64,000 nt of DNA from Carnobacterium alterfunditum DSM 5972. GTDB taxonomy: Bacteria > Bacillota > Bacilli > Lactobacillales > Carnobacteriaceae. This document shows positions 1 through 64,000 of this stretch, piece after piece. The notes below the pieces were generated by a model. The model was given only the letters and a program-made list of their open reading frames with translations, was not told where the DNA came from and ran no database searches. Location of the stretch: positions 2,268,190 to 2,332,189 of the forward strand of contig NZ_JQLG01000004.1 in NCBI RefSeq assembly GCF_000744115.1. Direction: 5' to 3'. The position numbers and the translations under genes are program-made. The first letter of the stretch is position 1; each line of letters starts with the position of its first letter.

Positions 1-35
1 TTGACATTATTTAGCCTTTCTTGTAGTGTTATATT
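1..35 (+). promoter_or_regulatory. Probable promoter of hisS-aspS
   Basis: TTGACA lies at 1-6. Two -10 candidates exist: TAGTGT at 24-29 with a 17-bp spacer, or TATATT at 30-35 preceded by TG one base away (extended -10). Either would start transcription just before the T-box stem I. The exact -10 is uncertain. Confidence 0.5.
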
Positions 36-41
36 ATTATA

Positions 42-279
42 TAAATTACCCAATGAAAGAAAAAGTAAGTCGTTCTAACGTGTGGATAGAGAGAATTTCC
101 TTAGGCTGAAAGAAATTCCCGTAGAGTAAACTGAAAGACATTCTGGAGGGTTAGCAGTAAAAGCTGCTACGTTACGAGCGTTAATCGTTGAGGAAAGCTT
201 AGCTTTCAAATAAAGGTGGTACCACGTATAGTGAAAAGTCATTCGTCCTTATTCTATTCAGAATAAGGACTTTTTTTGT
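42..279 (+). promoter_or_regulatory. T-box leader of hisS-aspS
   Basis: Stem I can be drawn by eye: helix 58-61/141-144, specifier loop with AGTA at 64-67 on the 5' side and GAAAGACA at 133-140 on the 3' side, closed by 68-70/130-132. GAC (137-139) followed by A is in the register that holds GGC in the glycine leader of this window. CAT (His) overlaps it at 139-141. The T-box sequence AGGTGGTACCACG is at about 214-226. The terminator arms are 245-254 and 261-270, followed by seven T. Uncharged tRNA would stabilise the antiterminator and switch on hisS-aspS. Confidence 0.93.
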
Positions 280-324
280 GTTTTTTTATAAATTATAATT
301 ATAGAAAATAAGGAGTGTTGAGGT

Positions 325-1650
325 ATGGCAATTCAAAAACCAAAAGGAACAGCTGATGTGTTACCAGAAGAAGCAAGAAAATGGCAACATGTTGAAGAAA
401 TTTTAAATATGGTATTAGCGGACTATCAATTTGGGGAAATAAGGACCCCTATTTTTGAAAGCTATGATTTATTTTCTCGTGGAGTGGGAGAAACCAGCGA
501 TATCGTTTCAAAAGAGATGTATGATTTTTATGACAAAGGAAATCGGCATATGTCGCTTCGTCCAGAGGGAACAGCCCCTGTTGTGCGTGCATTTGTTGAA
601 AATAAATTATTCGGTCCAGAACATAATAAACCGTATAAAGTCTATTACAAAGGTCCGATGTTCCGTTATGAACGCCCTCAAGGTGGTAGAATGAGACAAT
701 TCCATCAATTAGGTGTTGAAGTTTTTGGCAGCACGAACCCAGCAACCGATGTAGAATCAATGGCTTTAGCGATGGCGTTATTTGAAGAGCTTGGATTGAA
801 AAAATTGACATTAGTGATCAATTCATTAGGCGATGCTGAAAGTCGTTTAGCCTATAGAGAAGCTCTTATTGCTTATCTAGAACCTCATTTTGAAGAATTA
901 AGCTCAGATTCGCAAACACGTCTGCATAAGAATCCACTACGTGTTCTAGATAGTAAAGATAAAAAAGATAAAGAAATCGTGGAAAATGCTCCATCTATTT
1001 TAGATTATTTAAGTAATGATTCAAAAGAGCATTTTGAGACAGTTAAAGAAATGTTAACGGCCTTGGATATTCCTTTTGTGATAGACAGCAATATGGTCAG
1101 AGGATTAGATTATTATACACATACGATTTTTGAAGTCATGAGTGATGCTCCTGGTTTTGGAGCAATTACAACTATTTGTGCTGGTGGACGCTATGATGGA
1201 TTGGTAGAAGAAATTGGTGGACCAGCTACGCCTGGTTTTGGTTTCGCATTAGGATTAGAGCGCTTGATGATGACGTTAGAAGCAGAAGAAATTGATATAC
1301 CAGATACGCATGAAGTTGATGTTTATGTTATTGGGTTAGGGGAATCAACAAATCTTGAAGCTCTTAAAATTGTTCAAGCGATTCGTGGAGCAGGCTTGTC
1401 TGCAGAGCGTGATTACATGAACCGTAAAATAAAAGGACAATTTAAAACGGCTTCAAAATTAAAGGCTAAAGTGGTCATTACTTTAGGTGATGTAGAACTA
1501 GAAAAACAAGTGGCGAATTTTAAAGTTATGAAGACGGGAAAAGAATCAAGCGTTTCGTTAGCAGAAATCTATAAAGATTTCGAAAAATTATTTAATTTAA
1601 AAATAGCAGACATGACAGCTTTCAATGACTTTTTCAATAAAGAAGATTAA
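325..1650 (+). CDS. hisS: Histidyl-tRNA synthetase
   Basis: Charges tRNA-His with histidine in the cytoplasm; class II synthetase working as a homodimer. The 441-residue length is typical. Motif 2 ([10 protein letters not shown]) is at about residues 113-122, the histidine-binding RGLDYY at about 259-264, motif 3 with GLERL at about 310-314, and an anticodon-binding domain occupies the C-terminal 100 residues. ATG follows AAGGAG. It is the first gene after the T-box leader and lies 31 nt before aspS, so both synthetases should be induced together. Confidence 0.98.
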
Positions 1651-1681
1651 ATCGAATAATTAGTGATAGGAGCTGGAGTAA

Positions 1682-3451
1682 ATGGGAAAAAGAACAGAAT
1701 ATTGTGGGAAAATATCTCGCGATTTATTAGGGCAAGAAATAGTATTAAAAGGATGGGTGCAAAAAAGAAGAGACTTAGGGGATTTGATTTTTATTGATCT
1801 ACGTGATCGCGAAGGGGTCGTTCAAATCGTTTTCAATCCAACTTTCTCGAAAGAGGCATTAGCGATTGCTGAAGGTATCCGTAGTGAGTTTGTTCTTGAA
1901 ATCAAAGGGAGAGTCGTTGAACGGAAGGAAGCTGTTGTAAATAAGAATATTGCAACGGGGGAGCTTGAAATAGAAGCCTATGACGTTACCGTTCTAAACA
2001 CGTCAAAAACACCACCTTTTTATATCGAAGATGGTGTAGCAGTATCAGATGACAAAAGAATGCAATACCGTTATTTGGATCTAAGACGTCCAGAAATGAC
2101 TCAAAACATGATTTTACGTCATCAAATGACAAAATCTATCCGCCATTATTTAGATGACCAAAATTTTATTGACACTGAAACACCTTATTTAACAAAATCA
2201 ACTCCAGAAGGGGCAAGAGATTATCTTGTACCCTCACGTGTTCACCCAGGTCATTTTTATGCGCTGCCTCAATCGCCACAATTATTCAAACAACTTTTGA
2301 TGGGTGCTGGATTTGATCGTTATTATCAAATCGTTCGTTGCTTTAGAGATGAAGATTTACGTGGGGATCGTCAACCAGAGTTTACTCAAATCGATATTGA
2401 AACCAGCTTTTTAGAACCTGAAGAAATTCAAGCATTTACTGAAGAGTTGTTAGCTAAAGTATTAAAAGATACAAAAGGCGTTGAATTGACGCTACCATTC
2501 CAACAAATGGGTTATGATGAAGCCATCAGTCGTTACGGCAGTGACAAACCGGATGTCCGTTTTGGATTAGAACTAGTAGATGTCAGTGAGCTTGTTAAGG
2601 AATCAAGTTTTAAAGTCTTTAGCGGAGCAATTGAAAATGGCGGAGCAGTAAAAGCTATTAATGCTAAAGGATCTGCGAGCAACTATTCTCGGAAAGATAT
2701 TGATGCATTAGGCGAATTTGTTTCTGTTTATGGTGCAAAAGGTCTTGCTTGGTTAAAAGTTGAAGAAGATGGACTAAAAGGACCTATTGCTAAATTCTTT
2801 AAAGAAGATGCAGAAGCCTTGATTGAAAAAATGGAAGCAGAAGCTGGCGATTTATTACTGTTTGTTGCTGATAAAAAATCTGTTGTTCACGATTCATTGG
2901 GAGCTTTGCGTTCGAAGTTAGGAAAAGAATTAGGATTGATCGATGAGTCAAGATATGCCTTCCTTTGGATCGTTGATTGGCCATTATTAGAGTATGATGA
3001 TGCAGCAGAGCGTTATACAGCTGCACATCATCCGTTTACTATGCCAAAAGAATCTGATATTGGATTGTTAGAAACCGATCCAGGAAAAGTTTATGCTCAA
3101 GCTTACGATATCATCTTAAATGGATACGAATTAGGTGGAGGATCGATCAGGATCCATAAACGTGATCTACAAGAAAAAATGTTTAAAGCTCTAGGCTTCT
3201 CAAAAGAAGAAGCTGAAGAACAATTTGGTTTCTTGTTAGATGCGTTAGAGTATGGTTTCCCGCCACATGGTGGAATTGCATTAGGACTTGATCGTTTTGC
3301 TATGCTGCTTGCAGGTAAGGAAAATATTCGCGAAGTTATTGCATTCCCTAAAAATGGGAAAGCTACTGATCCGTTAACAGAAGCACCTAGTCTGGTCAGT
3401 GAAGCTCAACTAAGTGAATTATCGATCCACACAACAAAAATTGAAGATTAG
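1682..3451 (+). CDS. aspS: Aspartyl-tRNA synthetase
   Basis: Charges tRNA-Asp with aspartate. The 589-residue length fits the bacterial type. An N-terminal OB-fold anticodon domain (about 1-100) precedes the class II core. Motif 2 ([16 protein letters not shown]) is at about 219-234, a GAD insertion domain lies in the middle, and motif 3 ([10 protein letters not shown]) is near 530. ATG follows a GGAG. Second gene of the hisS-aspS operon, closed by the terminator at 3485. Confidence 0.98.
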
Positions 3452-3484
3452 TCTGTTTAAAAAAATTATTCTTAAACAGCAAAA

Positions 3485-3518
3485 AACGCAAGCAAACTAG
3501 ATTTGTTTGCGTTTTTTT
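3485..3518 (+). terminator. Intrinsic terminator after aspS
   Basis: Arms 3485-3496 and 3502-3513 pair around CTAGA with one G-T pair, followed by a T run to 3518. Confidence 0.92.
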
Positions 3519-3699
3519 GCTATACCTGATGGCGAGTGTAGGTGGAACATCTAATCCGGTCTATTTTTGAAAAAAATTATTTTTATAGCAGCGATGTTTT
3601 AAAATAACAAACGAATAGAAATCAATAAAAATATAACTTGTTATTCATATTCAATTTTGTCAAAATAGAATAAGGAAACGAATTCAGGGAGGTTTATAC

Positions 3700-4737
3700 A
3701 TGAATGCAAAAAGATGGTCTGCAATAGGGATCGCGCTAGGTATTTTTATTTTTTCACTGTTTTTCAGTAATTATTTCTCTTACATGGTACAAAAGCAAGA
3801 AACGACGGAAACGGTAAGCGATAGTTTTTTAAGTCTATTGGGCACGAATACAGTAGAAGAAAGTTTATTAAAAGCTGGGAACAGCTCAAAACGAATCGTT
3901 GTTTTGTCTGTAGACGGAACCATTCTAGCTGGCCAATCAGCCAGTCTGACAGGAGATTCTGGGTACGATCATGATGGTTTTTTGCAACAATTAGAACAAG
4001 TTTTAATAGACGATACGATCAAAGGAATTATTTTATCCGTTAATTCTCCAGGTGGCGGAACGTATGAAAGTGCTCAAATCAAAGACAAACTGGTCGCCAT
4101 TCAGCAAACAACAGATATACCGATCTATGTTTCCATGGGCAGCATGGCTGCCAGCGGAGGTTATTATATTTCAGCTTCAGCAGAAAAAATATTCGCTTCG
4201 GAAGAAACATTGACAGGCTCGATCGGAGTAATTATGTCCGGAACTAATTTCACCGAGTTATTTGAAAAAATCGGTGTGGATGATACGACCATTAAAAGTG
4301 GTAAATTTAAAGATATCGGCTCTGCAACTCGGATGATGACTGAAGAAGATGCAGCAATTTTACAAACTATAGTGGATACTTCATATGATCGATTTGTAGA
4401 AATCATTGTTGAAGGACGTGGAATGGAAAAAGATGCGGTCAAAAATCTAGCTGACGGACGCATTTATGACGGAGTACAGGCTCTTGAAAATGGCTTAGTC
4501 GATGAGATCGGTTACCAAGAAGATGCACTTGAAGCTATCCAAAAAGATTATGACTTGAAAGATGCAGAGATTTTTAGTTACCAAAATCCTTCTTTATCTT
4601 TTGCATCTTTATTTAATGCAAAAGTAAGCAACCTTTTTCAAACAAGTGAAACAACGGAGTCAGAAATAAGTAAATTAATGTCTGCAATCGGAACGGCAGA
4701 TTCGCCAAAGATGATGTACTATTACGGAGGCAAATAA
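3700..4737 (+). CDS. sppA: Signal peptide peptidase SppA (S49 family)
   Basis: Membrane serine protease that degrades cleaved signal peptides. A single N-terminal membrane segment (about residues 9-29) is followed by the S49 domain. SPGGG is at about 116-120, the catalytic Ser152 lies in MAASGGYY, and the partner lysine is in SGKFKDIG (Lys202 or 204). At 345 residues it is the short Gram-positive single-domain form. ATG follows AGGGAGG. The RDD gene starts one base after its stop, so the two are probably co-transcribed. Confidence 0.93.
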   Translation: MNAKRWSAIGIALGIFIFSLFFSNYFSYMVQKQETTETVSDSFLSLLGTNTVEESLLKAGNSSKRIVVLSVDGTILAGQSASLTGDSGYDHDGFLQQLEQVLIDDTIKGIILSVNSPGGGTYESAQIKDKLVAIQQTTDIPIYVSMGSMAASGGYYISASAEKIFASEETLTGSIGVIMSGTNFTELFEKIGVDDTTIKSGKFKDIGSATRMMTEEDAAILQTIVDTSYDRFVEIIVEGRGMEKDAVKNLADGRIYDGVQALENGLVDEIGYQEDALEAIQKDYDLKDAEIFSYQNPSLSFASLFNAKVSNLFQTSETTESEISKLMSAIGTADSPKMMYYYGGK

Positions 4738-4738
4738 A

Positions 4739-5524
4739 ATGACCACAACTCCTAGAATTAATGAACAAGAAAATGTAGAAGAAACGGTGCATGCAAAAAA
4801 AGGCGATACAAAAGAACTGGATTTAAGCGAATTAAAAAAAGAATTAGCCATTGAGGAAGCAGAAATTGAAAGAGTAAAACGTTTCAAAAAACAAGAAGAA
4901 AAAAATGAAACTAACCAATCTGATAATGCAGCTGTTAAAACCTCCTTGGAGGAGACAAAACCGCAAGAGAAACAAACGACTAGTCCACAAGAACTGAGAG
5001 ATGCTCGAAGAAAGTATTGGCAAGAAAAACAAAAAGAAGAAGAACGTCATCGGAAACCATTCCACAACTTTCCATCTTTTTTTTATGCTGGCTTTTGGTT
5101 GAGATTGTTTGCTCTTTTGATCGATCTGCTCGTTATCTGGAGTATCAATCGATTAATCGTTCAATCGCTATTTTTAGTGCTGCGCTATCCTCTTAGTGAG
5201 GAATCGTTTTCGGCTTTTTCATTAAGTAAATTAGCGGTGTATCTCCTTTATTTTATTGTATCGACAAAATGGACAAACGGACAAACAATAGGAAAAATCA
5301 TTTTTGGAATCCGAGTAGTCAGTTTTAAAGAAGAAAAATTAAGCTGGGGGACGGTACTTATCCGTGAATGCTTTGGCCGCTATATTTTAAAAATATTCCC
5401 CTTTATTTACTTGATGGTATTATTCACTCGTGAGAAGCAACACCTAGCTGATTTTTTCGGTGAAACAGCTGTTGTCTCAGAAAATTTAGTCCGGGCAAGC
5501 GAGCTTTCGCTAAAAGAGGAATAG
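4739..5524 (+). CDS. RDD family membrane protein
   Basis: The first 115 or so residues are highly charged (Lys/Glu) and probably cytoplasmic. The C-terminal half is an RDD domain: RLFALLIDLLVIW carries the conserved Arg and Asp, and two or three more hydrophobic segments follow, with GQTIGKIIFGIRVV between them. The family's function is not well defined; some members are linked to ion transport or stress. Placement directly after sppA, as seen in other Gram-positives, suggests a shared membrane role. The long acidic/basic N-terminus is unlike minimal RDD proteins. Confidence 0.8.
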   Translation: MTTTPRINEQENVEETVHAKKGDTKELDLSELKKELAIEEAEIERVKRFKKQEEKNETNQSDNAAVKTSLEETKPQEKQTTSPQELRDARRKYWQEKQKEEERHRKPFHNFPSFFYAGFWLRLFALLIDLLVIWSINRLIVQSLFLVLRYPLSEESFSAFSLSKLAVYLLYFIVSTKWTNGQTIGKIIFGIRVVSFKEEKLSWGTVLIRECFGRYILKIFPFIYLMVLFTREKQHLADFFGETAVVSENLVRASELSLKEE

Positions 5525-5613
5525 AAAATAAACGAGTCTGTGATCCTGGTTGTTCTTTTGAATCAATTAGATTAGAATGAAAGAAAATACAATTAACGTT
5601 AGGAGAAAAAAAG

Positions 5614-6516
5614 ATGGTTTTATTGGGTTCACACGTTTCAATGGGTGGGAAAAAAATGTTGCTTGGTTCAGCAGAAGAAGCTGCAAGCTACAAGGCTGAA
5701 ACGTTTATGATTTATACTGGTGCTCCTCAAAATACAAGACGTAAATTAGTTGAAGATATGAATATTCCTCAAGGTACAGCATTCATGTTGGAAAATAATT
5801 TATCAAATATGGTTGTGCATGCTCCTTATATCATCAATTTAGGCAATACGGTCAAACCCGAAAATTTTGCTTTTGCAATTGAATTTTTAAGAGCTGAAAT
5901 TCTAAGAGCTGAAGCACTGGGGGCAAGACAAATCACGATGCATCCTGGGGCGCATGTCGGTGCTGGACCAGAAGCTGGTATCGCTCAAATTGTAAAAGGG
6001 CTAAATGAAGTGTTGCATAAAGATCAATTAGCACATATTGCCCTAGAAACGATGGCGGGTAAGGGAACTGAAATAGGACGTAATTTTGAAGAAATCGCTA
6101 AAATCATTGAGGGTGTAACTTTAAATGATAAATTATCTGTAACGATGGATACTTGTCATTTAAACGATGCTGGATATAATGTAAAGGAAGATTTTGACGG
6201 TATTCTAAATGAGTTTGATAAAATTATAGGATTAGATCGGCTTAAAGTCATCCATGTGAACGATTCAAAAAATCCTCAAGGCAGTCATAAAGACCGTCAT
6301 GCGAATATTGGTTTTGGAACGATCGGGTTTGATGCTCTAAATAAAGTAGTTCACCATCCTCAATTAACAGAATTACCTAAGATATTAGAAACGCCGTACG
6401 TAGGCGAAGAAAAGAAAGACAAAAAAGCACCTTATGGCTATGAAATCAAGATGTTAAAAGAACAAACCTTTAATCCAAATCTACTCGAAGATATCTTAAA
6501 TCAAGTAGGTTACTAA
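5614..6516 (+). CDS. nfo: Endonuclease IV, AP endonuclease
   Basis: Cuts 5' to abasic sites in base excision repair; a zinc-dependent TIM barrel. The 300 residues match the Gram-positive form. LGSHVSMGG opens the protein. Metal-ligand motifs include [11 protein letters not shown] (about residue 68-78), [25 protein letters not shown] and HVNDSK with HANIGFG. ATG follows AGGAG. It appears to be a single-gene unit, closed by a terminator at 6535. Confidence 0.96.
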
Positions 6517-6534
6517 TCAAAAAATACTTCTTTA

Positions 6535-6569
6535 GGAGAAAAAGAAAAGCTTTTTCTTTTTCTCCTTTT
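6535..6569 (+). terminator. Intrinsic terminator after nfo
   Basis: Purine-rich arm 6535-6549 pairs with pyrimidine arm 6550-6565 (one bulged base), ending in a short T run. Confidence 0.8.
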
Positions 6570-6650
6570 ACTCTTCTTTATCATTTCCTATCAAGTGGGT
6601 TTTATGTCATAATTATAGTATCAGAATAAACTAAGAAAGAAGGATAAAAT

Positions 6651-7238
6651 ATGAAAAATATGAAAAGCGGTACAAAAATACTAATAGGAATTATCGTAGC
6701 TGTAGTAATTATTGCGATCCCGTTGATTAGTTCATATAATAAATTGATCCAAGAAGAAAGTAACGTGAATCTTGCTTGGTCACAAGTTCAATCGCAATTG
6801 CAACGTAGGAATGATCTGATCCCGAACTTAGTCAATTCAGTTCAAGGAGCAATGGATCAAGAACAAGAAGTGTTTACTGCGATTGCAGATGCGCGGGCTG
6901 CACTCAGCGGGGCAGGTTCGATGGAAGAAGAAGTAGAAGCTAATAATGAAATGAACTCGGCCTTATCTCGTTTGTTAGTAGTTGTTGAAAATTACCCAGA
7001 ATTAAAATCTAACGAGAACGTGACTGGATTGATGGATGAATTAGCCGGCACAGAGAACCGTATCGCAGTTGAGAGACAACGGTACAATGAGACCGTACAA
7101 GGTTACAACAACCGTGTGAAACGTTTCCCAGGTTCTATCATTGCCGGGATGACCGGATTTTCAGAAAAACCTTACTTTGAAGCAGTTGAAGGTGCTGAAA
7201 TAGCTCCTGAAGTAGATTTTAATAACAATGAGGAATAG
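6651..7238 (+). CDS. lemA: LemA family protein
   Basis: An N-terminal membrane anchor (about residues 10-28) is followed by a long helical LemA domain. SYNKLIQEESNVNLAWSQVQSQLQRRNDLIPNLV is replaced here by its landmarks: NLAWSQVQ and RRNDLIPNLVN at about residues 40-62, then NRIAVERQRYNETVQGYN. The exact role of LemA proteins is unknown. It is followed 36 nt later by a TPM-domain protein, a pairing common in bacteria, so the two probably act together at the membrane. Confidence 0.9.
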   Translation: MKNMKSGTKILIGIIVAVVIIAIPLISSYNKLIQEESNVNLAWSQVQSQLQRRNDLIPNLVNSVQGAMDQEQEVFTAIADARAALSGAGSMEEEVEANNEMNSALSRLLVVVENYPELKSNENVTGLMDELAGTENRIAVERQRYNETVQGYNNRVKRFPGSIIAGMTGFSEKPYFEAVEGAEIAPEVDFNNNEE

Positions 7239-7274
7239 TAGCTATTTACGTCCAATGCATAAGGAGGAAAAGCG

Positions 7275-8105
7275 TTGAAAAAAGTAAATCGATTTTCAGT
7301 TTTAAGTTTCTTAACTATTTCCTTTGGTTTATTGCTTTTGAGTTTTTCTCCCCTAGCTGTTGAGGCAGCAGTAACTTATCCAGAAGCTTCTAATGAGTTT
7401 TATGTTTACGATGAAGCAAATTTGCTTTCTGATGAGACAGAAAAATTTATAATTGATGTCAATAAGCATTATGAAGATACCAAAGAGCAACCACAAATAG
7501 TTGTGGCCACTGTAGATAGCTTACAAGGCATTACTATTGAAGAGTACACTGTAGAGCTGTTTGAAAAATGGAAAATTGGAAGTGCTGATTTGGATAATGG
7601 AGTCTTGATTCTTTTATCTGCTGAAGAGCGTGAAATTCGTTTTGAGATTGGCTATGGACTAGAAGGAGCTTTGACGGATAGCGGAACTGGAGCTATATTA
7701 GACCGAAATCTAGATGCATTATCAAATGATGATTACGATACGGCGTTGAAAAGTATCTTCACTGAAACAGCCGTAAAAGTTAATGAAGAGTATCAGTACG
7801 ATAATGATACGATTTTTTCAGGTTACGACGTAGATCCTGCTGATTATGAAGATGATGGAGGGTTTCCAGCTATCCTAATCGTGGTTTTAGTCTTTTTTAT
7901 TGCTAGCAGCTTCTTTGGAGGCGGCGGATCTGGTGGTGGAAGAGGAAGACGAAGCAGCATATGGCCTTTCTTACTTGGTATGTCTGGTGGAAGTCGTTAC
8001 CGCGGAGGCGGTGGTGGCGGTTTTGGCGGCGGTGGCTTCGGAGGCGGAGGCGGCTTTGGCGGAGGCGGCGGATCTGGTGGCGGCGGATCAAGTCGCGGAT
8101 TCTAA
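7275..8105 (+). CDS. TPM domain protein (YgcG type), secreted/membrane, Gly-rich tail
   Basis: TTG start 8 bases after AAGGAGG. A signal peptide (about residues 1-31, ending VEAA) precedes a TPM domain (about 40-165; LSDETEKF, GVLILLSAEEREIRFEIGYGLEG). One membrane helix follows at about 200-215, then a tail made almost only of Gly, Ser, Arg and Phe. TPM domains occur in photosystem repair and in membrane proteins of unknown function. Pairs with lemA. The tail has GC-rich codons, unlike neighbouring sequence, because of its composition rather than obvious transfer. Confidence 0.87.
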   Translation: MKKVNRFSVLSFLTISFGLLLLSFSPLAVEAAVTYPEASNEFYVYDEANLLSDETEKFIIDVNKHYEDTKEQPQIVVATVDSLQGITIEEYTVELFEKWKIGSADLDNGVLILLSAEEREIRFEIGYGLEGALTDSGTGAILDRNLDALSNDDYDTALKSIFTETAVKVNEEYQYDNDTIFSGYDVDPADYEDDGGFPAILIVVLVFFIASSFFGGGGSGGGRGRRSSIWPFLLGMSGGSRYRGGGGGGFGGGGFGGGGGFGGGGGSGGGGSSRGF

Positions 8106-8153
8106 AGGACCGAGTTCTTAGAAACACTAGAATAAGTAGATAAATAAAATTAA

Positions 8154-8200
8154 AAAGAGATTAAGTCAAAGAAAAAGTCTTTGATTTAATCTCTTTGTTT
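8154..8200. terminator. Terminator between the TPM gene and ppsR
   Basis: Arms 8154-8171 and 8179-8196 form an 18-bp stem with one mismatch, A-rich on one side and T-rich on the other. It can serve the plus-strand TPM gene and the minus-strand ppsR. Confidence 0.88.
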
Positions 8201-8227
8201 TGAATGATTTAGTTTAGTCTATAAAAA

Positions 8228-9061
8228 TTATTGTTGTTCATACTGTTTGTGTTCTATTTGTAAGGTATTGACAATGATTGCAGCTGTCTCTTCAATAGAT
8301 TTATTTGAAACATTGATCACTAAGCAATTTAATTTATCATATAATTTTTTTGCATAAGCTAATTCTCTGTCAATGCGGTCCAACTTAGAATATTCAGTAT
8401 CAGGATTCATTCCATAGGTCAACATTCGTTCTCGACGAATAGAGTTTAGTGCTTTTCTATCGCTTGTTAAGCCCACTATTTTTTTAGAATCTACTTGAAA
8501 GATTTGTTCAGGAATATGTGCTTCTGGTACAAGAGGCAAATTGGCCACCTTGTAATTTTGATTAGCTAGAAACATACTTAATGGCGTTTTTGATGTCCGA
8601 GAAATACCGAGCAATACGATATCTGCTTCTAAGAAACCTTTTGGATCACGACCATCATCAAATTTCACTGCAAATTCAATCGCTTTTATGCGATTGAAAT
8701 AAGTTTCATCCAAAAGATGTAATGCTCCAGGTTTTTGTATAGGAGCTAGTTCAGAACGTTTTTCTAGTTCACTGATTATTGGAGATAATGGGTCAAAACA
8801 AACCAACCCATGTTCTTTACAAAATAGATGAGCGGTCTTATTTAGTTCCTCATTCACTAGTGTATGAAGAACGATAGCATCATCAGATACTGCTTTTTCT
8901 AGGATAGATATGAGCGTATCTGTACCGCGAATAAATGGGTAAGCTGAAACTTTGATATCTGCATCCGGAAATTGGGTCATAGCAGCTTGTCCAAGTTGAC
9001 TAGCTGTCCCACCTACGGAATCAGAGATAACGTAAAAATTAATAGTTGATTGTGAAGACAT
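8228..9061 (-). CDS. ppsR: Pyruvate,phosphate dikinase / PEP synthase regulatory protein (DUF299)
   Basis: Bifunctional serine/threonine kinase and phosphorylase; members switch PPDK or PEP synthase off and on by ADP-dependent phosphorylation and Pi-dependent dephosphorylation. The 277 residues match the family. VISDSVGGTA opens the protein, and the P-loop GISRTSKTP lies at about residues 154-162. SD AAGGAGG is eight bases from the ATG. No PPDK gene lies nearby, and the family has many members without an adjacent target, so the substrate here is unproven. Confidence 0.9.
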   Translation of the reverse strand: MSSQSTINFYVISDSVGGTASQLGQAAMTQFPDADIKVSAYPFIRGTDTLISILEKAVSDDAIVLHTLVNEELNKTAHLFCKEHGLVCFDPLSPIISELEKRSELAPIQKPGALHLLDETYFNRIKAIEFAVKFDDGRDPKGFLEADIVLLGISRTSKTPLSMFLANQNYKVANLPLVPEAHIPEQIFQVDSKKIVGLTSDRKALNSIRRERMLTYGMNPDTEYSKLDRIDRELAYAKKLYDKLNCLVINVSNKSIEETAAIIVNTLQIEHKQYEQQ

Positions 9062-9231
9062 ATTTTTCCTCCTTTTTGAATCTGCTTACTTCATTAATAG
9101 TATACAGGAACCATGAACCAAACAACAATAAATCACTTAAAAAAGGTGAGATCAAGAACTTGATTAAGCTATAGCAGATGCGTTATACTAAGTGATGGTA
9201 ATTGGATCATGTAAAGGAGGCGATCATCTAC

Positions 9232-9645
9232 ATGACAACAGTTGAACAAGCGATTGAAACATTGAAAGAACATGGCTATAAATACACAGATAAACGTGAA
9301 AATATGTTATCCGTATTTATTACTGAAAATCGATATTTAACAGCTAAAGAGGTACAATTACATTTAAAAGAAAAATATCCTTCTATTAGCTATGATACGA
9401 TTTATCGAAATATCTACACTTTTGTAAAATTAAACGTTCTTGAAGAAACAGAATTGAACGGAGAAAAAATGTTTCGGTTTAGATGTAAACATGCCGGACA
9501 TCATCATCATTTTATTTGTACAAGCTGTGGGAAAACGAAAAAAATTGAAATGTGTCCAATGAATTTTTTTAACGATCAACTAATAGGGTGTACAATTGAG
9601 TCACATCGGTTTGAAATTTTTGGAAAATGTGAAAATTGTTCTTAA
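9232..9645 (+). CDS. Fur-family metalloregulator, Zur-like
   Basis: Winged-helix repressor of 137 residues. The ATG at 9232 is chosen because AAAGGAGG lies 11 bases upstream; an in-frame TTG at 9202 has no such site. SYDTIYRNI is in the recognition region, GHHHHFICTSCGKTKKIEMCP carries the His cluster and first CxxC (landmarks FICTSCGK, MCPM), and the protein ends with the second CxxC (CENC). The HHHHFIC and MCPM features resemble Zur more than Fur or PerR; the metal is inferred. It has no transporter neighbour. Confidence 0.85.
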   Translation: MTTVEQAIETLKEHGYKYTDKRENMLSVFITENRYLTAKEVQLHLKEKYPSISYDTIYRNIYTFVKLNVLEETELNGEKMFRFRCKHAGHHHHFICTSCGKTKKIEMCPMNFFNDQLIGCTIESHRFEIFGKCENCS

Positions 9646-9702
9646 ATAAGTAAAAAAAGAGCAATAAACTGCTAATTTTTATTGAAATATGGAAAAGTTG
9701 TG

Positions 9703-9731
9703 TTGACGTGAAAAAATACATTCTATATAAT
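9703..9731 (+). promoter_or_regulatory. Promoter of rpsU-yqeY
   Basis: TTGACG (9703-9708), 17-bp spacer, TATAAT (9726-9731). The 5' UTR of about 85 nt holds a hairpin at about 9752-9777 and a strong GGAGGGAGGG ribosome site. Confidence 0.88.
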
Positions 9732-9820
9732 AAGGAAGGACTGTGTTTATGAATTCATTAATTTATTAGTGTATTCTAAATAACGGTTACTTTTTCAAGC
9801 ACGGAGGGAGGGAATCTAAT

Positions 9821-9994
9821 ATGTCAAAAACAGTTCTTAAGAAAAATGAATCTCTTGATGATGCTCTTCGTCGCTTTAAACGTTCCGTTTCAAAAACAGG
9901 TACTTTACAAGAAGCTCGTAAACGCGAATTCTATGAAAAACCAAGTGTGAAACGTAAGAAAAAATCTGAAGCTGCTAGAAAACGTAAATTCTAG
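9821..9994 (+). CDS. rpsU: 30S ribosomal protein S21
   Basis: 57 residues beginning [19 protein letters not shown] and ending in a basic tail [13 protein letters not shown], typical of S21. The protein sits on the 30S platform near the anti-Shine-Dalgarno region and helps initiation. Strong GGAGG site before ATG. It is followed after 33 nt by yqeY, a common Firmicute pair. In many bacteria rpsU heads the dnaG-rpoD operon; here those genes lie 15 kb away. Confidence 0.97.
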
Positions 9995-10027
9995 TAAAAA
10001 GCTTTTAGAATTGAGGGTGGGAAAGTC

Positions 10028-10474
10028 TTGTCACTTTTAGAAACCATTAATGACGACATTAAAACTGCGATGAAAGCCAGAGATAAAGAATCTTTAGCTG
10101 TCATGCGCATGTTAAAAGCTGCATTGCAAAATGATCAAATCAGCAAAGGTAATGAATTAAGTGAGGATGAAGAGTTAACAGTTCTTTCTCGCGAAATGAA
10201 ACAACGACGTGAATCTCTTGAAGAGTTTAAAGATGCTGGTCGAGAAGACTTAGTTGAACAAACAGAAGCAGCTATTCATATCGTTGGAAACTATTTACCT
10301 CAACAACTTTCTGAAAACGAGCTTAAAGTGATCATTCAAGAAGCTATTACTAAGGTAGATGCTAAATCTATGAAAGATTTTGGAAATGTTATGGGAGTTG
10401 TTATGCCTTTAACAAAAGGTAAAGCGAACGGTAACGAAGTCAATCGATTAGTAAAAGAACTTTTGAATGCATAA
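10028..10474 (+). CDS. yqeY: GatB/YqeY domain protein
   Basis: 148 residues, wholly made of the YqeY domain (MSLLETINDDIKTAMKARDK at the start; GNVMGVVMPLTKGKANG near the end). The domain resembles the tRNA-binding tail of GatB, but free-standing YqeY has no settled function. The start is TTG, placed behind GAGGGTGG. Co-transcribed with rpsU and ended by the terminator at 10501. Confidence 0.93.
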   Translation: MSLLETINDDIKTAMKARDKESLAVMRMLKAALQNDQISKGNELSEDEELTVLSREMKQRRESLEEFKDAGREDLVEQTEAAIHIVGNYLPQQLSENELKVIIQEAITKVDAKSMKDFGNVMGVVMPLTKGKANGNEVNRLVKELLNA

Positions 10475-10500
10475 AGGATAAGCAATTGTCTTTTGAAAAA

Positions 10501-10537
10501 GGTAAAGTTAAGGAATCTCTTAACTTTACCTTTTTTT
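10501..10537 (+). terminator. Intrinsic terminator after yqeY
   Basis: Perfect 12-bp stem 10501-10512/10519-10530 with loop GAATCT, then seven T. Confidence 0.95.
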
Positions 10538-10647
10538 GTTGCTTCGTTTTTAAGTACTGGTCTTCTATCTAAGAAGGAAAGCTTCATTTTAAACGAAAAA
10601 TGTGCTATTCTTTAAACTATAGAAAGAAAAAGGAGCGTGTTGTTTGT

Positions 10648-11673
10648 TTGACTAACTTAGTGAACGAAACCCGTTTAGTAAATTTGAAAAACGAAAATGC
10701 TACAGCTATTCTATTTGGTGCTCAAGATAAACATTTAGCGTTATTAGAAGACTCAATGGAAGTTGTCATTAACAGCCGTGGAAGCCATATAGAAATTGTT
10801 GGCACAAAAGAGAACACAGCAAAAGTTGAACAAATCCTTGAGCAACTAGAAGAATTAATAAAGCGCTCAATTCTTATAGGACCATCCGATGTTGTTACCG
10901 CCATCAAAATGGCAAAAAATAATACATTGCATTTTTTTATTGGTATGTATGAAGAAGAAATTGGTAAAGACCATAGCGGCAAACCGATAAGAGCAAAAAC
11001 GTTTGGTCAGCGTCAATATATCCAATCGATCAAAGAGAACGATATTACTTTTGGAATAGGTCCTGCTGGAACAGGAAAGACTTACTTGGCGGTAGTGATG
11101 GCTGTCGCTGCTATGAAAAAAGGTGAAGTAAAAAGAATTATCCTTACTCGTCCTGCAGTAGAAGCAGGTGAACATCTCGGATTTTTACCTGGAGATCTGA
11201 AGGAGAAAGTAGATCCTTACTTACGTCCAATTTATGATGCATTGTATGCTGTCTATGGTTTAGAACACACAACTCGTCTAATGGACAGAAATGTGATTGA
11301 AATCGCTCCTTTAGCCTATATGAGAGGGCGTACATTAGAGGATGCCTTTGTTATTCTTGATGAAGCACAAAATACAACAAAAGCTCAAATGAAGATGTTT
11401 CTTACACGACTTGGTTTTGGTTCAAAGATGATCGTAAATGGGGATATTACTCAAATTGATTTGCCTAGAGGAGCAATGAGCGGACTCGTTCATGCTGAAA
11501 AAGTTTTAAACCAAGTCAAAGGAATCAATTTTGTCCAATTTGACTCGAATGATGTTGTACGTCATCCAGTAGTAGCGCATATTATCAATGCTTATAGCGA
11601 AGAAAAAACATCAAACGAAATAAAAGAAGACGACATTAAAAAATCGAGTATAGAAAAAAAGACTAGGAAGTGA
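10648..11673 (+). CDS. phoH: PhoH-like ATPase
   Basis: Cytoplasmic P-loop ATPase of the PhoH family, implicated in RNA metabolism. An N-terminal KH-like segment (about residues 20-85) precedes the ATPase core with Walker A GPAGTGKT, TRPAVEAGE, and Walker B FVILDEAQN. A TTG at 10648 after AAAGGAG is the likely start (341 residues). An in-frame ATG at 10600 would lie in the apparent promoter region and add residues not expected in the family. First gene of a unit running through pgpH, ybeY, dgkA, cdd and era, the standard Firmicute order. Confidence 0.93.
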   Translation: MTNLVNETRLVNLKNENATAILFGAQDKHLALLEDSMEVVINSRGSHIEIVGTKENTAKVEQILEQLEELIKRSILIGPSDVVTAIKMAKNNTLHFFIGMYEEEIGKDHSGKPIRAKTFGQRQYIQSIKENDITFGIGPAGTGKTYLAVVMAVAAMKKGEVKRIILTRPAVEAGEHLGFLPGDLKEKVDPYLRPIYDALYAVYGLEHTTRLMDRNVIEIAPLAYMRGRTLEDAFVILDEAQNTTKAQMKMFLTRLGFGSKMIVNGDITQIDLPRGAMSGLVHAEKVLNQVKGINFVQFDSNDVVRHPVVAHIINAYSEEKTSNEIKEDDIKKSSIEKKTRK

Positions 11674-11677
11674 ATGA

Positions 11678-13900
11678 ATGCGAAGAAATTTAATACGCCT
11701 TCAGAAAAAAATGGGAAAATTATATATTCCTTCTATTCTCTTGCTTACATCTATCATTTTATTTTTAATCATGTATAGTGCTGTTAAACCAAAGGCTTTA
11801 GATATTGAACTATTTCAAGTAGCAGAAGAAACGATACGTGCAAATGCAACCGTTGAAGACAAAGAAAAAACAAAAGATAACAAAGAAACAGTTGCTGCAA
11901 CCGTTTCTCCTGTTTACACGTATAACGCTGATCTAAAAGACATTCAAATATCAAAAATAGAAATTTTATTTGTTACTGTAGATGAAGTTATTCAAGAAGC
12001 AAATGAACGATATGAAGCAGATTTAAAAGAAGCTAGAAAAAAAGCTTCAGAAGATAATGCTTCGATATCTTCTCGACAATCGTCAGAAGTAGATAAATTA
12101 ACGGATGATGAACTATTAAAATTGTTCAAAGAAAAGTTGAATAATCTAGATGATTCTACAAAAGTCTTTATTGAGATGTTCCCTGATTGGGCTATCTTGG
12201 ATCTATTAGCAGCAGATGCAACCAGTTTAACTAGTATGGAAAAATCAATCATAGCAGTGGTTTCTGAATTTATGTCGCAGCCTATAAAAAGTGAAGAGAT
12301 AAAAGATGTCAAACTGAAAGCAAATAATAATTTGGACTATTCTGATTTAGACTCAAGTATGCAGCGCGTGGCAGGTTTGATTGTTGAAAATGCAATCGTT
12401 GAAAATAATATCTACAACGCAATTGCTACTGAACAAAAAAAAGAAGAAGAAATGGCGAACGTTCAACCATCATTGATTTTACAGGGACAAGTAATTATTC
12501 AAGAAGGGCATGTAGTTGATAGTAATAATATGCATCAACTTAAATTGTTGGGTTTGTTAGACAATAATTCTTCTAAACAAGCTATGTATGGCTTGATTGT
12601 TTTAATTTTTACTCAAGCTCTTTTATTGTTTTACTTAGGGAAATCTAGAAAAGAAGATAGAATAGAGCATGGACGCCAAATAACCTTTTACTCAATTATT
12701 ATGGTAGTCTCAATATTATTGATGAAAGGTTTGCAATTGATTCAAAATGCAGATGTAGAATACATAGGTTTTTTATATCCTGCTGCATTAATATCTACCT
12801 TGTTGACAGCATTTGGTGCAAGACGTTTTGGGATATTAGCTAACGGATTTACGGCTGCATTTTCTATCTTTATTTTTAGCCCTGATTCAGGAACAAGTTT
12901 TAGCATTGTATTAGTTCTGTTTTATCTTTTAAGCGGTATGATGGGTACAATGATCACGCGTACCAAAATCACAAATCAGTTTTGGTCAAGCTTTATTTGG
13001 GTAACGGTCTTTAATGCTTTGTTTATCAGTTCATTTATTTTATACTTAAACATACAGCTGTGGTCTCAGCAAGTCTTTTTAATGGTTATATACGCTTTAT
13101 CCAGCGGCATCATTTCCTATTTTATGGCTATACTGCTATCACCATATATTGAAGTGCTTTTCAATGAAAATGCTGTTTTAACGTTAACTGAATTATCCAA
13201 TCCCAATAATCCTTTATTAAAAGAACTGCTGACAAAGGCCCCAGGTACCTATCATCATAGTTTGATGGTGGCAAACTTAAGTGCAAATGCAGTTGGAGCA
13301 ATTGGTGGAGATTCATTATATGCTCGAGTAGCTTGTTATTATCATGATGTTGGTAAATTACGTCATTCATTCTTTTTCATAGAAAATTTACCTCCTGGAA
13401 TGGAAAATCCACATAACCTGCTGACTCCTTTTGAAAGTAAAGAAATTATTTTTGGTCATGTTTCTGAAGGTGTAAAAATGCTAGAAAAAGCTAAGCTGCC
13501 TCAATCGATCATTGATATTTGTGCTCAGCATCATGGAACGACGCTTATGAAATATTTTTATGTCGTAGCTAAAGAAAAAGACGATACTGTACTTGAGGAT
13601 GATTTTAGATATCCAGGTCCAAAACCACAAACAAAAGAAGCAGCAGTTATCAATATCGCAGACAGTGCTGAAGCAGCTGTAAGGGCAATGTCTCATCCTA
13701 CTAGAGAGACCATTGAAAATTTTGTTCATAATTTAATTAATGGAAGAATTACGGATGGTCAGTTTGATGAGTGTTCCATCTCATTACAAGAATTGAAATT
13801 AGTTGAAAAGTCCATTTGTGAAGGATTAAATGGTACATTCCATTCCAGGATCGAATATCCGACTTTAAAGAAGAATAATCAACTGGGCATAAAAGAGTAA
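11678..13900 (+). CDS. pgpH: 7TM-HD family cyclic-di-AMP phosphodiesterase
   Basis: 740 residues. A first membrane segment (about 17-35) is followed by a large extracellular 7TMR-HDED domain (about 40-300), a block of about seven membrane helices (about 305-490), and a cytoplasmic HD domain with YHHSLMVANL, CYYHDVGK and CAQHHGT metal ligands. Members hydrolyse c-di-AMP to pApA. Starts 4 nt after phoH and ends 23 nt before the ybeY start; the PhoH-PgpH-YbeY order is conserved in Firmicutes. Confidence 0.95.
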   Translation: MRRNLIRLQKKMGKLYIPSILLLTSIILFLIMYSAVKPKALDIELFQVAEETIRANATVEDKEKTKDNKETVAATVSPVYTYNADLKDIQISKIEILFVTVDEVIQEANERYEADLKEARKKASEDNASISSRQSSEVDKLTDDELLKLFKEKLNNLDDSTKVFIEMFPDWAILDLLAADATSLTSMEKSIIAVVSEFMSQPIKSEEIKDVKLKANNNLDYSDLDSSMQRVAGLIVENAIVENNIYNAIATEQKKEEEMANVQPSLILQGQVIIQEGHVVDSNNMHQLKLLGLLDNNSSKQAMYGLIVLIFTQALLLFYLGKSRKEDRIEHGRQITFYSIIMVVSILLMKGLQLIQNADVEYIGFLYPAALISTLLTAFGARRFGILANGFTAAFSIFIFSPDSGTSFSIVLVLFYLLSGMMGTMITRTKITNQFWSSFIWVTVFNALFISSFILYLNIQLWSQQVFLMVIYALSSGIISYFMAILLSPYIEVLFNENAVLTLTELSNPNNPLLKELLTKAPGTYHHSLMVANLSANAVGAIGGDSLYARVACYYHDVGKLRHSFFFIENLPPGMENPHNLLTPFESKEIIFGHVSEGVKMLEKAKLPQSIIDICAQHHGTTLMKYFYVVAKEKDDTVLEDDFRYPGPKPQTKEAAVINIADSAEAAVRAMSHPTRETIENFVHNLINGRITDGQFDECSISLQELKLVEKSICEGLNGTFHSRIEYPTLKKNNQLGIKE

Positions 13901-13923
13901 AAAAAGGAGTGGGGATAGTACTT

Positions 13924-14400
13924 ATGGAATTAGATTTATATGATGAAACAAACCAAATCACAACTGAACAGAAAGAATTGGTGAATTCTCTATTGGAGTT
14001 TGCTGGGAAGCATTTAGAGTTGCCGGATGATACAGAAATGTCAGTAACTTTTGTTGATGATGATGCTATTCAAAAAATTAATAAGACTTATCGTGGAAAA
14101 GACCAGTCTACAGATGTTATTAGTTTTGCAATTGAAGATGAAGTAGAAGATGAATTAACGATCAACTTTGATAACCTAGAAGAACCTATGCCAAGGAATA
14201 TTGGCGACATTATCATTTCAGTTGATAAAACCGCGAGCCAAGCCAATGAATATGGACATTCTTTTGACCGAGAATTAGGATTTCTTGCCTTACATGGTTT
14301 CTTACATCTAAATGGATATGATCATATGGATCCTGAAGATGAAAAAGAAATGTTTGGGTTGCAGAAAGAGATATTAGAAGCCTATGGACTTAAAAGATAA
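13924..14400 (+). CDS. ybeY: Endoribonuclease YbeY (rRNA maturation)
   Basis: Zinc metalloprotein acting in 16S rRNA 3'-end maturation and ribosome quality control. 158 residues. The metal motif HGFLHLNGYDH is at about residues 122-132, and YRGKDQSTDVISF is the second signature. The ATG at 13924 is preferred; a GTG at 13909 overlaps its own AAAGGAG. The 3' end overlaps dgkA by 17 nt, indicating coupled translation. Confidence 0.96.
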   Translation: MELDLYDETNQITTEQKELVNSLLEFAGKHLELPDDTEMSVTFVDDDAIQKINKTYRGKDQSTDVISFAIEDEVEDELTINFDNLEEPMPRNIGDIIISVDKTASQANEYGHSFDRELGFLALHGFLHLNGYDHMDPEDEKEMFGLQKEILEAYGLKR

Positions 14401-14779
14401 AGGGGAAGTTGGAAAGAATTCTGCGTTTTTAGACTCGTTTAAATATGCATTTAAAGGAATTTTAACGGCATTTCAAGAAGAAAGGAATATGCGTTCACAT
14501 ATTTTGATTGGTTCGGTCGTTTTGATATTGTGTGTATTCCTAAATTTAGCCATTAATGAATGGTTATGGGTCATTTTCAGTATCTTTTTGGTCATTATAA
14601 TGGAAGTTTGGAATACTGTGATTGAAAATGTAGTCGACTTAGCTACTGGAGGTCAATGCCATCCTTTGGCAAAAAAAGCAAAAGATATGGCAGCGGCTGC
14701 TGTTTTAGTTACAGCAGGATTTGCCATTATTGTAGCAGCACTTATTATTTTACCTAAATTATGGCAAATACTATATTAA
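14384..14779 (+). CDS. dgkA: Diacylglycerol/undecaprenol kinase family protein
   Basis: 131-residue membrane protein with three hydrophobic helices and the signature EVWNTVIENVVDLATGG (about residues 67-83). Gram-positive members phosphorylate undecaprenol to recycle the cell-wall lipid carrier. The start lies inside ybeY with no strong ribosome site, suggesting translational coupling. The first 15 residues (DLKDKGEVGKNSAFL) are polar, as in orthologues. Confidence 0.92.
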   Translation: MDLKDKGEVGKNSAFLDSFKYAFKGILTAFQEERNMRSHILIGSVVLILCVFLNLAINEWLWVIFSIFLVIIMEVWNTVIENVVDLATGGQCHPLAKKAKDMAAAAVLVTAGFAIIVAALIILPKLWQILY

Positions 14780-14794
14780 AGGAGATCAACATTT

Positions 14795-15205
14795 ATGCAT
14801 ACTACAGATCAAAAAATTGAAGAACTAATCAATAAAGCAACAGATATGTTAGAAAAGGCTTATGTTCCTTATTCTCATTTTCCAGTTGGAGCTGCTCTTT
14901 TAACGAAAGAAGGGGAAATTTTTTCAGGCTGCAATATTGAGAATGCCTCTTTTGGTCTAACCAATTGTGCAGAACGCACCGCAATTTTCAAAGCTATTTC
15001 TGAAGGAAAAACAAAGTTTGATTACTTGGTAGTAACAGGCGATACAGACGGACCAATTTCACCTTGTGGTGCATGTAGACAAGTAATGGCAGAATTTTGT
15101 GAACCAGATATGCCTGTTTTATTAACAAACAATAAAGGAAATAAACAAATAACGACGGTTGGCGAATTGCTGCCCGGAGCTTTTAAATCGGAGGATATGG
15201 TTTAA
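14795..15205 (+). CDS. cdd: Cytidine deaminase
   Basis: Deaminates cytidine and deoxycytidine to uridine in pyrimidine salvage. 136 residues, the tetrameric small form. Zinc motifs are CAERTAIF (about residues 56-63) and PCGACRQ (about 89-95), with [10 protein letters not shown] upstream. The stop codon shares one base with the start of era (TAATG). Sits in the dgkA-cdd-era order typical of Firmicutes. Confidence 0.97.
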
Positions 15206-16113
15206 TGAAAAATAATAATGAGCACAAATCAGGTTTTGTTTCTATCGTAGGACGTCCAAATGTCGGGAAATCAACGTTGTTGAATAAAATCGTTGGGCAA
15301 AAAATAGCAATCATGAGTGACAAAGCACAAACAACAAGAAATAAAATTCAGGGTATTTATACTACTCCAGAATCACAAATTGTATTCATCGATACTCCTG
15401 GTATCCACAAACCTAAACATCGCTTAGGAGATTTCATGGTCAGTTCAGCGTTTAGCGCGTTTAGAGAAGTAGATGTTATTTTATTCATGGTAAACGTTGC
15501 TGAAAAACGTGGACCTGGTGATAATTTTATTATGGAAAGATTGAAAACAGCTAAAAGTCCAGTGTTTTTAGTGCTTAATAAAATTGATAAAATTCATCCT
15601 GATCAACTATTGCCGATCATTGAGGATTATCGTTCCTTAGTAGACTTTGCGCAAGTTATTCCGATCTCAGCTTCAGACGGAAATAACGTAGATACATTAT
15701 TGGCTGAATTGCAAAACTATCTTCCAGAGGGACCTCAATTTTATCCAGATGACCAAGTAACGGATCATCCTGAATACTTTATCGTTTCTGAATTGATTCG
15801 CGAAAAAGTTCTTGAATTAACGAGAGAAGAAGTGCCTCATTCGGTCGCTGTAGTAGTGGAAAGTATGCAACGAAATGAATTGGGTAAAGTTCAAGTGCAC
15901 GCAGCAATCATTGTTGAACGGTCAAGTCAAAAGGGTATTATAATCGGTAAAGGCGGAAAAATGCTGAAAGATATCGGCATCCGAGCTAGAAGAGATATCG
16001 AAGTGTTATTGGGAGACAAAATTTATCTTGATCTATGGGTAAAAGTTCAAAAAGATTGGCGTGACCGTCAATCAAGTCTGCAAGACTATGGTTACCGTAA
16101 AGATGATTACTAA
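15205..16113 (+). CDS. era: GTPase Era
   Basis: Essential 30S assembly GTPase binding the 3' end of 16S rRNA. 302 residues. G1 GRPNVGKST is at about residues 17-25, followed by the effector region [10 protein letters not shown]3 DTPG and G4 NKID. The C-terminal KH domain has [11 protein letters not shown]. One-base overlap with cdd; a terminator follows at 16135. Confidence 0.98.
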
Positions 16114-16134
16114 AAAGTACTGACCAAATAAAAA

Positions 16135-16165
16135 AACAAACCATATAATTATGGTTTGTTTTTTT
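16135..16165 (+). terminator. Intrinsic terminator after era
   Basis: Arms 16135-16145 and 16150-16160 pair perfectly around TAAT, followed by T run. Confidence 0.92.
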
Positions 16166-16196
16166 AATCGAAGATCATATCGTAGGGGGTTTCTAA

Positions 16197-17012
16197 ATGG
16201 CTCAAATAGAAGAAGTAGAAGGCATTGTGTTATCTGTACGAAATCATCGTGAAAATGATCAATTGGTCAAATTATTTACAAATCGATTTGGGAAAAAAAT
16301 GTTTTTTGTCAAAGGAACGCGAAAGCAAAAAAATAAACTTAGAACAGCTGTATTGCCCTTTACGAAGGCAACATATATAGCTGATATGCGAGACACTGGA
16401 CTGTGTTTTATAAGAGATGCAAAAGAAGTTGAACAGTATAAAAGTATGCAAACGGATATCTTTTTAAATGCCTATGCGACGTATATTTTAAATTTAGCAG
16501 ATGCAGCTTTAGAGGATGGCGTTGTAGATGGAACGTTGTTTCATAAAATAGACCAGTGCTTAACCGAAATTGATGAAGGAACGGATCCAGAAATAGTAGT
16601 CAATATATTTGAGATCCAAATTCTTCCATATTTTGGTGTTTCGCCTGAATTAAGAGGTTGCCGTGTATGTGGGAATACTGAAGGGCCGTTTGATTATTCT
16701 GGCAGCTATGGAGGATTACTGTGCCAAGAGCATTGGCATCTGGATCGCTACCGTTACCATTCCAGTCAAAAGGCAATTCATTTTGTGCGGTTATTTTCAG
16801 CTATTTCTTTAGATCGTCTAGGCTCTATTACTGTTAAAGAAGAAACAAAACGGGAGATCAGGACGTTGATCGATCTTATCTATGATGAATCAGTCGGAAT
16901 CAAGTTGAAAAGTAAAAAATTTATTGATCAGATGTATACGTGGGGCAATCTCTTGATCGATAAGAGAGTCCCGCCTAAAGAAACACCAGATGAGAATGAA
17001 ATTAATGATTGA
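16197..17012 (+). CDS. recO: DNA repair protein RecO
   Basis: Helps load RecA on SSB-coated gaps with RecR. 271 residues. An N-terminal OB fold (about 1-80; VEGIVLSVRNHRENDQLV) precedes a helical domain holding the zinc-knuckle cysteines CRVCG and LLCQEH at about residues 155-180. ATG follows AGGGGG-like SD. The -35 box of the glyQS promoter overlaps the recO stop codon, so recO is compactly packed against the next unit. Confidence 0.94.
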   Translation: MAQIEEVEGIVLSVRNHRENDQLVKLFTNRFGKKMFFVKGTRKQKNKLRTAVLPFTKATYIADMRDTGLCFIRDAKEVEQYKSMQTDIFLNAYATYILNLADAALEDGVVDGTLFHKIDQCLTEIDEGTDPEIVVNIFEIQILPYFGVSPELRGCRVCGNTEGPFDYSGSYGGLLCQEHWHLDRYRYHSSQKAIHFVRLFSAISLDRLGSITVKEETKREIRTLIDLIYDESVGIKLKSKKFIDQMYTWGNLLIDKRVPPKETPDENEIND

Positions 17013-17038
17013 CAAAAGTTCTTGTAACAAGCTATGAT
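17009..17038 (+). promoter_or_regulatory. Promoter of glyQS
   Basis: TTGACA (17009-17014), 18-bp spacer, TATGAT (17033-17038). It overlaps the recO stop codon. Confidence 0.85.
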
Positions 17039-17045
17039 AGAAACA

Positions 17046-17259
17046 ATTGAATAACCAGCGATGAAAGAAAAAAGTAAAAATTTTATTTCTATACGAGCGA
17101 ATTTGGGATAGTGTAAGCCAAATATAGACAAAGTTTTGAAAGGCCTTCTGGAGCTGTTCGATAAAAGAGATGCTAGTTTTTAATAAACTAGAATTAGGGT
17201 GGAACCGCGATTGTATTATCGTCCCTATGCTGATAATTGTCAGCATAGGGACTTTTTTT
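17046..17259 (+). promoter_or_regulatory. Glycine T-box leader of glyQS
   Basis: GAAAGGC at 17138-17144 places the Gly codon GGC (17142-17144) in the specifier loop, opposite the AGTA motif near 17074. The T-box AGGGTGGAACCGCG is at 17196-17209. The terminator arms 17221-17232 and 17241-17252 pair perfectly, followed by seven T. Uncharged tRNA-Gly should promote readthrough. Confidence 0.95.
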
Positions 17260-17309
17260 GTGTTATTTTTTAGTTGACCGTATAATTTGAAAAAAAGGAG
17301 AATGTCATA

Positions 17310-18221
17310 ATGAAAGAAAATAGTTTAACATTTCAAGAAATCATTTTAACGTTACAAAAATATTGGTCAGATCAAGGCTGCTTGCTGCTCCAAGCTTACG
17401 ATACAGAAAAAGGGGCAGGAACGATGAGTCCCTATACATTCTTACGTGCGATTGGACCTGAACCCTGGAATGCGGCATATGTAGAGCCTTCAAGACGTCC
17501 AGCAGATGGCCGTTATGGTGAAAATCCAAACCGCTTGTTTCAACATCATCAATTTCAAGTAGTCATGAAACCTTCACCTGATGATATCCAAGAACTTTAT
17601 TTAGAAAGTCTTCGCTTATTAGGGATCGATCCATTAGAACATGATATTCGTTTTGTTGAAGACAACTGGGAAAATCCATCAATGGGTTGTGCTGGTCTAG
17701 GTTGGGAAGTTTGGTTAGATGGGATGGAAATCACTCAATTTACCTACTTCCAACAAGTTGGAGGATTAGAATGTAATCCTGTAACAAGCGAACTTACTTA
17801 CGGACTAGAACGTTTAGCTTCATACATTCAAGATGTAGATAGTGTTTATGACATTGAGTGGACGAAAGGCGTAAAATACGGTGAAATATTTATTCAACCT
17901 GAATATGAGCATTCAAAATACGCTTTTGAAAACAGCAATCAAGAATTGCTTTTGATGTTATTCAATGAATATGAAAAGGAAGCTTTAGCTCAAATTAAAG
18001 CAGGGTTAGTTCATCCAGCCTACGATTATGTTTTAAAGTGCAGCCACACGTTCAATTTATTAGATGCAAGAGGAGCAGTATCCGTCACAGAACGCGCTGG
18101 GTACTTAGCTCGCATTCGAAATATGGCACGTTCGATCGCAAAAGCTTTTGTAACCGAACGTGAGAAATTAGGTTTCCCTCTGCTTCAAAACCAATCTGTC
18201 GAAACTAAGGAGGCAAACTAA
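17310..18221 (+). CDS. glyQ: Glycyl-tRNA synthetase alpha subunit
   Basis: Catalytic class II subunit of the heterotetrameric bacterial GlyRS. 303 residues. Recognisable segments are [18 protein letters not shown] at the start, [17 protein letters not shown] (about 32-48), the [19 protein letters not shown] region, and [20 protein letters not shown] near 150-170. ATG follows AAAGGAG. Directly precedes glyS with one base between. Confidence 0.98.
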
Positions 18222-18222
18222 G

Positions 18223-20307
18223 ATGACTAAAAATCTTTTATTAGAAATCGGTTTAGAAGAAATTCCAGCTCATATCGTTACCCCAAGTAGTGAACAATTA
18301 GTACAAAAAATAGCAGCCTTTTTAAAAGAAAATCGGTTGGATCATGGAGCAGTGATCCCCTTCTCGACTCCACGAAGACTAGCTGTTATTGTCAAAGATA
18401 TCGTAGAAAAACAAGAAGATATCCAAGAATCTGTAAAAGGTCCTGCTCGAAAAATAGCTCAAGATGCTGAAGGCAATTGGAGTAAAGCTGCTATCGGGTT
18501 TGCTCGAGGACAAGGAGCAGCTACCGATGATATCTATTTCAAATCGATCAAAGATATCGAGTACGTTTACGTTGATAAATTTATCTCAGGAAAAACAGTC
18601 AATGAGATTTTAGTTGGTTTAGATAAAGTGATCACATCACTGACATTCCCAGTAAGCATGCATTGGGCAAACCATTCATTTAAATATATCCGTCCGTTCC
18701 ATTGGCTGACAGCTATGTTAGATGAAGAGGTGATCCCCTTTGAACTGCTAGATATCCAAACAGCGAATACTTCACGCGGCCACCGTTTTTTAGGGCATGA
18801 TGTAACATTTGCTGATGCTTTGGACTACGAAAAAACGTTGGAGAGTGTTTTTGTTATCGCGGATAGTGCCAAACGTAAACAAATGATCGTTACCCAAATT
18901 GAGGAGCTGACAAAGGCAAATCAATGGTCTGTTTCATTGGATGAAGAATTACTAGAAGAAGTCAACAACTTGATTGAATACCCAACTGCTTTTTATGGTT
19001 CATTTGATAAAAAATACTTAGATCTGCCAGAAGAGGTATTGATCACGTCGATGAAAGACCATCAGCGCTATTTTGGCGTGAGAGACAATAAAGGCACTAT
19101 TCTACCTTACTTTATCTCCGTTCGTAATGGAAATGCCGAACACATTGATACAGTTGCTAAAGGAAATGAGAAAGTATTGACTGCCCGTTTAGATGACGGC
19201 CGCTTTTTCTATGAAGAAGATCAAAAATTAACCATAGCTGCTTGTGTCGAACGCTTAAAACTAGTGACGTTCCATGAAAAAATCGGGTCCATTTATGAAA
19301 AAATGAACCGGGTACAAGCAATTGCCCAACTAATTGGGAAACAGGTCGGTTTGACTGCTACTGAATTAAAGGATCTAAATCGTGCATCTGAAATTTATAA
19401 ATTTGATTTGGTGACCAACATGGTCGGAGAATTTCCTGAATTACAAGGGGTCATGGGTGAAAAATACGCTTTAGCGCAAGGTGAGAATCCAGTTGTAGCT
19501 GCAGCTATTAGAGAACATTACATGCCGATTTCAAGTGAAGGAGAACTTCCACAATCGTCTGTTGGAGCTGTTTTAGCTATTGCAGATAAATTGGAAAGTG
19601 TTTTAAGTTTCTTTGCAGTTGGAATGATCCCAACTGGATCAAACGATCCATATGCCTTGAGACGTCAAACCTATGGTATTGTTCGTATTATTGAATCGAA
19701 AAATTGGATTTTTCCAATGATCTCATTGAAAGAAAATATTCTAACGGCCTCTGTTATCGCACAAAGCTCCTTGATCGAAGGTTACAAGTCAAGTGCTGCA
19801 CAAGTAGGGGATTTTACTAAAGCTCGTATCCGTCAATTATTAATGGCAGAGAGCATACGCCATGATGTAGTTGATGCAGCCTTAAGTTCTCACCAAGAAG
19901 ATTTACTAAAATTGATTGAATCTAGTCGAGTCTTGAACAGCCATGTATCAGATGCTGTATTTAAACCGACGATCGAAGCGTTGACCCGGGTCGTTAATCT
20001 AGCTAGTAAAGGTGAAGAACTGCTTGACCAAGAAAAAATAAAAGTGAATACTGACTTATTTGAAACGAAGTCTGAAAAATTATTGCATGAAGCATTTGAA
20101 GAAATCATAAAAACGATAGACGAAAGTGATAGTGCTAAAAACTATGTAGCATTTGAGCAGTTGCAACCATTGATTGAGGAATTTTTCAATGAAAATATGG
20201 TCATGACTGACAATGAGGCCATTCGCAATAACCGCTTAGCTTTATTGATGGAGATTTCTAATTTCGTTTTATCTTTTGCTAGTGTAGACAAATTAGTAGT
20301 TAAGTAA
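18223..20307 (+). CDS. glyS: Glycyl-tRNA synthetase beta subunit
   Basis: tRNA-binding partner of GlyQ. 694 residues, full length. [15 protein letters not shown] opens the protein, GPARKIA and STPRRLAV follow in the first 90 residues, and [13 protein letters not shown] lies near 280. An HD-like middle region and the C-terminal anticodon-binding DALR-type domain follow. AAGGAGG precedes ATG. Closed by the terminator at 20334. Confidence 0.98.
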
Positions 20308-20333
20308 CCTTTAACAAATCAGTTTACTTTATG

Positions 20334-20379
20334 CTCCACTAGGGATAGAATTTTCCTTAGTGGAGTTTTATTTTTTTAG
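20334..20379 (+). terminator. Intrinsic terminator after glyS
   Basis: Arms 20334-20345 and 20354-20365 pair with one G-T, then a T-rich run to 20379. Confidence 0.9.
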
Positions 20380-20401
20380 CCAGATAAAGGGGCGAGCAGA
20401 G

Positions 20402-20773
20402 ATGATCAATTATCCGTTAACGATGAAACGAGTATATGAAAAAAGTGAAAAAGAAGATGGCTATCGTATTTTAGTGGACCGAATATGGCCCAGAGGGGTA
20501 TCGAGAGAAAAAGCTGATATAGATGATTGGACAAAAGAAATCACTCCAACGACAAAAATCCGTAAAGAATTTGATCATCAACCGCAAAAATTTGATTGGT
20601 TTAAAAAAGCTTACTGGGCTGAATTAGAATCAAATCCTTATGCACAAGAGTTTATTGAACATGTTTTCGATGAGTTGCAGCAATCGCCAGTAACGTTTGT
20701 CTACGCCGCAAAAGATGAACAATTCAACCATGTGGTGATTTTAATAGAATTCGTTCAAACTAAAATGCAATAG
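20402..20773 (+). CDS. DUF488 family protein
   Basis: 123 residues. The family core RILVDRIWPRGVSREKA lies at about residues 22-38, followed by a DDWTKEITP segment and a conserved C-terminal VTFVYAAKD. No biochemical role is firmly known; some DUF488 proteins resemble HTH-containing or stress proteins. The ATG at 20402 is taken as start because an upstream in-frame ATG at 20360 falls in the glyS terminator stem. It has its own weak AAAGGGG site. Neighbours give no functional clue. Confidence 0.82.
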   Translation: MINYPLTMKRVYEKSEKEDGYRILVDRIWPRGVSREKADIDDWTKEITPTTKIRKEFDHQPQKFDWFKKAYWAELESNPYAQEFIEHVFDELQQSPVTFVYAAKDEQFNHVVILIEFVQTKMQ

Positions 20774-20823
20774 CATACTTAGTAAATTGTTTGAAAAATA
20801 AATAAATCCGTTTGGAGGACACT

Positions 20824-22539
20824 ATGTTAAAACGTTTTTTCAGTTATTATAAACCGTATAAAAAATTATTTATCTTAGATTTTGGCTGTGCGATACTCGC
20901 AGCTATTTTAGAGTTATCTTTTCCAGTTGTAGTCAACCGTGTGATCGATGACTTATTGCCTTCAGCAAATTGGACATTGATTGTAACGATTTCGCTATCT
21001 TTACTCTTTTTGTATCTCGTGAACACTTCTTTGCAGTATGTCGTTGTTTATTTTGGGCACAAACTAGGAGTGAATATCGAAACAGATATGCGCCGTGAAT
21101 TGTATGGGCACTTGCAAGAACAGCCTTTTAGTTATTACGATAATCAAAAAACCGGCAAATTAATGACGCGCTTGACTACCGACTTATTTGAAATATCAGA
21201 AGTTGCCCATCATGGTCCAGAGGATGTATTTATCACTTTTATTACTTTAAGTGGGGCTTTCTTGTTGATGTTAACGGTCCATGTTCAACTTGCTTTGGCA
21301 ACGTTTGTGATGGTCCCTTTTATCACGATCGCATTAGTGTTCTTTAATAAACGAATGACCAAGATCAATACAAAGATTTTTAATGATTTAGGTGAATTCA
21401 ATGCTGGAATCGAAGCTTCTGTCAGCGGCATACGTGTTATTCAAGCTTTTGCTAATGAAGAGCACGAAGCCGGCCGATTTGAAGTATTGAATAAAGCTTA
21501 TCGAAAGTCGAAAATTTTATTTTACAAAATGATGGCAATCAGTTCTTCGTATAATTATTTTCTGATCCGTTTAATTAATTTGTTTGCTTTATTTTTTGGT
21601 GCTTATTATACGATCCAAGGCGAAATCAGTTATGGTGACTTTGTAGGCTTTATCTTACTAGCTAATATTTTTGTTCGGCCGATCGAAAAAATAAATACGA
21701 TGATTGAAAGTTACCCTAAAGGAATTGCTGGCTTCAAGAGGTTAACCGAAGAATTGGATAAAAAACCGGCTATTCAAGATAAGAAAAATGCGATTGAAGT
21801 AGACCGCTTGAAAGGCGATATCGACTATAAAAATGTTTCCTTTTGGTATAATTCATCAAAAAAAGTTTTAGATGGGATCAATTTATCGATTCGTGCGGGA
21901 GAAACGGTTGCCTTTGTTGGACCAAGTGGAGCAGGTAAGACGACTATTTGTAATTTGCTGCCTCGTTTTTATGAAGTGAGTGAGGGTGAAGTAACCGTTG
22001 ATGGAATCAATATTCAAGATATGACCATGCAGTCATTGCGGAATCAAGTTGGCGTGGTCCAGCAAGACGTCTATCTTTTCCCGGGAAGTGTCAGAGAAAA
22101 TGTTGCTTATGGGAAACTGGATGCAAGTGAAGCAGAAATAAGTGAAGCCGTTCGATTAGCTCATTTAGAAAAGGTTGTAAACGATATGCCTAGGGGGCTA
22201 GATACGATCATTGGTGAAAGAGGTGTGAAATTATCTGGTGGGCAAAAACAACGATTATCCATTGCACGAATGTTTTTAAAAAATCCTCCGATTTTGATTT
22301 TAGACGAAGCAACTTCTGCTTTAGATACTGAGACAGAACAAGTGATCCAAGAATCCCTAAATTCATTAGCAAAAGGCCGCACAACATTGATTATTGCACA
22401 TCGATTAGCGACTATTAAACATGCTACGCGTATTATTGTGGTAGATGAACAAGGAATAGTTGAACAAGGCAGTCATCAAGAATTGATCGCAACTGATGGT
22501 GCATATAAGAAGTTGTATGAAGCTCAATTTGGTCAATGA
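20824..22539 (+). CDS. ABC exporter, fused permease and ATPase
   Basis: 571 residues: six-helix transmembrane domain (about 1-310) and a nucleotide-binding domain (about 335-571). Walker A is GPSGAGKTT, the signature LSGGQKQR, Walker B ILILDEATSALD, and the H-loop IIAHRL. This is a type IV exporter half that probably homodimerises, since no partner half lies beside it. Substrate cannot be read from sequence; relatives export lipids, peptides or drugs. ATG at 20824 is chosen for GGAGG seven bases upstream. Confidence 0.92.
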   Translation: MLKRFFSYYKPYKKLFILDFGCAILAAILELSFPVVVNRVIDDLLPSANWTLIVTISLSLLFLYLVNTSLQYVVVYFGHKLGVNIETDMRRELYGHLQEQPFSYYDNQKTGKLMTRLTTDLFEISEVAHHGPEDVFITFITLSGAFLLMLTVHVQLALATFVMVPFITIALVFFNKRMTKINTKIFNDLGEFNAGIEASVSGIRVIQAFANEEHEAGRFEVLNKAYRKSKILFYKMMAISSSYNYFLIRLINLFALFFGAYYTIQGEISYGDFVGFILLANIFVRPIEKINTMIESYPKGIAGFKRLTEELDKKPAIQDKKNAIEVDRLKGDIDYKNVSFWYNSSKKVLDGINLSIRAGETVAFVGPSGAGKTTICNLLPRFYEVSEGEVTVDGINIQDMTMQSLRNQVGVVQQDVYLFPGSVRENVAYGKLDASEAEISEAVRLAHLEKVVNDMPRGLDTIIGERGVKLSGGQKQRLSIARMFLKNPPILILDEATSALDTETEQVIQESLNSLAKGRTTLIIAHRLATIKHATRIIVVDEQGIVEQGSHQELIATDGAYKKLYEAQFGQ

Positions 22540-22552
22540 AATCGATCAAAAT

Positions 22553-22596
22553 AAACCACTAGTGGGATTTTTATTTTCCTTACGCTAGTGGTTTTT
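22553..22596. terminator. Terminator between the ABC exporter and the phosphoesterase
   Basis: Arms 22553-22562 and 22585-22594 pair (10 bp) with a T run after. The two genes converge here, so it may act in both directions. Confidence 0.8.
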
Positions 22597-22597
22597 T

Positions 22598-23437
22598 CTA
22601 GTTAGTCCGTTCAAGGGTAATGATCAATAAATGGGGTTTATTGTTGATTCGAAAAGGGAATATGCTATTTCCGATTCCACGGCTGACGACTAGTTTTTTT
22701 GAAGAGTCTGCCTCACTAGTGTAGATTCCGTTGGTGTATTTAGGAAACAAGCCTTGACCAGGGGCGTATAAAGGGCCGATAAGTGGGAGTCTTATTTGTC
22801 CACCGTGGGCATGGCCGCTAAAGGTGATGTCCGGTTGGATCAATGGGTTGGAAGTTAAGTACTGCTCAAAGTATTCAGGGTGATGAGCGAGCAGTAGGGT
22901 CGGTACACCATCGCTTAGGGGATCTAGTAAAGGTATTTCGTCAGGATAGCTTTCATCGCTAACACCGGCTAAAATAAGTTGAGCACCGTTAACCGCTAAG
23001 GTGAGTTGCTCATTATTTAACAGAACAACACCGCTATTTTTAATGTTATATTCCCACTCTGGTAAGTGTCCGCTGCTTGTTTCGTGATTCCCGGATATGG
23101 CATAGGTTGGTGCAATAGCGACTAATGAACGACCAAATTCCTCTAACGGTATCTTGCTTAAATCAGCCGTACGATCGATCAAATCTCCGGTCAAGAAAAT
23201 GAAATCAGGTTGTGCTTGCTTGATGGCTGAAAGTAAGGTCTCAATTGAAATACGATTTTTTTCAAAATGCGTATCAGATAGATGGACGATTTTTAATTGA
23301 TCTAACTCTTGCGGTAAGTCATCTAATAGGATGGTTTGATGCTCGATATCTAATGAACGGTTCTGTTGATAGCCATATAGGCAAAAGGTGATAGCTAGAC
23401 CAATAAACAGAAGAAAAACAAGTATGATTTTTTTCAT
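22598..23437 (-). CDS. Membrane-anchored metallophosphoesterase (YkuE-like)
   Basis: 279 residues. An N-terminal membrane segment (about 3-23) is followed by a calcineurin-like fold with all metal motifs: HLSDTHFE (about 52-59), FLTGDLID (about 80-87), GNHE (about 117-120), LAHHPE, and SGHAHGGQI. Relatives are cell-surface or membrane phosphoesterases, some acting on lipids such as UDP-diacylglucosamine. The exact substrate is unknown. SD AAGGAG lies just before ATG. Monocistronic by layout. Confidence 0.9.
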   Translation of the reverse strand: MKKIILVFLLFIGLAITFCLYGYQQNRSLDIEHQTILLDDLPQELDQLKIVHLSDTHFEKNRISIETLLSAIKQAQPDFIFLTGDLIDRTADLSKIPLEEFGRSLVAIAPTYAISGNHETSSGHLPEWEYNIKNSGVVLLNNEQLTLAVNGAQLILAGVSDESYPDEIPLLDPLSDGVPTLLLAHHPEYFEQYLTSNPLIQPDITFSGHAHGGQIRLPLIGPLYAPGQGLFPKYTNGIYTSEADSSKKLVVSRGIGNSIFPFRINNKPHLLIITLERTN

Positions 23438-23588
23438 ATGATCTCCTTATTGAAAACTTTTTTTAAAGTATAGCATACTTTGAAAGAGTTCTTGCTCCTA
23501 ACAATTTCATTTTAAAAGCTTCAATTGAAATAAATTAAGGTATAATGAGCATAAAAAGAGTGTAAAAATTGAAAAGGACTGATTTTTT

Positions 23589-24107
23589 ATGGAGGCAACT
23601 AAAAGAAGAGACAGCATTGTTTCGATTTTATCACAGGAAAATAGACCGCTAAGTGCCAGGAAATTAGCGGCATTGCTAAGTGTGAGTCGGCAAATCATTG
23701 TAGGCGATGTAGCTTTATTAAGAGCGAGCGGTGTCGATGTCATAGCTACTCCAAAAGGATACGTATTAGAATCGGCATCTATGACAAATAAATTTGTCGG
23801 CCAACTAGCTAGTCACCACAGTGCAGCGGAAACAAAAACTGAATTGTATGCGGTAGTGGATAATGGGGGAGAAGTAGTAGATGTTATCGTTGAACATCCG
23901 ATATATGGGGAGCTGAGAGGGCGGTTATCGATTTCTTCGCGTTACGATGCAGATCGATTTATGGAAACGATAGAGAATAAACAAGCCAATTTACTATCTG
24001 AATTAACAGGTGGTGTTCATTTGCATACCATTGCATGTGCAGACAAAAAAACATTTGATCGTATCAAAAAAGAGCTTGATGATTTAGGCCTATTGTACAA
24101 GAATTAA
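23589..24107 (+). CDS. niaR: Niacin-responsive repressor NiaR
   Basis: 172 residues. An N-terminal winged HTH (HTH_11, about 8-62; LSARKLAALLSVSRQIIVGDV) is followed by a 3H domain (about 75-170) whose conserved histidines appear in ASHHSA, VEHPIYGELRG and GGVHLHTI. NiaR senses nicotinic acid and represses niacin uptake and NAD synthesis genes. It lies directly before niaX, and two matching operators lie between them. The regulator assignment is by family and by these sites. Confidence 0.93.
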   Translation: MEATKRRDSIVSILSQENRPLSARKLAALLSVSRQIIVGDVALLRASGVDVIATPKGYVLESASMTNKFVGQLASHHSAAETKTELYAVVDNGGEVVDVIVEHPIYGELRGRLSISSRYDADRFMETIENKQANLLSELTGGVHLHTIACADKKTFDRIKKELDDLGLLYKN

Positions 24108-24110
24108 AAG

Positions 24111-24122
24111 GTGTCTTGACAA
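24111..24122 (+). promoter_or_regulatory. NiaR operator 1 over the niaX -35 box
   Basis: GTGTCTTGACAA is an imperfect dyad (GTGTC TT GACAA). Its last half contains the TTGACA -35 (24116-24121). The motif TGTCTTGACA is the recognised NiaR site type. Confidence 0.85.
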
Positions 24123-24143
24123 CTTGCTGAAATCACCTATAAT
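24116..24143 (+). promoter_or_regulatory. niaX promoter
   Basis: TTGACA (24116-24121), 16-bp spacer, TATAAT (24138-24143). The -35 box is inside NiaR operator 1, so NiaR binding should block RNA polymerase. Confidence 0.9.
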
Positions 24144-24156
24144 TAAATTTATCGAT

Positions 24157-24168
24157 GTGTCTTGACAC
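24157..24168 (+). promoter_or_regulatory. NiaR operator 2
   Basis: GTGTCTTGACAC is a perfect dyad (GTGTC TT GACAC). Its centre is 46 bp from operator 1 and it lies just downstream of the expected start of transcription. Confidence 0.88.
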
Positions 24169-24203
24169 GTGTAAAGGTGCATTTAATGATAGGAGTTGTT
24201 GAT

Positions 24204-24770
24204 ATGAAAACGAATAAAGTTCATAAATTGACCATAGCGGCGTTATTAGTAGCTGTAGGTATTTTGATTCCCATGATCTCACCGGTCAAATTAGTCTTAG
24301 AGCCAGCTTCTTTCACATTAGCTAGCCATGTTGCTATTTTTATCGCTATGTTTATTTCACCGATGGTTGCGATAACTGTAGCTTTGGGCACAGCTGTAGG
24401 TTTTCTGTTGGGAGGGTTTCCAATTATCATCACATTAAGAGCTTTGACTCATGTCATTTTTGCAGGGTTAGGATCTTATATCCTGCTTAAAAAGCCTGAT
24501 ATTCTTCAATCCACCATTAAAATACAATTCTATTCTTTTTTTATCGGTGTGTTGCATGCTGTTTCTGAGGTGGCTGTCGTTTCTGTTTTTTATTTTGGTG
24601 GAGAAATGACAACGGCTTATTATACGCAAGGATTCTTGCAATCTGTTTTCTTATTAGTCGGAGCAGGTACGATCATTCATAGCATGATCGATTTTATTCT
24701 TGCTCATGCTGTCTGGAAATCGCTGATGAGTCGTAACTCATTTGCTGCAACTGTGGCCAAAATAAAATAA
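24204..24770 (+). CDS. niaX: Niacin ECF-type transporter S-component NiaX
   Basis: 188 residues and about five or six membrane helices, highly hydrophobic. Niacin-specific S-components of energy-coupling-factor transporters bind the vitamin and use a shared EcfA/A'/T module encoded elsewhere. The ATG at 24204 follows AGGAG; an upstream TTG at 24162 would lie in operator 2 and is rejected. Substrate is inferred from the NiaR gene and sites immediately upstream and from family resemblance. Confidence 0.88.
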   Translation: MKTNKVHKLTIAALLVAVGILIPMISPVKLVLEPASFTLASHVAIFIAMFISPMVAITVALGTAVGFLLGGFPIIITLRALTHVIFAGLGSYILLKKPDILQSTIKIQFYSFFIGVLHAVSEVAVVSVFYFGGEMTTAYYTQGFLQSVFLLVGAGTIIHSMIDFILAHAVWKSLMSRNSFAATVAKIK

Positions 24771-24786
24771 ATAAATTGTTCTTGAG

Positions 24787-24837
24787 AACCCAGTACTTTT
24801 AAAACCCTATCAGGTTTTTAAAAGTACTGGGTTTTTT
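24787..24837 (+). terminator. Strong intrinsic terminator after niaX
   Basis: A 20-bp stem (24787-24806 with 24813-24833, one bulged T) is followed by a T run. Confidence 0.95.
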
Positions 24838-24993
24838 CGTTAGTCTCTAGATAAGGTAATAAGGCAGTACATAAATTTAAATGCGAAATCAAACGTGTAA
24901 CAATAAAATAATCAAATCGTATTTTTGCATCGATAAGGTTTACGCCGGTGGTTTTAATTATAATAAATTGTTTGTGTTATTCATTTTAAAAAA
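24838..24993. other. AT-rich intergenic stretch, nothing recognised
   Basis: Between the niaX terminator and the dnaG promoter I find no ORF, repeat or convincing hairpin. The stretch is simply AT-rich. Confidence 0.6.
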
Positions 24994-25022
24994 TTGTTTT
25001 TTTTCACAGAATGTGCTATTAT
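24994..25022 (+). promoter_or_regulatory. Promoter of dnaG-rpoD
   Basis: TTGTTT (24994-24999), 17-bp spacer, TATTAT (25017-25022), with TG at 25014-25015 giving an extended -10. Transcription should start near 25029. Confidence 0.82.
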
Positions 25023-25034
25023 GAAAAATGTATA

Positions 25035-25121
25035 GTTCTGTCTGATAATAGATTTAGAGAATAAAGTCGCACTTGTTTATGAGTGCGGCTTTTAGAGACT
25101 GGATAGTCTTTCTGACAGGAC
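25035..25121 (+). promoter_or_regulatory. Structured 5' leader of dnaG (three-way junction)
   Basis: Three helices can be drawn by eye: P1 25035-25042/25114-25121 (8 bp), P2 25063-25073/25082-25092 (11 bp), and P3 25095-25100/25105-25110 (6 bp, loop GGAT). They fill most of a 130-nt 5' UTR. I do not recognise a named riboswitch or leader. No obvious intrinsic terminator or anti-ribosome-site helix is seen. Confidence 0.55.
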
Positions 25122-25157
25122 CTAACGTTCTTTATTTTTTACTAAGAGGTGAACAGC

Positions 25158-27020
25158 TTGGCAATGATGATTCCAGAAGAAACTGTCAATAAAATACGGC
25201 AAGAAACTAATATAGTGGATGTTGTCAGTCAGTATGTTCAATTAAAAAAGAAAGGTAAAAATCTTTTTGGCTTTTGTCCTTTTCATGAAGAACGAACTCC
25301 TTCATTTTCGGTAACAGAAGAAAAACAAATTTTTCACTGTTTTAGTTGTGGACGTGGCGGTAATGTGTTTACTTTTTTAATGGAAGTCGATGGACTCACT
25401 TTTCCAGAAGCTGTCATTAAGACAGCTGAACTGGGTCAATTTCAACTAGATGATTCCTTAGTACACGATCACGACCATAAAAATAAAACGAACGACTCAA
25501 CAAAAGAAAAACTGATTCGTATCCATGAAGAAAGTGCTGAATTATTTCATCATATTCTGTTGAATACAAAAATCGGAGAAGATGCTTTAGCGTATTTAAC
25601 TCAAAGAGGATTGACTCGAGATATAATTGATACATTTAATATTGGGTTTGCTCCGCGAGAACGAACTATGCTGCAACAATATTTACTTGGGAAAAATAGT
25701 GAGCAAGAATTGTTGGGAAAAACGGGTCTATTTGTGGAAAAAGATAATGGAGATTTGCTTGACCGATTTTACAATAGAATCATATTCCCCATTCGAAACC
25801 AGCAAGGGAAGACCGTTGCTTTTTCGGGGCGTATTTTTCAGCAAGAAGCTGATGAGGGCGCACCTAAATATTTAAATAGTCCTGAAACCCAGCTATTTAA
25901 TAAACGAACGGTTCTGTTTAATTTTGATCTTGCACGTCCATCCATAAGACGAGAAAAAGAAGTTATATTATTTGAAGGTTTTATGGACGTTATAGCAGCT
26001 TGGAAAGCTGGGGTGACCAATGGAGTCGCTTCAATGGGAACCAGTCTTACAAATGAGCAAATCCATTTGATCGATCGAGTAACGGATCATGTACTGATTG
26101 CATATGATGGAGATCCGGCAGGAATTGAGGCAACCAAGAGAGCCAGTGATCTTTTAGCAGCAGAGACTAATTTTGATATCGATATTATTCGTTTCTCTGA
26201 AGGTATGGATCCAGATGAGCACATTAAAAAAAATGGGGCTGATGCTTTCAATGAATTGATCGCTCATGGAAGAGAGACGCTTTTTGGCTTCAAAATGGCT
26301 TATTACCGTAAATCGCTCAATCTATCAAATGAGAGTGAACGCTTAGGGTACATTGAGAAAATATTAGCTGAACTGCTCTCGGTCACTTCGGCTGTTGAAC
26401 GTGAACTTTACTTTAAACAATTAGCGAATGAATTCGAACTCTCTATTGATTCTTTAAAGGAACAGTTTCAGCAAAAATTTCATGATTCTCGTAATCAACG
26501 AACAAAAGAAAAACAACAACAAACGTATCCAAAGCAGACTGTTGAAGTGAATTATCCTCAAGTACACATGCAAAAAAGAAAACCAGATAACATTGAATAT
26601 GCAGAGCGTTTATTATTAAATCGCTTGTTTCATTTTGAAGAAGCCTGGATAATCGTTAAAGATGGTTCAGCTGATTTTCATTTTGTGCACGATGAATACC
26701 AAATGTTGTTTATTTTATATGAAAGTTTCCGAGAGCATACAGATAATGAAGGGCCTATTGATGCGTTTATTGACTTTGTAAAAGAATCAGAATTGAAAAA
26801 TCTGATTGTTGAAATTGAGCTTTTGTCAATAAGCAATGAGATCTCTGCAAGAGAAGTAGAAGATTACCTGGATATGATTTCAAGGAAATCGGTTCTTCAA
26901 ATGCGTTTGAAAGAAAAACAAGAAGCCCTGACAGAAGCATCTAGGCGAGGCGATAAAGAGCAGCTTCGTGTATTAATGATTGAAGTAGTCGATCTATCTC
27001 GTTTATTAAAAAATAAATAA
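25158..27020 (+). CDS. dnaG: DNA primase
   Basis: Makes RNA primers at the replication fork. 620 residues. An N-terminal zinc-binding domain with [13 protein letters not shown] and [10 protein letters not shown] (about 40-62) precedes the TOPRIM core ([19 protein letters not shown]) and a C-terminal helicase-interacting domain. TTG at 25158 is preferred, eight bases after AGAGG; it gives the start [10 protein letters not shown], comparable to other Firmicutes. A GTG at 25149 overlaps the ribosome site. Followed 50 nt later by rpoD. Confidence 0.96.
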
Positions 27021-27070
27021 GTGAAATCCTGGTAACAAGTGTTAGTAATTTTAAAAGGGGAGGCTTTTTA

Positions 27071-28192
27071 ATGGCTGAAAAAAAAATAACAACAAAAAAA
27101 GCGTATGATAACGAAGTCAAGAGTTTTATCAAAGAGCACAAGATAGTAGGGACCGTTCATTACGATGAATTAACAAATAAAATAGCAACTCCTTTTTCTT
27201 TAAATGCTGAAAAAATGGATGCACTGATCCAAACAGTTGAAGATGCAGGTGTTGGAGTGGTTGGAGACGATGGTGGCCCAACAGCTCGACAACTAAAAAT
27301 CAAAGAAATGAAAGCAGAAAAAGACGCAGAAAAACCAGAAGACTTAACAGCTCCTCCTGGAGTAAAAATCAATGACCCCGTCAGAATGTATTTAAAAGAA
27401 ATCGGGCGAGTGAATTTATTGACTGCAGCTCAAGAAGTTGAACTGGCTATAAAAATCGAAGAAGGCGATCAAGAAGCACGCCAACGTCTTGCAGAAGCTA
27501 ACTTGCGTTTAGTTGTAAGTATTGCCAAACGCTATGTTGGACGTGGGATGCAGTTCTTAGATCTGATCCAAGAAGGAAACATGGGATTGATGAAAGCTGT
27601 TGAAAAATTCGATTATAAAAAAGGCTTTAAATTCTCTACGTATGCTACTTGGTGGATCCGTCAAGCTATTACGCGTGCGATTGCCGACCAAGCTCGCACC
27701 ATTCGTATCCCAGTACACATGGTTGAAACAATCAATAAGTTGATCCGTATCCAACGTCAATTATTACAAGATCTAGGACGCGAACCTACACCGGAAGAAA
27801 TCGGAGCAGAAATGGATCTGCCAACTGAAAAAGTTCGTGAGATCCTAAAAATTGCTCAAGAACCGGTTTCTTTAGAAACTCCAATCGGGGAAGAAGACGA
27901 TTCTCATTTAGGCGACTTTATCGAGGATCACGATGCAACTAGTCCAGCAGAGAACGCTGCTTACGAATTGTTGAAAGAACAATTAGAAGATGTGCTAGAT
28001 ACACTGACAGACCGTGAAGAAAATGTATTGCGTTTACGTTTTGGTCTTGATGATGGGCGTAACCGTACACTTGAAGATGTCGGCAAAGTATTTGGCGTTA
28101 CGCGCGAGCGTATTCGTCAAATTGAAGCTAAAGCACTTCGCAAATTGCGTCACCCAAGTCGTTCAAAACAATTAAAAGACTTTTTAGAATAA
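27071..28192 (+). CDS. rpoD: Primary sigma factor SigA (RpoD)
   Basis: Housekeeping sigma-70 directing RNA polymerase to -35/-10 promoters. 373 residues. Region 1.1 is at about 1-80, region 1.2 near [14 protein letters not shown] (about 102-115), region 2 with [27 protein letters not shown] is represented by [14 protein letters not shown], region 3 follows, and region 4 ends with [20 protein letters not shown]. Second gene after dnaG; ATG follows AAGGGGAGG. Confidence 0.98.
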
Positions 28193-28203
28193 CAAAATAA
28201 AAT

Positions 28204-28240
28204 GGTCGTCCAAAATGAGCGTTACTTGGGCGATCTTCTT
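28204..28240 (+). terminator. Possible weak terminator after rpoD
   Basis: Arms 28204-28213 and 28226-28235 pair with two G-T pairs; the trailing run TTCTTT is poor. Confidence 0.5.
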
Positions 28241-28279
28241 TCGTTTATAGAGATAAATATGAACGATAGGTAAAAAAAC

Positions 28280-28288
28280 TGGTATAAT
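28280..28288 (+). promoter_or_regulatory. Extended -10 promoter before the unknown ORF
   Basis: TGGTATAAT gives an extended -10 (TATAAT at 28283-28288) with no good -35 box. It would start transcription near 28295, just before the ORF at 28322. Confidence 0.6.
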
Positions 28289-28321
28289 AGTAAACGATGT
28301 AAAAATGAAGGGATGAATGAC

Positions 28322-28780
28322 ATGTTATCATTTGAAGAAAAAAAGGCTATCTTTGATAGTTATGAAGAACTGACTGCAACAAAAGTATCGATGAACCGAT
28401 TGAATTACCATTTTAAAGATAGTGCAGTACCTAAGACAATGGCCGTACGTTTCCTACACCCGAATGGAAATGCGTTGATTTATGCAGGCTATTTGCCTAA
28501 AGAAGAAACAGATAAAGGGTACATTTCTGTTAGAGACGAAACGGAAGAAACCATCCGTTCATTAGTGGATCAAGCAATTGCTCATTTAAAGAAAACCGCT
28601 GATGGCTATGAAGAAGGCTACACTGAGCTATGGTTCGACAATAAAGGCGATATCTTAAAGTTGGTCTATGATAATCCTACATGGCTTGTAGCATTGCCAA
28701 ATGATCAAGTTGAAGGAGTTTTTCATTCTAAAGATGCCGCAGAAGGTTACTTGATGGATGAAGAGTTCTTCGAAGGATAA
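28322..28780 (+). CDS. Conserved-looking protein of unknown function
   Basis: 152 residues, soluble, acidic, with no signal peptide or membrane helix. I do not recognise a domain. It has a compact alternating pattern (AVRFLHPNGNALIYAGYL, TELWFDNKGDILKLVYDNPTWLVAL) suggesting a beta-rich fold, and an acidic tail. ATG at 28322 lies nine bases after AAGGG; an in-frame ATG at 28313 touches the site. Its own extended -10 precedes it and trmK follows 30 nt later, so it may be co-transcribed with trmK-nif3. Confidence 0.8.
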   Translation: MLSFEEKKAIFDSYEELTATKVSMNRLNYHFKDSAVPKTMAVRFLHPNGNALIYAGYLPKEETDKGYISVRDETEETIRSLVDQAIAHLKKTADGYEEGYTELWFDNKGDILKLVYDNPTWLVALPNDQVEGVFHSKDAAEGYLMDEEFFEG

Positions 28781-28810
28781 GCAATTTATTAAAAGAAAGA
28801 AGTGATAAGT

Positions 28811-29515
28811 ATGGATGAAAGTCAATTATCGCTACGTTTAAGCAGAGCTGCGTCTTATGTTGAACCGGGTGATCATTTAGCAGATATCGGTTCTGACCAC
28901 GCTTATTTGCCTTGTGCTTTAGCAAGTAAGGAAAAAGTTGCTTTCGCTATAGCGGGGGAAATTGTTGAAGGCCCATTTCAAGCGGCACAAAATCAAGTGA
29001 AACGTTTAGGGTTAACAGAAAAAATCAGTGTTCGTTTAGGTGATGGATTAGAAGTTATTTCTCCAGAAGATGAAATAACGGCTATTACCATATGTGGTAT
29101 GGGCGGTTTATTGATTGCGGCTATTTTAGATAGTGGGCTTAAAAAAGGCCATCTGACTGGTAAAGAACGTTTGATTTTACAGCCGAATATAGGCGAAAAA
29201 ACGTTACGCGAATGGTTAGTTGCACATTGTTATACCGTTACGGCTGAAGAACTTATTGAAGAAAATGATAAAATTTATGAATTGATGGTCGCAGTAAAAG
29301 ATCCATCAAAAAAACCAACGGCCACAGCGACCCAGTTGACGTTTGGTTTTCATTTGAAAGATGAAAACTCTGCTATTTTTAAAAAGAAGTGGCAAAAAGA
29401 ACTTGAAAAAAATCAGCGCATTCTTGACAGCTTAACAAAATCAAGTACAGACCAAACCGCTAAAAGTATACAATTTCAAGCAGAGATCCAAGAAATAGAA
29501 GGGGTGCTGAAATGA
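28811..29515 (+). CDS. trmK: tRNA (adenine(22)-N1)-methyltransferase TrmK
   Basis: SAM-dependent enzyme that makes m1A22 in tRNA, a Gram-positive modification. 234 residues, Rossmann-fold methyltransferase. LADIGSDHAYLPCALA (about 22-37) is motif I and TICGMGGLLIAAIL follows at about 94-107. The helical C-terminal part is charged. ATG at 28811 follows GAAGTG; a GTG at 28802 is rejected as it is part of that site. Overlaps nif3 by 4 nt, a conserved pairing. Confidence 0.95.
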   Translation: MDESQLSLRLSRAASYVEPGDHLADIGSDHAYLPCALASKEKVAFAIAGEIVEGPFQAAQNQVKRLGLTEKISVRLGDGLEVISPEDEITAITICGMGGLLIAAILDSGLKKGHLTGKERLILQPNIGEKTLREWLVAHCYTVTAEELIEENDKIYELMVAVKDPSKKPTATATQLTFGFHLKDENSAIFKKKWQKELEKNQRILDSLTKSSTDQTAKSIQFQAEIQEIEGVLK

Positions 29516-30636
29516 CTGAGACTTATGGAAGTGAGTTTATCCAAAAATTTGAATCATTTGCTCCAAAACAATTGGCTGAAGCTGGGGATCCGGTTGGGTT
29601 AGCAGTAGGAACCTTGAATAAACCTATCAAGAAAATGATGGTCACATTAGACATTCGTCCTGAAGTAGTGCAAGAAGCGATTGAAAAACAGGTTGATTTT
29701 ATTTTTGCTCATCACCCGCCTATTTTTCGTCCAATCAAAAATCTAGCTACAGACAATGCACAAATCAACATGTACGCTGATTTGTTGAAGCAGGATATAA
29801 CCGTTTATGCGGCTCATACGAATTTGGACGTGGCTACTAACGGTATGAATACGTGGCTAGCAGATGCGTTAGCATTAAAAGAGACTGAAATTATGCATGT
29901 AACGAAGCAATTTTCTTATAAAAAAATTGCGGTATTTGTTCCTAGAGAAAATGAGGCAGAAGTTCGAAAAGCTTTAACAGATGCAGGAGCAGGTCAAATA
30001 GGTCCCAATTATAAGGATTGCACGTATACCTTTGAAGGTGTTGGACGGTTTACACCAATCAATCAGGCCAATCCTAAAATAGGAGAACTTGACCAACCTG
30101 AGCGTGTAGCTGAGGCTCGAATTGAAGTCGTTTTTCCAGAACAATTAACGCAAACGATTGAAAAAGCTTTATTTGAAGCTCACCCGTATGAAGAACCGCC
30201 ATACGATCTATATACCATTGAAAATTTTGTTGATGAATATGGTTTGGGAAGAGTGGGTAATTTAACTGAACCTATTTCAGTTCATGACTTTGCTCAAAAA
30301 GTGAAAGATCTTTTCGGGGTATCAGGCTTACGTTATGTTACGCCGGATAAAGATAAACTGATCCAACGCGTAGCAGTATGCGGTGGAGATGCAGGGAAAT
30401 ACTACCCAGATGCGCTTAAAAAAAATGCAGATGTTTTTATCACTGGAGATGTGTATTACCATACGGCTCATGATATGTTAGCCGATGGATTAAGTGTGAT
30501 CGATCCAGGTCATCACATTGAAAGTATCTGTAAACCGCGATTAGTTGACTTGTTTACAGAATGGAAAACAGAAGCCGAATGGGATTTTGACATCATTCAA
30601 TCGGATTTGAATACGGATCCTTATAGCTTTATTTAA
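29512..30636 (+). CDS. Nif3-like dinuclear metal-centre protein (YqfO type)
   Basis: 374 residues, the long form with a PII/CutA-like domain inserted in the middle (about 125-230). Metal-centre motifs are [12 protein letters not shown] (about 64-75), [13 protein letters not shown] (about 102-114), [10 protein letters not shown] and DPGHHIE near the end. Function is unsettled; relatives are annotated as GTP cyclohydrolase-like. Overlaps trmK at ATGA, as in many Firmicutes. Confidence 0.93.
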
Positions 30637-30668
30637 AAAAAAAGATTTTTGAAAGGAAGATATCTGTT

Positions 30669-31904
30669 ATGTATGAAAATCTTGTACCACGTTTTATTCG
30701 TTATGTAAAAACAGAGACCCGTTCTGATGAGAACAGCTCGACGACCCCTTCAACGCAAAGCCAAGTTGAATTTGCTAAAACGTTAATGGAAGAGCTAAAA
30801 GAAATCGGACTAAGCGATATCGCTTATAATAAAAGCAATGGCTATGTGACGGCTACTTTGCCAAGTAATACAGCTAAAAAAGTACCGACGGTCGGCTTTA
30901 TAGCCCATTTAGATACGGCTGACTTCAATGCGGAAAATGTGAACCCGCAATTCCATGAACAATACAATGGAGAAGCAATTGTCTTAAATGAAGAACAACA
31001 AGTTGTTTTAGATCCGAAAGATTTTCCTAATTTAAAAAATTATATTGGTCAAACATTGATCACGACCGATGGAACGACTTTATTAGGCGCTGATGATAAA
31101 GCTGGGATCGCTGAAATCATGACGGCTATGGAAATATTGATCAATGATGATTCTATTGAACATGGCGATATTCGTGTTGGTTTTGGTCCTGATGAAGAAA
31201 TTGGTATCGGAGCAGATCGTTTTGATGTTCCTGGATTCAATGCGAAATTTGCTTACACCATGGATGGCGGTCCAGTTGGCGAATTAGAATTCGAGAGTTT
31301 TAATGCAGCAGCAGCTGTTGTTAAGATCCAAGGGAAAAATGTTCACCCAGGCACAGCTAAAAATACGATGGTAAATGCTGCGAAAATCGGAATGGCTTTT
31401 GATGCGTTGTTGCCTCAAGATGAAGTGCCGGAGAAAACAGAAGGTCGTGAAGGATTCTATCATTTAGTGGGAATCACTGGTGAAGTTGATGAAGCAACAT
31501 TAACGTATATTATCCGAGATCATGACCGCAAAAAATTTGAAGCCCGTAAAGCCTTTATGTTGGAACAAGCGGCTAAATTAAATGAAGCTTATGGAAGCGA
31601 ACGCGTCACGATCGAATTAAATGATTCTTACTACAACATGGGTGAGATCATTGAAAAAGATATGACCGTAGTCGATATTGCTGAAGAAGCAATGAATAAT
31701 TTAGCTATCAAACCAATTATTGAACCGATTCGCGGTGGAACAGACGGCTCTAAAATTTCCTTTATGGGGCTGCCAACACCGAATATTTTTGCCGGCGGAG
31801 AAAACTTTCATGGCCGTTATGAATTTGTAGCAGTTGAAAGTATGGAAAAAGCTACAGCTGTTATTGTTGAAATTGCGCGTCTAAATGCTGTAAAAGGAGT
31901 TTAG
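30669..31904 (+). CDS. pepT: Peptidase T (tripeptide aminopeptidase)
   Basis: M20-family zinc aminopeptidase that removes N-terminal residues from tripeptides in the cytoplasm. 411 residues, typical. [11 protein letters not shown] (about 77-87), [13 protein letters not shown] (about 138-150), [13 protein letters not shown] (about 176-188), and the ending [14 protein letters not shown] carry metal and active-site residues. AAAGGAAG precedes ATG. DUF1294 begins four bases after its stop codon. Confidence 0.97.
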
Positions 31905-31907
31905 TGA

Positions 31908-32165
31908 ATGACTATAGTAGCTGCTTACCTTCTTTTATGCAATAGTCTTTTGTTTCTGCTGATGGGCATAGATAAACGAAAAGCGGTCAAGAGACAATGG
32001 AGAATTCCTGAAAAGACGCTTTTAGGTTTAGGTCTTGTTGGCGGCGGGTTTGGCGGCATCTTAAGTATGCATTTGTTTCGTCATAAAACGACCAAAGGAT
32101 CTTTTAAAGCAATCTTTACTCTAGGAACAGCCGTTGCTATTTTCTTATTCGTCTATTTTTTATAA
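31908..32165 (+). CDS. DUF1294 small membrane protein
   Basis: 85 residues with two or three hydrophobic segments. The family signature is LMGIDKRKAVKRQWRIPEKTLL, seen here as GIDKRKAVKRQ followed by RIPE, and FRHKTTKGSF in the second half. Function unknown. AAGGAG lies just upstream and the gene sits four bases after pepT, so it is probably translated from the same message. The structured repeat begins right after it. Confidence 0.85.
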   Translation: MTIVAAYLLLCNSLLFLLMGIDKRKAVKRQWRIPEKTLLGLGLVGGGFGGILSMHLFRHKTTKGSFKAIFTLGTAVAIFLFVYFL

Positions 32166-32181
32166 TTTCATGAAATAAAAT

Positions 32182-32450
32182 AAAAGGCTGTATAATTTTT
32201 TGTGTTGATAGACTTAATCTAATGGCATTACTTACTCAAAATTTATGAAGGAATAGGGTTGCTTGTAGCCTAAAATGAAGCACTGTGGGCAAATAACGCC
32301 CAAGTGTATCATGTTTGTAAGCTGCTAAAGCAGCAACAACCATGACAACTTTCTTTTAGGCTTCAGGCGTTCCCTTGGCTCTCCACAAGCAAACCCGTCC
32401 ATTCCAGAATAAATTTTTTTGAAGCATCCACACCATTTGTTGTAGAACCA
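32182..32450 (+). repeat. Structured intergenic repeat, copy 1
   Basis: About 270 nt shared with 54324-54650. Long terminal stem: 32239-32246/32409-32416, 32250-32254/32401-32405 and 32256-32266/32385-32396. Inside: AGCCTAAAA 32267-32275 with TTTTAGGCT 32354-32362; hairpin TGGGC/GCCCA at about 32286-32302; hairpin 32310-32344 with inner helix 32321-32325/32330-32334. A 10-bp direct repeat AAATAAAAGG flanks it at 32178-32187 and 32450-32459. No coding potential. It may be a structured RNA or a small mobile repeat. Confidence 0.8.
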
Positions 32451-32458
32451 AATAAAAG

Positions 32459-32497
32459 GACCTATACGATTTTTATTTCGTATAGGTCTTATTTTTT
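32459..32497 (+). terminator. Intrinsic terminator after repeat copy 1
   Basis: Perfect 11-bp stem 32459-32469/32478-32488, then T-rich run. It closes the pepT-DUF1294-repeat unit before addB. Confidence 0.92.
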
Positions 32498-32551
32498 GCG
32501 TATGTTAAAATAAAAGGGACAGAAGTTGAATGAGAGGATGTGTGAAACACT

Positions 32552-35500
32552 ATGGGATTGCAATTTGTTTTAGGCCGCGCGAATCGTGATAAACGTTCGG
32601 TCCTGCTCGATGAGATAGCAGAAATTCTGACGAAAAATACAAAAGAGTCTATTTTTTATTTAGTGCCAGACCATATTAAATTCCAAGCTGAAATGACAAC
32701 GCTAGAAAAGCTAAGTGACTATCCTTATTTTAAAAAGAAACCGATGATGGGCATGATGCATTTACAAGTATTCAGTTTTACACGATTAGCTTGGTACTGG
32801 TTAAAAGATACGGATATTTATGCTAAGCCACAGTTAACAACGACTGGATTATCAATGCTGATCCGTAAATTATTGATCGAACATGAAGAAGAATTGACTA
32901 TTTACCGTGGGGAAGTTAGGAAAGATGGCTTTGTTCAGCAAATGACCGATTTATTTTTAGAATTGCGCAGCGGACGTATCTCACAAGTCGATTTAGATCA
33001 AATGATCATTAATTTAGGGAATTCGCCTAAAGAAGCCGATTTTAAATTGAAATTGCGCGATCTATCTTTGATCTATCAAGCATTTGACGCAGCTTTACTG
33101 AATAAATATATCGAGTCAGAAGACATTGTGTCTGCATTGATCCAAAAAGTAGGCGAATTAGATTTATCCGGCACGACGATTTTTATTGAGAGTTACTATC
33201 AATTTACTGCTCAAGAACAAGCGCTCATCCTAGCGTTAATGAAAGCCGCTAAAAAGGTAACCATTGCACTGACTGCAGACAAAGGCTATGCCGTTGAAAA
33301 ACCGGAAATGCATAATCTGTTTCAAACATCTGGTACGACTTACTATAAATTGTACCAATTGGCTCGCCAAAATAATGTACCTGTTTATAAAGATAAAATC
33401 ATCCAAGAAATAGATGCAGCTTATTGTGCTGAATTAAATCAACTGGAAGCGTTTTGGGTAGAGACAAGTCAACTCACTCCAGCAACTCATAAGCCTTTAT
33501 CTGATCCTGATACAGTCGGAAATAGCATTGAGATATGGGCAGCAGAAAATAAACAAGCAGAAATAACACATGTTGCGAAAGAGATTCGTAAACTGGTCGC
33601 CTCTGGCCATTATCGGTATAAAGATATTTTGGTCTTGACCCGTAATATGGATGATTATTTAGCCATCATAGAACCCTTATTTATTAGCCATAACATTGAG
33701 CTGTTTATTGACAGCGCAGAATTGATGAATCAACATCCGCTCATTGAAGTCCTAGATACATTAGTGAACATCTACAAACGCAATTGGCGCTATGCAGATG
33801 TGATGCGGCTGCTCAGGACAGAATTAGTGATTCCCATGACGGATGGGCAAGAACCGCTTGCAAAAGAACGGACGCAACGTGTGAGTCAGCATATCCAGCG
33901 CACACAAACATTCAGAGAACGAGTAGATATCACCGAAAATGTGCTGCTGGCCTATGGATACGAAGGTTACCACTGGACAAAAACTGAGCCTTGGCATTAT
34001 ACACGTTATTTTTATGAAGATGCAGCGTTCCAGTCAGACAATGACCAACGCATCGAACAAATTGCTAATTCTATCAAAGCCGATCTTTCAGGGATACTGA
34101 TCCCATTTTTTAAACGGTTAGAAAAAGCCAAAACGAGTAGAGAGGCTGCTAAAGAACTCTATTTATTTATGGAAACTATCGGTGTTAAAGACCAGATAGG
34201 CTTTTGGCGAGATCAAGCCATTGAAGACAATGATCTTGAAAAAGCACGCAAACATGAACAAACGTGGCAAACTTTTTTGCAGCTGTTAGATGAGTATGTA
34301 GAGGTATTAGGAGATGAGCCGTTCGAACTGGATAGTTTCCACGCTATTTTAATGACTGGATTTGATAACGCTACTTACAGCATGGTTCCGCCAAGTATTG
34401 ATCAAGTGACATTTTCAGGAATTGAAGGCACCCGGATCGGAACTGCGAAAGTCACGTTCATGCTAGGTGTTACAGATGCTCATTTGCCAGCTAAAACCGA
34501 AAATAAAAGTATTTTGACTGAAGAAGACCGCGATTTATTTTCAGATTTCTTAGACGATACACAGTATTTAAAGCCAGCTGTTGAAGCCGTCATGGCCTCC
34601 GAACCATTTATTGCGTATCAAGCTTTCTTAGATTCTTCCGAAAAATTGATTTTTAGTTACCCGACAAGTGACGAAACAAAAAACGGTCCGAAATTATCAC
34701 CCTATGTGGATCGGATAGCAAAAGCATTCCATCTGCCTATTCAAACGAAATTAATGGATATCACATCTTTAGAAAACCCAAGCGAAACAGAATTATTGCA
34801 TTTTGTTGGAACGAAGAAAACGACCATCAGCCAGCTTTTGATGGTTTTACGCAAAGAGCAAGATCAAAAAGGGCAATTGAATGCATTTTGGCAAAATCTA
34901 TATATTTTCTTTAAACGAGATAAACAAGTAGCCCGTGATTTTAATCACTTGCTCGTTAGTTTAGTTAAAAAAAATCTGCCGATGCCTTTAAAGAGTTCGA
35001 TTGCGACCGATCTGTATGGCAAAGACTTGTATTTATCTGTTTCTCGACTAGAAGCTTTTTATGCAGATCATTATGGTCATTTCTTGACTTACGGGTTGAA
35101 ACTAAAAGAACGAGATGTTTTTGAACTTTCACCAGCTGGTACGGGGGAATTCTTCCATGATGCACTGGATCAGTTATTTAAAACGATCATTCAAAAAAAT
35201 CTGAGTTTCGATCAATTAAACGAAGAGTCCCTTGAGGAATTAACGGCAGAAGTCTTGACTGAACTCTATGGCAAGGCGAAATTTTCGATCCTAAATGCGT
35301 CTAATCGAATGAAATACATTCGTGATCAATTAGGCCAAACCATCAAAAAAATGGTGTGGGTCATCGGCAATCAAAGTCGACGCACAAATATGAAGAACAT
35401 TCAGACCGAAGTATTATTTGGTCAAGTCGCGCTTCAAAAAGGCATTGAGGGATTATCCTTTCCACTCAATAATGGCGGTACTCTTTATCTGCGTGGCAAA

Positions 35501-36175
35501 ATCGACCGAGTGGATGCTATGTCGCTCGGGGATGAGTATTACCTGAGTGTAGTAGATTACAAGTCAAGTGCGCATAAATTTAATTACCAGGATGCCTATT
35601 ATGGATTAGCGATGCAGATGATCACATACTTGGACACGGCGCTTCAAAATGCAGTTGACTTGATCGGTCACGAAGCTAAACCCGCGGGTGCGTTTTACCT
35701 GCACGTATCCAACCCTTTTATGAAAAAAGGAACTTTTTTGGATGAGGATGCCTATATCAAAGAATTATTGAAGTCTTATAAAATGGATGGATTGCTGCTT
35801 GAAGATGAAGAGATGCTTCTCTCGCTTGATCCAACGATCGAACCGACGACTGCTTCACTGGTCTATCCTTTTAATCAATTAAAAAGTGAAGCCTTAAAAT
35901 CCAATAAATTTGTCACCCTAGACGAAATGACGGCCTTACGTCAACACAATAAAAAATTGATCATCGATGCCGGTAATAAAATAGTTGATGGCGTCACAAC
36001 GCTGAATCCTTTTTATGAAAAAAGACAGTTTATTCCAACCGTTAATGGACCATTGCGTGCCGTGTCGCAATTTGATGCGATGTTGCCAGAAAATAATTAC
36101 CGCCGGATGGATCCATTAAAAAGAGAAGATATTCTTAAGAAAATACAAGAAGAAGAGGAGGAAAATGAAGAATGA
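32552..36175 (+). CDS. addB: ATP-dependent nuclease subunit B (AddB/RexB type)
   Basis: Second subunit of the AddAB/RexAB helicase-nuclease, which processes double-strand breaks for RecA. 1207 residues. The N-terminal FVLGRANRDKRSVLLDE stands where Walker A would be, with no GKT. The C-terminal nuclease has LRGKIDRVDAM and VVDYKSSAHKF (about residues 990-1020). Only one Cys (near residue 290) is seen, so the four-cysteine iron-sulphur clamp of Bacillus AddB is absent, as in streptococcal RexB. Overlaps addA by 4 nt. Confidence 0.95.
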   Translation: MGLQFVLGRANRDKRSVLLDEIAEILTKNTKESIFYLVPDHIKFQAEMTTLEKLSDYPYFKKKPMMGMMHLQVFSFTRLAWYWLKDTDIYAKPQLTTTGLSMLIRKLLIEHEEELTIYRGEVRKDGFVQQMTDLFLELRSGRISQVDLDQMIINLGNSPKEADFKLKLRDLSLIYQAFDAALLNKYIESEDIVSALIQKVGELDLSGTTIFIESYYQFTAQEQALILALMKAAKKVTIALTADKGYAVEKPEMHNLFQTSGTTYYKLYQLARQNNVPVYKDKIIQEIDAAYCAELNQLEAFWVETSQLTPATHKPLSDPDTVGNSIEIWAAENKQAEITHVAKEIRKLVASGHYRYKDILVLTRNMDDYLAIIEPLFISHNIELFIDSAELMNQHPLIEVLDTLVNIYKRNWRYADVMRLLRTELVIPMTDGQEPLAKERTQRVSQHIQRTQTFRERVDITENVLLAYGYEGYHWTKTEPWHYTRYFYEDAAFQSDNDQRIEQIANSIKADLSGILIPFFKRLEKAKTSREAAKELYLFMETIGVKDQIGFWRDQAIEDNDLEKARKHEQTWQTFLQLLDEYVEVLGDEPFELDSFHAILMTGFDNATYSMVPPSIDQVTFSGIEGTRIGTAKVTFMLGVTDAHLPAKTENKSILTEEDRDLFSDFLDDTQYLKPAVEAVMASEPFIAYQAFLDSSEKLIFSYPTSDETKNGPKLSPYVDRIAKAFHLPIQTKLMDITSLENPSETELLHFVGTKKTTISQLLMVLRKEQDQKGQLNAFWQNLYIFFKRDKQVARDFNHLLVSLVKKNLPMPLKSSIATDLYGKDLYLSVSRLEAFYADHYGHFLTYGLKLKERDVFELSPAGTGEFFHDALDQLFKTIIQKNLSFDQLNEESLEELTAEVLTELYGKAKFSILNASNRMKYIRDQLGQTIKKMVWVIGNQSRRTNMKNIQTEVLFGQVALQKGIEGLSFPLNNGGTLYLRGKIDRVDAMSLGDEYYLSVVDYKSSAHKFNYQDAYYGLAMQMITYLDTALQNAVDLIGHEAKPAGAFYLHVSNPFMKKGTFLDEDAYIKELLKSYKMDGLLLEDEEMLLSLDPTIEPTTASLVYPFNQLKSEALKSNKFVTLDEMTALRQHNKKLIIDAGNKIVDGVTTLNPFYEKRQFIPTVNGPLRAVSQFDAMLPENNYRRMDPLKREDILKKIQEEEEENEE

Positions 36176-39100
36176 TGAACCCACTTCCGCTAAAACCTGA
36201 AAATAGTCAGTATACAGATGGACAATGGCAAGCTATCTATGAAGCAGGGCACAACATATTGGTATCTGCTTCGGCTGGTTCAGGAAAAACAACGGTTCTT
36301 GTCCAACGTGTGATCGAAAAAATAAAAGCTGGTACAAATGTTGATGAAATGCTGATCGTGACCTATACAGAAGCTGCTGCTAAGGAAATGAAAGCTCGGA
36401 TCCAAGTTGCGATCCAAGAAGCGGTCACTTCGGAAAGCGATCTAGCATTAAAACGACACCTTACCAGACAAGTAACGTTGATCAACCAAGCGTCTATCAG
36501 TACGCTGCACGCTTTTTGTCTTCAAGTCATTCGCCGCTATTATTATTTGATCGATTTAGACCCGATTTTTCGTTTATTGACAGATGAAACAGAGATTCTT
36601 TTATTGAAAGAAAATGTTTGGGAAGAAGTAAGAGAAGTGTTGTATGGTGAAGAAGACAGCTTATTTAAAGCTCTGACAGCCTCTTATTCAAATGATCGAA
36701 GCGATGCCGGCTTAACAGATTTGATTTTCTCATTATATGAATTTTCAAGAGCCAATCCTAGACCAGCTGTATGGTTGGAACAGTTGTCTTATTTGTATCG
36801 TGTTGAAGACAACAACTTAACAAATGGCGTTTTGTTCAAAGAACTGTTAAAACCACAAATAGTATCCGTATTAGATAGTCTGGTCGAACTTTCTCAAGTT
36901 GCAGCTCAACTAGGAGAAGGCAGCGAGGAACTAAAGAATCAAACAGAATTGGTTCGTAGCGAGTGGCTGGCTTTACAAGAGATCCAAACGCATATCAAAG
37001 AAAATAATTATCAAGCAGCATACGATGGCTGCAAAGTATTTGAATTTGCGCGTTGGAAGTCGGTCAAAAAAGGTACTGACGAAGCGCTAAAAGAAACAGC
37101 CGAAGAAATGAAAAATTTAAGAGATGAGTACAAGAAGCGATTCAAAGAATTAGCTAACGATTATTTTTCTGCTTCGCCGCAAGAACAAATCGATCTTATG
37201 TTGAATGCAGCACCGCTTGTAGATGAAATGGCACGGGTCACGCAACTGTTCACAGATGCCTACCGTCAACGTAAAGATGAACGTAATGTATTAGATTTTA
37301 ATGATTTAGAACATTTGACACTGCAGATCTTAGCTCAGATCCAAAACGAAGAGTGGTTCCCAACTGAAGCGGCTATGCACTACCGCACTAAATTTAACGA
37401 AGTCATGGTCGATGAATACCAAGATATCAATCAACTCCAAGAAAATATTTTACGCTGGCTAGCGCATGACCAAGCCGATCAGGGGAATTTGTTTATGGTA
37501 GGAGATGTCAAACAATCGATTTATTCGTTTCGTTTAGCTGATCCGGGATTATTTTTAAAAAAATATGAACAATATGGACACCATCAATCGGGTGAGCGCA
37601 TTATATTAGCTGAGAATTTCCGTTCTAGAGGAGAAGTCTTACAGTTTACTAATTTGATTTTTGAACAGCTGATGGACAAAGCTGTCGGACAAATGGATTA
37701 TGATCAAGCAGCTCAATTAGTACAGGGATTTACGGGTTTTCCAGACTTGCAAAAGCATCAGCCGGAACTGTTGATTTATGAAAAAGGCACAAACGATAGT
37801 GAGGATGAGGAAGAAGAGACCGAGTCGATCAATTGGGATATGCGCATAGAAGATAAGACTGAAGGCGAATTATTGATGGTCGGGCAAAAAATAAAAGAAC
37901 TTATTCAAACTCAATTTCCGATCTATGACAAACGTTCCAAAATGACTCGGCCCATCAGTTACAAAGACATTGTCTTATTGACACCGACAAAAAAGAACAA
38001 CTTGGTTTTAATGGAAATGTTTAAACGATTGGCTATTCCTCTTCAGGTAAATGATACGCAAAATTACTTTCAAACGACTGAGATCACGATCATGATGTCA
38101 TTATTAAAAATTATCGATAATCCTTATCAAGATATTCCGTTAGCTGCAGTCTTGCGCTCACCGCTGGTGGGTTTAGATGAAAATGAATTAGCCGCTATTA
38201 GAATCAGCCAAAAAACGGGCGATTACTACGAAGCCCTAAGAACATTTTATCAAACCTACCCAGGCGTGGAGAAAAGCAGTCGCTTTACTTCAAATTTATA
38301 CGATAAAGTCACTGTTTTCATGATTCGGTTAAACAAATGGCGAGAAATCGCTCGTCGTGACCACTTAGTTGCGCTTATTTGGACGATTTATGATGATACA
38401 GGCTTTTTAGACTATGTTGGAGGTATGAGTTCAGGAAAACAACGCAAAGCTAATCTGCATGCTTTATATGAGCGTGCAGCTAGTTACGAAAAAACAAGTT
38501 TTAAAGGGTTGTTCCAATTTGTCCGCTTTATTGAAAAAATGCAAGAAAAAGATAAAGATTTAGCAGAACCTACAGCTATATCTGAAGATGAAGATGCTGT
38601 TCGGGTCATGACGATCCATGCTAGCAAAGGCTTAGAGTTTCCAGTGGTCTTTGTCCTCGATTTAACGAAGAAATTTAATTTGCAGGATATCAAGAAAAGT
38701 TATGTTTTTAATGAAACATATGGTGTAGGGACAGACTATAAAGATTTAGATCGGCGTATTCGTTACCCATCTTTGCCAGAAACAGCCTTAAAAGTAGAAA
38801 AGAAAACAAAATTATTATCGGAGGAAATGCGGAAGTTATATGTTGCATTGACCCGAGCAGAAGAAAAGTTGTTTTTAGTGGGGTCTTATAAAGATGAAGA
38901 GGCCGCTTGGAAAGAGTGGGGTGTAGTCAGTTCTCATTCGCCAACAGTTTTACCAGCTGATATCCGTTTCACAGCTGGTAGTTTAATGAAATGGATCGGA
39001 CTATCTTTGATCCGCCACCCTTCAAGCGAAAATGATGTCACTTCTTTCATCGCTCGAAATGGCGAGATCACAAACCATCCAGCTCGATTTGTGATCCATT

Positions 39101-39972
39101 TTTATGATGAAAGTGCGATCCAAGAACGACTAGTTTCAAAAGACACTGATTTAGATGAAAACTGGCTAGAAAAGTTAGATCAGTTGCAAGAAAAGACAAC
39201 AGCAGATGGAACAACAAAAGAAACAGTTGAAAAAGCCTTAGCATTGATGAATTATACCTATGAACATGAAGGGGCTTCTCATACAACCAGTTATCAATCC
39301 GTTTCCGAAATCAAACGCTTATTTGAGGAACCCGAAAGCGATCAAATGGTGAAAATTGATATCAATCAACCAAGAAATCGAAACCGTTACGTTGAAGAAA
39401 CGTTGGACCGACCTTTATTTATGGCAGAATTGACCGTTCCTTCAAGTGCCGAGATAGGAACGGCAACTCACTCAGTCATGCAAGCCGTTGATTTAAAAAC
39501 AACGCCTACTAAAGAATCGATTGAAGGTTTGATCGCGACACTGATCAAAGATGGGGTTCTAAAAGAAGAAGTTGCTTCAAAAATCAAAGTAGGACAGTTG
39601 GTTCAGTTTTTTAATACACCGTTAGGAAAAATGATTTTAGAGGATGCAAAAGATGTTCATCGTGAAGAACCTTTCTCACTTTTATTGGAAGCTGAAAAAA
39701 TCTTTACCGATATGAATGGCGATGCTGAGGATAAAATTTTGATTCACGGAATTATTGACGGCTACATCGAATTGGAAGATCATATTGTTTTATTTGATTA
39801 CAAAACAGACAGAGTGGATCATTATGGATCACAAGCAGGCCAAAATATGCTAGAGAAGTACAAAGGTCAAATGAATCTATACCGTTCTGCATTGGAATCT
39901 ATTTTAGATAAAAAAGTAACTGAAACCTATCTTTGCTTGCTGGATACAGGTGAGATCGTATCTGTTCCATAA
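36172..39972 (+). CDS. addA: ATP-dependent helicase/nuclease subunit A
   Basis: UvrD-type 3'-5' helicase plus nuclease. 1266 residues. Walker A VSASAGSGKTTV is at about 30-41, VDEYQDINQLQ (Walker B) near 410, and GDVKQSIYSFR follows. Motif V ASKGLEFPVV and motif VI YVALTRAEEKL lie in the second helicase half. The C-terminal nuclease has HGIIDGYIE, VLFDYKTD and GQMNLY. Start ATG 36172 overlaps addB stop; ATG 36175 is also possible. It runs to a bidirectional terminator. Confidence 0.97.
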   Translation: MMNPLPLKPENSQYTDGQWQAIYEAGHNILVSASAGSGKTTVLVQRVIEKIKAGTNVDEMLIVTYTEAAAKEMKARIQVAIQEAVTSESDLALKRHLTRQVTLINQASISTLHAFCLQVIRRYYYLIDLDPIFRLLTDETEILLLKENVWEEVREVLYGEEDSLFKALTASYSNDRSDAGLTDLIFSLYEFSRANPRPAVWLEQLSYLYRVEDNNLTNGVLFKELLKPQIVSVLDSLVELSQVAAQLGEGSEELKNQTELVRSEWLALQEIQTHIKENNYQAAYDGCKVFEFARWKSVKKGTDEALKETAEEMKNLRDEYKKRFKELANDYFSASPQEQIDLMLNAAPLVDEMARVTQLFTDAYRQRKDERNVLDFNDLEHLTLQILAQIQNEEWFPTEAAMHYRTKFNEVMVDEYQDINQLQENILRWLAHDQADQGNLFMVGDVKQSIYSFRLADPGLFLKKYEQYGHHQSGERIILAENFRSRGEVLQFTNLIFEQLMDKAVGQMDYDQAAQLVQGFTGFPDLQKHQPELLIYEKGTNDSEDEEEETESINWDMRIEDKTEGELLMVGQKIKELIQTQFPIYDKRSKMTRPISYKDIVLLTPTKKNNLVLMEMFKRLAIPLQVNDTQNYFQTTEITIMMSLLKIIDNPYQDIPLAAVLRSPLVGLDENELAAIRISQKTGDYYEALRTFYQTYPGVEKSSRFTSNLYDKVTVFMIRLNKWREIARRDHLVALIWTIYDDTGFLDYVGGMSSGKQRKANLHALYERAASYEKTSFKGLFQFVRFIEKMQEKDKDLAEPTAISEDEDAVRVMTIHASKGLEFPVVFVLDLTKKFNLQDIKKSYVFNETYGVGTDYKDLDRRIRYPSLPETALKVEKKTKLLSEEMRKLYVALTRAEEKLFLVGSYKDEEAAWKEWGVVSSHSPTVLPADIRFTAGSLMKWIGLSLIRHPSSENDVTSFIARNGEITNHPARFVIHFYDESAIQERLVSKDTDLDENWLEKLDQLQEKTTADGTTKETVEKALALMNYTYEHEGASHTTSYQSVSEIKRLFEEPESDQMVKIDINQPRNRNRYVEETLDRPLFMAELTVPSSAEIGTATHSVMQAVDLKTTPTKESIEGLIATLIKDGVLKEEVASKIKVGQLVQFFNTPLGKMILEDAKDVHREEPFSLLLEAEKIFTDMNGDAEDKILIHGIIDGYIELEDHIVLFDYKTDRVDHYGSQAGQNMLEKYKGQMNLYRSALESILDKKVTETYLCLLDTGEIVSVP

Positions 39973-40016
39973 AAAAAGGGGAGACTGGGGCATAACTAGC
40001 TGAGAATAAGAAAAAG

Positions 40017-40054
40017 GATCTGCTTATCAGTAAACTGATGAGCAGATCTTTTTT
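40017..40054. terminator. Bidirectional terminator, addA and the DUF4015 gene
   Basis: Stem 40017-40030/40035-40048 with loop TAAA; flanking AATAAGAAAAA and TTTTTTCTTATT extend the symmetry, so a U run follows on both strands between convergent genes. Confidence 0.93.
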
Positions 40055-40055
40055 C

Positions 40056-41273
40056 TTATTCCATATTGTAATTTACACCTTCTGTATAGGTGTTAGTAGC
40101 ATCCCAAAGCAAGAATTCATTTACTCCAGCATCATGCAAAGCTCTTACTTGGTCTTCGACTTGCGCTGCACCATAGTTTTGGTAATTTCCTGCTCCTAAG
40201 TAAGAAGCGGTAAAATCTTGCAACCAAGGCCTGGATTTAGGAGGCGTTTCTAAACCTGAAAGCAAGTCATTTTCTACTTTTATATATTCAGAAACTAATT
40301 TATAAGGTTCTAAATCAGGCTTTTGAATTCCGAAGTAAGTGTTCCAATGACTCGGATAGATCATTGAAGAAATGACATCCACATTTTCAGAGATTTTAGC
40401 AAAGTTTTGTCCGATACCAGGCGCTTCTGGAACAGTAGCGGCATAGCCAAAAATATCTACTGAAATTTCAACACCATACGGTTCTAACTCTTCACGAGCG
40501 TATTTAACGAAACCAGTAACAGCTTCAACTCGTTGTTGGACATCATCTAAGTCGCTTGTTTCATGATCGCCACGAGAGTATGTCAATGAATCACTCTTGT
40601 TTTCAAAGCCTTCAGGAAAGCGGACGTAATCAAATTGGATTTCTTTAAAGCCCAATTTAGCTGCTTGTTTAGCAACTTCGATATTGTAATCCCATACTTC
40701 TTTAGAAAATGGGTTAACAAAAGCATGATTACCGTTATCTTTCCAAACAGTACCATCTGCCTTTTTAAACGAAAGGTCAGGTCTAGCTTCAGCTAATACA
40801 GTGTCCCTAAATACCACGATACGTGCAATAGGGTAAATCTTATTTTCTTCTAAATGCTTCATCATACTCGTTGGGTCTGTTACAAGTGTTTCAGTGTTTT
40901 GTTGAATAATTTTATTTTCCGATTTAAGATCCATCGTCATTTTCCCGAAATCATCTTTTACGTCGATCACCATAGCATTTAAACCACTAGAATGAGCAAA
41001 TTTCGTTAATTCTTTCATTTTAGCTGTTCCACTAGCCGAGTTAGCTGTAACGTAAATACCTTTTACGCCATTTTCGGGATAGTCGATATCAATTCCGCTG
41101 TCATAAATAAATTTAGCAGGGAACTTGGCAGGTGTGCTTAGAATGGGTTCTGCGTTGATCTCTAGTAAAGTAGGTTCAGGGTTCTCTTCAGCAGATACAC
41201 TTAGTGGAGAAAATACGACCCCCGTTGTTGCTAATAAACCAAACCAGAATGATGCTTTATTTCTCATAATCAT
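40056..41273 (-). CDS. Putative glycoside hydrolase, DUF4015 family, secreted
   Basis: 405 residues. Signal peptide about 1-28 (ending SVSAEE region). Then a TIM-barrel-like DUF4015 domain: GVKGIYVTANSASG, AMVIDVKDDFGKM, PIARIVVFRD, KEIQFDYVRFPEGF, VDIFGYA, and a final NEFLLWDATNTYTEG. The acidic residues in IDVKDD and QFDYVRFPE may be catalytic. Relatives are thought to hydrolyse surface polysaccharides; no activity is proven. ATG 41273 is five bases after GAGG and abuts the deacetylase stop. Last gene of the envelope operon. Confidence 0.85.
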   Translation of the reverse strand: MIMRNKASFWFGLLATTGVVFSPLSVSAEENPEPTLLEINAEPILSTPAKFPAKFIYDSGIDIDYPENGVKGIYVTANSASGTAKMKELTKFAHSSGLNAMVIDVKDDFGKMTMDLKSENKIIQQNTETLVTDPTSMMKHLEENKIYPIARIVVFRDTVLAEARPDLSFKKADGTVWKDNGNHAFVNPFSKEVWDYNIEVAKQAAKLGFKEIQFDYVRFPEGFENKSDSLTYSRGDHETSDLDDVQQRVEAVTGFVKYAREELEPYGVEISVDIFGYAATVPEAPGIGQNFAKISENVDVISSMIYPSHWNTYFGIQKPDLEPYKLVSEYIKVENDLLSGLETPPKSRPWLQDFTASYLGAGNYQNYGAAQVEDQVRALHDAGVNEFLLWDATNTYTEGVNYNME

Positions 41274-42137
41274 TTATTCCTCTCTCTCAGGTAATTCAAT
41301 AAAGTTAGGATCAACTAAAGTATAGCCTTTTTCAATTAGGCCCTCAGCAATTGAAACAACCGCATCATTTGTCCATGAACGATCGTGCATCAATAAATTA
41401 GCGCCGTTATTTAAATAATCTGTATTCAGCATGATAGCGGTCAAAGCTTCGCTATTTTGATAATTAGCCTCCCAATCATACCCATAGGTCCAATTCATCG
41501 AAACCATGCCTTCTTCAGCCATTATCGCAGCAGAAGTTTCAGTTGTCACACCATGAGGAGCACGGAAGAAGTGCGGTTTTTCACCGATCACTTCATAGAT
41601 GGCTTCATTGGTTGCGATGATCTCTTCTCGTTGTTCCTCAGGACTGATGGTACTTAAATTTGGATGTGTTTGGGTATGATTACCGATGGCAAATCCCATA
41701 TCATAAAGTTGTTTCAACTTATCTTTGCCTTCGTCTGATGCTATGTACATACCGTTTACAAAGAAAATGGCGGGTGCGTTGATCATTTTTAACTGTTCAG
41801 CTATCTCTACGGCATGTTGATCAGGAGCGTCATCGAACGTTAACAGCGCAACTTTTGGATCAATAGTTTCATCTATCGGTTCAACAACTGAAGTAGCGGC
41901 GTTTATTCGATAGCGGTAAGCTTCTTTTTCGGCAGGCAGTTCTTCTATAGAGTCTATTGAACTTTGAGCGGTACTGCTTGCTTCTCTCGCTATTTTTTCA
42001 TTTGGTTGATTAGATTGATTTTCACTTGTGTCAGAAAAAAATGAGCTTCTTGCATCTTGATCAGCTGCGTCAGACGTCTGGCAACCGCTCAAGACAACGG
42101 CACTCATAAGGGAAACTCCTAGCAAAATCAGTTTCAT
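41274..42137 (-). CDS. Polysaccharide deacetylase lipoprotein
   Basis: 287 residues. Lipoprotein signal with lipobox LSGC (about 16-19), a Ser/Gln-rich linker, then a NodB-type deacetylase domain from about 100. LLTFDDAPD carries the catalytic Asp pair, and GNHTQTHPNLS the His ligands; later motifs are FFRAPHG and LLMHDRSWT. The usual TFDDG is TFDDA here. It probably removes acetyl or N-acetyl groups from peptidoglycan or another wall polymer. Middle gene of the operon. Confidence 0.9.
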   Translation of the reverse strand: MKLILLGVSLMSAVVLSGCQTSDAADQDARSSFFSDTSENQSNQPNEKIAREASSTAQSSIDSIEELPAEKEAYRYRINAATSVVEPIDETIDPKVALLTFDDAPDQHAVEIAEQLKMINAPAIFFVNGMYIASDEGKDKLKQLYDMGFAIGNHTQTHPNLSTISPEEQREEIIATNEAIYEVIGEKPHFFRAPHGVTTETSAAIMAEEGMVSMNWTYGYDWEANYQNSEALTAIMLNTDYLNNGANLLMHDRSWTNDAVVSIAEGLIEKGYTLVDPNFIELPEREE

Positions 42138-42161
42138 TTTTAAGACTCCTTTACAGTTCGT

Positions 42162-42803
42162 TTAGTTTGAGGATTCATTTAATTGGTCAAGTGATTTCAT
42201 TGTAGTTTTATGTGAAGCTTGTACCTCGACTAGCTGCTGGTCTAACTGTAAAAGCCATTCTTTTGTTTTTGCGTCTTGCTCATTGATCGTTTCCATACCC
42301 ATTGTAAGTGTTTCGTAGGTGGCTTCTTCTTTACTTAGATCCGTAAAGTAGGTTGCTTGTTCTGTCAATGCGGTCTCATAATGAGTGACATAATCATCTA
42401 AACTAGCCGTTAAGTGTTCGATACTTGTGGTCAATTTATCCAATTCTTCTTGTGGCAATTTATCACTCATTTTTTCATCTAAGAGTATTTGTTCCTCTTT
42501 GATAGCTGCAGCTGTTTCCTTCAATTCAGAAAGAGAAGCGGAACGCGCATCGATATTTTCAAAAACACTGGAGGTACCATCTCCAAATGTACTTAATGAC
42601 TCGTCTTTTGAAAGAGTCGCTTCAAAAGTCTGTTGTAAATTTTTTTCTTGCTCAGTAATGGCATTTAAGTCAACCACGATCTGTTCTGTTTTCGTTTCAA
42701 CTGATGTAGTTGATTCGATAGCTTCTGCAACATCATTCGTGCTGCAAGCAGTCAAGAACAACGAGACGGCAAATAAATTTGTGGCCAAATATCTTTTTTT
42801 CAT
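42162..42803 (-). CDS. YkyA-like cell-wall-binding lipoprotein
   Basis: 213 residues. Signal peptide with lipobox LTAC (about 17-20), then an all-helical, Glu/Gln/Thr-rich coiled region (about 40-205; ETLTMGMETINEQDAKTKEW). This matches the YkyA family of putative wall-binding lipoproteins. Function is unknown. It is the first gene of the minus-strand envelope operon, 24 nt before the deacetylase. Confidence 0.82.
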   Translation of the reverse strand: MKKRYLATNLFAVSLFLTACSTNDVAEAIESTTSVETKTEQIVVDLNAITEQEKNLQQTFEATLSKDESLSTFGDGTSSVFENIDARSASLSELKETAAAIKEEQILLDEKMSDKLPQEELDKLTTSIEHLTASLDDYVTHYETALTEQATYFTDLSKEEATYETLTMGMETINEQDAKTKEWLLQLDQQLVEVQASHKTTMKSLDQLNESSN

Positions 42804-42851
42804 CTTTTACAAAACTCCCTTTATTAGTGTAACCAAAATCGGCCCAAAGAA

Positions 42852-42882
42852 AAGAACGTCTATGATACCGCATCACGTTCTG
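42852..42882 (-). other. Inverted repeat in the ykyA-like 5' region
   Basis: AGAACGT (42853-42859) and ACGTTCT (42875-42881) form a 7-bp dyad with a 15-nt loop. Upstream on the minus strand, TATACT at 42905-42910 with TG makes an extended -10. The dyad would be in the 5' UTR. Confidence 0.4.
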
Positions 42883-43059
42883 TATTAAATGAGCAACTTC
42901 CTCCAGTATAACAAACGCTTCTTAATTTCTAAAGTGATATGACAAGTTATTTAATATCGGAAAGTAAGCGATCAAAAATAAAAAACTATCTCTTAACTAG
43001 AGAATCATGTAAAATGGATTAGTAAGTGTAAAACAGAATGAAGTAAAGAGAGGGCTAAT

Positions 43060-43521
43060 ATGTTCGTATATTATATCTTAGCAGCCATCATAGTGGCCGC
43101 TGATCAGTTCACTAAACTTTTAACCGTGCAGAATATTGACTTATATGAAATAGTAGAAGTTATTCCAAACGTTTTATCTTGGATGTACATTCAAAACACC
43201 GGTGCAGCTTGGAGCATTTTAGAAGGACAGATGTGGTTCTTTTACCTTGTAACTATTGTAGTAGTAAGTGTAGTCATCTATTACTTGCAAAAATATGGCA
43301 AACAAAGTCGCTTGTTTTCAACCGCGTTAGCACTTATTCTAGCTGGTTCATTAGGGAATTTTATTGATCGCATTCGGTTTGAATATGTTATTGATATGGT
43401 TCGTTTAGAATTTATTGATTTTCCGATTTTTAATATAGCTGATATGTCTTTAAGTATTGGGGTTTTCCTAATGATTATTTTTGTTTTCATAGACGAAAGA
43501 AATGAAAAAAAGAAACACTAA
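43060..43521 (+). CDS. lspA: Lipoprotein signal peptidase
   Basis: Type II signal peptidase that cleaves prolipoproteins at the lipobox Cys. 153 residues, four membrane helices. Conserved sections are ADQFTK (about 14-19), NTGAAWSIL (about 47-55), GNFIDRIRF...YVIDM and FNIADMSLSIG, holding the two catalytic Asp residues. AAGAGAGGG precedes ATG. rluD follows 48 nt later, the standard Gram-positive pair. Confidence 0.97.
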   Translation: MFVYYILAAIIVAADQFTKLLTVQNIDLYEIVEVIPNVLSWMYIQNTGAAWSILEGQMWFFYLVTIVVVSVVIYYLQKYGKQSRLFSTALALILAGSLGNFIDRIRFEYVIDMVRLEFIDFPIFNIADMSLSIGVFLMIIFVFIDERNEKKKH

Positions 43522-43568
43522 ACCATTCCTAGATTGTAAAGAGAAGGTTTAAAAAAAGGAGATCGAGC

Positions 43569-44474
43569 ATGTTACAAGAACATAATTTTATTATCAAAGA
43601 AGAAACAGGTCGCTTAGACAAAGTGTTGACTGAATTGCTGCCAAAGATCACCCGTTCACATATCCAACAATGGATCAAAGAAGGAAATGTATTGATAAAT
43701 GGGGAACAATTAAAACCCAATTACAAAGTACAAGCAGGAGATGCAATTTCGGTTATTGAACCAGAGCTTGTCTCTTTAGAAGTGCTTGCAGAAAACATTC
43801 CTATCGAGATCGTTTATCAAGATGAAGATGTCGTAGTGGTGAATAAAGCACAAGGAATGGTCGTTCATCCTTCTGCTGGTCATCAAACAGGAACTTTAGT
43901 GCATGCGTTGATGTATCACATCAATGATTTGTCTGGCATCAATGGGACCATTCGTCCAGGAATCGTTCATCGAATCGATAAAGATACTTCAGGTTTGTTG
44001 ATGGTTGCTAAAAATGATGTAGCTCATGAAAAATTAGCCGCTCAATTAAAAGATAAAACCTCTGTGAGAGAGTATATAGCACTCGTTCATGGTGTGATCC
44101 CTCATGAAAAAGGGACGATCGATGCTCCGCTTGGGCGCTCAAAAATAGACCGCAAAAAACAAGATATCATCGATGGTGGAAGAGAAGCTGTGACACATTT
44201 TACCGTTCTTGAACGGTTTAAAGATTTCACTTTGGTTTCATTGAAACTAGAAACTGGCAGAACCCACCAAATCAGAGTCCATATGAAATACATTGGTTAT
44301 CCTCTAGCTGGAGATCCAATTTATGGCCCTAGAAAAACCTTAGAAGGCAAAGGACAATTTTTACATGCCCAAGTACTAGGATTCAAACATCCGACTACTG
44401 ATGAATTTTTAACTTTTGAAGCGCCATTGCCACAGTTGTTTGAAGATACTTTAACAAAACTAAGAGATGAATAA
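43569..44474 (+). CDS. rluD: 23S rRNA pseudouridine synthase, RluD family
   Basis: 301 residues. An N-terminal S4 RNA-binding domain (about 12-75) precedes the RluA-type catalytic domain with HRIDKDTSGLL (about 136-146; the Asp is the catalytic residue) and RTHQIRVHM near 236. It makes pseudouridines in 23S rRNA helix 69 if a true RluD; related paralogues such as RluC differ in target. AAAAGGAG precedes ATG. Follows lspA. Confidence 0.93.
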   Translation: MLQEHNFIIKEETGRLDKVLTELLPKITRSHIQQWIKEGNVLINGEQLKPNYKVQAGDAISVIEPELVSLEVLAENIPIEIVYQDEDVVVVNKAQGMVVHPSAGHQTGTLVHALMYHINDLSGINGTIRPGIVHRIDKDTSGLLMVAKNDVAHEKLAAQLKDKTSVREYIALVHGVIPHEKGTIDAPLGRSKIDRKKQDIIDGGREAVTHFTVLERFKDFTLVSLKLETGRTHQIRVHMKYIGYPLAGDPIYGPRKTLEGKGQFLHAQVLGFKHPTTDEFLTFEAPLPQLFEDTLTKLRDE

Positions 44475-44483
44475 CTTTTTTGA

Positions 44484-44512
44484 TTGACTTTTTAAAAGAC
44501 GCTCTGTATAGT
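44484..44512 (+). promoter_or_regulatory. Promoter of the pyr operon
   Basis: TTGACT (44484-44489), 17-bp spacer, TATAGT (44507-44512). Confidence 0.88.
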
Positions 44513-44537
44513 CAACAGTGACAGAAATATAAAATAT

Positions 44538-45270
<733 letters not shown>

Positions 45271-45292
45271 ATAAAAATCAAGTGAAACTTTA

Positions 45293-45421
45293 AATTAGCC
45301 CTGTGAGACTAATAAGGTCATTGTGATAATACCACCCGGATCTTGTGCTGGAAATGCAAAGCCAGCTGCGGGGGGATTATTCTAGAACCTAAAGTTCTCA
45401 ATAAACTTTAGGTTCTTTTTT
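45293..45421 (+). promoter_or_regulatory. PyrR attenuator before pyrB
   Basis: The binding hairpin TTAGCC CTGTGA GACTAA is at 45295-45312. The terminator stem is 45385-45394/45406-45415 with a T run. It gives a second regulated stop between pyrR and the enzymes. Confidence 0.95.
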
Positions 45422-45473
45422 TATACTGTTTGACTACTCTCACAAATAAAAACAGACCAGGAGGAAGAAGACA

Positions 45474-46445
45474 ATGGAAAAAATTTATGCATCGATGGCT
45501 TTAGACCATTTTATTTCTGTAGAAGCTTTAACAAATGAAGAGGTCCTTACTTTAATTAAACGGGCATCACAATTAAAAAAAGGGATCCTTCCAACGCAGA
45601 TAAAGGAGCCTCTTTATGCCGTGAATTTGTTCTTTGAAAACAGTACACGTACGCATAAAAGTTTTGAAATGGCTGAAAAAAAATTAGGCATTGAAATCAT
45701 TGACTTTGAACCTTCCACAAGCAGTATCAAAAAAGGTGAGAGCCTTTATGACACCGTTTTGACCATGTCAGCGCTAGGAACGGACATTGCTGTCATTCGT
45801 GACAGTAAAGAAGCTTTTTATACGGAATTGATCGAAAGTTCTTCCATTAAATGTGCCATCATCAACGGAGGCGATGGAACAGGTCAGCACCCAAGTCAAT
45901 GTTTACTAGATTTAATGACGATCTATGAAGAATATGGCCATTTTGACGGCTTAAAAATAGCAATCGTCGGTGACTTGAAGCATTCAAGAGTCGCTAAGTC
46001 AAATATGACTATGCTTAAGCGGCTTGGAGCAGAGGTGTTCTTTTCAGGTCCTGATCAATGGATAGACGGATCATTTAGCGAGTATGGCAACTATTTAGCC
46101 ATCGATGATTTGGTTTCTGAAGTAGATGTTGTGATGCTGTTACGTGTGCAACACGAACGTCATGAAACACACGAAACGGTCAGTATTGAAACTTACTTGG
46201 ATAATTACGGCCTTAATGAAACACGTGAAAAGAAAATGAAGCCTGCAGCAATCATTATGCATCCTGCACCAGTCAATCGTGATGTGGAATTGGAAAGCTC
46301 GCTCGTCGAGTGTGATCGATCAAGAATCGTGACTCAAATGTCGAATGGCGTATATGCAAGGATGGCTATTTTAGAAGCGATCATAGCCGGAAGAAACAAA
46401 GTTGACAAACAAGCTGATGATATTTTCACCTCAGGAGATGAATAG
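45474..46445 (+). CDS. pyrB: Aspartate carbamoyltransferase
   Basis: Condenses carbamoyl phosphate with aspartate, the committed step to UMP. 323 residues, catalytic chain only; no pyrI regulatory subunit is near. [19 protein letters not shown] is the carbamoyl-phosphate motif, seen as [11 protein letters not shown] at about 53-63. Later landmarks are [24 protein letters not shown] and [19 protein letters not shown] precedes ATG. Directly abuts pyrC. Confidence 0.97.
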
Positions 46446-47738
46446 ATGACGATCTGGATAAAAAATGCCATTATGTTGAATCAAAAAGAAGAATACAGGC
46501 CAATCGAACTTTTGATCAAACAAGAAACGATTCAAGCCATTGGAGAAGATCTCACCGCGCTAAGTTCAGCCACAGATGAAATTATTGATGCTCACGGAGC
46601 ATTAGTTGCACCAGGTTTGATCGATGTCCATGTCCACTTAAGAGAACCGGGTTTTTCTTATAAGGAAACCATCAAGACAGGAACGATGGCAGCTGCGCGC
46701 GGCGGATTCACAACCATTTGTGCCATGCCAAATGTACGACCAGAACCGGATACAGCTGAAAAAATGGCCGCATTACAAGTGAAAATAGCACAAGATGCTG
46801 TTGTAAAAGTTAAACAGTATGCACCACTTACAATGGGCTTACACAGTGACACTTTGACCAACCAAACCGATTTATTAGCAGCTGGAGCCTTTGCCTTCAC
46901 AAATGATGGTGTAGGGGTTCAAACAGCTGGTACGATGTATCTAGCGATGAAAGAAGCAGCTGCAAACCAGACTGTGGTCGTGGCACATACAGAAGACGAT
47001 TCGTTATTATTCGGTGGTGTGATGCACGAAGGGATACGTAACAAGGAATTGGGACTGCCAGGGATACTCAGTGCAACCGAAGCGAGTCAGATCGCACGGG
47101 ACGTTTTGCTGAGTGAGGCAACCGGAGCTCATTATCATGTTTGCCATGTTTCGACAAAAGAAAGCGTACGGGTCATTCGTGAGGCAAAGTGTGCGGGTAT
47201 AAACGTAACCGCTGAAGTGACTCCTCATCATTTATTATTAACAGAAAACGATATTCCGGCTGACTCGAGCATCTATAAAATGAATCCTCCATTGAGAGGG
47301 AAAGAAGATCGGCAAGCCTTGATCGATGGGTTAGTGGACGGTACGATCGATCTGATCGCAACAGACCATGCTCCACATAGTAAAGCAGAAAAAACAGGTG
47401 GGATGTTGGGCTCGCCTTTTGGAATCGTGGGCAGTGAAACAGCTTTTTCCCTGTTGTACACTCATTTAGTTGGACCAGGGCTCGCAACACTTGCCCAACT
47501 TATTGACTGGATGACGTATAAACCGGCAAAAGTATTTGGTTTAGAAGGTGGAACGATCGAGGTTGGTCAAAAAGCTGATTTAGCCTTCTTTGATCTAACG
47601 ACTCCAAAAAAGATCCTAGCCGAAGAATTTCTTTCCTTAGCAACGAATACACCGTTTATCGGATGGGAAGTCAAAGGGACAACAACCATGACACTGGTCG
47701 ATGGAATAGTCGTCTATAAGGAGGGATCGATAAGATGA
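46446..47738 (+). CDS. pyrC: Dihydroorotase
   Basis: Zinc amidohydrolase that cyclises carbamoyl aspartate to dihydroorotate. 430 residues, type [18 protein letters not shown] (landmark HVHLREPG, about 61-68) binds zinc; further motifs are [31 protein letters not shown] and [13 protein letters not shown] with the catalytic Asp. Starts on the base after pyrB and overlaps carA by four bases. Confidence 0.97.
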
Positions 47739-48823
47739 AACGATTATTATTGCTTGAAGACGGAAGTATCTTCAAAGGAAGAGGTTTTGGCTCAACAAAT
47801 GACGCTTTTGGAGAAGTCGTTTTCTCAACAGGGATGACAGGTTACCAAGAATCGATTACCGACCAGTCATATAATGGCCAAATGTTGGTCTTTACTTATC
47901 CCTTGATTGGGAATACCGGGATCAACCGAGAAGATTACGAATCGATCGATCCAACAATGAAAGCCGTGATCGTAAAAGAATTTGCTCGCGTCCCCTCTCA
48001 TTGGAGAAGCCAAATGAGTTTAGATGAATTCTTGAAAATCAAAAAAATACCTGGAATAGCCGGTATCGATACAAGAAAACTTACACGTCTCATTCGCGAG
48101 CAGGGAACGATGCGTGGATTGATCATTGACGCTGAAGATGATATCAAGCATGCTTTCGATCAATTAAAAGCGACTGTTTTCCCTCCGAATCAAGTTGCTC
48201 AAGTGTCAACGACTCGTCCATACGTTAGTCCGGGTGAAGGGAAAAACGTGGTCGTTATTGATTTCGGATTAAAACAGAGTATTTTAAAAGAATTAAATAA
48301 AAGAGATTGTCATGTGACTGTCCTGCCATACAATACGACCGCCGAAACGATCCTAAGCTTAAATCCAGATGGGGTGCTGTTGACTAATGGTCCAGGAGAT
48401 CCAACATCACTACCAAATGTCCTTATGGTAATTCAAACTATCCAAGAGAAATTGCCAATATTCGGTATCTGTTTAGGTCATCAATTGATTGCTTTAGCAA
48501 ATGGAGCCAGTACGTTCAAAATGAAATTTGGGCACCGAGGATTTAACCATCCGGTAAATGAAATCGCAACCGGGAGAATTGATTTCACTTCGCAGAATCA
48601 TGGATACGCAGTTGACGCCAATTCGATCGATAAAGAAAAATTGTTTGTGACTCATATCGAATTGAATGACGGAACAGTAGAAGGTGTCAAGCACCGTCAT
48701 CATCCCGTGTTCAGTGTTCAATATCATCCGGACGCTGCACCGGGACCACACGATGCCGCTCACCTGTTTGATCAGTTTATGGAGTCAATGGATGCTTGGA
48801 AGGAGATAAAAAAGAATGCCTAA
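47735..48823 (+). CDS. carA: Carbamoyl-phosphate synthase small subunit
   Basis: Glutaminase subunit that passes ammonia to CarB. 362 residues. An N-terminal small-chain domain (about 1-130; [18 protein letters not shown]) precedes a class I glutamine amidotransferase with the nucleophile Cys in [12 protein letters not shown] (about 246-257) and His-Glu near the C-terminus ([14 protein letters not shown]). AAGGAGGG precedes ATG. Coupled by overlap to pyrC and carB, so it is the pyrimidine-specific form (pyrAA). Confidence 0.97.
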
Positions 48824-51800
48824 ACGGACAGATCTAACAAAAATCATGGTCATCGGTTCAGGGCCAATCGTCATTGGCCAAGCAGCTGAATTCGATTACG
48901 CGGGTACTCAAGCGTGTCTGGCCTTAAGAGAAGAAGGTTACGAAGTCGTATTGGTCAACTCCAATCCCGCTACGATCATGACGGATAAAGAAATTGCAGA
49001 TAAAGTTTACATCGAACCGATCACCTTAGAGTTTGTCTCTCGTATCTTGCGAAAGGAACGTCCAGATGCTATCGTTCCGACCCTAGGCGGACAAACGGGA
49101 CTTAACATGGCTATGGAATTAGCTAATTCTGGGATCCTTGAGGAATTAGGTATTGAATTGCTTGGAACCAAATTAAGCGCGATCGACCAAGCAGAAGACA
49201 GAGATTTATTCCGTAAATTGATGCATGAGTTAAACGAACCCGTACCAGAAAGTGATATTGTCCATACAGTTGCAGCCGCTTTGTTATTTGCTGAAAAAGT
49301 CGGCTTTCCAGTCATCGTCCGTCCAGCCTTTACACTAGGCGGGACAGGTGGCGGGATCTGTGATAATGAGGAAGAGTTGAAAGAGACCGTTACGAATGGA
49401 TTAAAATTATCGCCCGTTAGTCAGTGTTTAGTCGAAATCAGCATAGCCGGGTATAAAGAAATCGAGTACGAAGTGATGCGAGATAAAAAGGATAATGCAA
49501 TCGTTGTCTGTAACATGGAAAATTTCGATCCAGTTGGGATCCATACCGGAGATTCAATCGTTTTTGCTCCCACACAAACTTTAACGGACAGAGAGCATCA
49601 AATGCTGCGTGATGCATCTTTAAAAATTATTCGCGCTTTAGAGATCGAAGGAGGATGCAATGTTCAATTAGCCCTTGACCCAGCTAGTTCAAATTATTAC
49701 ATCATTGAAGTGAATCCGCGTGTCAGTCGCTCTTCAGCTTTAGCAAGCAAAGCAACGGGTTACCCAATCGCTAAATTAGCCGCAAAAATCGCAGTCGGCT
49801 TAACGCTCGATGAGATGAAGAACCCAGTGACCGGGACAACGTATGCTGAGTTTGAACCAGCGCTCGATTATGTCGTCGCGAAAATCCCCCGCTGGCCTTT
49901 TGATAAATTTGAAAACGGTGACCGTCGACTTGGGACGCAGATGAAAGCTACGGGTGAAGTTATGGCGATTGGTCGGACACTGGAAGAAGCCTTATTAAAA
50001 GCGGTACGTTCGCTAGAAATAGGGGCATCTCATGTCTTAATAGAGGAAGCTTCCCAAGCTGAAGATGGAGCACTGATCGGAAAAATGATCAATGCCGAAG
50101 ATGATCGCTTATTCTACTTAGTAGAAGGTATAAGGCGTGGCTATCCGATCGAAGACTTAGCAAACTTAACAAAAATCGATTTATTTTTCTTAGATAAGTT
50201 ACTGCATATCGTGGAATTAGAAGAGGAACTGAAGCAAAGTGTTAAAGATATTGATGCCTTAGCTACCGCCAAAGAATATGGCTTCTCAGATAAAGCAATC
50301 GCTCAGTTATGGGATACCACTGAACGAGCCGTATCAGAATTGCGTTATAAGAATGATATTGTTCCAGTCTACAAGACAGTCGATACGTGTGCAGCAGAGT
50401 TTGAGTCCAACACGCCTTATTTTTATAGTACGTATGAAGAAGAGAATGAGAGCATTGTGTCAGCTAAGCAATCGGTTTTAGTTTTAGGATCCGGTCCCAT
50501 ACGAATCGGACAAGGGGTAGAATTTGATTACGCCACGGTCCACTCGGTTAAAGCCATTCAACAAGCAGGCTATGAAGCGATCATCATGAACAGCAATCCA
50601 GAAACCGTTTCGACTGACTTTTCTATTTCAGATAAATTGTATTTTGAACCTTTGACTTTAGAAGACGTGATGCATGTCATTCGGCTGGAGCAGCCAATTG
50701 GGGTGATCGTTCAATTTGGAGGGCAAACAGCTATCAACTTAGCAGAACCGTTAACGGAAATGGGTGTTACCCTATTAGGGACCCGTGTAGAAGATTTGGA
50801 TCGAGCTGAAAACCGGGATCTATTCGAACAAGCTTTGAATGAACTTCAAGTTCCTCAACCCTTAGGAGCGACAGCGACAACTGCAAAAGAAGCTGTAGCT
50901 ATTGCAGATCGAATCAGCTACCCCGTTTTAGTTCGTCCAAGTTATGTTTTAGGCGGGCGCGGGATGCAGATCGTAGACACACAACCGGATTTAGAAAATT
51001 ATATGCGAAATGCGGTCAAAGCTTCACCTGAACACCCGGTCTTGATCGACCGGTATTTAGTCGGAAAAGAAGTTGAATTGGATGCAATCTGTGATGGTGA
51101 ATCAGTCCTTATTCCGGGCATTATGGAGCACATTGAACGCTCGGGTGTCCATTCAGGAGATTCGATGGCCGTTTATCCGCCTCAATCCTTATCCAAAGAA
51201 ATCCAAAATACGATCGTCGACTACACTACTCGCTTAGCTCTTGGCCTGAATTGTTTGGGCATGATGAATGTTCAGTTTGTGATCCATGACAACACCGTCT
51301 ATGTTATCGAGGTTAACCCTCGTGCCAGTCGTACAGTTCCCTTTTTAAGTAAAGTGACCGGGATCCCAATGGCTCAAGTAGCAACTAAAGTGATCTTAGG
51401 CCAATCTTTAAAAGAACAAGGATATACCAACGGCTTGTATAAAGAGTCTGAACTCATTCATGTGAAAGCTCCTGTATTCTCCTTTACTAAATTGAACAAG
51501 GTAGACGCTTTATTAGGCCCTGAAATGAAATCAACAGGAGAAGTCATGGGAAGCGATACAACACTGGAGAAAGCTCTTTACAAAGCTTTTGAAGGAAGTT
51601 ACATGCATTTGCAAGATCACGGAACGGTATTGTTTACGATCTCTGATGAAGACAAAGAAGAATCGCTAGCTTTAGCCAAACGCTTTTATAACATTGGCTA
51701 CACGATCGTTACGACTGAGGGGACCGGACAGTACTTTGCAAAGAATCAGCTGCAGGTAAAAATAGCAGCGAAAATCCATCAAGAAGTTGATGAAACGGTA

Positions 51801-51995
51801 TTGGATCTTATTCAAGGGAATGGTATTCAACTAGTTATCAATACGCTGACGACCGGAATGGGCGTAATAAATGATGGCAAAGTGATACGAAAAGCAGCTA
51901 TTGAGCAAGGCATACCTTTACTGACGTCACTTGATACGGTCGCAGCTATTCTGAACGTGCTTGAATCGCGTAACCTCATGATAAGTCCGTTATAG
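48816..51995 (+). CDS. carB: Carbamoyl-phosphate synthase large subunit
   Basis: Makes carbamoyl phosphate from bicarbonate, ammonia and two ATP. 1059 residues, complete. Two ATP-grasp halves each begin with the [14 protein letters not shown] or [14 protein letters not shown] type motif (about 20 and 560). The biotin-carboxylase-like sites GGTGGGI and GGRGMQ bind ATP. The C-terminal domain (about 930-1059; [18 protein letters not shown]) is the allosteric region. Eight-base overlap with carA. Confidence 0.98.
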
Positions 51996-52054
51996 CATGC
52001 GAAAAAGGTGCAAGAATCGATTTGATTAAAAGAAAACTAAATGGAGGTCAACAA

Positions 52055-52984
52055 ATGAATCGTTTAGCAGTAAAACTACCAGGACTAGCTTTAAAAAATC
52101 CCATTATGCCTGCCAGTGGAACATTTGGCTTTGGTGAACTTCATCTGGACAAGTATGACTACGATCTATTAGGGGCCATCATCATTAAATCAACGACTAT
52201 TGATGCACGAGCAGGAAATGCGAATCCACGCTACCATCATTTAGAAACGGGAGTTTTGAATGCGGTAGGCTTGAAAAATCCAGGTGTTGACGTGATCGTA
52301 GCCGAAAAGCTGCCTGCATTAGCTCGATTCAATACACCAGTGATCGCGAGCGTAGCCGGAACAACAATTGAGGATTACTGTGAAGTCACAAAAAAATTGT
52401 GCCGATCTTCAGTAGTCCGTGCACTTGAAATCAATGTTTCTTGTCCAAATGTGAAAGAAGGTGGGTTAACTTTTGGTTCCAGCCCTGAATCGGTTTATGA
52501 AATCACTAAAGCAGTAAAAGCGGTCGCGACGGTTCCAATTTATATTAAGTTGACCCCAAATGTAACCAACATAGTAGAAATAGCTCAGGCTGCTGAAAAA
52601 GGCGGAGCAGATGGGATCAGTATGATCAATACTGTAGTAGGAATGAGTATTGATTTAGCGACCAAAAAACCGATCTTAGCGAATAAGACAGGCGGACTTT
52701 CTGGTGCGGCAATCAAACCAATTGCTATCCGAATGGTTTATCAAGTCTCACGGGCAGTTTCAATTCCCATCATTGGAATGGGCGGACTTTCAACTGTTGA
52801 CGATGTGCTCGAAATGCTGATGGCTGGAGCCAGTGCAGTCGCGATCGGTACCGCGAATTATGCTAATCCACTGATTTGCAAAGAATTGATCGAAGCATTA
52901 CCTAAACGAATGGATGAATTAGGCATCGAATCCATTGAGTCGTTGATAGAAGAAGTAAAGGCAGGTCAAAAAGATGACAAATAG
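52055..52984 (+). CDS. pyrD: Dihydroorotate dehydrogenase, class 1B-like catalytic subunit
   Basis: Oxidises dihydroorotate to orotate using FMN. 309 residues. ASGTFGFGE (about 20-28), [12 protein letters not shown] with the catalytic Cys (about 126-137), IKLTPNVTN and [14 protein letters not shown] (about 249-262) match class 1 and most resemble the B type. Class 1B normally needs PyrK for electron transfer to NAD, but no pyrK lies between carB and pyrD here. ATG 52055 is chosen for GGAGG; a longer start at 52022 is rejected. Overlaps pyrF. Confidence 0.95.
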
Positions 52985-53702
52985 ACCCATTATTGCGTTA
53001 GATTTCGCAACGTTGCCTCAAGTAAAGCAGTTTTTAGCTCAGTTTAATGATGAATCGCTATTTGTTAAAGTAGGTATGGAATTGTTTTATCAAAATGGGC
53101 CAGAGATCGTAACAACACTTAAACAATTAGGTCATGATGTTTTTTTAGATTTAAAACTGCATGATATTCCAAATACGGTCCAACGTTCACTGAAAGGAAT
53201 AGCTGCACTTGAGGTCGACATGATCACTGTTCATGCTGCGGGTGGACGAGAAATGATGGAAGCCGCGATGGAAGGCATCATTTCAGGGACATCGATTGGC
53301 AGAAAACGGCCTAAAGTGATCGCGGTCACGCAATTGACTTCGACCACACAAGAAACCATGCAACACGAACAGCTGATTCCAGTTTCTTTACTGGAGAGCG
53401 TGATCCATTATGCAAAACTAACGCAGTCAGCAGGTTTAGACGGTGTCGTTTGTTCTGCTTTAGAAGCACGTCAAATAAAAGAAAATACAGCAAAAGATTT
53501 TTTATGTGTTACTCCGGGAATACGTCTAGAAGGAATGGCTGTTGGAGATCAAAAACGAATCGCTACACCTTTTACAGCTAGAAAAGAAGGAGCTTCATAC
53601 ATTGTTGTCGGTCGGCCTATCATACAAGCTGAGGAACCTGTTGCTGCTTATTATGCTATCAAAGAGCAGTGGAATGGAGTGGATAAGAAAAATGAGCAAT
53701 GA
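52974..53702 (+). CDS. pyrF: Orotidine 5'-phosphate decarboxylase
   Basis: Decarboxylates OMP to UMP. 242 residues, TIM barrel. IALDFATL opens the protein; the catalytic [11 protein letters not shown] at about 60-70 holds the Lys-Asp set, and VTPGIRLEG and [11 protein letters not shown] bind phosphate. Starts 11 nt inside pyrD and ends 11 nt inside pyrE, so the three are translationally coupled. Confidence 0.97.
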
Positions 53703-54324
53703 AAAAAGAATTGCTGAAAAATTATTAGCGATAGAAGCTGTAAGTTTAAACCCAACAGACCCGTTTACATGGGCCAGCGGAATGAAAAGTCCGATTTATT
53801 GTGATAATCGGATCACCATGAGTTACCCCGCAGTTCGCCGAGACATTGCAAAAAGCTTAGCAGAATTGATCAAAAAGCATTACCCAGAAGTAGAAGTCAT
53901 TGCGGGCACAGCGACGGCCGGTATTCCTCATGCTGCATGGGTAGCGGAATTGCTGGACTTACCGATGGTTTACATCCGAAGTAAAGCGAAAGATCACGGC
54001 AAAGGAAATCAAATCGAAGGGCGGATAACGCATGATCAGAAAATGGTCGTGATCGAGGATTTGATTTCCACCGGTGGAAGTGTCATCGAAGCAGTGCAAG
54101 CAGCCTCCAATGAAGGTGCTCAAGTCTTAGGGGTCGCAGCAATCTTTACTTATGAGTTGCCACAAGGAATAGCAAATTTCTCGAAAAACAAGATCCAATT
54201 AAATACATTGACGAATTATTCTGCTTTGATTGAAGGAGCATTAGAAAAAGGGCTGATTGATGCATCCGAAATCGCTCTTTTAAAAGAGTGGAAAAAAGAT
54301 CCAATCAATTGGCTAAATAAATAA
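53692..54324 (+). CDS. pyrE: Orotate phosphoribosyltransferase
   Basis: Adds PRPP to orotate to give OMP. 210 residues. [21 protein letters not shown] has the PRPP motif (landmark [11 protein letters not shown], about 119-129), with [17 protein letters not shown] upstream. ATG 53692 gives [12 protein letters not shown], the family start; a longer frame beginning at 53542 lies inside pyrF and is rejected. Last gene of the operon; the structured repeat begins almost at its stop codon. Confidence 0.96.
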
Positions 54325-54650
54325 AAAGGCTGAATAATTTTTGGCGTGGATAAATAAATGAAAGAAATGACTCACCTAAAATTTATAGAGGAATAGGGTT
54401 GCTTGTAGCCGTGTATTGGATTCAATGAGAATTACAAAACGTTGGCGCTTTAGCGCGATTACGGTTTGTTTGAAGCTTGAAATGAAGCACTGTGGGCATA
54501 ATGCCCAAGTATATCATGTTTGTAAGCTACTAAAGTAGCAACAACCATGACAACCACAGGCTTATAGACGGTGCCACGGCTCCACAAGCAAACCTGTATA
54601 TTCCAGAATAAATTTTATTTTGAGTATCCACACCAGTTGACGAAGAGCCC
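54324..54650 (+). repeat. Structured intergenic repeat, copy 2
   Basis: Matches copy 1 at 32182-32450. Terminal stem AAATTTAT 54379-54386, GGAAT 54390-54394 and GGGTTGCTTGT 54396-54406 pair with the segment 54584-54616. Outer helix TGGCGTGGATA with TATCCACACCA (about 54342-54352/54625-54635). The hairpin 54515-54549 has inner helix 54526-54530/54535-54539 with A-T where copy 1 has G-C. AGCCGTG 54407-54413 pairs CACGGCT 54575-54581. An extra 67 nt (54411-54480) holds its own hairpin 54435-54468. Confidence 0.8.
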
Positions 54651-54656
54651 ATAAAA

Positions 54657-54697
54657 AAAGTAACGCACACCTTATTTAACAGGTATGCGTTACTTTT
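54657..54697. terminator. Bidirectional terminator, pyr operon and rqcH
   Basis: Arms 54657-54671 and 54682-54696 pair with one mismatch; A-rich and T-rich flanks serve both converging units. Confidence 0.9.
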
Positions 54698-54702
54698 AGT
54701 TC

Positions 54703-56412
54703 TTACTCTTTCAAGCGGTTGACCAAATCTTTATCCGGTGTTACGAATAAGGTGCGTTGTCCCTCATAGATGACGAAACCTGGTTTTGCACCATTTGGTT
54801 TTTTTATTTTTTTCACTTCAACATAATCTACTGGAACGGATGCAGATAACTGTGATTTTGAGAAGTAAGCAGCAATATTAGCAGCTTCTAAAAGCGTTTC
54901 TTCACTAGGATCAGCAGATTGAATGATAACATGTGACCCTGGAATATTCTTTGTGTGCAGCCAAATATCTGATTTCCGTGCTGTCTTAAGGGTCAATTGA
55001 TCATTTTGCAGATTATTTTTCCCAACTAAAATCGTTGTCCCATCTGAAGAGCGGTACTGATCTGGCTTACTTAATTTAGCTTGTTTTTGTTTTTTCTTAG
55101 TCTTCTTTTTCTTCATGTATCCTTGTTGGATCAATTCTTCCTTAATATCCGCAATATCTTTTGGAGTAGCTAATTCCACTTGGGTCGAAACGGATTCTAG
55201 GTAATCGATTTCTTCTTGAGTTAATCGCATTTGTTCGTTTACAAACGCGATTGCATTTTTTAATTTTTGATATTTCGAAAAATATTTTTGTGCATTTTGA
55301 GAAGGTGTTTTTCTTGGATCAAGAGGAATAGTCATTGGTTTTTCTTCATCATAAAAATTTGTTAAGGAAACTTCTTTTTGTCCTTTAGTCATTTTATAAA
55401 GATAAGCCGTCAACAATTCGCCTCGTACTCGGTAATCATCGGCTAGTTCGGTTTCGTTTAACGTATTTTGCAATTTTTTCATCTTTTTCTTATTGCGTTG
55501 AAGTTCAGTTTGGATCAAATGGATCAGATCTGAGCCTTGTTGCTTAACGCGGTCTCTATCTGCTTTACTTTCATAGTACTTATCTAATAATTCACTCAAA
55601 GTAGTGTAACCCACATGTTCTCCTTCAATACTTAAATAAGGAAGGGGAGTGAAAAATTCTTTTTTAGGACCGATTGTCAACGTCGGTGAGATATTTCCTT
55701 TACGAATATTAGTCATAAACGAATCAAATAAAATCGGTAAATTTTGAATATTATTTTCACTGCGGTGCAATAGTTCTTTAGCCGTATCAGCACCGATCCC
55801 TTGATAGACATGCTGCAATCTTTTTTCATACGGTAAATCTTGATCTTCAAAAGAAGTCATCAATTCCGTGAGTTCAGAGCTGCTTGTTTCAAAAGGATTC
55901 AATTTATCTTGGTGAGGTGGAGATTGATAGGTAGCACCGGGCATAATAAACCGATACGAGTTTTGGCTAGTCGGTACATGTTTGATCGTGTCTAAAATAC
56001 GTTGTGTATCTTGTTCGATAAGTAAAATATTACTATGACGGCCCATCAACTCTACGATCATGATAACATTTTGGACATCCCCGATTTCATCTCGGCTTTT
56101 AAATCTAAAATGGATGATACGATCATTTCCGACTTGTTGGATATCTTCTAAGATGGCTCCTTCAAGATGTTTTCGCATGATCATACAAAAATTTGGCGGC
56201 GAACTTGGATTTTCATATGGAATTTCGGTCAATTGAATACGTGCATAACTTGGATGAGCAGATAATAGCAGCTTATGATTTTTGCCATTTGCCCTCATAA
56301 CAATAATTATTTCATTCGGGTAAGGCTGATGGATTTTTGATACTCGTCCATTTTTTAGTGCGTTGCTTAATTCATTTACCATCGCATGGGTAAAAATACC
56401 ATCAAATGACAT
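54703..56412 (-). CDS. rqcH: RqcH / NFACT family protein (FbpA-like)
   Basis: Ribosome-quality-control factor that recruits tRNA-Ala to stalled 50S subunits and adds Ala tails; relatives were first called fibronectin-binding proteins. 569 residues. NFACT-N (about 1-260; MSFDGIFTHAMVNEL), a coiled coil (about 285-430), and NFACT-R near the C-terminus (STDDGTT-like RSSDGTTILVGKNNLQND, DIWLHTKNIPGSHVII). ATG at 56412 follows GAAGGGG; an upstream in-frame ATG at 56436 is rejected. Monocistronic. Confidence 0.94.
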   Translation of the reverse strand: MSFDGIFTHAMVNELSNALKNGRVSKIHQPYPNEIIIVMRANGKNHKLLLSAHPSYARIQLTEIPYENPSSPPNFCMIMRKHLEGAILEDIQQVGNDRIIHFRFKSRDEIGDVQNVIMIVELMGRHSNILLIEQDTQRILDTIKHVPTSQNSYRFIMPGATYQSPPHQDKLNPFETSSSELTELMTSFEDQDLPYEKRLQHVYQGIGADTAKELLHRSENNIQNLPILFDSFMTNIRKGNISPTLTIGPKKEFFTPLPYLSIEGEHVGYTTLSELLDKYYESKADRDRVKQQGSDLIHLIQTELQRNKKKMKKLQNTLNETELADDYRVRGELLTAYLYKMTKGQKEVSLTNFYDEEKPMTIPLDPRKTPSQNAQKYFSKYQKLKNAIAFVNEQMRLTQEEIDYLESVSTQVELATPKDIADIKEELIQQGYMKKKKTKKKQKQAKLSKPDQYRSSDGTTILVGKNNLQNDQLTLKTARKSDIWLHTKNIPGSHVIIQSADPSEETLLEAANIAAYFSKSQLSASVPVDYVEVKKIKKPNGAKPGFVIYEGQRTLFVTPDKDLVNRLKE

Positions 56413-56458
56413 ATATTCCCCTTCTTTCATGATCAATTATTTTAATCGATCCTATCTG

Positions 56459-56486
56459 ACTAATAGAATTAGTTACTCCTATTAGT
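56459..56486. other. 8-bp inverted repeat between rqcH and the carbonic anhydrase
   Basis: ACTAATAG and CTATTAGT flank a 12-nt loop in the divergent intergenic region. It could be a short hairpin or operator. Confidence 0.35.
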
Positions 56487-56611
56487 GCTGTATTTTTAAT
56501 TATACCACTTTTTGTAAGAAAATTGTTATTAGAAAATCAGAGTGAAATAGTTGCAGCCTTATTGCTAAAAAAGTTATAATAAATTCTTGGAAACTTTAGG
56601 AGGGGAATTAA

Positions 56612-57310
56612 ATGGAATGGAATTATCAAGGGGATAGAGGACCGGAAAATTGGAACACGATTTGTTCAGCTTTTCATCAAGCAGAATCAGAAAGTTTACA
56701 ATCACCGATCGCATTAGATGATGATCAAATAACGGCAACGATCTCACAGCAATCGCTGATATTTGACTACAATAAAACGTTGTTTGAATCATCTTTTTTT
56801 AATCACACCGTACATTTATCGCCAAAAACAAATGAGAAACTGAATACCGTTATATTTGATCACAAAAGATATTTTTTAGAAGATCTGCATTTTCATTTAC
56901 CGAGCGAGCATGAGATCAATCATGAATCCTTTCCTTTAGAATTTCATCTTGTCCATCGTTCTGTAAAAAATGAGCTTCTTGTTGTAGGCGTCACAGTACT
57001 GCCTTCTGAACGGCCAATGAATACGGTATTTGCTGCCGTAGATGAAAGAGCTCTGCATCCGCGTGTAGCAGGAAGAGGACTGACTGTTCCGATTGAATTA
57101 ACAAGGCTTTTGCCGGAAAATAAACAATTCTATCATTACACAGGCTCATTGACTACACCTCCGACTTTAGGACCAGTCGAGTGGATCGTATTCAGCCAGC
57201 AAACATTTATGCGTCAAGGTTTGCTTCAAGCCTTTAAAAAGACTGTCGGCAAAACAAATAGACCTTTGCAACTTATAATGAATAGACCTATTTACTTATC
57301 AAACAACTAA
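56612..57310 (+). CDS. Alpha-class carbonic anhydrase, no signal peptide
   Basis: Interconverts CO2 and bicarbonate. 232 residues. QSPIAL (about 30-35), LHFHLPSEHEI with the first two zinc His (about 91-101), EFHLVHR with the third, and GSLTTPPTLGPVEWIVF with the Thr gate are all present, so the site looks intact. The protein begins MEWNYQGDRGPENW, i.e. directly with the family core and no signal peptide, so it is predicted cytoplasmic. AGGAGGGG precedes ATG; TATAAT at 56575-56580 is a likely -10. Confidence 0.92.
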   Translation: MEWNYQGDRGPENWNTICSAFHQAESESLQSPIALDDDQITATISQQSLIFDYNKTLFESSFFNHTVHLSPKTNEKLNTVIFDHKRYFLEDLHFHLPSEHEINHESFPLEFHLVHRSVKNELLVVGVTVLPSERPMNTVFAAVDERALHPRVAGRGLTVPIELTRLLPENKQFYHYTGSLTTPPTLGPVEWIVFSQQTFMRQGLLQAFKKTVGKTNRPLQLIMNRPIYLSNN

Positions 57311-57336
57311 ATTATAATTAAATTCTCATTTAAAGC

Positions 57337-57365
57337 TTGACACACAAACGAACAACTAGTAAGAT
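57337..57365 (+). promoter_or_regulatory. Promoter of the trpXYZ leader
   Basis: TTGACA (57337-57342), 17-bp spacer, TAAGAT (57360-57365). Start of transcription near 57372, giving a 5' UTR of about 375 nt. Confidence 0.82.
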
Positions 57366-57397
57366 CACTGTAATAGAAAAATAACAAAGGAGTTCTT

Positions 57398-57463
57398 ATG
57401 ATGCTAATTAACTTTTCTTATAATGTACAATTGAATAGCAGTTGGCAAAGCCAAGATAGATAG
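57398..57463 (+). CDS. Putative 21-aa leader peptide with one Trp codon
   Basis: ATG at 57398 lies five bases after AAAGGAG (57386-57392), an excellent site. The peptide starts MMLINFSYN and ends SSWQSQDR; the only Trp codon is TGG at 57443-57445. The stop TAG (57461-57463) shares its last base with the 5' arm of the next hairpin. Trp codon placement before competing hairpins and a Trp transporter operon suggests an attenuation leader peptide. Too short for gene finders. Confidence 0.7.
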   Translation: MMLINFSYNVQLNSSWQSQDR

Positions 57464-57604
57464 GTTGATCCATGAGAACGCTCATAGATGCAACCTTCAG
57501 TATACTGAATGTCTGTATCTATGTTGGTTTATTTGAAGACAAAATAGACTTCTGATCCACATAGAGAGAATATTTGATTCTATTTCTATGTGGATTTTGT
57601 TTTG
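57463..57604 (+). promoter_or_regulatory. Putative transcription attenuator of trpXYZ
   Basis: Five segments can pair in two exclusive ways. A 57463-57476, B 57481-57495, C 57514-57527, D 57554-57565, E 57585-57595. A-B: GGTTG/CAACC, ATC/GAT, ATGAG/CTCAT, loop AACG. B-C: 57483-57492 with 57514-57523 (10 bp, one G-U). C-D: about 9 bp with one bulge. D-E: perfect 11 bp plus a T-rich tail, a terminator. A-B with C-D gives readthrough; B-C with D-E gives termination. Confidence 0.65.
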
Positions 57605-57607
57605 CAA

Positions 57608-57647
57608 AAAACAGCTCCCACGTATCTTTTGTGGCAGCTGTTTTTTT
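57608..57647 (+). terminator. Second terminator-like hairpin in the trpXYZ leader
   Basis: AACAGCT 57610-57616 and CCAC 57618-57621 pair with GTGG 57631-57634 and AGCTGTT 57636-57642, one C-C mismatch, then seven T. Its being upstream of trpX means it must be bypassed or conditional. Confidence 0.8.
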
Positions 57648-57674
57648 ATTGATCTAATTTAAGAGGTGTGGGAA

Positions 57675-57704
57675 ATGGAAAAGAAGCGATGGCGATTTTA
57701 TTGA
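57675..57704 (+). CDS. Putative 9-aa upstream ORF containing Trp
   Basis: ATG 57675 follows AAGAGGTG (57661-57668). It encodes MEKKRWRFY and stops at TGA 57702-57704, 43 nt before trpX. It lies after both terminator hairpins, so it could only influence translation of trpX or later steps. Very short; could be chance. Confidence 0.35.
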   Translation: MEKKRWRFY

Positions 57705-57747
57705 AAAAATCTAACAAAAATCAATAATTACTGGGGGATAAAAAGAA

Positions 57748-58734
57748 ATGAAAAAAATGATTGGGTTCATTATTGGTTTGACGGCAATTTTAACGGTTGC
57801 ATTTTTTACTTCTTCAAATGAAATAGAAACGATGAAAAAAGCTAAACCAATGGTTGGCATTTTACAACTCACTAGTCATCCAGCGTTAGATCTTATTTAT
57901 CAAGGAACGGTAGATGCATTAAATGACGCTGGATATATTGACGGAGAAACAATGACGTTAGATTTTCAAAATGCTCAAGGAGATCAAAGTAATCTAAACT
58001 CGATGAGTACTCGCTTCGTCAGCAGAGGGGCAGCCGTTATGGTTGGTATTGCTACTCCTTCCGCACAAGCATTGGCTAATAGCTCACAAGAAATACCGAT
58101 CGTGTTAGGCGCAGTCACTGACCCTGAAGGATCAGGATTAGTTGAAAGTAATGAAGCCCCTGGGGGAAATATAACTGGTGTGAGTGATTTAACACCGATA
58201 AAAGAACAATTTTCATTGATCAAAGAGATTCTTCCAGAAGCTCAAACGATTGGTATTTTGTATTCATCTAGTGAAGATAATTCAATTGTTCAAGCGGATC
58301 AAGCTATTGAGATCGCGAAAGAAATGGGACTGGATATTGAAGTGATGACTATTTCATCTACAAATGATGTTTCACAAGTTGGAGCTACATTAGCTTCACA
58401 AGTAGATGCTATCTGGGTACCTACCGATAATACAGTAGCTAGCGCGATGACGACATTGGTTTCTGCTGCTGATTCAAACGGGATACCTATTTTTCCAGCT
58501 GTAGATACGATGGTTGAAGAAGGTGGACTAGCTACTGTTGGATTAGATCAATATGAATTAGGTCGGTTAACAGGAGAAATGGTTGCGGCTATTTTAAACG
58601 GCGAGTCAGATCCAGCAACGACACCTATTCGTTATTTAGATGAAGGGGAAATCATTATAAATCAAGAGAAAGCCAAACAACTTGGTATTACTATCCCGAC
58701 ACAACTATTAGAACAAGCGAAACAAGCAGAATAA
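57748..58734 (+). CDS. trpX: Tryptophan ABC transporter substrate-binding protein (TrpX family)
   Basis: 328 residues with the ABC_sub_bind fold. SHPALDLIYQGTVDALNDAGY (landmark SHPALDLIYQG, about 43-53) is the family signature, with GNITGVSDLTPI and VDTMVEEGGLATVGLDQYELG later. An N-terminal hydrophobic segment (about 5-21) has no Cys, so there is no lipobox; it probably stays membrane-anchored. GGGGG precedes ATG. First gene of trpX-trpY-trpZ. Substrate is by family; the leader's Trp codon agrees. Confidence 0.88.
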   Translation: MKKMIGFIIGLTAILTVAFFTSSNEIETMKKAKPMVGILQLTSHPALDLIYQGTVDALNDAGYIDGETMTLDFQNAQGDQSNLNSMSTRFVSRGAAVMVGIATPSAQALANSSQEIPIVLGAVTDPEGSGLVESNEAPGGNITGVSDLTPIKEQFSLIKEILPEAQTIGILYSSSEDNSIVQADQAIEIAKEMGLDIEVMTISSTNDVSQVGATLASQVDAIWVPTDNTVASAMTTLVSAADSNGIPIFPAVDTMVEEGGLATVGLDQYELGRLTGEMVAAILNGESDPATTPIRYLDEGEIIINQEKAKQLGITIPTQLLEQAKQAE

Positions 58735-58766
58735 ACAAATCAATTAGCAAGAGTGGAGGAAGTCAA

Positions 58767-59657
58767 ATGGATTTAATTGTTACCGCTACAGCACAAGGGT
58801 TATTGTGGGGAATGATGGCTTTAGGCATTTTTATTACTTATCGTATTTTAGATTTACCGGACATGACTGCAGAAGGTTCTTTTCCTTTAGGAGCGGCTGT
58901 ATGTGCTCAACTCATTATTTCAGGGGTTCATCCTTTAACTGCAACAGCTATTGCTTTTGTAATAGGAGCTTTGGCTGGAGCAGTTACTGGATTCCTGATC
59001 ACAAAAGCACACATTCCAGGTTTATTAGCTGGAATATTGACCATGACCGGACTGTATTCAATAAATTTAAGGGTCATGAGTCGTGCTAATTTAAGTTTAC
59101 TCGGAGAAGCAAAGTTAACAGATTTTTTCACTCGATTTAACTTGCCAAGCCAATTTGATACCATTTTTATGGGAATCGTGCTTGTGTCTAGTCTGATTGT
59201 GTTACTTGTTTTATTCTTTAAAACCGAACTTGGTCAAGCTGTTATCGCTACTGGAGATAATGAAAAAATGGCACGTTCATTAGGGATCTCTACAAATCAA
59301 ACGAAAATATTAGGTCTGATGCTTTCAAATGGTTTGATTTCTGCTGCGGGCGCTTTGATTGCTCAAGATAATGGTTATGCTGATATCAGTATGGGTATAG
59401 GCACGATTGTTATCGGCTTAGCATCAGTTATTATTGGAGAAGTTATTTTTGGAAACTTATCTTTTGTTAATCGCCTTATATGTGTCATCTTAGGAGCCAT
59501 CATATACCGGTTGATCATCATGTTTGTATTATTAATGGGATTACAACCGAATGACTTGAAACTTATCTCAGCTGTCATTTTAGCGGTATTTCTTGCATTA
59601 CCTAGTATCCGTACTCGATTTAATTTGAATTTCTTCCAAAAAAAGGAGTTGTTGTAA
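58767..59657 (+). CDS. trpY: Tryptophan ABC transporter permease (TrpY family)
   Basis: 296 residues and about eight or nine membrane helices of the branched-chain-type permease fold. Landmarks are LLWGMMALGIFITYRILDLPDMTAEGSF (seen as TYRILDLPDMTAEGSFPLG, about 25-43), GLLAGILTMTGLYSIN and the NGLISAAGALIAQDNGYADISMG cytoplasmic coupling region. GGAGG precedes ATG. Lies 33 nt after trpX and one base before trpZ. Confidence 0.88.
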   Translation: MDLIVTATAQGLLWGMMALGIFITYRILDLPDMTAEGSFPLGAAVCAQLIISGVHPLTATAIAFVIGALAGAVTGFLITKAHIPGLLAGILTMTGLYSINLRVMSRANLSLLGEAKLTDFFTRFNLPSQFDTIFMGIVLVSSLIVLLVLFFKTELGQAVIATGDNEKMARSLGISTNQTKILGLMLSNGLISAAGALIAQDNGYADISMGIGTIVIGLASVIIGEVIFGNLSFVNRLICVILGAIIYRLIIMFVLLMGLQPNDLKLISAVILAVFLALPSIRTRFNLNFFQKKELL

Positions 59658-59658
59658 T

Positions 59659-60483
59659 ATGAGTTCTACACCCGTTCTGATTTTAAAAGGAATCACTAAA
59701 CAATTTAATAAAGGGACCGCCAATCAAAATACGGTCTTAAACCAGTTAAGCTTAGAAGTAGAAAAAGGGGATTTTATTACTATCATTGGAGGTAATGGAG
59801 CTGGTAAGTCGACTTTACTGAATAGTATTGCAGGAAATTTTATGATCGATCAAGGAACTATCATGCTTGGAAATAGAGATTTGACTACCTTGAAAGAAGA
59901 AAAACGAGCCGGATTTATCGGACGCGTTTTTCAAGATCCAGTAATGGGAACAGCGCCTCGAATGACTGTAGGTGAAAACTTGGCTATTGCTTATCGAAGG
60001 GGGAAAAAACGTTCTCTACGAAAAGGGACGACCGATAAAGAACGTGAATATTTCAAAAATAGTTTACTTGAATTAGGCTTAGGATTAGAGGATCGTTTAG
60101 ACAGCGAAATGGGATTGTTATCTGGTGGACAACGACAAGCTATTGCTCTTTTAATGGCTACTATGAATAAACCAGAACTCTTATTGTTAGATGAGCATAC
60201 TGCAGCCCTAGATCCTAAAACAGCTAAAATTGTTTTAGAAATCACTCAAAAACGAATCGAACAAGAAGAATTGACTGCTTTAATGATTACTCATAATATG
60301 AATGATGCATTAAAATACGGCAATCGATTGATCATGCTAGATGCCGGACAAGTTATTGTAGATATATCTGGCGAGGAGAAAAAGAACTTAACAGTTGCAG
60401 ATGTATTGGTTCTTTTTCAAACAGCTACGGATGAAGAAAATGGAGCTGGCCAATTACCAGATGAACTTTTATTAAGTCGCTAA
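59659..60483 (+). CDS. trpZ: Tryptophan ABC transporter ATP-binding protein (TrpZ family)
   Basis: 274 residues. Walker A GGNGAGKST (about 44-52), signature LLSGGQRQAIALL, Walker B LLLLDEHTAALD, and MITHNM H-loop. The Walker-B tail EHTAALD is typical of this transporter family. Third gene of the operon; the stop is followed by a terminator at 60504. AAAGGAG precedes ATG. Confidence 0.9.
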   Translation: MSSTPVLILKGITKQFNKGTANQNTVLNQLSLEVEKGDFITIIGGNGAGKSTLLNSIAGNFMIDQGTIMLGNRDLTTLKEEKRAGFIGRVFQDPVMGTAPRMTVGENLAIAYRRGKKRSLRKGTTDKEREYFKNSLLELGLGLEDRLDSEMGLLSGGQRQAIALLMATMNKPELLLLDEHTAALDPKTAKIVLEITQKRIEQEELTALMITHNMNDALKYGNRLIMLDAGQVIVDISGEEKKNLTVADVLVLFQTATDEENGAGQLPDELLLSR

Positions 60484-60503
60484 ATAAGAAGTTTTACAAA
60501 TCT

Positions 60504-60534
60504 AAAACCTAGGAGAAATCCTTGGTTTTTTTTG
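60504..60534 (+). terminator. Intrinsic terminator after trpZ
   Basis: AAAACC/GGTTTT and AGGA/TCCT around loop GAAA, with one T-T mismatch, then T run. Confidence 0.9.
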
Positions 60535-60539
60535 TTTAA

Positions 60540-60568
60540 TAGACATTCCAGGCTAATAGTTGTATAAT
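60540..60568 (+). promoter_or_regulatory. Promoter of the MarR gene
   Basis: TAGACA (60540-60545), 17-bp spacer, TATAAT (60563-60568). Confidence 0.85.
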
Positions 60569-60571
60569 ACA

Positions 60572-60593
60572 TGTATATTGATTGCAATATACA
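60572..60593 (+). promoter_or_regulatory. Probable MarR autoregulatory operator
   Basis: Perfect 9-bp inverted repeat TGTATATTG / CAATATACA around ATTG, starting four bases after the -10 box and just before the gene. Confidence 0.8.
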
Positions 60594-60618
60594 AATATAC
60601 TGATATAGGAGGGTTTCG

Positions 60619-61065
60619 ATGGATAATCAATCGGAAATGCCAATGCACTCATTGATTCAGCGGTTTAGTGAATTTAATCATCATTTTTCGAAATTAGAAA
60701 AACAAATACTTGCTAAATATGGGATCACTAAATCAGGTTTTTCTATCATGTCATTTATTAACGATAAAAAAATAACGCTTAATGAATTGGTAAATGAGTC
60801 CGATTTAGATAAATCTACTTTAAGTAGACAAGTTAAGCAATTGGAAAAAAAGGGCTTTTTAACGAAGGAACCTGGAACGGATAAACGGTATATGTATCTT
60901 TCTCTAACTCCTGAATCACGACAGCTCATACTCGCTTTTTCATTTGAATTTGAAAAATCCTATAGCTTGATTTTTAAAAGCTGGCCAGCAGATGAAAAAC
61001 AACTTTTACTTGTACTAATGGGAAGAGTGAACAGGAGTATCCAATCCTTTCAATTAGTGAAGTAG
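60619..61065 (+). CDS. MarR family transcriptional regulator
   Basis: 148-residue winged-helix dimeric repressor. The helix-turn-helix is at about 50-75 (LNELVNESDLDKSTLSRQVKQLEKKG), shown by LDKSTLSRQVKQLEKKGFL, followed by the wing EPGTDKRYMYLSLT. Ligand not predictable. Strong AGGAGGG before ATG. The palindrome between its promoter and start suggests self-repression. Its targets are unknown; the next gene, a small acidic protein, follows in the same direction. Confidence 0.9.
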   Translation: MDNQSEMPMHSLIQRFSEFNHHFSKLEKQILAKYGITKSGFSIMSFINDKKITLNELVNESDLDKSTLSRQVKQLEKKGFLTKEPGTDKRYMYLSLTPESRQLILAFSFEFEKSYSLIFKSWPADEKQLLLVLMGRVNRSIQSFQLVK

Positions 61066-61134
61066 CAAAATTTTACAATTAGGTAAAAAGCACTTACAAT
61101 CATAGTGAATTAAGTAAACAAAGGAGTTGACTAA

Positions 61135-61449
61135 ATGGATCCCAAAACGCTTAATGATTTATCAAAAGAAGATTTAATAGAGCTTATCATTAGTCAGAGT
61201 GAAGAGTTAAAAGAACAAGACATTCAGTTAGAAGCTGAAGTAGAAGAAAATCGATTTATAAAAAGCCTTGGTTTTGTAGATGGTTATAAAAATCATCAGA
61301 ATTACTTTATTCGTTTCTTTGAAGATGAGAGTGATGGGACAGCTAAAAAAGGCAGTATTTTTTTAGGGATCTTAGAGGATTTTATCAACGATTACGGCAG
61401 CGAACCAGTTCATGAGCTAATAGAAGAGTTTACCGAAGAGCATATTTAA
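61135..61449 (+). CDS. Small acidic protein of unknown function
   Basis: 104 residues, very acidic (many Glu and Asp), no membrane segment or signal. I do not recognise a domain. It has helical character (SKEDLIELIISQSEELKEQDIQLEAEVEEN) seen as EDLIELIISQSEELKEQ, then FIKSLGFVDGYKNHQNYFIRFF. AAAGGAG precedes ATG. It follows the MarR gene by 69 nt. Confidence 0.72.
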   Translation: MDPKTLNDLSKEDLIELIISQSEELKEQDIQLEAEVEENRFIKSLGFVDGYKNHQNYFIRFFEDESDGTAKKGSIFLGILEDFINDYGSEPVHELIEEFTEEHI

Positions 61450-61530
61450 GGTGCGCGATATTTGCGCTTCCTACATAGAATTGATAAACTACATTTAGAA
61501 ATAAACTGAAAATTTTAAGGAGGAATAGCT

Positions 61531-62049
61531 ATGTCATTAGAAAACAAGAAAATTATTGCTTTAGTCAGTGATGATTTTGAAGATTTAGAACTATGGTATC
61601 CTGTTTTGCGCTTAAGAGAAGCTGGAGCGACGGTACATCTAGTAGCCGAAAAGAAAGACACTGTTTATCACGGGAAATACGGCGTACCTGTAACTTCTGA
61701 TTACAGTTTTGAAGAAATCACTAAAGAAGATTATGATGGTATTGTAGTTCCTGGAGGTTGGTCACCTGACAAATTAAGACGCTTCCCTAAGGTTATTGAA
61801 TTTGTTCAATATTTTGATCAACAGAAGAAGCCAATCGGACAAATCTGTCATGCCGGATGGGTATTGATTTCAGCAGGTATCCTTAACGGTGTAAACGTTA
61901 CGAGTACTCCCGGGATAAAAGATGATATGACGAATGCAGGTGCAATTTGGCATGATGTTCCGGCTATAACAGACGGGCACATCATTTCCAGCCGCAGACC
62001 TCCTGATCTTCCTGAATATATGAAACAATACATCGCTTCATTTAAATAA
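61531..62049 (+). CDS. DJ-1/PfpI family protein, type 1 glutamine amidotransferase-like
   Basis: 172 residues. IALVSDDFEDLELWYPV opens the fold with the conserved acidic residue, VVPGGWSPDKLRRFP and the nucleophile elbow GQICHAGWVLISAG (Cys about 106, His next) follow. Members include protease, chaperone, deglycase or hydratase activities; none can be singled out. AAGGAGGA precedes ATG. Closed by a terminator at 62072. Confidence 0.9.
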   Translation: MSLENKKIIALVSDDFEDLELWYPVLRLREAGATVHLVAEKKDTVYHGKYGVPVTSDYSFEEITKEDYDGIVVPGGWSPDKLRRFPKVIEFVQYFDQQKKPIGQICHAGWVLISAGILNGVNVTSTPGIKDDMTNAGAIWHDVPAITDGHIISSRRPPDLPEYMKQYIASFK

Positions 62050-62071
62050 ATGAGTTGCTCATAACAGATTA

Positions 62072-62104
62072 AAAAGACTAGGAATTGTTCCTAGTCTTTT
62101 TTGT
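62072..62104 (+). terminator. Intrinsic terminator after the PfpI-like gene
   Basis: Perfect 13-bp stem 62072-62084/62088-62100 with loop TTG, then T run. Confidence 0.93.
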
Positions 62105-62152
62105 GTGCAGAAAAGCTTCATAAACATAGAGGGGATTATGAACAAAATAAGC

Positions 62153-62176
62153 AATAAAAACAATATTGTTTTTATT
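62153..62176. promoter_or_regulatory. Perfect 24-bp palindrome upstream of metNIQ
   Basis: AATAAAAACAAT followed directly by its reverse complement, with no loop. No other gene lies between it and metN. It may be a dimeric regulator site. Confidence 0.5.
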
Positions 62177-62317
62177 TAAAAAGATTTAATAAATAAAAAA
62201 CCTTGTTAGTACAATGTTTTGATCTTTTTTTTATCAGTAGAATTTTTCAAATCACTCTAGAATCTCACGTTTCATTGCTTCTATTTTTTTTAAAATCTAT
62301 ACTTGCATTTGTGTGAA

Positions 62318-62380
62318 AGAAAACGATTTTGCGAAGTCTTATGGTTTAGCAGGTAGTAACAATTTCTTTTATCGTTTTCT
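62318..62380 (+). promoter_or_regulatory. Long-range hairpin in the metNIQ leader
   Basis: AGAAAACGAT (62318-62327) and ATCGTTTTCT (62371-62380) pair perfectly over 10 bp around a 43-nt loop. I do not recognise SAM-I, SAM-III or a Met T-box here. Confidence 0.45.
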
Positions 62381-62428
62381 ATCTTAATGACCATAGAAAA
62401 GCTTATAACGAGAGGATGGTGCCCTTAA

Positions 62429-63166
62429 TTGATTGAACTAAAAAGTGTTTCCAAAAAATTCAATGGACAACACGGTGTATTAAAGGCTGTAGATGATATT
62501 AGTTTATCTATTGAAAAAAATGAATTGTTTGGGGTGATCGGGGAAAGCGGTGCAGGAAAATCAACCTTGTTACGCTTTATCAACGCTTTAGAAAAACCGG
62601 ATGACGGACAAGTACTAGTTGATGGTGTAGATGTTCAACAATTGACAAAAAAAGAATTGCGACTACATCAAAAAAAGATCAGCATGATTTTCCAACAATT
62701 TAATTTGCTTAGCAACAAGACAGTTGAAGAAAATATCCATTTGCCTTTAGAAATGTATGATTACAAACATTTTCTGCCAATGGAAACGGTGTTGGACTTT
62801 GTAGTTTTAAAAGATAAGCGGCACAGTTATCCAGCTGAATTATCTGGTGGGCAAAAGCAGCGTGTTGGTATTGCTCGTGCACTGATCACACGTCCAACTA
62901 TTTTATTGTGTGATGAACCAACTTCAGCTTTAGATCAAAGCACTACAAAAGAAATCGTAGATGTTTTGAAAAAAGCTCATCAACAATTTGGGATGACCGT
63001 AGTGATCGTGACTCATGAGTTAGAAGTTATTAAAGAATTATGTACTCGTGCTGCAGTGATAGAAGAGGGAAAACTGATCGATACTATTCAAGTGAAACGT
63101 AAAAAGGAACAGAAAGAATTCCAAACGTATCACCAGCGAGCCTTGGAGGTGTTAGGAGATGCCTAA
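62429..63166 (+). CDS. metN: Methionine-type ABC transporter ATP-binding protein (MetN-like, short)
   Basis: 245 residues, TTG start after AGAGGATGG. Walker A GESGAGKSTL (about 38-47), ELSGGQKQRVGIARAL, Walker B ILLCDEPTSALD and VTHELEVIKEL are present. It ends soon after the ATPase core, so the C-terminal NIL domain of typical MetN (about 340 residues) is missing. The helical linker before LSGGQ is also short. Assigned to methionine or related amino-acid uptake from the permease and NlpA-type lipoprotein that follow. Confidence 0.85.
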   Translation: MIELKSVSKKFNGQHGVLKAVDDISLSIEKNELFGVIGESGAGKSTLLRFINALEKPDDGQVLVDGVDVQQLTKKELRLHQKKISMIFQQFNLLSNKTVEENIHLPLEMYDYKHFLPMETVLDFVVLKDKRHSYPAELSGGQKQRVGIARALITRPTILLCDEPTSALDQSTTKEIVDVLKKAHQQFGMTVVIVTHELEVIKELCTRAAVIEEGKLIDTIQVKRKKEQKEFQTYHQRALEVLGDA

Positions 63167-63845
63167 TGCTCTAGAAATCTATCTTGAGAGCATCATTGAT
63201 TATGCTCCAAGTTTGATTGAAAGTCTCTATGAGACGGGGATAATGATGGGTTTTGCAATGGTTGCAGCTATCCTACTTGGGCTGCCATTAGGAACCTTGC
63301 TTTTTTTAACAGCCAGAGGAAAGCCGATGGAAAATAAATTTCTGTACCGGACAGCAAATATCTTTGTTAACATCATTCGTTCTTTTCCTTTTTTGTTATT
63401 GGTGATAGCTATGCAGCCCGCTATTCGGTACTTTTATGGAAGGGCAACAGGTGATCCAATTGCTGCTTCATTTCCAATGATGCTTATTGCAATTGTCTTA
63501 TATGCACGTTTTGTTGAGCAGTCGCTGCTTGACGTACCAAAAGGTGTGATAGAAACGGCTCATTCAATGGGAGCGACTATGCCTCAACTGGTATGGAAAT
63601 TTTTATACGTCGAAGCGAGAAGTTCATTACTGATTGGATTTACAACGGCTTTTGTCAGTTTCATTTCCTATTCAACAATTATGGGAGTGATCGGTGGTGG
63701 AGGGATTGGCGATTTTGCGATTCGCTATGGTTATCAGCGGTATGAAACAGCCATTATGTATACAGCAATTGTTATTATTATTATTTTTGTAGTCCTTATG
63801 CAGTGGTTAGGACTACAAATCGCTCGGAAACTAGATAAACGATAA
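63159..63845 (+). CDS. metI: Methionine-type ABC transporter permease
   Basis: 228 residues, about five membrane helices. The coupling region EQSLLDVPKGVIETAHSMGATMPQLVWKFLYVEA matches MetI, seen as GVIETAHSMGATMPQLVWKF at about 128-147, with SFISYSTIMGVIGGGGIGDFAIRYGYQRY near the end. Overlaps metN by 8 nt and precedes the binding protein by 32 nt. Confidence 0.93.
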   Translation: MPNALEIYLESIIDYAPSLIESLYETGIMMGFAMVAAILLGLPLGTLLFLTARGKPMENKFLYRTANIFVNIIRSFPFLLLVIAMQPAIRYFYGRATGDPIAASFPMMLIAIVLYARFVEQSLLDVPKGVIETAHSMGATMPQLVWKFLYVEARSSLLIGFTTAFVSFISYSTIMGVIGGGGIGDFAIRYGYQRYETAIMYTAIVIIIIFVVLMQWLGLQIARKLDKR

Positions 63846-63877
63846 TAAATTTTATATTTTAAAGGAGAGAGTTAGTT

Positions 63878-64000
63878 ATGTTGAAAAAAGGATTGGTTTT
63901 AAGTAGTTTAGCATTGCTGCTAGCAGCATGTGGTACAGGAAATTCAGATTCAGACAGTTCAGGTGAAGTCGCTACAAGTGAAGGATCAACCGAGCAAGAA
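63878..64000 (+). CDS. metQ: Methionine-type ABC transporter binding lipoprotein, partial
   Basis: 41 residues are visible before the window ends. ATG follows AAAGGAGAG. Lipoprotein signal MLKKGLVLSSLALLLAAC with the lipobox LAAC at about 15-18, then a Ser/Glu/Thr-rich linker. Position after metN-metI makes it the NlpA/MetQ-type substrate-binding protein; the domain itself is cut off. Confidence 0.8.
   Translation, partial: MLKKGLVLSSLALLLAACGTGNSDSDSSGEVATSEGSTEQE

Follow-up and report, generated by a model that had tools for sequence, protein, structure and literature searches.

Attenuators of the classical trp leader type are known from Proteobacteria, and the his operon attenuator of enteric bacteria is a six-segment domino in which helices AB, CD and EF alternate with BC and DE, ending in one terminator. 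Among Corynebacterium and Streptomyces, trp leaders carry Trp codons in a short ORF, with antiterminator and terminator hairpins situated before the trp genes (PMC1262725). Histidine leader attenuators of Firmicutes have been described in which leader peptides take the place of T-boxes (PMC9413887, PMC2965389); these differ from the leader described here in amino acid and genes, and the accessible text of these reports contains no Trp case from Lactobacillales. In Streptococcus, trpX is reported to be preceded by a Trp T-box (PMC9382623), which has the same operon, the same signal (tRNA-Trp charging) and the same predicted outcome as the present leader but, unlike a leader-peptide attenuator, binds the tRNA directly in the leader RNA.

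The trpB motif (SRC-39-1; Rfam RF04312), published in 2024, was rated a strong riboswitch candidate, with no ligand assigned. It has more than 900 members among Firmicutes and Fusobacteria, and its usual downstream gene encodes an uncharacterised ABC transporter similar to those for amino acids (PMC11109978). It consists of two hairpins and an expression platform, and a classical attenuator remained an alternative for its authors (PMC11109978). The closest precedent is the ilvB-II motif, a former riboswitch candidate that was shown to be an attenuator with an upstream ORF (PMC10272879, PMC11109978), although that case concerns branched-chain amino acids and Corynebacterium.

The trpXYZ leader and its relation to RF04312

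The DNA analysed (the window) is a stretch of 64,000 nucleotides from Carnobacterium alterfunditum DSM 5972. The following features were identified in and behind the trpXYZ leader, with the RNA segments lying in the order Z-A-B-C-D-E-F5'-F3' (duplex energies in kcal/mol):

57337–57365, + strand: putative sigma-70-type promoter TTGACA-17-TAAGAT (consensus scan)
57386–57392, + strand: Shine-Dalgarno (SD) sequence AAAGGAG of leader ORF 1 (read from the sequence)
57398–57463, + strand: leader ORF 1, 21 codons, MMLINFSYNVQLNSSWQSQDR* (sequence; counterparts in relatives)
57443–57445, + strand: Trp codon, proposed starvation stall site (sequence; distance to segment A similar in relatives)
57449–57461, + strand: segment Z, the last leader codons, complementary to C (duplex −17.0; co-variation)
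57461–57476, + strand: segment A, complementary to B and overlapping the leader stop codon (duplex −16.4; own-versus-foreign test)
57481–57497, + strand: segment B, partner of A or C (duplexes; RF04312 alignment; own-versus-foreign test)
57515–57529, + strand: segment C, partner of Z, B or D (duplexes; own-versus-foreign test; covariation)
57554–57571, + strand: segment D, 5' arm of terminator 1 and partner of C when antiterminated (duplexes; own-versus-foreign test)
57577–57604, + strand: segment E, 3' arm and U-rich tail of terminator 1, possible partner of F5' (duplexes; own-versus-foreign test)
57606–57622, + strand: segment F5', 5' arm of terminator 2, partner of E or F3' (duplexes; own-versus-foreign test)
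57630–57646, + strand: segment F3', 3' arm and U-tract of terminator 2 (sequence; duplex)
57675–57704, + strand: second small Trp ORF, MEKKRWRFY*, with its SD region at 57662–57672 (similar ORFs in relatives)
57748–58734, + strand: trpX, tryptophan ABC transporter substrate-binding protein (curated equivalog model NF041285, 455.7 bits against a cut-off of 390)
58767–59657, + strand: trpY, ABC permease (general permease matches below cut-offs; operon position)
59659–60483, + strand: trpZ, ABC ATP-binding protein (general ATPase matches below cut-offs; operon position)

The original prediction had placed a leader-peptide attenuator here, and checking of the sequence located its 21-codon ORF, which has one Trp codon behind a good ribosome site, as well as all five of its segments, A to E, at the positions drawn. 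Leader ORF 1 holds no more than one Trp codon in the window and in its close relatives. The promoter had been called strong; it is a putative one that matches the consensus at 10 of 12 positions, and a scan of 1.4 kb gave eight promoter-like sites where shuffles gave 4.5 ± 2.4. Duplex energies in the window were −16.4 (A:B), −13.0 (B:C), −10.4 (C:D) and −20.1 kcal/mol (D:E), with −17.0 for Z:C and −10.5 for E:F5', and the leader (57366–57660) was found to fold far more stably than 200 dinucleotide shuffles (z −6.35). The match to RF04312, the Z:C pairing, terminator 2 with its E:F5' pairing and the second Trp ORF are additions to the original account.

Comparison of the window leader with RF04312 gave 46.9 bits (E 8e-6; gathering score 59), with model positions 1–107 aligned over the full length. 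The leader is thus a divergent relative of RF04312 that lies below membership by the gathering rule of Rfam. It has the RF04312 architecture, a P1 hairpin followed by an intrinsic terminator with trpX downstream; shared between the two are P1 (B:C), the terminator (D:E) and the kinds of genes controlled (ABC transporter, trpB). The model starts at B and ends after terminator 1, so that the leader ORF, Z and A fall outside it. Other weak Rfam matches (Enterococcus sRNA 2410 at 22.5 bits, MicC, FsrA, rliE, BTnc049 and snoR101) were judged to be chance or partial overlap.

Relatives of RF04312 were sought among Lactobacillales and in a draw of genomes from the phylum, a sample to which the fusobacterial members of the published family are external. 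Of 198 Lactobacillales genomes from 54 genera, 114 (in 37 genera) had matches with E ≤0.001, and 41 contained a match above the gathering cut-off. Five of the 299 genomes sampled from the phylum had a match, two of these belonging to Lactobacillales; the three matches outside the order (L052–L054) have no such leader and are probably false.

Leader ORFs and the genes behind them

All 134 RF04312 matches in Lactobacillales were oriented and their upstream DNA was read for the best ORF with an SD sequence and ATG start, ending at most 40 bases before the motif and with Trp within its last 12 codons. Such a Trp leader ORF was found by script in 115 of the 134, and one more with a GTG start (L037) brings this to 116, while dinucleotide-shuffled upstream DNA gave a mean of 1.7 and a maximum of 6 per 134 over 100 rounds. 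Common Trp tails were WQNWRR, WQTWRR, WQSQDR, WRNWRR and WQGQ. A further 13 of the 134 were found to carry, at the same place, a leader ORF with Phe/Tyr codons (typical tail ...FYFSYFR*). Five matches of 39–48 bits (L077, L096, L102, L134 and L135) have neither kind of leader; these were kept in the count of 134 and excluded from the pairing tests. Conservation of the ORF and its Trp codon in orthologous leaders had been set as a test of the attenuator, and a Trp or Phe/Tyr leader ORF accompanies 129 of the 134 matches.

These ORFs bear on the first suggestion made by the discoverers of RF04312, that its RNA binds a metabolite (tryptophan or another aromatic compound) directly. This agrees with PMC11109978, where the motif, with its two hairpins and expression platform, is placed among the strong riboswitch candidates. 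Upstream of the published model, however, 129 of 134 loci hold an ORF that has its own SD and start and stop codons and contains aromatic codons, and the Trp codons are exchanged for Phe/Tyr codons at the same place in the RNA, for which a direct ligand sensor offers no evident reason. The conserved core is, moreover, accounted for by mutually exclusive helices, and a metabolite riboswitch is therefore considered extremely improbable. An attenuator governed by a leader peptide would provide a testable mechanism for this orphan candidate, at least for its members in Lactobacillales, and would give the search for its ligand a new direction.

Genes downstream of the leaders were assigned by clusters, with a profile scan of the cluster representatives. 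Behind the 116 Trp leaders were 107 TrpX-type genes, five trpB genes, one TrpP-like gene (L123), one reverse-transcriptase ORF (L021) and two loci without a called gene (L024, L043), and behind the 13 Phe/Tyr leaders were ten genes for TrpX-like proteins and three aroE genes. The identity of the leader codons thus follows the downstream gene. Eight of the proteins behind Phe/Tyr leaders were placed in a quick tree as one clade (SH-aLRT 99), with L087 and L132 on long branches. Four such proteins that were scanned fell short of the TrpX model cut-off (390 bits) with scores of 273–343, against 454–456 for two proteins behind Trp leaders. Both kinds of leader were found together in seven genomes (G010, G084, G094, G096, G104, G125 and G143). 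Three of the TrpX-like proteins behind Phe/Tyr leaders (L104:228-1211, L118:700-1659 and L136:260-1219) are likely to serve as Phe/Tyr rather than Trp transporters, and the leader codons would in this way predict the substrate of a transporter clade.

By eye, these last three proteins appear lipoprotein-like. The reverse-transcriptase ORF (L021:2047-3105), of the group II intron type by eye, follows a Trp leader in the place where trpX is expected. L024 and L043 each hold a complete Trp attenuator, behind which the DNA obtained has no called gene; the closely similar L026 has trpB at this place.

RNA pairings and the proposed attenuator

Pairing was tested by comparing the fit of each segment to its own partner with its fit to partners from other loci, for which the 129 leader-bearing loci were thinned to 91 (<88% identity). 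The first pass comprised 78 of these, 13 having failed the first segment finder, with L025 left in with a wrong ORF. The z scores obtained were −17.1 (A:B), −4.5 (B:C), −11.3 (Z:C), −5.2 (C:D) and −23.4 (D:E), and pairs not expected to form gave +2.8 to −3.3. Among the nine Phe/Tyr loci of this pass, C:D had no own advantage (z +0.6) and B:C had little (z −1.5).

The test was repeated with a diverged set of 35 loci (protein identity <60%), from which L095, L111 and loci without a TrpX-type next gene were excluded. Here, z scores were −12.2 (A:B), −8.4 (B:C), −8.3 (Z:C), −3.8 (C:D) and −16.1 (D:E), and with 23 loci −6.7 (E:F5') and −14.4 (F5':F3'). Thirteen control pairs gave −3.4 (Z:E), −2.3 (Z:B), −2.2 (A:E) and −1.9 to +1.6 for the others, and the signs of the pairings persisted in 13 loci of <50% identity (eight for F). 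The four pairings originally drawn (A:B, B:C, C:D and D:E) are thus better fitted by own than by foreign partners in relatives, C:D least so.

Covariation was examined in an alignment of 59 sequences of the 90 stretches listed. Cells changed on both sides numbered 65 for Z:C (21.7 in shuffles), 39 for B:C (15.0) and 125 for A:B and Z:C jointly (37.7). Nine Z:C pairs had changes on both sides, a number reached by 22 of 500 shuffles, and versions of the helix slid along the alignment reached up to 61 cells and 10 pairs, so these double-change measures are weak. Clear support for Z:C was obtained from the proportion of its cells that were paired (74.7%, against 37–43% when slid) and from its covariation score (0.296, against at most 0.160).

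Switching was investigated by computing the probability of C:D before E is made, with ribosome-covered bases blocked, for a ribosome stalled at the Trp codon, a ribosome at the stop codon and an untranslated leader. A second segment finder placed all 91 loci, L095 and L111 being given a wrong terminator; both are in the 91-locus set and L111 is in the 90-locus set. Over 90 loci, the mean probability of C:D was 0.58 stalled, 0.25 at the stop codon and 0.27 untranslated. Shuffling of A changed the stalled mean to 0.15, that of Z the untranslated mean to 0.48 and that of B the stop mean to 0.60. When the ribosome footprint was varied (10, 12, 14 or 16 bases), the mean stayed at 0.52–0.59 for the stalled state and at 0.25–0.28 for the stop codon. 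For the window, the values were 0.665, 0.017 and 0.093, respectively. The stalled value exceeded that at the stop codon in 74 of 91 loci (17 failing) and the untranslated value in 80 of 91 (11 failing). Terminator 1 is the favoured equilibrium structure in all three states (mean probability of D:E 0.89–0.90), so the switch must be kinetic, acting during transcription.

An ORF with aromatic codons, mutually exclusive C:D and D:E helices and stall-dependent C:D release were thus all found in silico. The ORF, its Trp or Phe/Tyr codons, the own-partner fit of seven pairings and the behaviour of C:D in the three states were computed directly, and they point, with high confidence, to a ribosome-mediated transcription attenuator before trpXYZ that would sense the charging of tRNA-Trp. 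Points that count against it are the single Trp codon of the window and its close relatives, the loci that break the expected order of the three states, the dominance of D:E at equilibrium, the poor fit of C:D and B:C in the Phe/Tyr loci, the scores of the control pairs Z:E, Z:B and A:E, the loci in which F was not found, and the hits and trpX loci that lack a leader. From the computed features we infer stalling, termination and their coupling in the cell as follows. When Trp is plentiful, a ribosome at the leader stop codon would cover Z and A, such that B:C, D:E (terminator 1) and F5':F3' (terminator 2) form and transcription stops. When the leader is not translated, Z:C would form around the A:B hairpin, making C unavailable and allowing both terminators to form; the untranslated leader should therefore stay off because Z holds C. 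When the ribosome stalls at the Trp codon it would cover Z and leave A free, so that A:B forms and C is released to D, with C:D in turn releasing E to F5' and the polymerase passing both terminators into trpXYZ. The part of the original prediction that a stall gives A:B with C:D and arrival at the stop codon gives B:C with D:E is supported by these computations; its assumption that C:D suffices for expression is not, because a second terminator follows.

Terminator 2 (57606–57646; −18.7 kcal/mol) has an F-like counterpart after terminator 1 in 55 of 89 loci (L095 and L111 left out), with none found by script in the other 34. Across the 55 loci, E fitted its own F5' with −10.87 against −7.69 for foreign ones (z −10.3). 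Control z scores were −0.9 (C:F5'), −0.9 (B:F5'), −0.2 (A:F5'), +1.4 (Z:F5'), −0.1 (E:F3') and −2.8 (D:F3'), with D:F5', A:F3' and B:F3' within 1.4. The mean probability of E:F5' was 0.66 when C holds D and 0.23 otherwise; released E should therefore open the second terminator too.

The stability of terminator 2, its closed state in the free fold of the window and a weak promoter-like match at 57701–57728 would also suit an unconditional terminator, with trpX transcribed from a later promoter or by leakage and the attenuator affecting a short RNA alone. This is regarded as unlikely, as the preference of E for its own F5' holds both in the 55 loci and in the 23 diverged loci (z −10.3 and −6.7), and the 34 of 89 loci in which F was not found indicate an attenuator that has no universal need for it.

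TnaC is an arrest peptide that stalls the ribosome with free tryptophan. By analogy, a nascent WQxW peptide together with free tryptophan could stall the ribosome here, making high Trp the signal. Conservation of the tails beyond the aromatic residues, as in WQNWRR and in the LN pair before the core, would fit such a peptide, but the Z:C pairing may already account for a large part of why the last codons are conserved, and the Phe/Tyr versions keep the place and not the residues. Uptake and synthesis genes should, in addition, be induced by shortage. This places an arrest peptide among the very improbable readings, and sensing of tRNA charging is preferred.

The second Trp ORF belongs to a wider group. 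An ORF with SD, ATG and Trp was found between terminator 1 and the gene in 25 of the 72 loci where this interval measures 70 bases or more, against a mean of 3.0 and a maximum of 7 in letter shuffles. These ORFs fall into two families, f6 and the window's own f1, and KRWR and SDWDW are examples of their cores. A structure that would explain the second peptide by sequestration of the trpX SD was sought by eye and not found.

The short Trp-codon leader probably lets many lactic acid bacteria sense a shortage of tryptophan and switch on its uptake. The balance of evidence leans slightly towards a fuller scheme in which one peptide drives an eight-segment domino that opens two tandem terminators, is closed when untranslated and is recoded between Trp and Phe/Tyr with transporter specificity, the second Trp peptide adding a gate in two families, one of them that of the window. 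Such a leader would be a natural example of a single peptide controlling two terminators in series, where the his operon attenuator has one. While classical trp leaders hold double or triple Trp codons, those described here hold mostly one or two and lie mostly before a transporter, and Z:C and E:F5' are additions to the classical arrangement as given in the accessible reports. The kind of mechanism is known; new are a codon change that goes with the gene family, the helix that keeps the untranslated leader off and the two-terminator domino. In the mostly open literature searched, the trpB motif is named in one paper and RF04312 by accession in none, and the matches listed contain no earlier account of a leader peptide with Trp codons before trpX.

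T-boxes and Trp leaders at named trpX loci

A search of the leader with the Rfam T-box model (RF00230) gave no match at the gathering score, nor up to E 5 in 57290–57800, in agreement with the original statement that no T-box precedes trpXYZ here. It had also been stated that trpXYZ is mostly T-box regulated in Lactobacillales. Loci with a named trpX were chosen by the protein alone, the best 80 of 582 confirmed ones being kept, a choice that favours near relatives of the TrpX of the window. Motifs learned from the first set were searched in 900 bases upstream (SD ≥4), a search run without a shuffle control.

Among these best 80 of 582, all 12 Streptococcus loci had a T-box sequence and none had a Trp leader, whereas none of the 68 others had a T-box sequence and 62 had a Trp leader (61 by script and L157, Dellaglioa algida, by eye). 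The six remaining without a leader were L145, L182, L190, L199, L200 and L212. Rfam confirmed the T-box in 11 of 12 Streptococcus loci and in none of eight others (20 of the 80 checked). The generalisation does not hold for the best 80 of 582, as T-boxes were confined to Streptococcus, which suggests that a Trp leader and not a T-box precedes trpX in most sampled Lactobacillales outside that genus. In a T-box survey of 2008, Trp T-boxes are entered in front of ABC transporters for three species columns, with taxa that are not assignable from its accessible text (PMC2494555), and these count against a clean split between Trp leaders and T-boxes.

In a quick tree, TrpX proteins of Streptococcus T-box loci were sister to the Trp-leader protein of L022 and lay inside the Trp-leader group, a position suggesting that a T-box replaced the leader in Streptococcus. 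Trp-leader loci L022 and L023 come from genomes of group f3/g8; they may bear on the reported failure to identify a T-box before trpX of S. pyogenes (PMC9382623). A GC-rich Trp leader was also identified before trpX in Bifidobacterium mongoliense (L204:2050-2250), in which B, C and a shorter A were recognisable by eye. Its TrpX is nested among Lactobacillales Trp-leader proteins, which suggests transfer from Lactobacillales.

Elsewhere in the window, T-boxes were identified at 44–253, before a hisS-like gene (325–1650), and at 17052–17229, before a glyQS-like pair (17310–20307), the genes being named by eye. A PyrR binding site was identified with Rfam at 44534–44661.
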